From: Endomicrobium sp.
GTDB lineage: Bacteria > Elusimicrobiota > Endomicrobiia > Endomicrobiales > Endomicrobiaceae
Reading direction: 5' to 3'
Assembly (NCBI GenBank): GCA_031266185.1
Contig: JAISBM010000017.1
Coordinates: forward strand, 1 to 39,918
DNA: 39,918 nucleotides
Shown: positions 1 to 39,918 of the stretch, one piece after another
Position numbering within the stretch: position 1 is the first letter of the stretch
How the letters are laid out: the number at the start of each line of letters is the position of its first letter
Translations under genes and position numbers: made by a program
The notes under the pieces: generated by a model
Databases searched by the model: none
Told to the model about the DNA's origin: nothing
The model's input: the letters and a program-made list of their open reading frames with translations, nothing else

Positions 1-10
1 ACATGTCCTT

Positions 11-314
11 GTAACAAATAAATATTTATCAGAGATGAAAGAATTTAATGAGAAAATAAGAACATTTAACAAAATGTATATAAATGATATCCCGTTGTTA
101 GTGGTGTAGATGAAGTTTAAATGATTTAATATGAATAATGCTGGTATGGAAGTTTGCATGGTTTGTTCACTTGGGTAATATGTGCCATATAGGTCTTTAT
201 ATCAAATTGGTGACAAATAAGTACTTATCAGATATAAAAGAGTTTGAAGAAAAGAGTGGCTTTTTGAAAATATGTCACAAAATGTATTTAAATGATGTTG
301 ACATGGTTATAGTT
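11..314 (+). pseudogene. Remnant of a duplicated gene of unknown function (two diverged copies)
   Basis: Two related stretches lie in tandem. Copy 1 (11-109) reads VTNKYLSEMKEFNEK, then FNKMYIND, and ends at a TAG. Copy 2 (210-314, inside an open frame 138-515) reads VTNKYLSDIKEFEEK, then HKMYLNDVDMVIV. Differences between them include many synonymous third-position changes (aaa/aag, tat/tac), and copy 2 has about 12 extra bases in the middle. This suggests both were once coding on the + strand. Copy 1 has no visible start and runs off the window edge. The open frame of copy 2 continues to 515, but the part after about 320 is F/L/I/S-rich and may be read-through over a remnant on the other strand. 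I do not recognise the family. Confidence 0.4.
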
Positions 315-316
315 TA

Positions 317-472
317 CTATATTATGGTTAAGTCCAACTCTTTTTTGATTGTTTTCTCAACTTTACTTAACACTTTCAAACTTGCAAGCTATAACATGGA
401 AAGTACTATTGTTTTTCTATCTTTTATTATATATATTTCCATGTATACTTTTATTGTTTTTTTTATTAACAT
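317..472 (-). pseudogene. Possible decayed small gene of unknown function
   Basis: On the - strand one frame stays open from 520 to a TAG at 317-319, apart from a single in-frame TAG at 389-391. From the ATG at 472 it reads MLIKKTIKVYMEIYIIKDRK, then TIVLSML, stop, LASLKVLSKVEKTIKKELDL. The Lys/Glu-rich composition looks more like protein than the Phe/Ser-rich + strand reading of the same bases. The single TAG could derive from a CAG or other codon. No family is recognised. It may be chance in AT-rich DNA; a homologue search of the joined frame would decide. Confidence 0.25.
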
Positions 473-589
473 CTCAAATGTACTAAATGAGCGGACTGGT
501 ATCAGTTTAATGTAGAATATTTAACTAAGGATATTGTAACATTTCACAATTGTTTTTGACAAAAATCAACAATGCTAAATGGTGACTTT

Positions 590-1486
590 TCACTTTCTTA
601 TTGACTCTCCCAAAATTTCTGCCATATCTTTAGGTAAAGGCGCTGTAAAAGTAATTTCTTTTGAAGTTCTTGGATGAGTAAACGTTATATTATAAGCGTG
701 TAACATTTGTCTTGTATACCTTCTACCATTTATTGTATCTGGACCACCATATTGAAAGTCTCCTACAACTGGATGGTTTATATATTTCATATGGCTTCTT
801 ATCTGATGAGTTCTCCCAGTAATAATCCTTACCTCCAAGAGACTATAACCGCCTTTCCTAGAAATAACTTTAAACTCTGTTATTGCCATCTTTTTTGCCA
901 AAGAATTTACCGATATCAATTTTCTATTCTGTGGCGATCTCCCAAGAGGAGCTTCTATACGACCTCTGTTTTCAACAATTGTTCCTTTTACTGCCGCATA
1001 ATATATTTTTTTCACAGCTCTATTTTGCAATTGTTTAGAAATACTCATTTTAGACTTTTCATTTTTAGCAAAAACTATAAGCCCTGAAGTGTCTTTATCA
1101 AGCCTATGAACTAAATAAGGATTATATTTCCCCTTTGAATGAGCAACTATTGCGTTAAGAAGAGTTCCAGAAATATGCCCGTATGATGGATGTACTACAA
1201 TACCAGGTTGCTTGTTTATTATTACTATATCGTTATCTTCATATACAATATCAAGTTTTATATTTTCTGGGTCTATTTGAACAATTTTTTCTTTTCCAAA
1301 TTCAAGTGCAATAATATCGTTATGCTTTAATTTGTAGCTTGGCAAAACAGGCTTACCATTTACAAAAATTTTCTGTTCTCCTGCAACTTTTTGAAAGTAT
1401 GAACGCGAATAATCTTTATACACAGAAGCTAAATAAGAATCCACTCTTTCTCTTTCAAGTCTTTCGTAGTATAGCTTTTCTTGCAT
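590..1486 (-). CDS. rluD: RluD-family 23S rRNA pseudouridine synthase
   Basis: Isomerises specific uridines in large-subunit rRNA to pseudouridine. About 298 residues. An N-terminal S4 RNA-binding domain (about residues 12-65) is followed by the RluA/RluD catalytic domain. Visible motifs are NKQPGIVVHP (91-100) and the catalytic loop VHRLDKDTSGLIVFAKN with the nucleophilic Asp near 130; GRTHQIRSHMKYINHPVVGD follows. I place the start at the ATG at 1486, which has GGAG nine bases upstream, rather than the in-frame TTG at 1501. The gene overlaps the end of lgt by 32 bases and is the last gene of the yggS-ileS-lspA-lgt run. The exact target (RluD or another family member) cannot be fixed from sequence alone. 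Confidence 0.93.
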   Translation of the reverse strand: MQEKLYYERLERERVDSYLASVYKDYSRSYFQKVAGEQKIFVNGKPVLPSYKLKHNDIIALEFGKEKIVQIDPENIKLDIVYEDNDIVIINKQPGIVVHPSYGHISGTLLNAIVAHSKGKYNPYLVHRLDKDTSGLIVFAKNEKSKMSISKQLQNRAVKKIYYAAVKGTIVENRGRIEAPLGRSPQNRKLISVNSLAKKMAITEFKVISRKGGYSLLEVRIITGRTHQIRSHMKYINHPVVGDFQYGGPDTINGRRYTRQMLHAYNITFTHPRTSKEITFTAPLPKDMAEILGESIRK

Positions 1487-2225
1487 ATATAAATACTCCA
1501 ATTATTAACAAAATTATAGATATATTTTGAGAAATTGATAGTCCAAAATATTGCATACCTCTATCATCACCTCTAAAACATTCCACTATAAACCTTAAAA
1601 TAGCATATAAGATTAAATAAGCAGCAAAAATATTTCCAACTTCTCTTTGTTTTTTTGCATAGAAAAATAATATAAGAAATATACAAAAGTTCCCTAAAGA
1701 CTCGTAAAGTTGTGTTGGATGTAAATGCTCACCTAAAACTGCTAAAGATTGTTTATCTTTAAAAACAACAGCCCAAGGCAAGTTAGCTTCTTTACCATAA
1801 CAACATCCCGCAAAAAAGCATCCTATCCTACCTATAGAATGTCCTAAAGCAAGAGCTGGAGCAAAAAAATCGCCAAGATATAAAACCCGCATATTTTTAA
1901 CCTTACAATATGTTATTGCAAAAATAGCTACAGCTACAAATCCACCATAATATACTAATCCGCCTTGCCAAACTTTAAAAACATCTAAAGGATTATCAAC
2001 ATATTCTTTTATATTTGTAAAAATATAAAAAATCCTAGCACCAACAATACCAAAAACTATCAAATATAATAAAAAAGAGTAAAGCTCATCTTGAGAAAAA
2101 ATTTTTGATTTTGATTTATTTAAAGAATAAAAAAGATAATAAATCGAAACAGTAAAAGCTAAAGCTACAAAAAATCCGTATGAAAATATTTTAAAATTAC
2201 CAAAACTAAAAAGAATTGGGTACAT
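1455..2225 (-). CDS. lgt: Prolipoprotein diacylglyceryl transferase
   Basis: Transfers diacylglycerol from phosphatidylglycerol to the lipobox cysteine of prolipoproteins in the inner membrane, the first step of lipoprotein maturation. 256 residues, about seven hydrophobic segments. It shows WQGGLVYYGGF, the Lgt signature GHSIGRIGCFFAGCCYG (128-144) in the Cys-rich form seen in many anaerobes, and HLHPTQLYES. AAGGT lies seven bases before the ATG. It follows lspA, the next enzyme of the same pathway, with a 21-base gap, so the two are probably made together. The tail overlaps the rluD-family gene. Confidence 0.96.
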   Translation of the reverse strand: MYPILFSFGNFKIFSYGFFVALAFTVSIYYLFYSLNKSKSKIFSQDELYSFLLYLIVFGIVGARIFYIFTNIKEYVDNPLDVFKVWQGGLVYYGGFVAVAIFAITYCKVKNMRVLYLGDFFAPALALGHSIGRIGCFFAGCCYGKEANLPWAVVFKDKQSLAVLGEHLHPTQLYESLGNFCIFLILFFYAKKQREVGNIFAAYLILYAILRFIVECFRGDDRGMQYFGLSISQNISIILLIIGVFIYARKAILRKT

Positions 2226-2246
2226 AATCTATACCTTTATTGTCTA

Positions 2247-2702
2247 TTACTTAAGTATAAGAATATCAAAAACCAGAATACAAACAGCTATAAAAATGCA
2301 AGAATCTGCAACATTAAAAGAAGGCCATCTTAAAGAACCAATTCCAAAATCTAAAAAATCTACAACTGCTCCCCTAAATATTCTATCTATAAGATTGCCC
2401 ACCCCACCTGAAAGTATAAGACAACACGAATACTGCCATATTTTGTTCATTTTATTCCAAGATTTACAAAAAAACATAACCATAAAAGTTAAAGCAATAA
2501 ATATTATTAAAGAAAATGTAAAATTTTGACCTTGGAACATACTAAAAGCTGTACCTGTATTTCTAATATTTACAATATTAAAAAAATCAAAAAAAGATAT
2601 TATGTTCACAAAATGCCCATAATTAATAAACGTACTCACAAGATACTTTGTGATTTGATCTATAGCAAGTAAAAGTATGCACAAAATAATAGGTTTTTTC
2701 AT
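2247..2702 (-). CDS. lspA: Lipoprotein signal peptidase II
   Basis: Membrane aspartic protease that removes the signal peptide of diacylated prolipoproteins after Lgt has acted. About 151 residues with four membrane helices. The family blocks are visible: NIRNTGTAFSMF, GGVGNLIDRIFRG (catalytic Asp near 106) and VVDFLDF (second Asp near 115). The start chosen is the ATG at 2702, which overlaps the ileS stop as ATGA and has AGGG eight bases upstream. A longer in-frame start at 2720 lies inside ileS and is not needed. The ileS-lspA pair is a common bacterial arrangement, and the overlap implies translational coupling. Confidence 0.96.
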   Translation of the reverse strand: MKKPIILCILLLAIDQITKYLVSTFINYGHFVNIISFFDFFNIVNIRNTGTAFSMFQGQNFTFSLIIFIALTFMVMFFCKSWNKMNKIWQYSCCLILSGGVGNLIDRIFRGAVVDFLDFGIGSLRWPSFNVADSCIFIAVCILVFDILILK

Positions 2703-5485
2703 TTTATCAACCCTGAACATCTAGGACATAAACCTTCAACCACATTATTTATATGCCTCCAACACCTTGCACATTTTTCATAGTCTGACTTTTTTGCTTT
2801 TACAACTAACTCGTCTCCACTATTTGATTGTTTAAGACTTATATCCCAACTACCTAAAACTAAGCTTACAAGATTTTTATCTTTAAAAAAATCTAAATAT
2901 TTTTTACCATAAGTTATCTCTAAAGCAGCCTCTAAATTTGAACCTATAATTTTATCTTGTCTTAACTTTTCATAAACAGACAAGACTTCCCTTCTTACGT
3001 CAAGAATTTTATTCCATTTATCCAATATTTCAGCCTGAAGAATAAATTTACTATTCTCTACAGGAAAATCTGAAAGAAAAACCGACTCAGGCAAAGAAGA
3101 ATCTATTTTTTTTAGTTCTTTAAAAGCTTCTTCACAAGTAAAAGATAGAATAGGAGCCACTAGCCTTATTATAACCGAACATATTATAAACATAGCAGAC
3201 TGCGCACTTATTCTTTCTATACTATCTTTTTTATTACAATATAAAACATCTTTAAGAGCGTCTAAATAAAATCCACTTAAAAAGATAGTACAAAAATTAT
3301 TAATTGCTGTAGCTGCTTTATGAAACTCATAAGTTTCATAAGAAGACGAAACCACAGAAATTAAATGTTGTAACTTACTAAGAGCGTATGTATCTATTTC
3401 TTGCATATCTTTAAATGCCAAAGATTTATCTAACTTAAAATCTCCTAAATTCCCAAGCAAAAATCTTAAAGTATTTCTAACTTTTCTATAGCTATCACTT
3501 AACCCTTTTATAATCTCATCAGATATTCTAATATCTTCCTTATAATCACTTGAAGCTATCCATAAACGTACAACATCTGCACCATATTTATTTATTAATT
3601 GTTCACTAGAAACAACATTGCCTACAGACTTAGACATTTTTTTACCTTGTCCGTCTACACTAAAACCATTTGTTAAAACGTTTCTATAAGGAGCAAGCCC
3701 TTTAAGAGCAACAGATGGGATCATAGACGTTTGAAACCACCCACGATGTTGATCGCTACCTTCAAGATACAAATCTGCAGGAAACTCCAAATCTTTATAA
3801 TTTCCACTTGATAAAACAGCTTCATAAGAAACGCCTGCATCAAACCAAACGTCAAGAATATCTTGTTCTTTTTTAAATACAGAAGAACTACAAACAGAAC
3901 ATTTTGCATTTATACCATTTAAAAGTTCTTCTTCAGACATTTCAAACCATGAATCTGACCCTTTTTGTCCAAAAAGAGTTGATACTTTATTTATAACTTT
4001 AGGATCAACAAGTGGCTCTCCACATTCCTTACAATAAAAGACCGGAATTGGCACTCCCCATAAACGTTGTCGACTTAAACACCAATCAGGGCGACTATCC
4101 AACATAGAATTAATTCTATTTTCACTGTATTTTGGTATCCAATTTACATCTTTAACACAGCCCAACAACTTCTTTCTCAACTCATTGTGATCTACAGACA
4201 AAAACCATTGAGGAGTAGCTCTAAAAATTATTGGCTTCTTACATCTCCAACAGTGAGGATAAGAATGTTCCATTTTAACTTTTGCAAGAATTTTACCCTC
4301 TTTTTCAAGCTTTTCAATAATTATTGGATTAGCTTTAAAAATATGAATGTTTTCCAATTCTGGAACTTGCTTCGTATACAATCCTTTACCGTTAATAGGA
4401 GACAAAATTTCTAAACCATATTCTAATCCTGCGTGATAATCTTCTGGACCATGTCCAGGAGCAATATGCACTATACCAGTACCGTCTTCCATACTTACAA
4501 ATTCTGCAACAATACCTTGAGATTGTCTATATTCAAGCAAAGGGTTTTGACATTTTATATTCACAAAATCAATCCCTTTAGATTCCATAAGTATTTTATA
4601 ATCAACTGCTTCTATTTTATTTTTAACATTTTCTATTAACGCTTTTGCAACTATAAGATTTTCATCTCTACCATCTTGTATTTTATAAACAACTGCTGCA
4701 TATTCAGACTTTTCACTAAAAGCTAAAGCAACATTTGAAGGAAGCGTCCAAGGTGTTGTTGTCCAAATCAAAACAGAAAAACCTCTTAACAAAGACTCTC
4801 TTGTCTTAAGGATATCTGAAACAGACGCAACTTTAAATTTTACAAAAATAGAATCTGAAGAATGATCAGCATATTCAACTTCTGCGTCAGCTATAGCTGT
4901 TTCACATGTAGGACACCAATACACAGGTTTTTTTCTTCTGTAAATAAAACCTTTTTCTACTAAATCTCCAAAAACTTTAACTATAGAAGACTCATACTTG
5001 AGATCTAAAGTTAGGTATGGATTGTCCCAATCTGCAAGAATCCCAAGTCTTTGAAATTCTATTTTTTGTATCTCAACAAACTTTTTTGCAAAATCTGCAG
5101 CTTGTTTTCTAAAGGTTAGCTTATCAACTTTATTTTTGTCAGTATTAAGCTCTTTTAAAGCAAGTTGCTCTATTGGGAGTCCATGGCAATCCCACCCCGG
5201 AGTAAATGGTACATAATTGCCTGACATAGAACGATACTTAATTATAAAATCTTTTAACACCTTATTAAGAGCTGTACCTATATGTATATGAGCATTTGCA
5301 TATGGAGGCCCATCATGAAAAATAAATTTTTCTTTATTTTTATTTTTCATGCAAAGTTTTTCATAAAGTTTATTCTCTTTCCATTCTTTCACAAAAAAAG
5401 GTTCCCTTTGAGATAGATTTGCCTTCATTTGAAAATCTGTCTTGGGAAGGTTCACAGTTTTTGAATAATCTTTCTGATCTGACAT
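2699..5485 (-). CDS. ileS: Isoleucyl-tRNA synthetase
   Basis: Charges tRNA-Ile with isoleucine and edits misactivated valine. 928 residues, usual for the bacterial form. The class I HIGH motif is in PPYANAHIHIG (about 60-70) and the KMSKS motif in GKKMSKSVGNV (about 615). The editing domain contains TTPWTLPSNVALA. The C-terminal zinc ribbon CARCWRH...CPRCSG, typical of bacterial IleRS, is complete. AAGGA lies six bases before the ATG. The gene sits between yggU and lspA, and its stop overlaps the lspA start. Confidence 0.98.
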   Translation of the reverse strand: MSDQKDYSKTVNLPKTDFQMKANLSQREPFFVKEWKENKLYEKLCMKNKNKEKFIFHDGPPYANAHIHIGTALNKVLKDFIIKYRSMSGNYVPFTPGWDCHGLPIEQLALKELNTDKNKVDKLTFRKQAADFAKKFVEIQKIEFQRLGILADWDNPYLTLDLKYESSIVKVFGDLVEKGFIYRRKKPVYWCPTCETAIADAEVEYADHSSDSIFVKFKVASVSDILKTRESLLRGFSVLIWTTTPWTLPSNVALAFSEKSEYAAVVYKIQDGRDENLIVAKALIENVKNKIEAVDYKILMESKGIDFVNIKCQNPLLEYRQSQGIVAEFVSMEDGTGIVHIAPGHGPEDYHAGLEYGLEILSPINGKGLYTKQVPELENIHIFKANPIIIEKLEKEGKILAKVKMEHSYPHCWRCKKPIIFRATPQWFLSVDHNELRKKLLGCVKDVNWIPKYSENRINSMLDSRPDWCLSRQRLWGVPIPVFYCKECGEPLVDPKVINKVSTLFGQKGSDSWFEMSEEELLNGINAKCSVCSSSVFKKEQDILDVWFDAGVSYEAVLSSGNYKDLEFPADLYLEGSDQHRGWFQTSMIPSVALKGLAPYRNVLTNGFSVDGQGKKMSKSVGNVVSSEQLINKYGADVVRLWIASSDYKEDIRISDEIIKGLSDSYRKVRNTLRFLLGNLGDFKLDKSLAFKDMQEIDTYALSKLQHLISVVSSSYETYEFHKAATAINNFCTIFLSGFYLDALKDVLYCNKKDSIERISAQSAMFIICSVIIRLVAPILSFTCEEAFKELKKIDSSLPESVFLSDFPVENSKFILQAEILDKWNKILDVRREVLSVYEKLRQDKIIGSNLEAALEITYGKKYLDFFKDKNLVSLVLGSWDISLKQSNSGDELVVKAKKSDYEKCARCWRHINNVVEGLCPRCSGLIK

Positions 5486-5511
5486 TTTTTATCCTTAAAA
5501 TTCATATTAAA

Positions 5512-5775
5512 TTATGGTATTGTATCTAAAACTTCATTTAACTCTTCTTCTGAACGACCTATGATTTCAATAGTCTTTTCTCTTCCACGTTCGCCTTTTC
5601 TTAAAAAAATCATTGATCTTTTTACATCAAAAAAATCCGCTAAAAAATCACAAAGCTCCTCATTTGCTTTCCCATCAACAACAGGAGCCGCAACTTTTAC
5701 TCTTAAAATAGAACCTACTCTACTTATCACTTCGTTCCTTTTTGAGTTAGGGATAACTCTTACTTTTATAATCAT
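5512..5775 (-). CDS. yggU: YggU/UPF0235 (DUF167) family protein
   Basis: A small conserved protein of 87 residues whose biochemical role is unknown. The family pattern is visible: VIPNSKRNEV, then LRVKVAAPVVDGKANEELCD, then the conserved basic loop RKGERGREKTIEI. The ribosome binding site GGAGGGG is strong. The gene lies between proC and ileS, a position frequently held by yggU near yggS/yggT/ileS in bacteria. Nothing is odd about it. Confidence 0.9.
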   Translation of the reverse strand: MIIKVRVIPNSKRNEVISRVGSILRVKVAAPVVDGKANEELCDFLADFFDVKRSMIFLRKGERGREKTIEIIGRSEEELNEVLDTIP

Positions 5776-5790
5776 TACAATTCCCCTCCA

Positions 5791-6603
5791 TTACTTACTA
5801 AGTTCTTTTGACCTTTTCATCGCTTCAAGCATAGCATTATAAACTATACCTGAAAGATTTTGAGATTCAAAATATTTTAAAGCAGCTTCTGTTGTACCTT
5901 TTTGAGATTTAACTTTCTCTTTTAAAGCTACTGCAGATTCATTTGTTATATCTAACATTTTACCAGAACCATAAACTGTTTGTACTGCAAAACTTTTTGC
6001 CATTTCTTTACTCAAACCTAACTTAAAAGCAGCTTCTTGTAAAAGCTCACAAAAATAAAATATATAAGCAGGACCAGAGCCGGATAATGCTGTTATAATA
6101 TCAAATTTCTCTTCGCCAAGAATTTCTGCTTTGCCTATAGAAACAAACAAATTTTTTGCTCTTTGCAGTTGCTCCCCTGAAACAAATCTACCCTTACATA
6201 AAGCAGTAGCCCCACATCGTACTAAAGCAGGTGTATTAGGCATAGCCCTAATAACTGCAACATCTTTTTTTATATTCTCTTCAATAAATCTTGTTGTTAT
6301 TCCAGCAGCTATTGAAATAATAATTGTATTCTTTTTTACAAAATTTCTTATTTCATCAAAAACTTTCAACATGTTTTGAGCTTTTACAGAAAGAAAAATA
6401 ATATCAGCATCTATTAAAGCTTCTCCTTTATCTTCTGCTATAGATACACCAAACTTTTGTTGAAGATTTAAAACTTTTTCATTTACAATATCATTACAAA
6501 TAATGTTTTGAGCTTTTACAAGCTTGGTTTCTAAAAGACCACTGATAATGGCTTGGGCCATATTCCCTGAACCAATAAAAAAAAGTTTTTTACTTATTTC
6601 CAT
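5791..6603 (-). CDS. proC: Pyrroline-5-carboxylate reductase
   Basis: Reduces pyrroline-5-carboxylate to proline with NAD(P)H, the last step of proline synthesis. About 270 residues, the normal length. The N-terminal Rossmann motif is FFIGSGNMAQAIISG, and the C-terminal dimerisation domain carries ALSGSGPAYIFYF and EKVKSQKGTTEAAL. The start is the ATG at 6603 with GGAG nine bases upstream; an upstream ATG at 6633 would add ten residues lying inside yggS. The gene overlaps yggS by 14 bases. The yggS-proC pair is conserved in many genomes. Confidence 0.96.
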   Translation of the reverse strand: MEISKKLFFIGSGNMAQAIISGLLETKLVKAQNIICNDIVNEKVLNLQQKFGVSIAEDKGEALIDADIIFLSVKAQNMLKVFDEIRNFVKKNTIIISIAAGITTRFIEENIKKDVAVIRAMPNTPALVRCGATALCKGRFVSGEQLQRAKNLFVSIGKAEILGEEKFDIITALSGSGPAYIFYFCELLQEAAFKLGLSKEMAKSFAVQTVYGSGKMLDITNESAVALKEKVKSQKGTTEAALKYFESQNLSGIVYNAMLEAMKRSKELSK

Positions 6604-7273
6604 AGTCTCTTTCTCCAAATATTGCTGAACCAATTCTAACCATTGTTGAGCCCTCTTCTATAGCAATCTTGTAGTCTCTAGACATGCCCATAGAAAGAAT
6701 ATTAAAATCGTTATCAGCAAAAAAATTTTTTATATCTTTAAATAAATTATATATTTGTTTAAAATACGGTCTTGAATCACGAGGATTATCGCTGTAAGGT
6801 GCTATAAGCATGAGCCCTTTAATGTTAACGTTAGAAAGATTCCTACAGTCATTATAAAAATCCACAACAAAATCTGGATTAATGCCAGTTTTAGAAATCT
6901 CTTTAGAAACTTTTACCTCTATAAGACAATCTTGAATTTTACTAATATCTTTAGCATGATGATTTATATTATAAGCAAGTTTAACACTATCTAAAGACTG
7001 TATCAAATCAAATGCTTCTACAGTTTTTTTTACTTTATTGGACTGTAAATGCCCAATAAAATGTTTAGTCACTCCAATAAGGGGATCTCCAACTTGGTCA
7101 AATTTAGCAATTGCTTCTTGAACTTTGCTCTCACCTATATGTTTAATTCCACATTTTAGTGCTTCTAAAACAAAAGGATACGTAAAAGTTTTTGTTACTG
7201 CAACTAAGTCAACGTTTTCTAACAAATTTATAGTATTATTAATACTTTTTATATTTTGGCAAATATGTTTCAT
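6590..7273 (-). CDS. yggS: YggS-family PLP homeostasis protein
   Basis: A single-domain TIM-barrel protein that binds pyridoxal phosphate and buffers its cellular level; it has no known catalytic reaction. 227 residues. The PLP lysine is in LVAVTKTF near the N terminus, HFIGHLQSNKVKK is conserved, and the C-terminal block is MGMSRDYKIAIEEGSTMVRI then GSAIFGERDY. It is the first gene of the - strand operon ending in the rluD-family gene. I see no good Shine-Dalgarno before the ATG, and the predicted promoter is only about 20 bases upstream, so the leader is very short. Confidence 0.95.
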   Translation of the reverse strand: MKHICQNIKSINNTINLLENVDLVAVTKTFTYPFVLEALKCGIKHIGESKVQEAIAKFDQVGDPLIGVTKHFIGHLQSNKVKKTVEAFDLIQSLDSVKLAYNINHHAKDISKIQDCLIEVKVSKEISKTGINPDFVVDFYNDCRNLSNVNIKGLMLIAPYSDNPRDSRPYFKQIYNLFKDIKNFFADNDFNILSMGMSRDYKIAIEEGSTMVRIGSAIFGERDYGNK

Positions 7274-7293
7274 TTTTTATTTATTTTGTCTAT

Positions 7294-7302
7294 ATTGTAG
7301 CA
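7294..7302 (-). promoter_or_regulatory. Extended -10 promoter for the yggS operon
   Basis: Read on the - strand this is TGCTACAAT, an extended -10 element (TGn plus TACAAT) for the main sigma factor. There is no good -35 box at 16-18 bases. Transcription would start near 7287, leaving a leader of roughly 14 bases before the yggS ATG at 7273. This is a prediction from sequence only. Confidence 0.45.
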
Positions 7303-7401
7303 TATTTTCAAACAAATCGTTTTCTTAAGCACTATAACACTTGTTTTCTATACCCAAACATTACAAACTTTCTATTAAATTATTATTTTTTAAATATTTT
7401 T

Positions 7402-7431
7402 TTGAATTAAAGTGAATTTATTTAGTAATAT
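7402..7431 (+). promoter_or_regulatory. Candidate promoter for the antiporter gene
   Basis: TTGAAT (7402-7407) and TAATAT (7426-7431) are separated by 18 bases and lie about 45 bases before the antiporter ATG. The region is so AT-rich that such matches are expected often, so the call is weak. Confidence 0.25.
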
Positions 7432-7474
7432 ATGCTCATATTAAAATGTACTGAAAAAATATAGGTAAATTAAA

Positions 7475-9241
7475 ATGCATGATTATCAACTATTGCAAAT
7501 AATGGCAGTTGGTTTTACTCTTTCTTTAACATTTGGTTTTATAACACAAAAACTGGGACTTTCTTCTATTGTTGGATATCTTCTTGCAGGATTTTTGATA
7601 GGGCCTTCATCCCCAGGCTTTGTTGCAGACTATAGTCTAGCATTTCAACTTTCAGAAGCTGGCGTTATACTTTTGATGTTTGGAGTAGGCTTGCATTTCA
7701 AAACAGATGATCTTTTTGCAGTTAAAGGTGTCGCTATACCTGGAGCTATAATACAAAGCACTGTTGCTACAATTTTTGGAGTTTTTCTTGGTACACTGCT
7801 TGGAATTGACTTTAAATCTGCATTAATTTTAGGATTAGGACTTGCCGTAGCAAGTACTGTCGTGCTTTTAAGAGTCTTGGAAGACAACGATGTTTTAAAT
7901 ACAGTTCATGGCCATGTAGCTGTTGGCTGGCTTGTTGTAGAAGATATTTTGACTGTACTAATTTTAGTCGTACTTCCTAGTCTTTCTGTAGTACTTTCAA
8001 ATTCTAACACAGCATCTTTAGGAACAATAGAAATATTTAAAGCTATAGGAATCGCCTTAATAAGAATAATTTTATTATGGCTATTAGTTATAAAAGGTGG
8101 CGGACGGGTTGTGCCTTGGTTTTTGTCAAAAATAGTTAAAACACGTTCTCAAGAACTTTTCACTTTAGCTGTTTTAGTTATAGCTTTTGTAACTGCAGTC
8201 ATTGCAGCGTTTGCGTTTCAAACTTCATTTGCTTTAGGTGCATTTTTAGGAGGGATGGTCGTAGGCAAAAGTAAAGTAAGTCACCAAGCAGGAGCAGATA
8301 TTTTACCATTAAGAGACGCTTTTGCAGTTTTGTTTTTTCTGTCAGTTGGAATGCTTTTTGACTGGAAATTTATTATCGAGTATCCATTACTTGTATATAC
8401 TTGTTTACTTGTAGTTTTATTAATTAAACCTTTAACAGCGCTGGTTGTTGTCTCTATTTTAGGATACTCTACAAGAACAGCACTTACTGTAGCTGCAGGA
8501 CTAGCACAAGTTGGAGAATTTTCTTTTATATTAGCACAAGAAGCTAAACGTTTAGATCTTGTTGGAGATCTAGTTTACAATTCTATAGTTATATGCGCTA
8601 TTGTATCTATAACTTTAAACCCCTCAATATTCAAAAAAATACCTTCTTTTGAAAGATTTTTACGCTCAAAAAGCAAAATATGGAAAATACTAAATTTTTC
8701 AGTAAACAAGAAATGTAATAAAGTTAACGAAATAGCAAAAAATTTACTTCCTATAGAAGAGTTTCTTTCTGAAAAAGTTGCCATAGTTATAGGATATGGA
8801 CCAACAGGGAAAGAAGTTACTCAAGCCTTAATAAAACAAGGAATAAAACCTGTTATAATAGAAATAAATATAGATACTGTAAATTCATTAAGTTCCCAGG
8901 GACAAGCTGTAATATATGGAAATTCAACAAGAAAAGATATTTTAATTGCCGCTGGCATAAAAAAGGCAAATTACCTAATAATCACTGTTCCTTCTTTAAA
9001 TATAACGTTAGAAACAGCATCTTTAGCTTCTTCACTAAATCCTAAAACCCGCATTATTGTTAGAGCTCGTTTCTTAGATCACAAAGAAAATCTTAAACAG
9101 CTTGGCATTTCTGCAATCGCCTTTGAAGAAGAGGAAGTAGCAAAAGCTTTAACTTCTTTAGTTTTAGACGACTTAGAACAACAAAGCTTACTTGCCGCTG
9201 CTTCAGAAATAGCATCTCAAACAGCTCAAGAAAATAATTAA
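7475..9241 (+). CDS. CPA2-family cation:proton antiporter (KefB/YbaL type) with TrkA-N domain
   Basis: An inner-membrane monovalent cation:proton exchanger, probably for K+ or Na+. 588 residues. The first about 385 form the Na/H-exchanger fold with about 12 helices, including FITQKLGLSSIVGYLLAGF, ISEAGVILLMF-like SEAGVILLMFGVGLHF, and LGAFLGGMVVGKS. A TrkA-N/RCK nucleotide-binding domain follows at about 425-570 (VAIVIGYGPTGKEVTQALI; IYGNSTRKDILIAAGI). The protein ends just after this domain, so there is no RCK_C domain of the kind that binds cyclic di-AMP in some transporters. AGGT lies eight bases before the ATG. It appears to be a single-gene transcript. Confidence 0.9.
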   Translation: MHDYQLLQIMAVGFTLSLTFGFITQKLGLSSIVGYLLAGFLIGPSSPGFVADYSLAFQLSEAGVILLMFGVGLHFKTDDLFAVKGVAIPGAIIQSTVATIFGVFLGTLLGIDFKSALILGLGLAVASTVVLLRVLEDNDVLNTVHGHVAVGWLVVEDILTVLILVVLPSLSVVLSNSNTASLGTIEIFKAIGIALIRIILLWLLVIKGGGRVVPWFLSKIVKTRSQELFTLAVLVIAFVTAVIAAFAFQTSFALGAFLGGMVVGKSKVSHQAGADILPLRDAFAVLFFLSVGMLFDWKFIIEYPLLVYTCLLVVLLIKPLTALVVVSILGYSTRTALTVAAGLAQVGEFSFILAQEAKRLDLVGDLVYNSIVICAIVSITLNPSIFKKIPSFERFLRSKSKIWKILNFSVNKKCNKVNEIAKNLLPIEEFLSEKVAIVIGYGPTGKEVTQALIKQGIKPVIIEINIDTVNSLSSQGQAVIYGNSTRKDILIAAGIKKANYLIITVPSLNITLETASLASSLNPKTRIIVRARFLDHKENLKQLGISAIAFEEEEVAKALTSLVLDDLEQQSLLAAASEIASQTAQENN

Positions 9242-9262
9242 GCTTTTATGATGTTTAATTGT

Positions 9263-9289
9263 TCTAGTTTAGAATCTTATCGGAGTTAC
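9263..9289. repeat. 27-base sequence shared with 39779-39805
   Basis: 22 of 27 bases match a second site at 39779-39805, starting with twelve identical bases (TCTAGTTTAGAA). Both lie in decayed non-coding DNA. It may be a trace of homologous genes or a small dispersed repeat; two copies in AT-rich DNA could also be chance. Confidence 0.25.
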
Positions 9290-9356
9290 CTCATAATGTT
9301 TATTTGCGATTTACCGCCATAAGTGATTGGCAGAACTGAGATACTAATAAGTACCA

Positions 9357-9541
9357 TCAACACATCATAACCTCGCCATAATTAGGACCTAATGTACTAC
9401 CATTGCCTGCAACATTAAACGTGTTGTGGTTTACTCTAGATTAATTGTTTGTGATAAAGCAATTCCTGATATCACTGATATAAAAAGGGAACTACTAACA
9501 ATACATGCCAACTTTTGCTTATCATTACCATTTATATCCAC
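9357..9541 (-). pseudogene. Decayed 5' end of an exported (surface) protein gene
   Basis: The 451 bases between the antiporter gene and rpoD hold no intact gene. On the - strand a frame from GTG at 9541 reads a basic start (NDKQK) followed by the hydrophobic run LACIVSSSLFISVISGIALS and QTINLE, ending in TAA at 9431-9433. This looks like a signal peptide with a cleavage region. In another frame, immediately downstream, NTFNVAGNGSTLGPNYGEV (about 9357-9421) resembles the Asn/Gly-rich passenger of a surface protein. I read this as a frameshifted, truncated gene for an exported protein. No family assignment is possible, and the rest (9242-9356, 9542-9692) shows nothing recognisable. Confidence 0.4.
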
Positions 9542-9692
9542 ACATAAAAAATTAGATCCTATCAAAAACCCTTTGATATCACAACTTCTTTTTATGCTTT
9601 TATGGGACTCTTCAAGTCACATTTTAATCATTTTTTCTCTATTAATGTATACACAGCGCTTTGTAATATGACAATTTGTAATGTCAAATTAG

Positions 9693-11411
9693 TTAATCCA
9701 AATATTCTCTTAAAGATTTACTCCTACTAGGATGTCTTAACTTTCTTATGGCTTTTGCTTCTATTTGTCTTACTCTTTCTCTTGTAACACCGAACTTCTT
9801 GCCAACCTCTTCTAGAGTGCTAGGATAACCAACACCTACACCATACCTTAAACTTATGATTTCAGCTTCTCTTGGGGTTAAAGTATTTAAAACTTTTTCT
9901 AGTTCAAGTTGAAGCCTATATTGTTGCGTTTTGGCAACAGGACTTGGACTATTGTGATCCTCAACAAAATCTTCAAGACGAGAGTCATCTTCTTCACCAA
10001 CAGGTGTTGCAAGAGAAACCGGCTCTTGCATCATTTTCAATATTTTCCTAATTCTATCTGTAGAAAACTTTAAAACTTTCGCATATTCCTTAATAGTTGG
10101 CTCTCTACCTATATCTTGCTGAAATTTCTTTTTAACTTTTGTAAGTTTTGAAATAAGTTCTTTCATATGGACAGGAATTCTAATAGTCCTTGCTTGATCT
10201 GCAATAGCTCGGTTAATAGATTGTCTTATCCACCACGTTGCATAGGTTGAAAATTTAAAGCCTCTTTTCCATTCAAACTTTTCAACTGCTTTTGAAAGCC
10301 CGAGATTTCCTTCTTGAATTAAATCTGATAACTCTAAGTTACTTATCCCAACATGCTTTTTAGCAATAGAAACAACAAGCCTAAAATTGGCTTCAATAAG
10401 TTTCATTTTGTCTCTATGGATAATATCCTCAAGCTCTCTAATTTTTCTATCTGTTTCTATCATCTCTTCTGTGCTTATAACAAAACTTTCTTGCATATTA
10501 GCTTTTTTATCTAAAAGAAATTGTGCTCTTTCCATATCTTCTTTTACATCTTTTACAGGAGCTCCTGTATGTTTTTTAAAATCCGCTGCAGAAATTTTAC
10601 CTATCTCGTAACTCTTATACAAAGTTTTAATTTTCAAAACTGGATTTTTGTATTTACGCTCAAATCTTCTTAGATCATCTTTTATTTCATTCAGTTTTTG
10701 AGCTATCGTTTTAATTTTATTAATAAGCCTTTTTATTTTATCTTGGTTTAAGTTAAGACCTACTATCAACTTAACAATTTTTAAACGTAATTCTTTTATT
10801 TTATTTAAATAGTTTTCTTTATCTTTAACTGAAATTTTCCCTTTTAGTTTCTTTTCATAAGTATTTATGTTCTTTTCTATGGCATTTATTTTTTTAACAA
10901 CAGTTTTAATTTTTACTCCCATGCCCCTCAGCTGAGCTTGAGATTTTCTACCTCTAGGCATAAGCTCTTTTGTTGTCATTTCTTGTTGCCCTATAAGAGT
11001 TTCCCAGTTTCTTATCTCTTTTATAATAAGAGGAGATTCTAAAACTATTAATTTTAATTTTTTTTCATTCTCTCTTATGTTTTTTGCAAGTTCAACCTCT
11101 ACAGTTCTTTCCAAAAGAGGTACCTTCGCCATTTCACTCAAGTACATTCTAACAGGATTTATATCTTCTTCCTCATCAGAACCTTTAACGGATTGTTCTA
11201 TAGCTCCGGTATCTTTTTGCATCTTTTCTTCTAAATATTCTTTATTATCTACAACTTTAATACCTAAATCATCTAAAGCCACAAAAAAACTGTCTATTTT
11301 TTCTGCAACAATAGATTTTTGAGGAAGACTATTACTTATGTCCTCATAACTAAGATAACCTTGCTTCCTCCCAAAATCAATTAAATTTTTAAATGAATCT
11401 TTTTTTGTCAT
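9693..11411 (-). CDS. rpoD: RNA polymerase primary sigma factor (sigma-70)
   Basis: Directs RNA polymerase to housekeeping promoters. 572 residues. Region 1.1 is at the N terminus ([20 protein letters not shown]), and region 1.2 is [21 protein letters not shown] Lys-rich, probably helical non-conserved insert of about 200 residues follows. Regions 2.2-2.4 are [20 protein letters not shown] and [20 protein letters not shown]. Region 4.2 with its helix-turn-helix is [25 protein letters not shown] lies six bases before the ATG. It begins one base after the dnaG stop, the classic dnaG-rpoD pairing of the macromolecular-synthesis operon. Confidence 0.98.
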
Positions 11412-11412
11412 T

Positions 11413-13161
11413 TTATTTCCCTGATCCTTTTAAAAGGGCTGTTAGTTTTTTATATTCGTCAAACAACTCATCGTCTTTTTCTTTTTTACCTTCTGTCATA
11501 AGAAGAATGTCTTTTTCTAGTACCGCTCTTCTTCTTTTAAAAATACTTAATTCAATATCTCTTAAAATACTGTTAAAAGCTTCGTTTACATTATTGTACT
11601 TAATACTATTTAAGGTAACATCTGAAAACCAATTTGCGTCATCTTGTGAAAGCAAATTTAAAATTTCAGCATCGTTTAAACCTGAAAAAATAAATTCAAA
11701 AACCTTTTTACATCTAGCATCAAAAAAACAATCTACATTGACTCTTTCAACAAATTCTCTATTATTTAAAACAATAGTTAAGAGGCTTTCTTCTAAAGAC
11801 ATAGAAAACTTTTTATTTTTATTAAGTGTTTTACTTAAACTTACACTTTCTTCTTTTGTATATCCATTAAATTTTAATTTTTTTTTCTTTTTAAACTCTT
11901 TATAAATAATTGCTTCATCAACATTTAGATATTGTGAAATACTTTTTATCCACTCACTTTGAACTACAGCATTACCACTTTTTGATACAAAATCTAAAAG
12001 ATTTGATACGGCTCTTGCTTTAATTTCAGGTGACTTATCTTTTTGACTGCCATAAACTCTGGCAATCATAAAATCTATTGCACTTTTAGAAGTAGTATCA
12101 ACAAGCCTTTTAAACGCTTCTTTACCATATTGATTCAAATATTCGTCTGCATCAACATTTTCTGGCAAAGAGGACACTCTTATCTCTATACCTTCCTCAA
12201 CTAAAATTTCAAGAGACCTTTGGGCCGCAGCTCTACCCGCACTATCTGAATCAAAAAGCAAAGTAACACTATCTGCATACCTTGAAATTAACTTAGCATG
12301 TTTTTGTGTAAAAGCTGTACCTAAACTAGCAACAGCTCCCACAACACCAAACTGTTGCGGAACAATAACATCCATATAACCTTCAAGTACAATAATTCTT
12401 CTTTCCTTGCGTAATTGTGGCAAAGTTTGAAACAAACCATACAAATTAGACGATTTTGAATAAATACTTGTTTCAGGAGTGTTTATATATTTTGGCTGTT
12501 GATCTGTAAGGGTTCTCCCTCCAAATGCTACAATTCTACCTTGAACATCAAAAATCGGAAACACAATTCTTTCCGACATATATTCAAAAAAATTCCCTTT
12601 GTCTGTTTTTGTTATTATGCCTGCTTTAATAAGATTTTCAACTGTAAAACCTTTTTTTGTAGCTGCTTGTATAAGTTGTCCCTTTGAACAAAAACCTATT
12701 TTAAACCTAACTATCGTATCGCGAGTAATTCCACGCTTTATAAGATAGTCCATAGCTTTTTTTGCACTAGCATTTTCCATTAAACATCTATGGTAAAATA
12801 TAGCTGAATTTTCCAATATGTCAAGTAGTAAAAGTCTTTGCGAAGGAATACCAGAGCTTTGTTTTACATCTTGTATTGTGATATTTGCTTTTTTAGCAAG
12901 TTTTTTTACAGACTCAATCCAAGATATATTGTCAGCAAGCATAACAAACTTAAAAACATCGCCAGAAACATTACAACCAAAACATCTAAAAATACCTTTT
13001 TCAGGACTTATAATAAAAGAAGGTGTTTTTTCATTATGAAAAATACAACACGCCTTCCAATTACGCCCAACTCTTTTCAAATCAGGTATATATTCTCTTA
13101 CTACTGACTCTATATTACTAGATAATCTTATTTTTTCAATTATATCATCAGGTATTGCCAT
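11413..13161 (-). CDS. dnaG: DNA primase
   Basis: Makes RNA primers for DNA replication at the fork. 582 residues. The N-terminal CHC2 zinc finger is complete (C39, H42, C60, C63, in [11 protein letters not shown] and [12 protein letters not shown]). The TOPRIM core contains [18 protein letters not shown] and [20 protein letters not shown], with the metal-binding acidic residues. The C-terminal helicase-interacting part is poorly conserved, as usual. It lies between the NIF3-family gene and rpoD with one- to two-base gaps, so it is clearly cotranscribed with them. Confidence 0.97.
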
Positions 13162-13163
13162 TT

Positions 13164-14123
13164 TTATCTTCTAAATCTTCTAAAACCTGAACATTCTACA
13201 AACTCAAGTTTTTGAACAAATTTCTTTTCCAACTTATCAAAAAGTAAATTTAATCCTAAATTATCAGAAGAAATATGCCCTGCTAAAATAATATTTAAAT
13301 GATGTTTTTCAGCTTCTTTTACAGCTTTTGGACTCAAATGCATTACAACCACAGTACTTATTCCTGCTATAGCAAGTTTTTCAAAAGACTCTATAGGCCC
13401 TTCTGTGCCACCAGTCATATCAACAAAAACTTTTCCACACCTAGAGTAATTATTCCCACTAAGAATAAATGGTGCATGCCCTATTTTTATTGCATGCTGA
13501 TATTCCGGAAAACTTTCAAGCAGTTCAACAATCTTTTTTAAATATACAGGATTTAAATTGTTAATTTTGTCTTGTAAAAATGAGGCCACATGATTATCTG
13601 CAACAGTGTGAGCTGTCATCAAAGGAACATTTAACAACTTTGCAGCATCATAAACTCTTTCATTATTTTGAGGTAAAACGCTTCTATAAACTTCTTTTAT
13701 TCTTTCAGAAACAATTTTTTCTGTAATATTAATAGGTATACCTTGTTTGTTTAAAATATCTGCCTGCATACCTATAACATTACTAAACGTAGAATATGCA
13801 TATCCTTCAGGATGATGAGCTATAACTAAGTCTATTTTAACGCCAGAATTTATTAAACTCTTTGCAACTAAAAGCTCTTGCGTTTCTATATCTATGCCAA
13901 CCATAACTGTTTTGATATCTAAGTTTTCGTCACCATATAAAATTCTAGAATCATAATATGGATTTGTTAAGCTTTCTATATCAAAATTTGTTTTTTTGGT
14001 ATCAGGAAGAACATCATACTCTTCTTTACGTTTTAACAAATCCAATTCTACAACGGATTTATCTCTGGGATCTGTCTTTTTACCTTCCCGAATAAATAAA
14101 TCCTGTATATCTTTTAATTTCAT
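13164..14123 (-). CDS. NIF3-family dinuclear-metal protein (DUF34)
   Basis: A member of the widespread NIF3/YbgI family, which forms ring-shaped oligomers with a two-metal site; its true substrate is not established and the label GTP cyclohydrolase I type 2 is often misapplied. 319 residues. Likely metal ligands are in DLVIAHHPEGYAYS, MTAHTVADNHV and ILAGHISSDNLGLN. The N-terminal about 70 residues (KLKDIQDLFIREGKKTDPRD and onward) precede the conserved core. AAGGT lies five bases before the ATG. It is placed between rpsU and dnaG, with two bases to dnaG, suggesting co-expression with replication and transcription genes. Confidence 0.85.
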   Translation of the reverse strand: MKLKDIQDLFIREGKKTDPRDKSVVELDLLKRKEEYDVLPDTKKTNFDIESLTNPYYDSRILYGDENLDIKTVMVGIDIETQELLVAKSLINSGVKIDLVIAHHPEGYAYSTFSNVIGMQADILNKQGIPINITEKIVSERIKEVYRSVLPQNNERVYDAAKLLNVPLMTAHTVADNHVASFLQDKINNLNPVYLKKIVELLESFPEYQHAIKIGHAPFILSGNNYSRCGKVFVDMTGGTEGPIESFEKLAIAGISTVVVMHLSPKAVKEAEKHHLNIILAGHISSDNLGLNLLFDKLEKKFVQKLEFVECSGFRRFRR

Positions 14124-14178
14124 AATTTACCTTAACAAAATAAAAGGGAGCACATGAAGATTAACACAACGCTCTTAT

Positions 14179-14391
14179 TTATGCAGTTCTAAATTTTTTG
14201 TTATCTTTAAGCATTTTACGACGTATTTTTCTTTTAGTTTCAGCAAGTTTTTCTTTTTTTAATACACTTGGCGATTTATAAAATTCTCGTTTTTTTATTT
14301 CTTGCATTATTCCATTTTTTTCACATTCTCTTTTGAAACGCCTAATAGCTTCCTCTATAGATTCACCTTCACGAACTTTAATATTTACCAT
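14179..14391 (-). CDS. rpsU: 30S ribosomal protein S21
   Basis: Small basic protein of the 30S platform near the anti-Shine-Dalgarno end of 16S rRNA. 70 residues from the ATG at 14391, the usual length. It reads MVNIKVREGESIEEAIRRFK, continues with the conserved RECEKNGIMQEIKKREFY and ends in an Arg/Lys-rich tail. The upstream GTG at 14406 lies inside the Shine-Dalgarno region (AAGGTGG) and is rejected as the start. rpsU heads the rpsU-dnaG-rpoD macromolecular-synthesis operon, here with a NIF3 gene between rpsU and dnaG. Confidence 0.95.
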   Translation of the reverse strand: MVNIKVREGESIEEAIRRFKRECEKNGIMQEIKKREFYKSPSVLKKEKLAETKRKIRRKMLKDNKKFRTA

Positions 14392-14406
14392 TTTTAAAAA
14401 CACCAC

Positions 14407-14421
14407 CTTTCTTAAAGAAAG
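14407..14421. promoter_or_regulatory. Perfect palindrome overlapping the rpsU ribosome binding site
   Basis: CTTTCTTAAAGAAAG is a perfect inverted repeat with 7-base arms around one central base. It directly abuts and partly overlaps the rpsU Shine-Dalgarno (AAGGTGG). It could act as a DNA operator or as a small mRNA hairpin that limits ribosome access. Function is inferred from position only. Confidence 0.3.
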
Positions 14422-14456
14422 ATTATTTTATACAAAAACTTACCGATTACACATTT

Positions 14457-14804
14457 TCAACCTGGAGGCCAGCCAAAAACTCTTCCTCCAAGTAGATGGT
14501 AATGTATATGAAAAACAGTTTGACCACCATCTATGCCACAATTATTTATAAGTCTAAAACCGTTTCTCATCTCTTTAAACTGTTTACTTATTTTGGAAGC
14601 AACAATTTGTATATGCCCTAACACTTGCTCTTCTTGACAAGAAACATCTCCTAAACAAGCTATGTGTTTTTTAGAAACAATTATGATGTGAACAGGTGCT
14701 TTGGGATTTATATCCTTAAAAGCAAAAGCAATTTCATCCTCATAAACTTTATGGGAGGGAATTTTTCCTTTAGCTATATTACAAAAAATGCAATTTTCTG
14801 ACAT
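14457..14804 (-). CDS. HIT-family nucleotide hydrolase (HinT-like)
   Basis: A histidine-triad protein that hydrolyses adenosine phosphoramidates or related nucleotides. 115 residues, the standard HinT size. The N-terminal CIFCNIAKGKIPSHKVYED and AFKDINPKAPVHIIIVSKKH are conserved, and the active-site triad is HIHYHLLGGR near the C terminus. A good promoter lies just upstream. It ends 65 bases before rpsU on the same strand, so it may be the first gene of the rpsU-dnaG-rpoD transcript. Confidence 0.95.
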   Translation of the reverse strand: MSENCIFCNIAKGKIPSHKVYEDEIAFAFKDINPKAPVHIIIVSKKHIACLGDVSCQEEQVLGHIQIVASKISKQFKEMRNGFRLINNCGIDGGQTVFHIHYHLLGGRVFGWPPG

Positions 14805-14827
14805 TTAAAACCCAGTTTTAATATTAA

Positions 14828-14856
14828 ATTATGGCAAAATATTATCAAATTTTCAA
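14828..14856 (-). promoter_or_regulatory. Sigma-70 promoter for hit (and probably rpsU-nif3-dnaG-rpoD)
   Basis: On the - strand, TTGAAA (-35, 14851-14856) and CATAAT (-10, 14828-14833) are separated by exactly 17 bases, and TGC in front of the -10 makes it an extended -10. The start would be near 14821, about 17 bases before the hit ATG. It is the best-formed promoter I see in the window. Confidence 0.55.
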
Positions 14857-14985
14857 CAAAATAGCAAATTCTAAAGCTATTATACTTTCTTTGCAATATT
14901 GCTAAAATATTTGATCTAAAAACTATGTCTCAGATATACTTTTCTTTGAAATAAGTATGTATAATTAAAATTATAATCAAAACCT

Positions 14986-15164
14986 AATGGCGCAAATATT
15001 CTTATAGGTCCTGAAGGCGGTTTTGAAAATGAAGAAGTTGAATTTGCTAGATCTTTAAATATTATATTAGAACACTAGTCTTTGGAGAAAATATTCTAAG
15101 AACAGAAACTGCAGCAATAGCAGCAAGTATTTTAGCAATTCAGTTCATAAATGGGACAATTTAA
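14986..15164 (+). pseudogene. rsmE: Truncated, frameshifted 3' end of rsmE (16S rRNA m3U1498 methyltransferase)
   Basis: RsmE methylates U1498 of 16S rRNA. Only its C-terminal SPOUT-knot part is left. The first frame reads NGANILIGPEGGFENEEVEF and ARSLNIILEH, then hits a TAG. In a second frame FGENILRTETAAIAASILAI and QFINGTI follow, ending in TAA at 15162-15164. GPEGG and the LRTETA motif are family hallmarks (AdoMet-binding knot). The N-terminal two thirds are absent; 14857-14985 has at most weak traces. The stop abuts the mtaB ATG directly, matching the common rsmE-mtaB gene order, so the operon partner survived while rsmE decayed. Confidence 0.85.
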
Positions 15165-16337
15165 ATGACAAAATTTTATATTTATACTTTTGGCTGTAAA
15201 GTAAACCAATACGAATCTCAAGTTATATCGGAAAAATATAAAAAAGACAACTTTGTACATGTAAAAACTCCGGAAGAAGCAGATATTATTATTTTTAATT
15301 CTTGTACAGTAACAAAACAAGCAGATAAAGAATGTCAATATTTTTTAAGAAAAGCTTCTAAATTCCCAAATAATCCTAAAATAATACTTACAGGATGCTT
15401 AGCAAAAAATATTGACATAAAACAAAGCCTAAAAAATGAGAGCATAATAATTGTACAAGACAAAACAACACTGTTTCCTGAACATACAAAACAAGCAATT
15501 ACAAGTTTTGATAAACGTTCTCGCGCTTTTTTAAAAATACAAGACGGATGTGACAGCTTTTGCAGTTATTGCATAGTTCCATATGTTAGAAATACTCTTT
15601 GGAGCAAACCTGACAATGAAGTTATTTCAGAAATTACAAACCTTGTAATAAACGGTTATAGCGAAATAGTCTTAACTGGAATACATATAGGCAAATATGA
15701 TGGAGGTTGTTCAAACTTACTTAATAAAATAATTAAAATTCCTCTAGAGTTTAGAGTAAGAATTTCGTCAATAGAGATAAACGAAATTGATAATAAACTA
15801 ATAGAACTCATGCAAAGCTACCCTGAAAAAATATGCCATCACTTGCATATTCCTTTACAGTCAGGTAATGACGATATTTTAAAATACATGAATAGAAAAT
15901 ATCTAACCAAAGCTTTTGAAGAAAAAATCAAACACATAACAAACATTTTACCAGATTTAGCACTCACAACAGATATTATCACAGGGTTCCCTGGAGAAAA
16001 CAAAGAACATCACAAAGAAACTTGTAATTTTATAAAACAAAACCCATTTTCAAGACTTCACGTTTTCAGATATTCTGATAGAAACGGGACAAAAGCATCA
16101 TCATTTATTAACAAAGTACCACAAAACATAATTAAGAGCCGAGCAAAAGATTTATTTGAAATAGACTTAGAAAAAAGAAAAGAATTTATAAATAAAAATA
16201 TCGGTAAAAAAAGAAAAACTGTAAAAATAGGAAAAGATAAAGTACTTACCGATAACTATATAACAATAATAACAGACACTACAAAAATTAGCAAAAAAAT
16301 TTTCGAAGTTATAGTACCTGAAAATGCAGGAATTTAA
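15165..16337 (+). CDS. mtaB: tRNA t6A37 methylthiotransferase MtaB
   Basis: A radical-SAM methylthiotransferase that converts t6A37 to ms2t6A37 in tRNAs reading ANN codons. 390 residues. The N-terminal UPF0004 domain carries cysteines for a second Fe-S cluster (YTFGCKVNQYE, FNSCTVTKQAD, LTGCLAKN). The radical-SAM cluster motif CxxxCxxC is in DGCDSFCSYCIVPYVR, and GYSEIVLTGIHIGKYDGG is diagnostic for the MtaB/MiaB group. The start follows the broken rsmE stop directly. MtaB is favoured over MiaB by its length and sequence motifs. Confidence 0.93.
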   Translation: MTKFYIYTFGCKVNQYESQVISEKYKKDNFVHVKTPEEADIIIFNSCTVTKQADKECQYFLRKASKFPNNPKIILTGCLAKNIDIKQSLKNESIIIVQDKTTLFPEHTKQAITSFDKRSRAFLKIQDGCDSFCSYCIVPYVRNTLWSKPDNEVISEITNLVINGYSEIVLTGIHIGKYDGGCSNLLNKIIKIPLEFRVRISSIEINEIDNKLIELMQSYPEKICHHLHIPLQSGNDDILKYMNRKYLTKAFEEKIKHITNILPDLALTTDIITGFPGENKEHHKETCNFIKQNPFSRLHVFRYSDRNGTKASSFINKVPQNIIKSRAKDLFEIDLEKRKEFINKNIGKKRKTVKIGKDKVLTDNYITIITDTTKISKKIFEVIVPENAGI

Positions 16338-16399
16338 TTATAAAAACACTAATTTTTAAAATCTAACTTGCTCGACAGAGCTTACTGGAACTAACAATT

Positions 16400-16560
16400 T
16401 TATAAGTAAATTCCAGATGCTTCATTAAGGCTGACCAAATCAGGTGAACCACCAAGCCCAAAATATGACACAAAAACATCTAAACTTCCCTCATATCCAG
16501 AATATTCTATGTGCCTACCCCCAACAACTTGATATTTCGGGTTATTGTAAGCTTTTGATA
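16400..16560 (-). pseudogene. C-terminal stump of an unknown gene
   Basis: Downstream of the M20 amidohydrolase a - strand frame without any start codon stays open for about 54 codons up to TAA at 16400-16402. It reads SKAYNNPKYQVVGGRHIEYS, GYEGSLDVFVSYFGLGGSPD and LVSLNEASGIYL. The mixed composition, with Gly, Tyr, Pro and His, is unlike random AT-rich translation, so it is probably the end of a lost gene. The family is not recognised. The remaining bases 16338-16399 show nothing. Confidence 0.4.
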
Positions 16561-17709
16561 TTACTTTTTTAAAAACTTATCTAGTGTATAAAACAAATAT
16601 TTTGAAGCTTGTGCAATAGCACTTTCATCTATATTAAAATTATTATGGTGCCAAGGGTTAGACGTAGCCTTATCTTTAGATGTCCCTATATACATAAAAT
16701 TTCCAGGAACAACATGTAAATATTCTGAGAAATCCTCACCTCCCATGGATGGTTTTTGTAATATTTCAACATTGCTTTTTCCATAAAATTCTTCTGCTGC
16801 TTCTATACAATGTTTTGTGATTTCTGGAGTATTAATTAACGGCTCTCCTATTGAATTGTACTCTGCAATACATTTTACTCCATAAGATTTTTCTATACCT
16901 TTTAACTTATTTAAAATACTGTTCTTTATAAATTTTCTAGCTTTATTGTTAAAAGTTCTTACTGTCCCATAAAGAGTTATTTGTTTGCATATCACATTGT
17001 ATGCATCTCCACCCTCAATTTTGCCAAATGTTATAACAGAATTTTCTAACGGATCTAACTCCCTTGAAATAATACCCTGAACCATACTTATAAAAGTACT
17101 ACTAGCAACTAAAGCATCTTTACCTTCGTGAGGATAAGCACCGTGCGCAATTTCTCCAATAATTTCTATTTTGAGTTGATCAACGCCAGCCATCATTTCA
17201 TTGTACTTAAAAGCAATTTTGCCAGACTTTACCCACGGACTTACGTGTATTGCTAATATAAAATCAACATCAGGATTTTTTAAAGCTCCATTAAATATCA
17301 TATTCTTTGCGCCACCTGACGTTTCCTCACTAGGTTGAAAAATTAACCTCACATTACCTTGTAAATTATTTCTCTTATCTTTGAGCAGCTTTGCAGCTCC
17401 AAGCACTATAGCAACATGAGCATCGTGACCACAGGCGTGCATAACGCCCTTATTAAGTGACTTATATTCTATATTGTTTTTCTCATAAACCGGTAAAGCA
17501 TCTATATCTGCCCTCAAAGCTATTGTTTTACCTTTTGGATCTCCTACAACAGTGCCAATTATGCCAGTTTTATTTATACGTTTAAAAGGTATATCATAAC
17601 TTCTAAGTTTTGATTCAATAAATTTTGCAGTATTAAACTCATTTCCACCAAGTTCAGGATTTTTGTGAATATATCTTCTAATATCAATAACTTCTTTATC
17701 AAAAGTCAT
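16561..17709 (-). CDS. M20-family amidohydrolase (N-acyl-amino-acid or aminoacylase type)
   Basis: A dizinc amidohydrolase that removes acyl groups from amino acids or related compounds. 382 residues. Metal-site motifs are all present: MHACGHDAHVAIVLGAAKLL, IFQPSEETSGGAKNM, LAIHVSP and MGGEDFSEYL, plus HHNNFNIDE near the end. A lid domain lies in the middle. Possible substrates include hippurate-like N-acyl amino acids or N-acetyl-diaminopimelate; sequence alone does not separate these. GGGGAT is six bases before the ATG. It is the last intact gene of the long - strand run and follows acpS by 43 bases. Confidence 0.92.
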   Translation of the reverse strand: MTFDKEVIDIRRYIHKNPELGGNEFNTAKFIESKLRSYDIPFKRINKTGIIGTVVGDPKGKTIALRADIDALPVYEKNNIEYKSLNKGVMHACGHDAHVAIVLGAAKLLKDKRNNLQGNVRLIFQPSEETSGGAKNMIFNGALKNPDVDFILAIHVSPWVKSGKIAFKYNEMMAGVDQLKIEIIGEIAHGAYPHEGKDALVASSTFISMVQGIISRELDPLENSVITFGKIEGGDAYNVICKQITLYGTVRTFNNKARKFIKNSILNKLKGIEKSYGVKCIAEYNSIGEPLINTPEITKHCIEAAEEFYGKSNVEILQKPSMGGEDFSEYLHVVPGNFMYIGTSKDKATSNPWHHNNFNIDESAIAQASKYLFYTLDKFLKK

Positions 17710-17752
17710 ATTTTATCCCCTATAATATATATTTAAATAAAATTCTAGATTT

Positions 17753-18085
17753 CTATGAAAATATTGCAACCGCAACTGCATATTTGTCAGTATGTGAAAT
17801 TGATAGTTCCATTTTTGTATTTTTTTTGTTTTTAATAAAAACTTCTGGTTTGCCATATTTATTATTTATTATTTTAATATCTGTAATAGCAATTTTTCTA
17901 TTTTTAGAGCTAAGAGCTTTCCAAACAGCTTCTTTTGCAGCAAACCTAACAGCTAAATGTTGAGCAACATTTTTTTTAGAATAAGAATAGTCTATTTCTT
18001 CTTGAGAAAAAATACGTTTAATAATTTTTGAGTTTTTTAAATATTTGTTAAATCTTTTCACTTCTTCTATGTCTATGCCTATCAT
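17753..18085 (-). CDS. acpS: Holo-[acyl-carrier-protein] synthase
   Basis: Transfers 4'-phosphopantetheine from CoA to acyl carrier protein, activating it for fatty acid synthesis. 110 residues, a normal length. The Mg-binding MIGIDIEEV motif is at the N terminus, RFAAKEAVWKAL is the second signature, and ELSISHTDKYAVAVAI closes the fold. GGAG is nine bases before the ATG. It follows glmS after about 106 bases that hold no recognisable feature. CoA for this reaction depends on the panB/panC genes found elsewhere in the window. Confidence 0.95.
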   Translation of the reverse strand: MIGIDIEEVKRFNKYLKNSKIIKRIFSQEEIDYSYSKKNVAQHLAVRFAAKEAVWKALSSKNRKIAITDIKIINNKYGKPEVFIKNKKNTKMELSISHTDKYAVAVAIFS

Positions 18086-18191
18086 ATCTACCGACTCCCA
18101 AGTTATTGCAAAACCTTAAATACGTTTTATAAAAATAAATCTAAACTCTATGTTGCAACTAGAAATAATAATATAGGAATTACATTTAAAT

Positions 18192-20030
18192 TTATTCAAC
18201 TGTTACAGATTTCGCCAAATTCCTTGGTTGATCAACATCACAACCCAAATTAACAGAAATATAATAAGCTAACAATTGTAAAGGAACAACAGAAATTAGA
18301 GGTGAAACAAATTCGTCAGCTTCTGGAACGTAAATAACATGATCACTTTTTGTTAATATTTCTCTATTACCTGAGCTCGCTATCACAATAATAATTGCTC
18401 CTCTTGCTTTAGCTTCTTCCATATTGGAAATCACTTTTTCATAAACTTTACTATTTGTGGCTATAGAAACTATAGGCATGGATTCGTCAATTAAAGCAAT
18501 TGGGCCATGTTTCATTTCACCAGCAGCATACCCCTCTGCGTGTATATAAGAAATTTCTTTGAGTTTTAATGCACCTTCAAGAGCTACAGGATAGTTTACA
18601 TGTCTACCCAAATATAAAAAATCTTTTTTTTGGTCAAACAATTTTGCTATTTTGTTTACTTCTTGTGCATTTTCTAAAAAATCTCCTATTTTTACAGGTA
18701 TCTCCCACAACTCTTGTAAATACTTTTTTATGTCTTCTTTAGATAAAGATTCTTTTTTAGATGCAAAATCTAAAGCAAGAATATAAAGTGCTGTAAGTTG
18801 TCCTGTAAAAGCTTTTGTTGAAGCTACTCCTACTTCTATACCGCAATGAGTGTAAACTACATGATTAGTTTCACGACTTATACTTGAACCTACAACATTA
18901 CATACTGCAAGCGTTTGGCAACCTTTACTTTTTGCAAGTCGTAAAGCAGCTAAAGTATCTGCAGTCTCACCAGATTGTGAAATAGCTATAACTAAAGTTT
19001 TTTCACTTAAAATAGGATTCCTATACCTAAACTCTGATGCAATGTCCACCTCGGTAGGAATTTTTGCAAAATTTTCAAACAAAAATTTTGATACAAAACC
19101 AGCATGGTAAGATGATCCACAAGCAATTAAACAAATATTTGAAATGTTTCTAACATCTTCTTTATTTAACTTTACTTCTTCTACGTGTATCTTGCCCTCA
19201 TTTGGATAAATTCTTCCTCTTAGCGTATCCTCTATAGTATGAGGCTGTTCAAAAATTTCTTTTAGCATAAAATGCTTATATCCCGCTTTTTCTGCTAAAA
19301 CTGGATCCCAATTTATAGTTTTTATTTCACGATTTTGTTCATTACCTTCTTTATCAATAATTACAATTTTGTCTTTTGTTATTTTAGCTATATCACCATT
19401 TTCAAGAAAAATCATATCTCTTGTATAAGGAAGCAAAGCAGGTATATCTGAAGCGATAAAATTTTCTTTTACTCCAACACCAATTATTAGTGGAGCTTCT
19501 TGTCTTGCACAAATTATTGTGTACGGATCATCTTTACATATTACACCTAAAGCATAAGAGCCTTTAACTTTACTTAAAGTTTTTTTAACAGCATCAAATA
19601 AGTCATCTTTATAATATTTTTTTATAAGGTGAACTATAACTTCCGTATCTGTTTGTGACTTAAAATCTTTTAAGTTTTCTTTTAATTGACTTTTCAAATC
19701 TGCATAATTTTCAATTATTCCATTGTGCACAATAACAATACTGTTACTAGCATCTGTATGAGGATGCGCATTATTTTCAGAAGGTTTCCCATGTGTTGCC
19801 CAACGCGTATGCCCTATAGCAATGTTTGAGCTAATGGGATCTTGTGCTATTTTGTCTGTTAAATCACAAAGTTTGCCAACGCTTCTTCTGATATGCAATA
19901 AATTATTACAAACTACAGCTATACCAGCAGAATCGTAACCTCTGTACTCAAGTTTTTTTAAACCTTTTAGCACAACTTCAACAGCATTTTTAGCATTTTC
20001 TTTGCCAACATAGCCTACTATCCCACACAT
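18192..20030 (-). CDS. glmS: Glutamine-fructose-6-phosphate aminotransferase
   Basis: Makes glucosamine-6-phosphate from fructose-6-phosphate and glutamine, the first step to UDP-GlcNAc. 612 residues, the full length. The N-terminal glutaminase starts with MCGIVGYVG, whose Cys2 is the nucleophile. YRGYDSAGIAVV and GHTRWATHGKPSENNAHPH are conserved. Two SIS domains bear CGSSYHAGFVSKF and ISQSGETADTLAAL, and the tail VDQPRNLAKSVTVE is the family end. It overlaps the pdxJ end by 13 bases. glmM, the next enzyme in the pathway, is one gene upstream. I see no glmS ribozyme, and the overlap leaves no room for one. Confidence 0.98.
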   Translation of the reverse strand: MCGIVGYVGKENAKNAVEVVLKGLKKLEYRGYDSAGIAVVCNNLLHIRRSVGKLCDLTDKIAQDPISSNIAIGHTRWATHGKPSENNAHPHTDASNSIVIVHNGIIENYADLKSQLKENLKDFKSQTDTEVIVHLIKKYYKDDLFDAVKKTLSKVKGSYALGVICKDDPYTIICARQEAPLIIGVGVKENFIASDIPALLPYTRDMIFLENGDIAKITKDKIVIIDKEGNEQNREIKTINWDPVLAEKAGYKHFMLKEIFEQPHTIEDTLRGRIYPNEGKIHVEEVKLNKEDVRNISNICLIACGSSYHAGFVSKFLFENFAKIPTEVDIASEFRYRNPILSEKTLVIAISQSGETADTLAALRLAKSKGCQTLAVCNVVGSSISRETNHVVYTHCGIEVGVASTKAFTGQLTALYILALDFASKKESLSKEDIKKYLQELWEIPVKIGDFLENAQEVNKIAKLFDQKKDFLYLGRHVNYPVALEGALKLKEISYIHAEGYAAGEMKHGPIALIDESMPIVSIATNSKVYEKVISNMEEAKARGAIIIVIASSGNREILTKSDHVIYVPEADEFVSPLISVVPLQLLAYYISVNLGCDVDQPRNLAKSVTVE

Positions 20031-20767
20031 AGATTACCTTTATTTATAAGTTTTTTCATGTCTTTTACTGCAGTTCTAAGACCCATAAAAACACTTTTTG
20101 CAATAATTGAAAAACCTATATTAAATTCTTTCAAGTTTGGAACTTTGCACATATGTTTTACATTATCATAATCTAGCCCATGACCAGCATTTAATAAAAG
20201 ATTATTTTTTGCAGCCTCTTGTGAAACTTCTAAAATTTTTTTAAATTCTTCTTTAAAATCTAAAGAGTTTCCTCCATTTTCTTTATAAAATCGTGCATAT
20301 CTACCAGTATGAATTTCTACAGCATCTGCACCTATTTGACCACACGCTAAGAGTTGGTCTATATCAGCCTCAATAAACATACTAACTATTATTCCTGCTT
20401 TTTTTAATTTATCTACACAACTTGCTAAACTTTTTTTATTCTTTTTAACATCTAAACCACCTTCTGTTGTAAGTTCTTGTCTCTTTTCTGGAACTATACA
20501 AACAGAAAACGGTTTCACATCTAAAGCTATTTTAATTATCTCGTCTATGGCAGACATTTCAAGATTTAACTTTGTTCTAATAGATTTTTTCAGATCATAA
20601 ACATCTTTATCTTGAATGTGTCTTTTATCTTCTCTTAAATGTACAGTTATATTATCTGCCCCAGCCTTTTCGCATACTAATGCAGCATCAACAACAGATG
20701 GTATATCATCTTTTCTTGCTTGTCTTATCGTTGCTATATGATCTATATTTACACCTAATTTTATCAT
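20018..20767 (-). CDS. pdxJ: Pyridoxine 5'-phosphate synthase
   Basis: Condenses 1-deoxyxylulose-5-phosphate with 3-amino-2-oxopropyl phosphate to pyridoxine phosphate, in the DXP-dependent vitamin B6 route. About 249 residues from the ATG at 20767, with GAGG five bases upstream; the start at 20788 would run into glmM and is rejected. Motifs include MIKLGVNIDHIATIRQAR, TVHLREDKRHIQD, AVEIHTGRYA and LNAGHGLDYDN. It is inserted between glmM and glmS, so it is cotranscribed with amino-sugar synthesis. DXP supply is not visible in this window. Confidence 0.97.
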   Translation of the reverse strand: MIKLGVNIDHIATIRQARKDDIPSVVDAALVCEKAGADNITVHLREDKRHIQDKDVYDLKKSIRTKLNLEMSAIDEIIKIALDVKPFSVCIVPEKRQELTTEGGLDVKKNKKSLASCVDKLKKAGIIVSMFIEADIDQLLACGQIGADAVEIHTGRYARFYKENGGNSLDFKEEFKKILEVSQEAAKNNLLLNAGHGLDYDNVKHMCKVPNLKEFNIGFSIIAKSVFMGLRTAVKDMKKLINKGNLCVG

Positions 20768-20781
20768 TAAAACCTCTTTTT

Positions 20782-22119
20782 TTAACAATTAATCTCTGCA
20801 CAAATACTATTGGTTAAATCTTTTGCAACTTTCTTAATTGTCTTCAAATTTTTCCCTTCAACCATAACTCTTAGAAGGTTTTCTGTACCAGAATATCTTA
20901 CAAGAATGCGCCCATCTTTCCCTAATAACTGTTCGGACTCCTTTAGCAATTTATAAGATTTTGAAAGTTGTTCTATAGGTACTTTCTTTTTAATTTTGTT
21001 GTTGATAAGGACCTGCGGGGACTTCTCAATATCTTCCATAAATTCAGACATCGTTTTGTCTAACTGGCATAATGCTCCAAGCAACATAATAGAACTAAGA
21101 AGTCCGTCTCCTGTAGTTAAAATATCTTTAAAAATAAAATGTCCTGACTGTTCACCCCCAAGCGAGGACTTATATTTCTTCATATCTTCAATAACATACC
21201 TGTCACCAACTTTAGATAAAACAATATTTATTTTTGCATCTTCCATGGCATGCGTAAGCCCTAAATTTGCCATAACTGTAGAAACTAAAATATTATTTTT
21301 TAATTTATTATTATTTTTTAACCATTTTGCCATTGCAGCAAGGAAATAATCTCCATCTTTAATTGTGCCTTTTTCATCTACACATATTACTCTATCTGAA
21401 TCACCATCAAAAGCAAAACCACAAAAAGCATTATGTTTTTTTACATGCTCTGCTACAACTTCTGGATATAAAACCCCACAATTAAAATTAATGTTTTTCC
21501 CATTCGGTTTGATATTTAAAGCAATAATTTTTGCACCAAGTTTTTTTAGTACATAAGGTGCAACTTTATAAGAGGCCCCATTTGCACAATCAACAACTAT
21601 AGTTTTCCCTTTAAGGGATTTGCCTATAAAATTTTTTATTAAAAAATCTTCATAAAATTTTATAAGAGTTAAATCTTCTTTAACAGATAATTTATTGTTT
21701 TCAATATCAACTTTTAAATCTAGATACTTATTAATTTTACGTTCTATTTTTTCTTCAACACTATCAGCAAGTTTAAATCCTCTTGAATTAAAAATTTTAA
21801 TTCCATTATCTATATAAGGGTTATGACTTGCAGATATTACAATTGCCGCAGAATAGTTGCCTTGTTTAACAACTAAAGAGGCCGCAGGGGTAGGCATAAC
21901 ACCACTAAAAACAGGGTTTACACCCACTTTAATAATACCTTTTGCAAGTTCCTTTTGTATTCTCTTTCCAGATTCTCTTGTATCTCTAACCATTAGAATA
22001 TTTTTACTGTTTCCTAAAACTTCTGCAATTGCCATTCCAACAATATTAAGCGTTTTGTTGTCAAATGGAAAGCTCAAACTACTCCCTCTTATACCATCTG
22101 TCCCAAATAACTTTGTCAC
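20782..22119 (-). CDS. glmM: Phosphoglucosamine mutase
   Basis: Converts glucosamine-6-phosphate to glucosamine-1-phosphate for UDP-GlcNAc synthesis. About 445 residues. The start is the GTG at 22119 (V-TKLFGTDGIRGS), five bases after GGGG and overlapping the stop of the upstream 32-codon cdaR stub as GTGA. The longer frame from 22182 would add a hydrophobic head read out of frame through that stub, and I reject it. Motifs are the phosphoserine loop VISASHNPY, the metal loop FAFDGDSDRV, sugar-binding GGEQSGHF, and phosphate-binding VRYSGTENLLRV. GlmM is known to interact with CdaA in other bacteria, and cdaA lies just upstream. Confidence 0.96.
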   Translation of the reverse strand: MTKLFGTDGIRGSSLSFPFDNKTLNIVGMAIAEVLGNSKNILMVRDTRESGKRIQKELAKGIIKVGVNPVFSGVMPTPAASLVVKQGNYSAAIVISASHNPYIDNGIKIFNSRGFKLADSVEEKIERKINKYLDLKVDIENNKLSVKEDLTLIKFYEDFLIKNFIGKSLKGKTIVVDCANGASYKVAPYVLKKLGAKIIALNIKPNGKNINFNCGVLYPEVVAEHVKKHNAFCGFAFDGDSDRVICVDEKGTIKDGDYFLAAMAKWLKNNNKLKNNILVSTVMANLGLTHAMEDAKINIVLSKVGDRYVIEDMKKYKSSLGGEQSGHFIFKDILTTGDGLLSSIMLLGALCQLDKTMSEFMEDIEKSPQVLINNKIKKKVPIEQLSKSYKLLKESEQLLGKDGRILVRYSGTENLLRVMVEGKNLKTIKKVAKDLTNSICAEINC

Positions 22120-22214
22120 ATATACCCCGCATATAACCAAACAAAGAGCGCAAGAACTAAAGCCAATAATTTTAATTGCCAATTCTTTTTTATTTTGGCA
22201 TAAATTTTTTTCAT
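22116..22214 (-). pseudogene. cdaR: CdaR/YbbR stub: N-terminal membrane helix only (32 codons)
   Basis: Between cdaA and glmM, where cdaR (ybbR) normally stands, an ATG at 22214 one base after the cdaA stop opens a frame of 32 codons. It reads MKKIYAKIKKNWQLKLLALV and LALFVWLYAGYM and then TGA. The basic head, the NWQLKLLAL pattern and a single helix are typical of the start of CdaR, the membrane regulator of CdaA. All YbbR repeat domains of the usual protein are missing. The TGA overlaps the glmM GTG start. It is either a deletion remnant or a still translated membrane peptide; the frame itself has no internal damage. Confidence 0.7.
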
Positions 22215-22215
22215 T

Positions 22216-22968
22216 TCAGTCCAATGCCTCACCATTTGTTTTTATTATTTCTTTAAGCTTTGCAGCAGAAATATTGCCATGCAATTTACCATTATAAGCT
22301 ACAGATATTTTCCCGGTTTCTTCAGAAACCACAATTACTAAAGCATCTGTAACTTCACTTAACCCAAGTGCTGCTCTGTGCCTTGTGCCAAAAAGTTTAA
22401 CACTAGTCTCATGACTTAGCGGAAGTAAACACCCTGCAGCCATGATTTTACCATTAAATATAACTACTGCTCCATCATGTAAAGGAGCAGACTTGTTTTT
22501 AAATATTGACAACAAAAGTTCTTTTGAAATATTGGCGTTTAAAGCTATACCGGTTTCTATAAAATTTTTTAAACCCACTTCATTCTCAAGAGCAATAAGC
22601 CCACCCATAACAGACTCACTTAAATTTTCAACAGCTTCAACAATTTCTGTTACATAAAAATTTTCTACCTTAGATTTTGAACACCAAAGTTGGCTACCTA
22701 CTTGCGCTAAAACATTTCGTATTTCAGTTTGAAATATTACAGCAAATATAATAACTGCAGCAAGCCAAAAATTCCCTAACAACCAAGACAGAGCTTTAAG
22801 ATGTAAAACATCTCTTGCTACTATAGTAAGGCCTAAAATAAATAAAATACCAATAACAATTTGTATAGCTCTTGTACCTTTAATAATTAAGATAAGCCTA
22901 TAAAACATTATGGTAAGTATAAGGATGTCTAAAATATTAACTATGTAGGTATTATAAATATAAAACAT
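22216..22968 (-). CDS. cdaA: Diadenylate cyclase CdaA (cyclic di-AMP synthase)
   Basis: Condenses two ATP to cyclic di-AMP, a second messenger controlling potassium transport, turgor and cell wall state. 250 residues: three N-terminal membrane helices (to about residue 80) followed by the DAC domain. The catalytic motifs are APLHDGAVVIF (DGA) and LFGTRHRAALGL (RHR), both intact. GGA precedes the ATG. It sits between folP and the cdaR stub/glmM, matching the widespread cdaA-cdaR-glmM cluster. The nearby K+-type antiporter at 7475 could be a downstream target in physiology, but its lack of an RCK_C domain argues against direct binding. Confidence 0.96.
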   Translation of the reverse strand: MFYIYNTYIVNILDILILTIMFYRLILIIKGTRAIQIVIGILFILGLTIVARDVLHLKALSWLLGNFWLAAVIIFAVIFQTEIRNVLAQVGSQLWCSKSKVENFYVTEIVEAVENLSESVMGGLIALENEVGLKNFIETGIALNANISKELLLSIFKNKSAPLHDGAVVIFNGKIMAAGCLLPLSHETSVKLFGTRHRAALGLSEVTDALVIVVSEETGKISVAYNGKLHGNISAAKLKEIIKTNGEALD

Positions 22969-22977
22969 AGTTTCCGT

Positions 22978-24144
22978 TTAAACTCCTTTAAAAGCTTGAA
23001 TTATTTTTAACACATCTATCGTTTCTTTTACATCGTGTACTCTTAAAATATCTGCTCCACAAAAAGCTGTAAGACAATTTGCTACTATAAAAGACGTCTT
23101 ATCTTCCCCTGCTAAAAGCCTGACAAACCTTTTTCTTGATACTGCACCAACAACTGCTCCTAGAGAAGAAAAAGTGTATATATTTTTTATTAGTTCTAAA
23201 TTATGTTCAACAGTTTTACCAAAACCTGGACCGGGATCTACTGATATATACTCTTCTTGCACCCCAAAACTTAATGCATAATTTCTTCTTTCTAAGAGGA
23301 ACTTAAAAACTTCAGAAGTACAATTTTTATACTTTGGTAATTTCTGCATATTTTTAGGAAGTCCTTTCATATGCATTAATATAAGACCAGCCTTAACATT
23401 TGCAACAAGCTCTGCTAACTTTTCTTTACCTACTCTTAAAGCAAAAATATCGTTGACAATATCTGCTCCTTCGCCAAGAGCAGCTTTTGCTGTTTCATAC
23501 TTATACGTATCTACAGAAATTGGTATTTTAACTTGCTTTCTTATCTTTTTTAAAGCAGGTATCAATCTTTTTATCTCTGTTTTTGCGTCTACAAGATTTG
23601 CGCCAGGCCTAGATGACTCTGCACCAATGTCTATTATACTAGCACCAACCTTTTCAAATTCTAAAGCTCGTTGTTTAGCTTTATCCGGACACGTTAACCC
23701 ATCTCCCGAAAAAGAATTTGGGTCCATATTTATAATGCCCATAACAGCTGGCCTTGATAAATCTAACAATTTATTTTTATATTTAAAAACTTTTTTATTA
23801 TTAACTAATCGTTCCAAATTAAGAGAAACTTCTTTTAATCCAAAAGGTTGTACTTTAAGTTTATCAACTAGTTTTAAAACTTGAGCAACATTTGCAAACA
23901 AAATCAAATCTGAAAAACCTTTCTTAAACCTACTAACATCCTCACTCATAGAAATGTCTGCACCAACGGAAATTGCTTCTTGCTTTAATATGTTTGCAGC
24001 TCTATTATCTATTTGTTCTATAATAACAGGAAAATTTACACCTTTTTGAGCAAGATGCTTATGAACAGCATTTCTACTACCTGTTTTTTTTACGAGTTCT
24101 AAAGCATCTTTAAAATTATTTATAATAGCTTTTCTTACTATCAC
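22978..24144 (-). CDS. folP: Dihydropteroate synthase with N-terminal extension
   Basis: Joins p-aminobenzoate to the pterin pyrophosphate in folate synthesis. 388 residues, about 110-120 more than the common form. The catalytic TIM barrel begins near residue 130 with VMGIINMDPNSFSGDG, then IIDIGAESSRPGA, IPISVDTYKYETAKAAL, GADIVNDIFAL and SVDPGPGFGKTVEHNLELI. The head (KAIINNFKDALELVKKTGS onward) is a separate domain found with some bacterial and archaeal DHPS; its role is unknown to me. The start is GTG at 24144 with AGGA nine bases upstream. It follows folE by three bases. Confidence 0.94.
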   Translation of the reverse strand: MIVRKAIINNFKDALELVKKTGSRNAVHKHLAQKGVNFPVIIEQIDNRAANILKQEAISVGADISMSEDVSRFKKGFSDLILFANVAQVLKLVDKLKVQPFGLKEVSLNLERLVNNKKVFKYKNKLLDLSRPAVMGIINMDPNSFSGDGLTCPDKAKQRALEFEKVGASIIDIGAESSRPGANLVDAKTEIKRLIPALKKIRKQVKIPISVDTYKYETAKAALGEGADIVNDIFALRVGKEKLAELVANVKAGLILMHMKGLPKNMQKLPKYKNCTSEVFKFLLERRNYALSFGVQEEYISVDPGPGFGKTVEHNLELIKNIYTFSSLGAVVGAVSRKRFVRLLAGEDKTSFIVANCLTAFCGADILRVHDVKETIDVLKIIQAFKGV

Positions 24145-24147
24145 CTT

Positions 24148-24723
24148 TTATTTTCCTAATAAAGACATTGCTTCTTTCCTTACTTTTTCATCCTCTGCAA
24201 AGTTACCACGCACAGCTCGAGTAATAACAAGCGACCCTGTTTTTTTTATGCCCCGCATAGTCATACACAAGTGTTCAGCTTCAACAAGAACCATAACGCC
24301 ATGAGGCTTTAATAAATCCATAATAGTATCTGCTATTTGTTTTGTGAATCTTTCTTGAAGTTGAAGTCTATTTGTAAAAATTTCTACAAATCTTACCAGT
24401 TTTGAAACTCCAGCAATTTTGTCTTTTTTAGGGACATAGGCTATATATACTTTACCAAAAAAAGGTAACAAGTGATGCTCACACAGAGAATAAAAAGCAA
24501 TATCTTTTATACATACTATTTCTTCGTGTTCTTCACTAGAATATGAATTCGGAACTAAATCCAAAGGGTTTATATTATTTCCAGACAAAGCCTCTTTATA
24601 AAACTCTGAAACTCTTTCTGGAGTACGCTTTAACCCTTCCCTGTTTAAATCTTCTCCAAAAGATTCTAACAAGAGTTTTATTGCTTTTTTTGCTTTTTTC
24701 TCATCAAAATTAAACTTTTTCAC
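24148..24723 (-). CDS. folE: GTP cyclohydrolase I
   Basis: Converts GTP to 7,8-dihydroneopterin triphosphate, the first step of folate synthesis. 191 residues. The zinc and active-site motifs are FYSLCEHHLLPFFGKVYIAY and EAEHLCMTMRGIKK; the tunnel region has GVSKLVRFVEIFTNRLQLQE. It forms a folate pair with folP, three bases downstream, and comes 30 bases after ftsH. The third folate gene, folK, is at 31030 on the other strand; folB is not in the window. Confidence 0.97.
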   Translation of the reverse strand: MKKFNFDEKKAKKAIKLLLESFGEDLNREGLKRTPERVSEFYKEALSGNNINPLDLVPNSYSSEEHEEIVCIKDIAFYSLCEHHLLPFFGKVYIAYVPKKDKIAGVSKLVRFVEIFTNRLQLQERFTKQIADTIMDLLKPHGVMVLVEAEHLCMTMRGIKKTGSLVITRAVRGNFAEDEKVRKEAMSLLGK

Positions 24724-24753
24724 TTTCTATATTGTCACCTAAAAATTTCTTCG

Positions 24754-26640
24754 TTAATCCTTGCCTAACAAAACATCTAGATTTTTTAATGTTTCTTTTT
24801 TGTCTGTTTCTACATTACCATCCTGTAATACAGGAGACAATTCTTCACCTTTCATAATTATATCTATATCCTGGCCAGTTAAATTTTCTCTTTCTAAAAG
24901 ATAATCTACAATTTTATTTAAAATAGATATATTGCCTTTTATAAGAGCTACGGCCTTATCTTTGGCACTATTTATAATATTTTTAATCTCTTCATCTACA
25001 ATTTCAGAAGTTTTTCCAGAATGTCTATCTGAACTTGAAATATCTCTTCCCAAAAACACTTCTTGATTTGGTTTTTGGAGAGATATTGGCCCTACTTTAT
25101 CACTCATGCCAAACTCAGTAACCATCCTAGTAGCAATATCTGTAGCTTTTGCTATATCATTTTGGGCCCCTGTTGTAATCTCAGAAAATATAACTTCTTC
25201 TGCAACACGCCCTCCAAATAATATTGAAAGTCTGTCCAAAAGCTCTGTTTTAGAAGTTAAATACTTATCTTCTTCGGGTAGCTGTAAAGTGTATCCTAAA
25301 GCAGGCCCTCTTGGAACTATAGAAACTTTATGAACTGGGTCAGCAGATGGAAGAAGTTTTGCAACAAGAGTATGTCCTGCCTCATGATATGCAATAACTT
25401 TCTTTTCTTTTTCAGACATCAAGCGCGACTTTCTCTGTGGACCAGCAAGTATTCTATCTATTGCCTCTTCCATATTTTTCATACTTACACTCTTTTGGCT
25501 ATGCCTTGCAGCTAAAAGAGCTGCCTCATTTGCAAGATTTGCAAGATCAGCTCCAACAAAACCAGGCGTTCTCCTTGCTATAACATTTAAGTTTACATCG
25601 TCGCCTAAAGTTATTTTTCTTGAATGTACAGCTAATATTTCCTCTCTATCTTTTAAGTCTGGGCTCGGAACAATAACCTGCCTGTCAAATCTGCCAGGTC
25701 TAAGCAATGCTGGATCTAAAACGTCTGGCCTGTTAGTTGCAGCAATTAGGATTACACCTTCTTTAGTGTCAAAACCGTCCATTTCAACAAGAAGTTGGTT
25801 TAAAGTTTGTTCTCTTTCATCGTGCCCACCTCCTATACCGGCAAATCTATGCCTTCCAACAGCGTCTATTTCATCTATAAAAAGCAAACAAGGGGCAGAC
25901 TTCCTACCCTTATCAAACAAATCTCTAACTCTAGAAGCTCCTACACCAACAAACATTTCAACAAACTCTGAACCACTTGAAGAAAAAAATGGGACTCCCG
26001 CTTCACCAGCAACTGCTTTTGCAAGCAAAGTTTTTCCTGTTCCAGGAGCACCAAAAAGTAATACCCCTTTTGGAATTTTCCCCCCCAATTTTTGAAATTT
26101 TGCAGGATCTTTTAAAAACTCTATTATTTCTTGTAACTCTTCTTTAGCTTCATTACAACCAGCAACATCTTTAAAAGTAATTTTTTTTGCAGCATTTTTA
26201 CCTGCAAGTTTTGCCTTTGTTTTGCCAAAAGACATGGCCTGTTTACTGCCACTAGCCATACCACGCATCATCCAAAGCCAAAATAAAATTAAAAGAATTA
26301 TAGGTCCCCAATTAAGCAAAATCGGTGCAAACCAGCCATTCCTTTGAGCAGAAGAAAATTCTAAAACATTGTTGTCTTCCATATCCTTTATTAAGTTAGG
26401 ATCATCCATAGGGATTGTTTTAAACTTTTTCAAAACACCATCCGTATCTCTAAATTGTCCTTTTATAAAATCTGAAGCAACAACCACCTTAGACACACTT
26501 TTAGCTTTTATATATTGTTTAAATTGAGAATATTCTAAATCTACTTCTTGACCTCTTTGCTTTGCAGAGTTTATTAGCATAAAAACAATTATAAAAAGCA
26601 TTATCCAAAAAAATACGAACCATGGATTTTTCTTTTTCAT
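24754..26640 (-). CDS. ftsH: ATP-dependent zinc metalloprotease FtsH
   Basis: A membrane-anchored AAA+ protease that degrades misassembled membrane proteins and some regulators. 628 residues. Two membrane helices (about 5-24 and 104-124) flank a small periplasmic domain. Walker A GAPGTGKT is at 197-204, followed by [14 protein letters not shown] (Walker B) and the SRH box [20 protein letters not shown]. The zinc site is [10 protein letters not shown] near residue 420. Its ATG overlaps the hpt stop (ATGA). The tilS-hpt-ftsH order is conserved widely, including in Gram-positives. Confidence 0.98.
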
Positions 26641-27179
26641 TTATCAAACTCCTTTATTCTTCCCACATAAGGCAATTGTCTAAAAAATCCGTTATAGTCT
26701 ATACCATACCCTACAACAAAATCATTACCCATTTCAAAACAACTATAATTAACAGGAACCTCTTTTTTATGAGCACACTTTTTATCTAGAAAAACACAAG
26801 TTTTAATACTCTTAGGTTTTTTTGAAGCTATTTCGCTAATTAAAAAGTCCAAAGTTATACCACTATCAACAATATCCTCTACTATCAAAACATCTTTTCC
26901 TGTTAAGTCTTCTTTAAAACCAGAAATTACTTGCACCTTCCCTTGAGATTGAGTACCAACATAAGAACTAACTTGTATAAAATCTATAGCACATCTAACA
27001 TCCAAATTACGCACCAAATCCGCACAAAAAATAAAACTGCCATTTAAAACCGCAACTATTACAAGATCTTTATCTTTATAGTCTTGAGACACTTTAGAAG
27101 CTATTTCAAAAATCTTTTTTTGTATTTGCCGTTCCTGAAAAAGAATTTCTACCGTATAGTTTTGTATACTATTTATCAT
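26637..27179 (-). CDS. hpt: Hypoxanthine phosphoribosyltransferase
   Basis: Purine salvage: makes IMP or GMP from hypoxanthine or guanine and PRPP. 180 residues. The PRPP-binding loop is VLIVEDIVDSGITLDFL; AVLNGSFIFCADLVR and FVVGYGIDYNGFFRQLPYVG are family blocks. AGGGA precedes the ATG at a suitable distance. It starts two bases after tilS and overlaps ftsH by four bases. Salvage of host purines would fit an intracellular lifestyle, but the gene is also general housekeeping. Confidence 0.96.
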   Translation of the reverse strand: MINSIQNYTVEILFQERQIQKKIFEIASKVSQDYKDKDLVIVAVLNGSFIFCADLVRNLDVRCAIDFIQVSSYVGTQSQGKVQVISGFKEDLTGKDVLIVEDIVDSGITLDFLISEIASKKPKSIKTCVFLDKKCAHKKEVPVNYSCFEMGNDFVVGYGIDYNGFFRQLPYVGRIKEFDK

Positions 27180-27181
27180 TA

Positions 27182-28147
27182 TTATCCCTTTAAAAAATAC
27201 GCTTTTTTTGCTTTTATCTTAAAAAGCCAATCTCCAGATAATCTATATACAGACTTGTCTAACGATAAAATTTTATACATTATTAAATTTATACACGAAT
27301 TATATTTTTTTTGAGGTAAAATATCTCGTAAAATTCTAAACCTAACTGCTTCATTATATCGTAAAAACATTGTTAAATCAAGCAAAATTTGATTTTTTTG
27401 GAATCTAACACATTTTTTTAAATACTTAGTTGAAATTACATCTAAAAAACGGTTTTCTCTACTTTGTATACAACTTAAAGAAAATATATGTTCAACTGCC
27501 ATTGAATTTATTTTTTCACAAACAGGGATAAGCAAACGCCTTATTTTATTTCTTGTGTAAACATCTGTAAAATTAGAACTGTCTGTACAAAAGGGCAATT
27601 TGTGCTTTTTTACATAGTCTTCAATAAAATCTCGTTTAATTGGGAGAAGAGGTCGAATTATTGCAACATTTTTAGAAAGAGTTCTTTCTTGAGGTATACC
27701 TGAAAAATTTCCACTACCTCTAAGTAGCCACATTAAAACAGTTTCTGCATTGTCGCTTGCATTGTGTGCTGTTGAAATTTTATCAAACTTATATTTTTTT
27801 GCTACTCTATGCAAAATTTCATACCTTAAATTGTGGCCCGCAGTTTCTATAGAAATATTATTACTTTTAGAATATTTGCTTACATTAATAGATTCCAAAA
27901 TACAATTTACACCCAAGTTTTCTGAAAAACTCTTAACAACTAAAGCCTCTTTTTTAGACTCTTCTCTTAAATTATGGTCAAAATTTACTGTTAATAGCTC
28001 AATATTTATCTTTTTTTTGAGTCGCCAAAACATGTGTAACATGCACATAGAATCCATACCACCAGACACAGTCAAAATTATTTTATCTTTACAACAAACA
28101 AATTTATTCTGAGTAATATTTTTATAAAACAGTTCCCAAGCTTTCAT
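27182..28147 (-). CDS. tilS: tRNA(Ile)-lysidine synthase
   Basis: Modifies C34 of the CAU-anticodon tRNA-Ile to lysidine, so that it reads AUA and is charged with Ile. 321 residues, the shorter form with little C-terminal domain. The PP-loop is LTVSGGMDSMCMLHMF; STAHNASDNAETVLMWLLRG and CTDSSNFTDVYTRNKIRR are diagnostic. The ATG overlaps the mprF stop (ATGA). AUA codons are common in this AT-rich DNA, so the enzyme is expected to be essential. Confidence 0.95.
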   Translation of the reverse strand: MKAWELFYKNITQNKFVCCKDKIILTVSGGMDSMCMLHMFWRLKKKINIELLTVNFDHNLREESKKEALVVKSFSENLGVNCILESINVSKYSKSNNISIETAGHNLRYEILHRVAKKYKFDKISTAHNASDNAETVLMWLLRGSGNFSGIPQERTLSKNVAIIRPLLPIKRDFIEDYVKKHKLPFCTDSSNFTDVYTRNKIRRLLIPVCEKINSMAVEHIFSLSCIQSRENRFLDVISTKYLKKCVRFQKNQILLDLTMFLRYNEAVRFRILRDILPQKKYNSCINLIMYKILSLDKSVYRLSGDWLFKIKAKKAYFLKG

Positions 28148-30717
28148 TTCCTTAAAAACCTTTTAAAGAAAAACTTTGACTGTACATGTTTTGATGGATA
28201 AATAAGCGTTGTAAAATTTTTAATAAATGCCAATATATACTTGTCCGGATGAATAGCTATATACTTATTACGCCATAGTGGACAAAACTTTTCTTTAAAG
28301 TTCCTTAAAAGCTCTAAGTCATAGTTAAAATGTTCTGCAAACATAAAAGTTTTTGCAAAATACTTTATAACTTCTTCCTGAGAACCGCTTTCATAAAAAT
28401 AAGCAAATCCCAAATCAAACCATATGTACTCTTTACTTTTTGCCCACAAAATATTTTTAAAAATTATGTAAGAAAAAATATCCTCTTGAAAAGGCACATA
28501 TCTAACAATACCCGAAGAAATTTCATGCACACTATTTGTTTTTTCTAACACAGAAAAGGCACATACTTTACCATCTTTTTCCACAATACTAAAATTCATA
28601 TCTTTCATATAAGTAGGCTCGTAATTGCCAGGTATAAAATTTATCGGAACAAAGTTTGTAGTTTTTCTCCACTCTTTGTCTACATTTGCAAATATTTCTT
28701 TATATTCATAAAACTGCTCAGAATGTAAAATTTTATATTTAAAACCTAAACTTTCCATATTTTCTTCTAACTCACAAAAATTGTTTAAGTATTGATCATA
28801 TTTATTAAAAGTTTTTAATTGAATTTTTGCTTCTTGCCCAATATTAAAAATATCTAAACCAATATCATCATATATCTGTACATATTTATGATCTATACCT
28901 ACAAAAGCAGGTTTTACAGAGGCCTTATCAGCAAGCTCCTTAAATTGCCATAAAAGCTCATTTTTGTGAGATTTTTTACCCACAGGATCGCCAAAAGCAA
29001 TCCAACTATTGCCAGATTTACCATACATTACAAAAGCATCTTTTTGCTCGTTAACTACATAACTTTTATCTTTAGATAAAGCTGTTAAAGAATAAACATA
29101 ATCTGAAGAATATGCTATCCTTTCTATATCCTTTTTTGTAAATAACACAGGTTTTTTGAAAAAGTTTTTAAAAATTTGCTCTAAAATAACTATTATCACT
29201 ATAACACCCATGCCAAAACTTGCTCTTAAAAACCGTGCAGCATCTGTTGTGCTTACTAAAAGATTCCTAAAAAATACATCTAAATGAATCCAAGAGTAAA
29301 TGTCCTGTTTATTGATGAAAAAGCCTATCCAAGTAGAAAGAACGAAAACGCCACCAACTGCACTAAACCACCAATTACTAAAAGCAGTGTTAAGTATAGA
29401 GATATCCCTATAAAAATAGTGTCTTGAAGATACAAGAGCAGCAAGTAAAACAACAAAACATAAAAGAACTAAAAATGGCTCTCCTACAACAAGTATTAAA
29501 ACAATTGCAAATATTACTAAAGTACAAGCTATAGACCAAGCTTTCTTGATTCTAAGTTGTAAACCTCTAGAAATAAAAAGTAATGCAATTGAGGTAACAC
29601 TGAGCAAAAAATGAGACAAATCTGCAAACCACGAAGGTAACAAATTAATAATAAATTTTAATTGTGCAACATCAAAAGGAGTTGCAGTAGAAAACATCGC
29701 AACCATACCAGCAACAAATGAAGACAAAGCAAATACTTGCACTATAACAGAAGATATTGTTTTTCCAAAAATCTTTGCCTTATCTTGAAACTTTTTAGTA
29801 AGTATCATTAATTCAAAAGAACCCAAAAGAACAAGGGCAATAAGTAATGGGAAAAAATAAAATATTGCTCTATAGGCAAGAAGTGCTCCTATAACTCCAG
29901 GATTACTTGCAGACTCTGGCATTAACAAAGTAATAGAGGTCTCAAAAATACCCATACCGCCAGGAACTTGGCTTATAATTACAGCAAATTGAGCAACAAG
30001 AAAAGCTTTAAGTAGAATAAAATAAGAAACAAATCCTTCTGGCATTAAAACATATAAAGTTAATGATGCTACTAACCAGTCTAATGTTGCAAGTAAAATT
30101 TGCCAAAATACTATCTTGATATTTGGAAAAGTTATTGTCCACTTAAACACCTTTATTGGACGAGAATGTAAAGTACTTAAAAAAATATATAGTGATAAAA
30201 TTATAATTGAAAAAAATCCTATCGTTTTTGTAGACAAACTTATATTTAATACACCTTCAAGAGACACTGGAGCAAACGTAAAAATGGTACCACCAACCGC
30301 AAGTAAGCCAAGCCATATTGTAGCTGAAGAAAACAGAAGCACTTTTGTAACATCAACCATTGAAACATTATATAGCGAATAAAGTCTATACCTGATAGAA
30401 CCACCAAAAAGCATTGAATAGCCTGTATTATTTGCTAAAATATTGCTTATAAAACACGTAAACAAAATATCTTTAGGACTTAAAGAAACTTTTGAGTTTA
30501 TATATTTAAAAGCAACTATATCATAACCACCTAAAATAATATAGTAGGATAAAGCTAGTAACATCGCTAAAAATATTTTTAAAAACGGTATAGCTTTTAA
30601 AGCATTAATTATATCTGTATAACTTAAATTCTTTAGTTGATTATGTAAAAGTATTAACGCTCCAACAAAAATTAAAAAACCTATAGGTAAAAGAAAAAAT
30701 TTTATCCAACTTTTCAT
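28144..30717 (-). CDS. mprF: MprF-type phosphatidylglycerol aminoacyltransferase/flippase
   Basis: Adds an amino acid (Lys or Ala) from aminoacyl-tRNA to phosphatidylglycerol and flips the product, lowering negative surface charge and giving resistance to cationic peptides. 857 residues, the full length of the two-domain form. The N-terminal part to about residue 500 has roughly 12-14 membrane helices (flippase; VAQFAVIISQVPGGMGIFET is typical). The C-terminal DUF2156/GNAT-like catalytic domain includes YGKSGNSWIAFGDPVG and EISSGIVRYVPFQED. Lys versus Ala specificity cannot be read from sequence. It is upstream of tilS in the long - strand run. Confidence 0.9.
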   Translation of the reverse strand: MKSWIKFFLLPIGFLIFVGALILLHNQLKNLSYTDIINALKAIPFLKIFLAMLLALSYYIILGGYDIVAFKYINSKVSLSPKDILFTCFISNILANNTGYSMLFGGSIRYRLYSLYNVSMVDVTKVLLFSSATIWLGLLAVGGTIFTFAPVSLEGVLNISLSTKTIGFFSIIILSLYIFLSTLHSRPIKVFKWTITFPNIKIVFWQILLATLDWLVASLTLYVLMPEGFVSYFILLKAFLVAQFAVIISQVPGGMGIFETSITLLMPESASNPGVIGALLAYRAIFYFFPLLIALVLLGSFELMILTKKFQDKAKIFGKTISSVIVQVFALSSFVAGMVAMFSTATPFDVAQLKFIINLLPSWFADLSHFLLSVTSIALLFISRGLQLRIKKAWSIACTLVIFAIVLILVVGEPFLVLLCFVVLLAALVSSRHYFYRDISILNTAFSNWWFSAVGGVFVLSTWIGFFINKQDIYSWIHLDVFFRNLLVSTTDAARFLRASFGMGVIVIIVILEQIFKNFFKKPVLFTKKDIERIAYSSDYVYSLTALSKDKSYVVNEQKDAFVMYGKSGNSWIAFGDPVGKKSHKNELLWQFKELADKASVKPAFVGIDHKYVQIYDDIGLDIFNIGQEAKIQLKTFNKYDQYLNNFCELEENMESLGFKYKILHSEQFYEYKEIFANVDKEWRKTTNFVPINFIPGNYEPTYMKDMNFSIVEKDGKVCAFSVLEKTNSVHEISSGIVRYVPFQEDIFSYIIFKNILWAKSKEYIWFDLGFAYFYESGSQEEVIKYFAKTFMFAEHFNYDLELLRNFKEKFCPLWRNKYIAIHPDKYILAFIKNFTTLIYPSKHVQSKFFFKRFLRK

Positions 30718-30893
30718 GTATATATCTCTTTTAAGGTGTAGTGGGCATTGTCTATGAACTTTCTAGTCAAATTTCCCCAACGACTACCTCTTCTTTGAAT
30801 TTTTATATATTCATCAGGACAACCAAGTTGTTTAAGTAAGTGGTTAATTGCTCTTTCAGGTAATGCTTGATTTTTGGCTCAAATATCATTCAT
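30714..30893 (-). pseudogene. 3' remnant of an unknown gene, coupled to mprF
   Basis: Upstream of mprF a - strand frame starts with ATG at 30893 (MNDI), meets a TGA at 30879-30881, and then reads AKNQALPERAINHLLKQLGC, PDEYIKIQRRGSRWGNLTRK and FIDNAHYTLKEIYT. Its TGA overlaps the mprF ATG as ATGA. This junction is the same kind used by intact neighbours, so it was probably a real gene translationally coupled to mprF; most of its 5' part is gone. The early TGA could derive from TGG. No family is recognised. 30894-31029 holds no gene and should contain the divergent promoters. Confidence 0.45.
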
Positions 30894-31029
30894 CTGTAAG
30901 GTTATTTAACTAATAAAATAAATGTAATATAATAATCCAACTTAATAATTTTAACCTCTATACAAGAATATAATATAAAATTTAGTTAAGCAAGTATTGA
31001 TTAAAGTAGCACTAAAATTATAAAAAGTA

Positions 31030-31533
31030 ATGAAATATACAATTTATTTAGGCTTAGGATCAAACATTGGCAATAGACTAGAAAATATACTTTCTACGCT
31101 GTCATTTATACAAAGTAGTTTGCTTATAAAAATTGTTAAATTATCTTCTTTATATGAAACATCTCCAGTTGGACCAACGCAAAAATTTTTTTATAATATT
31201 ACACTTAAAGCAAAAACTAATCTCCATCCTTACGATTTGTTATTTTTTTTAAAACAATTAGAACAAATTTTAGGACGTAAAAAAACTATTAAGTGGGGAC
31301 CTCGCATAATAGACATTGACATTTTATTTTTTGGTAACAAAAATTTTAACAACTCTTTGCTATCTATACCTCATAAAGAACTACAGAATAGACTTTTTGT
31401 TTTAATTCCTCTTAACGAAATTGCAAAAAATTTAGTATATCCTACACTAAACAAAACAATACATGTAATATTAAAAGAAAAGTTGTTGACTCTTAAACAA
31501 CAAAAGGTTAAAATTACAAAAATATACACTTAA
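31030..31533 (+). CDS. folK: 2-amino-4-hydroxy-6-hydroxymethyldihydropteridine pyrophosphokinase
   Basis: Transfers pyrophosphate from ATP to hydroxymethyl-dihydropterin, preparing the FolP substrate. 167 residues. Motifs are YLGLGSNIGNRLEN, YETSPVGPTQKFFYN, and the metal-binding WGPRIIDIDILFFG, followed by IPHKELQNRLFVLIPLNEI. There is no clear Shine-Dalgarno. It is the first gene of the + strand operon folK-panB-panC-nadB-uvrA, which groups folate, pantothenate and NAD steps. Confidence 0.95.
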   Translation: MKYTIYLGLGSNIGNRLENILSTLSFIQSSLLIKIVKLSSLYETSPVGPTQKFFYNITLKAKTNLHPYDLLFFLKQLEQILGRKKTIKWGPRIIDIDILFFGNKNFNNSLLSIPHKELQNRLFVLIPLNEIAKNLVYPTLNKTIHVILKEKLLTLKQQKVKITKIYT

Positions 31534-31560
31534 ATAATTTGTAAGGATTACAATTGAAAA

Positions 31561-32358
31561 ATGAATAAAAAAACTGTTACAACAATTTTAGAAAAGAAAC
31601 AGAAAAATAATAAATTAACAATGCTTACTTGTTACGACTACGTTATGGCAAAACTTATTTCTAAAGATGTCGATATATTGCTTGTTGGAGATTCTCTTGG
31701 CAACGTAAAACTTGGCTACGAAAATACAATTCCTGTAACAATAGAAAACATAATATACCACACTAAAGCTGTAAAACGAGGAAATAGTGGTGCTCTGATT
31801 GTTGCCGACATGCCGTTTATGTCTTATGAAGCAGACATAAAAAGTGCTGTTATAAACGCAGGACGAATTATTAAAGAAGGTGGAGCCCAAGTTGTAAAAA
31901 TTGAAGGTGGCAGCGAAATCATAAAACAAGTACAAGCTATTGTCAATGCAAAAATACCAGTAATGGGACATCTAGGACTAACTCCTCAAGCAATTAATAA
32001 GTTTGGAGAATTTAAAGTTCAGGGTAGAAATAAAGAACACGCTCTAAAACTTGTAAATGATGCAAAACTTTTACAAGAAGCTGAGGCCTGCGCTATTGTA
32101 CTTGAAGCAATACCAGAAGATTTAGCTAAAGAAATTACAAAAACTTTAACTATACCTACAATAGGTATAGGCGCAGGGCGCTATTGTGATGGACAAGTAT
32201 TAGTTATTTATGATATGTTGGGAATGTTTGTTGACTTTACTCCAAAATTTGTAAAAAAGTATGCAAATGTTGGGCAAATTATACAAGAAGCCGTAAAAAA
32301 TTATATAGATGAAGTAAAAGAAGGCAAGTTCCCAGAGGAAGGTAATGTCTATAAATGA
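31561..32358 (+). CDS. panB: Ketopantoate hydroxymethyltransferase
   Basis: Adds a hydroxymethyl group from methylene-tetrahydrofolate to 2-oxoisovalerate, giving ketopantoate for CoA synthesis. 265 residues. Blocks include [57 protein letters not shown] and [20 protein letters not shown]. It needs reduced folate, which links it to folK just upstream. It overlaps panC by four bases (ATGA). Confidence 0.97.
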
Positions 32359-33194
32359 AAGTTATTAAAATAGCATCACAGTTACAAAAAATTGCGTTTA
32401 AACATTTAAAAAGTGGGGATAATATAGGTCTTGTCCCAACTATGGGTGCATTACACCAAGGACATGAATCTTTAATCTTAAAGTCTAAAAGAAATGATGA
32501 TGTCACTATAGTTTCAATTTTTGTTAACCCTGTACAATTTGGTCCAAACGAAGATTACTTAAAATATCCAAGACCTATAAAAAAAGATTTAGAGCTATGC
32601 AAAAAAAATCATGTTGATTACGTTTTTATGCCAACTGTAAATGAAATGTTTCCAAACAATTATAAAACTTTTATAGAAGTGACAGTTTTGCAAGACATTA
32701 TGTGTGGAAAATTCAGACCTACTCATTTTAGAGGTGTTGCAACAGTAGTAGCTAAACTATTAAACATATCTTGTGCTTGTAATGCTTATTTTGGAATAAA
32801 AGATTTTCAGCAATTAAAAATAATAGAAAAGATGGTCAAAGATCTAAATTTCAAGACAAAAATTGTACCATGCCCTATCGTAAGAGAAAAAATTGGGCTA
32901 GCTGTTTCAAGCAGGAACTTGTACCTGTCAGCCCAAGAAAAAGAAATGAGCTCTAAAATCCATAAAATTTTAAAAAAAGTATCTATAGATTTCAAAAATA
33001 AGAACCCTCATACTTTGAAACAAAGCACTATAAGCAAATTAAATAAAATCTCTAACATTAAAATAGATTATGTAGATATTGTAAATTTTAATGATTTATC
33101 TTCTGTTAATAAAAGTACAAAAAAAGTTGTCTTAGCAGTTGCTGTATGGATAGGAAAAACAAGATTGATAGATAATATAATACTTGCAAGATAG
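32355..33194 (+). CDS. panC: Pantothenate synthetase
   Basis: Condenses pantoate with beta-alanine, using ATP, to pantothenate. 279 residues. The class I-like nucleotide motif is [48 protein letters not shown] and [10 protein letters not shown] are conserved, and [17 protein letters not shown] carries the KMSKS-like end. It overlaps panB as ATGA. The reductase giving pantoate (panE) and panD are not in the window. Confidence 0.97.
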
Positions 33195-33205
33195 AGAATA
33201 TCATA

Positions 33206-34774
33206 ATGATAAAATCAGATTATTTAATAATAGGCAGTGGAATAGCAGGTTTAAGCTTAGCTTTAAAAGCTGCGCAAAATTCAACAGTTTCATTGATTAC
33301 AAAAAAGAAATTATTTGACTCTTCTACAGGAAAAGCTCAAGGTGGTATTGCCTGCGTTATGGACAAGCATGACAGTTTCAAAGAGCATATACAAGATACA
33401 TTGGTTTCTGGAGCTGGTCTGTGCAATAAAAACATGGTAAAAAAAATGGTCAGCGAAGCTCCAGCTAGATTAAATGAACTGATAAACCTTGGCGTTAAGT
33501 TTACAAAAAAAGAAAATAATCAAGATGAATTTGATTTAGGTTTAGAAGGTGGGCATAGCAAACGTAGAATTTTACATGCTGCAGATTTTACAGGTAAAGA
33601 AATAGAAAACGTTTTAATAAAAAACGTTTTAAAAAATAAAAATATAACTGTCTTTGAAAATCATCCTGCTATAGATTTGATCATTAATAAAAACAATATT
33701 TGTGTTGGTGCTTACGTTTTTGTAAGCAAAAAGAATTATATTGAAACTTTCCAAGCAAAAATAGTAGCTCTAGCTTGCGGAGGGGCAAGTAAAACTTATC
33801 TCTACACATCAAATCCAGATGTTGCTACAGGAGATGGGATTGCTATGGCCTATAGAGCTGGAGCTGATATAGCAAACATGGAGTTTGTACAATTTCATCC
33901 TACAAGTTTATACAATAAAGATGCAAAATCTTTCTTGATATCAGAAGCAGTACGTGGAGAAGGCGCTATACTACGTTCAAAAGACGGAAATCCGTTTATG
34001 AAGAAATATAGCACTAAAAAGGAATTAGCTCCTAGGGATATAGTCACAAGAGCAATTGATAAAGAGCTTAAAACAAGAAGAGACAATTGTGTTTATTTAG
34101 ATATTACTTCAAAAAGTAGAAGTTTTCTTATGAAACGTTTTCCTAATATTTATGCTAAATGTTTGGAATACGGTATAGACATGGCAAAAGATATGATACC
34201 TGTAATTCCTGCAGCACACTTTTTTTGTGGAGGAGTAAAAATAGACGTAAATGGAAGAACTAAGATAAAAAATTTATACGCCCTGGGTGAAACTGCATGC
34301 TCCGGCATACACGGAGCAAACAGGTTAGCTTCAAATTCTCTACTTGAGGGTATTGTATATGCAGATAGAGTTTATAATGATTCGGTATACTATTTAAATG
34401 AAAAACGTTACGATCTAAAAGACTTTTCTTATAAATACAAAAGTTCAAAAGAAAATGCTCTTATATACATGCAAGAATGGGAAGAAATAAGACGTACTTC
34501 TTGGAATTATTTAAGTATAGTACGCTCAAACGAAAAACTGATTAAAGCTAAAAAAAGAATAGATTTATTAAAAAGTGAAATTAACACATTTTTTGAATGT
34601 TCTCCAATAACAGTAGAAAATATAGAATTGAGAGATATAGTTTGTATTGCAGATCTAATTGTAAATTCTGCCATGCAAAGAAAAGAAAGCAGAGGTTTAC
34701 ACTATAATATAGACTATCCTAAAATGTTACCTACTGCAGAAGACACAATAATTAACATAAAGGATACATTTTAA
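33206..34774 (+). CDS. nadB: L-aspartate oxidase
   Basis: Oxidises aspartate to iminoaspartate, the first step of de novo NAD synthesis. 522 residues. The FAD-binding start is [69 protein letters not shown] and [19 protein letters not shown] are all typical. As the flavoprotein family includes fumarate reductase, the TG/HAADxTGxE-type block ([16 protein letters not shown]) supports NadB. Under anoxia fumarate can serve as electron acceptor. One-base overlap with uvrA (TAATG). nadA and nadC are not seen here. Confidence 0.96.
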
Positions 34775-37584
34775 TGGATATAATAAAAATTCGCGGTGCA
34801 AGACAACACAATTTGAAAAATATAGATATAGATATACCTAAAAACAAGCTAGTCGTTATTACTGGCCTGTCCGGTTCAGGGAAATCTTCTCTTGCTTTTG
34901 ACACAATTTATGCCCAAGGGCAAAGAAAGTATGTTGAATCTCTTTCAGCTTATGCTAGACAATTTTTAGAGCTTATGGATAAGCCTGAGGTAGATATTAT
35001 TGAAGGACTTTCTCCTGCAATTTCAATAGAACAAAGAAACCCATCCCACAATCCACGGTCTACAGTTGGGACAGTAACTGAAATTTACGATTATTTAAGG
35101 TTACTATTTGCAAAAATAGGTGTCATACATTGTCCAAAATGTGGAAAACTAGTTAAATCTCAATCTGCACAGCAAATAATTGATGAAGTTATGAAACTTC
35201 CTAATGAAACTATGATTAACATAGTTGCCCCTTTAATTAAAGGAAGAATTGGTACTTATGAAGAGTTATTTTTTAGACTATTAAAAAGTGGATATTCTAG
35301 AGTTAGAGTCAATGGAAACATCTATATGCTAGACGAAAAAATAAGTTTGGATAGATATAAAAAACATACCATAGATATAATTATAGATAGGATAAAACTT
35401 AAAGAAGGTTTAAGACAAAGAGTAGCAAGTTCTATTGAAATTGCTTTAAAAGAATCTAAAGGTACAGTGGCAGTTGCTATAATAAAAGACGGGCATACCT
35501 CTTTGGAAACAATCTATAGCGAACAATACACATGTATTGATTGTGGCACAAGTTTTTCTGAGTTAGAACCTAGACTCTTCTCTTTTAATTCCCCTTTTGG
35601 CGCGTGTACTGAATGTAGTGGACTTGGTGAAAAAATAGAAATAGACGAAAATTTAATAATTCCAGACGTAAAACGCTCCATAAAACAAGGAGCAATAGTA
35701 GCCTGGTCAGATCCAATAACAACTAGAACAAACAGATGGAAAAATAGTTGGAGTGGATATTACGGACAATTGCTTAAAGAAGCTGCAAAAAAGAATAAGG
35801 TTCCATTAGATGTAGCATGGAAACAGTTAACAAAAAAACAACAAACTATTCTATTGTACGGCAGCCAAGATTTTGAAGGTGTTATAACAAATATGCAAAG
35901 GCGTTATAATGAAACAGAGTCTGAGTTTGTAAAAAATGAAATTTATAATAAGTATATGACAAAAAAAGTTTGCCCTTTATGTAAAGGCAAAAGATTAAAA
36001 AATGAAGCTTTGTCAGTTCTAATTGAAGGACAATCTATCGCTGACATTACAAAAATGTCTATAGAACAATCTTACGATTTCTTTAAAAATATAAAGTTTA
36101 ACGAAAAAGATAATTTAATAAGCAAAACAATCTTAAAAGAAATTTGTGATAGATTACTATTTTTAAATAATGTTGGGCTTGGATATTTAAGCTTAAAACG
36201 AGAAAGTTCTACCCTTTCTGGCGGAGAAGCTCAAAGAATACATCTAACTAAACAAATTGGTTCTGGTCTTACTGGTATACTTTACGTTCTTGATGAGCCT
36301 TCTATTGGCCTACATCAAAGAGATAATAATAAATTGTTAACTACTTTATTAAAACTTAGAGATTTAGGCAACACTTTGATTGTTGTTGAGCACGATGAAG
36401 ATACTATAAGAGCTGCAGATTATATATTAGATTTAGGGCCAGGTGCTGGCCCCCATGGTGGCCATATAGTAGCTAAAGGGACTGCTAAAGAAATAATGAA
36501 ATCTAAAATTTCTTTAACTGGTAAATATTTAAAAGGAACTTTAGAAATACCTATACCTAAAAAAAGAAAAAAGCATCAAGATAAATGGCTTACTATAACC
36601 GGAGCTCAACAATTTAATCTAAAAAATATAGATGTTAATATCCCTTTAAGTTTATTCGTTTGCATTACAGGGGTGTCTGGCAGTGGCAAGTCTACTTTAA
36701 TACATGAAATACTATATAAGAACTTAGCAAACAAACTATATGGTGCTAAAGAAAAGCCCGGCAAGTTCAAAACTATGGAAGGGATTTCAAATATAGACAA
36801 AGTGATCATAGTTGACCAATCTCCTATAGGTAGGACTCCTCGCTCAAACCCAGTAACTTACACAGGAGCATTTTCAGTCATAAGAGATTTGTTTGCTCAA
36901 ACACCTCAAGCTAAAGCAAGAGGATATTTACCTGGAAGATTCTCTTTTAACGTCAAAGGGGGTCGATGTGAAAACTGTCAAGGTGATGGAACTTTAAAAA
37001 TTGAAATGCAATTTTTGCCAGACGTATATGTTAAATGCGATGTCTGTAATGGGAAAAGGTTCAATGAAGAAACACTACAAATAAATTATAAAGGCAAAAA
37101 TATAGATGAAGTTTTAAATATGACTGTTGAAGAAAGTGTAGCGTTTTTTGAAAATATCCCTAATTTAAAAAGGATTTTATCTACACTTAAAGATGTTGGG
37201 CTTGGATATATAAAATTGGGGCAAGCTGCTACAACTCTTTCAGGAGGTGAAGCGCAAAGGATAAAGCTTGCTAGTGAACTTGCAAAAAGAGCCACTGGAA
37301 AAACTTTGTATATTCTTGACGAACCTACAACTGGACTACACTTTGCAGATGTAAGTAAGCTTATAGAAGTCTTGCAAAAATTCACATATACAGGAAATAC
37401 TGTACTAGTTATAGAACATAACTTAGATGTTATAAAAACTGCAGATTGGGTTATAGATTTAGGGCCAGAGGGTGGCAAGCGAGGTGGCACTATCGTAGCA
37501 GAAGGTACACCTGAAGATATTATTAAAAATAAAAAGTCTTTTACTGGCCAGTATTTAGGTAAACATATTATACGAAACAAATAA
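34774..37584 (+). CDS. uvrA: Excinuclease ABC subunit A
   Basis: The damage-sensing ATPase of nucleotide excision repair. 936 residues. Two ABC ATPase halves, each with Walker A (GLSGSGKSS and GVSGSGKST) and signature ([14 protein letters not shown] and [14 protein letters not shown]). Zinc modules are CPKCGK, CIDCG...CTECSGLG and CENCQGDG...CDVCNGKR. Its A of ATG is the last base of the nadB stop. A small membrane peptide gene and an AlkD-like repair gene follow, giving a small repair block at the end of a cofactor operon. Confidence 0.98.
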
Positions 37585-37595
37585 AAGGAGTTGCT

Positions 37596-37769
37596 ATGTT
37601 TTTTAATTTAATTATTTATTCTATTATTTTTGGAATTTTTTATACATTGTTATTTTTAATTTTTCATAAATTAAAAATAGTTAAAATAAAATTTATTGCG
37701 TTATTTATGTTTACATCTATAACATATTTCGTTTTAGCTCTTCTCTTCAAAAAGTATATAAACTTATAA
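37596..37769 (+). CDS. 57-residue two-helix membrane peptide of unknown function
   Basis: An ATG at 37596 is preceded five bases upstream by AAGGAG, one of the strongest ribosome binding sites in the window. The frame has 57 codons and ends in TAA. It reads MFFNLIIYSIIFGIFYTLLF, LIFHKLKIVKIKFIALFMFT and SITYFVLALLFKKYINL: two hydrophobic helices joined by a short basic loop (HKLKIVKIK). It starts 11 bases after uvrA and ends one base before the alkD-like ATG, so it is an operon member and perhaps drives translation of the next gene. I know no family for it. The start site is convincing; the function is open. Confidence 0.65.
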   Translation: MFFNLIIYSIIFGIFYTLLFLIFHKLKIVKIKFIALFMFTSITYFVLALLFKKYINL

Positions 37770-37770
37770 C

Positions 37771-38484
37771 ATGAATTTAAATTTTACAAAACAAATTTTA
37801 CAAGACTTAACTAAGTTAAAAAATAAAGATTTTGCCAATTGGAGTAAAAAACTTCTCAATGTAAAAAAAGGCGAGTACGCGCAAAAGGATATTTTGTGGG
37901 GAATTAGAGTACCTCAAATACGTAATATTGCAAAAAAATACTTTAAACTAATCAATTTGAAAGAAACAGAAAAGTTGTTGCAGCATAAAGTACATGAAGT
38001 GAGACTTACATCTTTACTAATTTTAATTGAAAAATATAAATTAGCAAACCAAAGTAAACAATTAGAAGTAGTTAAAATGTATTTAAAAAATTCAAAACAC
38101 ATTAACAATTGGGATTTAGTAGATCTAACTTGCTATAAAATAACAGGACATTATTGGTACAACCACTTTTTATTAAACTTTTGGGGATTTGCAAAATCTA
38201 AAAACCTTTGGAAAGAAAGAATTGCTATAGTTTCAACTTTATATTTTATAAAACGTAACAGATTTGACGAAACTTTAAAACTTTCTGAAATGTTTTTAAC
38301 GCATAAGCATCCCTTAATACATAAAGCTGTTGGTTGGATGCTTAGAGAAGTTGGCAAACAAAAAAAACAGGTCCTTATATCTTTTCTAAATAAGTATTAT
38401 CCTCTTATGCCAAGAATAATGTTAAGGTATTCTATTGAAAAACTTTCTATTGAAGAACAAAAATATTATTTACAGAGGCACTAA
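37771..38484 (+). CDS. AlkD-like DNA alkylation repair protein (HEAT repeats)
   Basis: A DNA glycosylase-type protein that removes alkylated purines, built of HEAT-like helical repeats. 237 residues, the AlkD size. GIRVPQIRNIAKKYF, VHEVRLTSLLILIEKY, HINNWDLVDLTCYKITG (Trp and catalytic-type Asp) and HKAVGWMLREVGK are characteristic. No Shine-Dalgarno of its own is visible, so initiation may depend on the small membrane peptide ending one base earlier. It follows uvrA, grouping two repair functions. Direct adjacency (TAA then ATG) to the HD gene. Confidence 0.9.
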   Translation: MNLNFTKQILQDLTKLKNKDFANWSKKLLNVKKGEYAQKDILWGIRVPQIRNIAKKYFKLINLKETEKLLQHKVHEVRLTSLLILIEKYKLANQSKQLEVVKMYLKNSKHINNWDLVDLTCYKITGHYWYNHFLLNFWGFAKSKNLWKERIAIVSTLYFIKRNRFDETLKLSEMFLTHKHPLIHKAVGWMLREVGKQKKQVLISFLNKYYPLMPRIMLRYSIEKLSIEEQKYYLQRH

Positions 38485-39663
38485 ATGATAACAAAAGATT
38501 TAATCTTAAAAATCTTTTCTGCAGCAAACATTTTAAGGTGGAATGATCATATTCGCCCTCTTGACTTTTTTGAAATTGATAAACAAGCACATAAAATTAT
38601 AATTGCTTACATCCTTGCAAAATTTGAAGAAGAAAACAAAAAAAATATTGACTGGATAAAGCTTATTGAAGGTGGAATTTTTGAGTTTTTCCAAAGAATA
38701 ATGCTTACAGACTTAAAACCTGAAGTTTTTAGAGAAATAATGTCTAAAAAAGAATTAGAATTAAACAAATGGGTGCTAACAAATTTAAAAGATAACTTAT
38801 ACGCTATTGGAAATGATTTTGCTGAAAGATGTGAAAATTACCTCTTAGATAAAGAGTACGCAAAATTTGAAAGAAGAATTCTAAGCGCTTCTCATTGTCT
38901 CTCAACAAGATGGGAATTCAACATAATTTACCCTTGGAACTCTATGCTGTACGGCATAGAAAAAACCCAACAAGAAATAGAAGATACTGTAGTTTCTTTT
39001 GAAGATTTGATAGGAATAAGAAAGTTACTAATAAATAGGAAATATTATGGTTTTTTAGACTTATGCGGTCAGTTAAGATTTCAACAAAGATGGGCACAAG
39101 CATTTAGGATACCCAAAACAACAGTTTTAGGACATATGCTAACAGTTGCAATTTTTGCATATTTGCTTTCAATGGAAATGAATGTTTCTAATACTAGGAA
39201 ATATAACAATTTCTATTCTTCACTTTTTCATGACCTTCCAGAAATACTTACAAAAGATATAGTCTCTCCAGTAAAGTCTTCCATACCAGGATTAGATGAC
39301 ATAATAAAACAATACGAAAATAAGCAAGTAGACGAAAAAATATTGCCCTTAATACCTGACAGTTGGCATAAAGAAATACAGTACTTTATAAAAGACGAAT
39401 TTTCAGACAAAATTATTGAGAATGGCTCATCTAAAAAAATAGAAAACATTGATAACTTTAATGATGATAAATATAATTCTATAGACGGTTCATTAGTAGA
39501 GATATGCGATAAATTTTGTGCCTATGCAGAAGCTTCGATTTCAATAAAATATGGTATAAAGTCGTCAATTTTAACAAAGTCCAAGAAAAAACTTTACGAT
39601 AAATATACTCAATTAACAACCACTAAATTTAACTTAAAGCAAATGTTTGATTATTTTCAATAA
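38485..39663 (+). CDS. HD-domain (YfbR-like) phosphohydrolase with a degenerate N-terminal copy
   Basis: 392 residues. The C-terminal half has a full HD_3-type metal site: GHMLTVAIFAYLL (H217), SLFHDLPEILTKDIVSPVKS (H249-D250, with E253) and EICDKFCAYAEA (D342). YfbR relatives are 5'-deoxynucleotidases, so a nucleotide monophosphate substrate is plausible. The N-terminal half (about 15-90) resembles the same fold, starting LRWNDHIRPLDFFEIDKQAH and reaching GGIFEFFQRIMLTDLKPEVF, but FEFFQR stands where HD should be, so it is probably inactive. The ATG follows the alkD-like stop directly. Substrate unproven. Confidence 0.8.
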   Translation: MITKDLILKIFSAANILRWNDHIRPLDFFEIDKQAHKIIIAYILAKFEEENKKNIDWIKLIEGGIFEFFQRIMLTDLKPEVFREIMSKKELELNKWVLTNLKDNLYAIGNDFAERCENYLLDKEYAKFERRILSASHCLSTRWEFNIIYPWNSMLYGIEKTQQEIEDTVVSFEDLIGIRKLLINRKYYGFLDLCGQLRFQQRWAQAFRIPKTTVLGHMLTVAIFAYLLSMEMNVSNTRKYNNFYSSLFHDLPEILTKDIVSPVKSSIPGLDDIIKQYENKQVDEKILPLIPDSWHKEIQYFIKDEFSDKIIENGSSKKIENIDNFNDDKYNSIDGSLVEICDKFCAYAEASISIKYGIKSSILTKSKKKLYDKYTQLTTTKFNLKQMFDYFQ

Positions 39664-39696
39664 TACCTGACTTGGATAGTTTTAAGGAAAAAGTAA

Positions 39697-39899
39697 GCTT
39701 TTATTCGTAAATTTGCCAGTTTATATGAAGCCAAATAGAAAAGTCAGCAGACAAAGGAAAATGCTATAACTAGATTACTCTAGTTTAGAACCTTACCTAC
39801 GTTACTAGAGCAATCGCAACAAACATTTAAACAAATTAGCAAACTAGCAAAATGAAAAGACAAGAAAGACATAAATGAATTTTGCTTCAGACAGAGCTA
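39697..39899 (+). pseudogene. Decayed reading frame of unknown function at the window end
   Basis: One + strand frame reads AFIRKFASLYEAK, TAG, KSQQTKENAITRLL, TAG, FRTLPTLLEQSQQTFKQISK LAK in two pieces, TGA, KDKKDINEFCFRQS, TAA. The segments between stops have a consistent polar, helix-like composition, and the internal stops are TAG, TAG and TGA, which one base change from CAG, TGG or CGA would explain. I read it as a gene with three nonsense changes. It may continue past the window. No family recognised; chance is possible. Confidence 0.3.
39779..39805. repeat. 27-base sequence shared with 9263-9289
   Basis: Second copy of the element described at 9263, with 22 of 27 bases identical including the first twelve. 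It lies inside the decayed frame at the window end. Confidence 0.25.
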
Positions 39900-39918
39900 A
39901 TTTGAAATATTAAATGTT

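Follow-up and report, generated by a model that had tools for sequence, protein, structure and literature searches.

The window analyzed here is a 39,918-nt stretch of an Endomicrobium sp. genome (GCA_031266185.1, contig JAISBM010000017.1, positions 1 to 39,918). On its minus strand, the genes for the diadenylate cyclase CdaA and the phosphoglucosamine mutase GlmM are separated by a 32-codon open reading frame, here termed mini-CdaR (Table 1), which translates as MKKIYAKIKKNWQLKLLALVLALFVWLYAGYM and runs from an ATG at 22214 to a TGA at 22118-22116. This ATG is one base away from the cdaA stop (22216), and the TGA shares bases with the GTG start of glmM as GTGA. The undamaged frame and its two tight junctions had been pointed out in a first-pass annotation of this DNA, and the sequence agrees on each point. 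The partner gene encodes a CdaA with DGA and RHR motifs that matches models for both the CdaA_N membrane domain (PF19293) and the DAC domain (PF02457). The peptide by itself matched nothing in Pfam or NCBIfam, as expected for only 32 residues, and an Rfam scan of the window likewise returned no match.

Table 1 Features at the cdaA–glmM junction of the window
Feature	Position	Strand	Remarks
mini-CdaR, 32-codon ORF plus TGA	22116..22214	minus	between cdaA and glmM
Predicted membrane helix, residues 12-28 (WQLKLLALVLALFVWLY)	22131..22181	minus	from hydropathy; conserved K15, A18, A22 and W26
Small-xxx-small motif A18..A22	22149..22163	minus	from column conservation; same columns A/S/C in full-length CdaR
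cdaA, diadenylate cyclase CdaA	22216..22968	minus	TIGR00159 (233 bits), PF02457, PF19293; three N-terminal membrane helices and DAC domain
glmM, phosphoglucosamine mutase	20782..22119	minus	GTG start overlaps mini-CdaR stop
folP	22978..24144	minus	upstream of cdaA; abuts glmM in relatives without cdaA and peptide
pdxJ	20018..20788	minus	downstream of glmM; follows the peptide directly where relatives lack a glmM here

The frame had been read as a typical CdaR/YbbR N terminus stripped of its extracytoplasmic YbbR domains. Both parts of this reading are borne out. A hidden Markov model (HMM) built from the N termini of full-length CdaR proteins, all from other phyla, scored mini-CdaR highest of all 949 frames in the window (21.0 bits, E = 1.2e-5; next-best frame 7.9 bits), the top score across 20 shuffled windows being 15.0. 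Profile–profile comparison of the peptide family with CdaR N termini using hhalign gave a probability of 97.1 and an E value of 7.7e-11. When CdaR N termini were added to a CdaA alignment with MAFFT, they did not come to lie at the helix. Mini-CdaR resembles the CdaR/YbbR proteins of the cdaA-cdaR-glmM operon (Bacillus, Listeria, Staphylococcus and Lactococcus) in its N-terminal membrane helix with the same motif, including the small-xxx-small spacing with A, S or C in the corresponding columns, in its gene place directly after cdaA and often before glmM, and in its expected N-in topology. However, known CdaR proteins comprise ~200-490 aa with several extracytoplasmic YbbR domains, which were present in 10/10 tested full-length proteins bearing this N terminus, whereas mini-CdaR carries no domain past the helix: four residues follow before the stop, and the peptide contains no YbbR domain (PF07949).

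No PF07949 domain, and no full cdaR, was found elsewhere in the same genome, the assembly of which is only 52% complete; for this reason, the count across the phylum, where the domain is absent from 335 of 341 genomes, is the stronger evidence. Five of the six remaining genomes encode single-chain fusions of CdaA, helix and YbbR, and the sixth (G334) contains the domain in a 903-aa frame. Among seven such fusions read, only some passed the PF07949 cut-off. In a set of 80 named loci found via CdaA, the peptide was present at 6/6 Elusimicrobiota loci; readable loci from other phyla with a CdaR-type N terminus have long frames, mostly 200-490 aa, the exceptions being L119 (143 aa) and L134 (cut by the contig end).

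At every level of relationship compared, from the genus through family, order and class up to the phylum, the frame after cdaA again encodes a peptide of 24-36 aa with the same motif. In the phylum-wide search of 341 genomes, cdaA was detected in 224 and the peptide in 153 (E ≤ 1e-3). All 153 possess cdaA, and the peptide was confidently detected in none of the 117 genomes without it (Fisher p = 1e-41, a descriptive value only, the genomes being related). Using our own grouping by A2 E-value, 166 Elusimicrobiota genomes carry the ordinary cdaA type, at least 156 of them with the peptide after cdaA; this number comprises 151 detections at E ≤ 1e-3 and five by inspection (G164, G219, G323, G329 and G331), with G234 and G161 left outside the count. 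The peptide was undetectable in family f8 (G044, G047, G050, G052 and G054) and in G230, G231 and G232, all of which possess cdaA; CdaA can therefore do without it. At the f8 loci read (L042-L046), gyrB is the next gene after cdaA, and the G230-G232 loci (L179-L181) keep cdaA with no detectable CdaR helix. The large family f13 appears to lack cdaA, and its member G140 has a diverged cdaA and a helix peptide on a contig end. Judged from this distribution, the peptide is a phylum-wide feature and not the stub of a recent local deletion; a stub left by a clean deletion was one of two options in the first-pass annotation.

The peptide sequence does not drift freely. For 26 sequences of the genus, the Nei-Gojobori pN/pS was 0.31, and a codon model on the fixed cdaA tree estimated omega at 0.167 in the peptide, compared with 0.104 in cdaA. 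The log-likelihood for the peptide was -1016.4 when omega was free to vary and did not exceed -1073.0 over a kappa grid with omega set to 1 (2dlnL ~113). Among 118 distinct helix cores taken from the retrieved loci, small residues occupy positions 18 and 22 in 93% each, position 15 is K or R in ~95%, and position 26 is W in 86%. Small-xxx-small motifs of this kind are typical of helix–helix contacts in membranes. On these codon statistics, the coding sequence is under purifying selection. In one genome, G010 (L009), the peptide next to an intact cdaA has W26R and stops early, where the helix ends, which may be either a sequencing error or the start of decay; its close relative G013 has an intact peptide.

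The neighborhood data separate the peptide from glmM. Across relatives, the gene after the peptide varies between glmM, pdxJ (L023, L026, L030, L033, L036 and L038) and others, and no other gene was consistently co-located at the loci read around cdaA. In seven genomes of the genus (L278-L284), folP is joined straight to glmM, cdaA and the peptide being gone and glmM kept. Conversely, G006 (L286) and G015 (L285) have cdaA and the peptide intact, and glmM was detected neither at this place nor elsewhere in the genome (assembly completeness 60% and 85%). Where cdaA is a pseudogene (G001, G027 and G297), the peptide is broken too, each time at W26, through a stop codon in G001 and G297 and a frame change in G027. 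The frame is thus not locked between cdaA and glmM, as had been suggested: the next gene varies, and the peptide survives the loss of glmM and vanishes with cdaA when glmM stays. Loss or pseudogenization of cdaA recurs in small-genome members of the genus (L278-L284, L032, L047 and L091), in which c-di-AMP synthesis by CdaA seems to have been given up several times.

In some genomes, the helix belongs to the CdaA chain itself. In-frame fusion of the peptide to CdaA occurs at least twice: in G300, cdaA continues through the peptide as one open frame of 293 codons, and the pair G331/G332 from another genus has in-frame fusions of 306 and 326 residues. The phylum also contains a diverged, second type of CdaA (L188-L209 and L213 in family f28; L210-L212, L214-L217 and L048) that bears this helix C-terminally. 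Its frames are longer in G057 and families f17, f19, f25 and f27, with a YbbR-like region after the helix where read (382-396 aa in the seven read); in family f28, 22/23 chains read stop immediately behind the helix (289-299 aa). Since such trimmed chains exist alongside separate peptides, YbbR was lost and the helix retained in both fused and separate forms. A Sericytochromatia genome (L164:2483-3766) encodes a 428-aa single chain of CdaA, helix and YbbR, the structure model of which (mean pLDDT 71.7) has only moderate confidence for the helix (310-329, in blocks of 67-76). Fusions of CdaA with CdaR are also found in some streptococci (PMC10243994). These and the L164, G057, f17, f19, f25 and f27 proteins are alike in uniting helix and CdaA in one chain; they carry YbbR domains behind the helix, whereas the G300, G331/G332 and f28 fusions stop at it. 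CdaA–CdaR single chains are natural evidence that the helix and CdaA work together. Long open frames in the GC-rich genomes G189, G188, G210 and G195 were considered as further CdaA fusions and rejected as chance upstream extensions in another frame.

A related peptide probably exists in a second phylum. In the WOR-1 genome G342, cdaA is followed by panB. Among the 74 genomes of its phylum, 62 contain cdaA, located beside panB in nearly all of 30 loci read, and none (0/74) has a YbbR domain over the cut-off. The peptide model matched 46/74 at E ≤ 0.01; scores are modest, and across 74 genomes some of the weakest matches may be chance. In 11/11 loci read (L292-L301 and L290), the matching peptide is flanked by topA and panC, away from cdaA. 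By sequence comparison, it is likely homologous to the Elusimicrobiota mini-CdaR. In most bacteria of one phylum, and apparently of a second, nothing remains of CdaR but its membrane helix, a selected peptide of ~30 residues.

CdaR is an activator in some species and a repressor in others. Its mode of action on CdaA has been called unclear (PMC8573169). The two proteins interact via transmembrane domains, with the first membrane helix of CdaA as a possible contact (PMC10243994), and two-hybrid data indicate contact of YbbR with the CdaA membrane region (PMC6368335). Against this background, mini-CdaR probably represents a minimal form of CdaR, in which one helix without an extracytoplasmic sensor packs on the CdaA membrane domain; that it is produced, binds CdaA and affects c-di-AMP synthesis is what we infer. 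The peptide would be made from the cdaA operon and span the membrane once, with its lysine-rich N terminus inside and a few residues (~2-6) outside. With the face formed by A18-xxx-A22 and W26, it would most likely pack on the CdaA membrane helices, adding a fourth, and help CdaA to fold, to oligomerize or to hold a given activity, the sign of the effect not being predicted. Because no domain lies outside, CdaR-type sensing would be missing, and the role should concern assembly, stability or activity of CdaA. Other inputs could still act on the cyclase, for example GlmM, which is a known inhibitor in Firmicutes.

Retention of the helix for its own sake was the second option raised in the first-pass annotation and is the better of its two. 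The other, in which a stub stays translated for no use but the coupling of cdaA with glmM, fits the stop/start overlaps with both neighbors seen in this genome and many relatives; we regard it as scarcely credible. A translational coupling leader for glmM should be retained with its downstream gene and be free in its peptide sequence, neither of which was observed. The amino acid sequence is selected, the next gene varies and the peptide occurs fused to CdaA. Its loss with cdaA and retention without glmM form a double dissociation that excludes such a leader. Highly improbable, too, is a chance frame or the decaying remnant of a recently deleted cdaR. The lack of a full cdaR nearby would fit it, but the occurrence in many families across the phylum at an omega of 0.17 refutes this explanation, and an HMM derived independently from CdaR finds the peptide.

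Two further alternatives accept the peptide as functional. It might be an adaptor on which a separate, unrecognized extracytoplasmic protein, with either a diverged YbbR fold or an unrelated domain, docks and senses. Full CdaR has its sensor outside, and diverged YbbR domains can escape the model, as the incomplete detection among the fusions illustrates; yet the few external residues, the lack of any other gene consistently co-located with cdaA and the absence of YbbR domains in the phylum outside CdaA fusions, bar the single 903-aa frame, make this unlikely. Alternatively, the target could be something other than CdaA activity, the peptide serving CdaA, for example, as a membrane chaperone or as a signal for its turnover, or being a microprotein of general membrane function that merely rides in the operon. 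The likely homologues between topA and panC, remote from cdaA, speak for this, and the function assigned to the peptide is itself inferential. Strict co-occurrence and co-decay with cdaA, the fusions to CdaA and homology to that region of CdaR for which contact with CdaA has been reported oppose it, and we judge it quite unlikely.

Returning to the minimal CdaR, it can be compared with small single-helix accessory subunits of membrane enzymes, for example KdpF and CydX, likewise membrane peptides of ~30 residues encoded in the operon of their enzyme, which stabilize or complete a membrane complex. Their sequences and partners are unrelated to those of mini-CdaR, and we know of no small single-helix accessory subunit for a diadenylate cyclase. 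CdaR, CdaA–CdaR fusions and contact via membrane helices were already known; our literature search retrieved no report of a CdaR made of the helix alone, selected and phylum-wide. A broader proposition, to which we give even chances, is that the helix represents the essential, ancient part of CdaR and the fourth membrane helix of the CdaA complex, the YbbR sensors being optional. At least two phyla would then use a ~30-residue CdaR that annotation overlooks, and the helix would have been freed, fused or trimmed several times independently.

A natural helix-only CdaR separates the CdaA-contact function from YbbR sensing. Its spread across a phylum indicates that the helix can be what counts by itself, which is testable: the peptide offers a test object of 32 residues and predicts that helix-only versions of model CdaR proteins would keep part of their function. 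Beyond the model phyla, c-di-AMP biology also gains a family of microproteins that had been overlooked.
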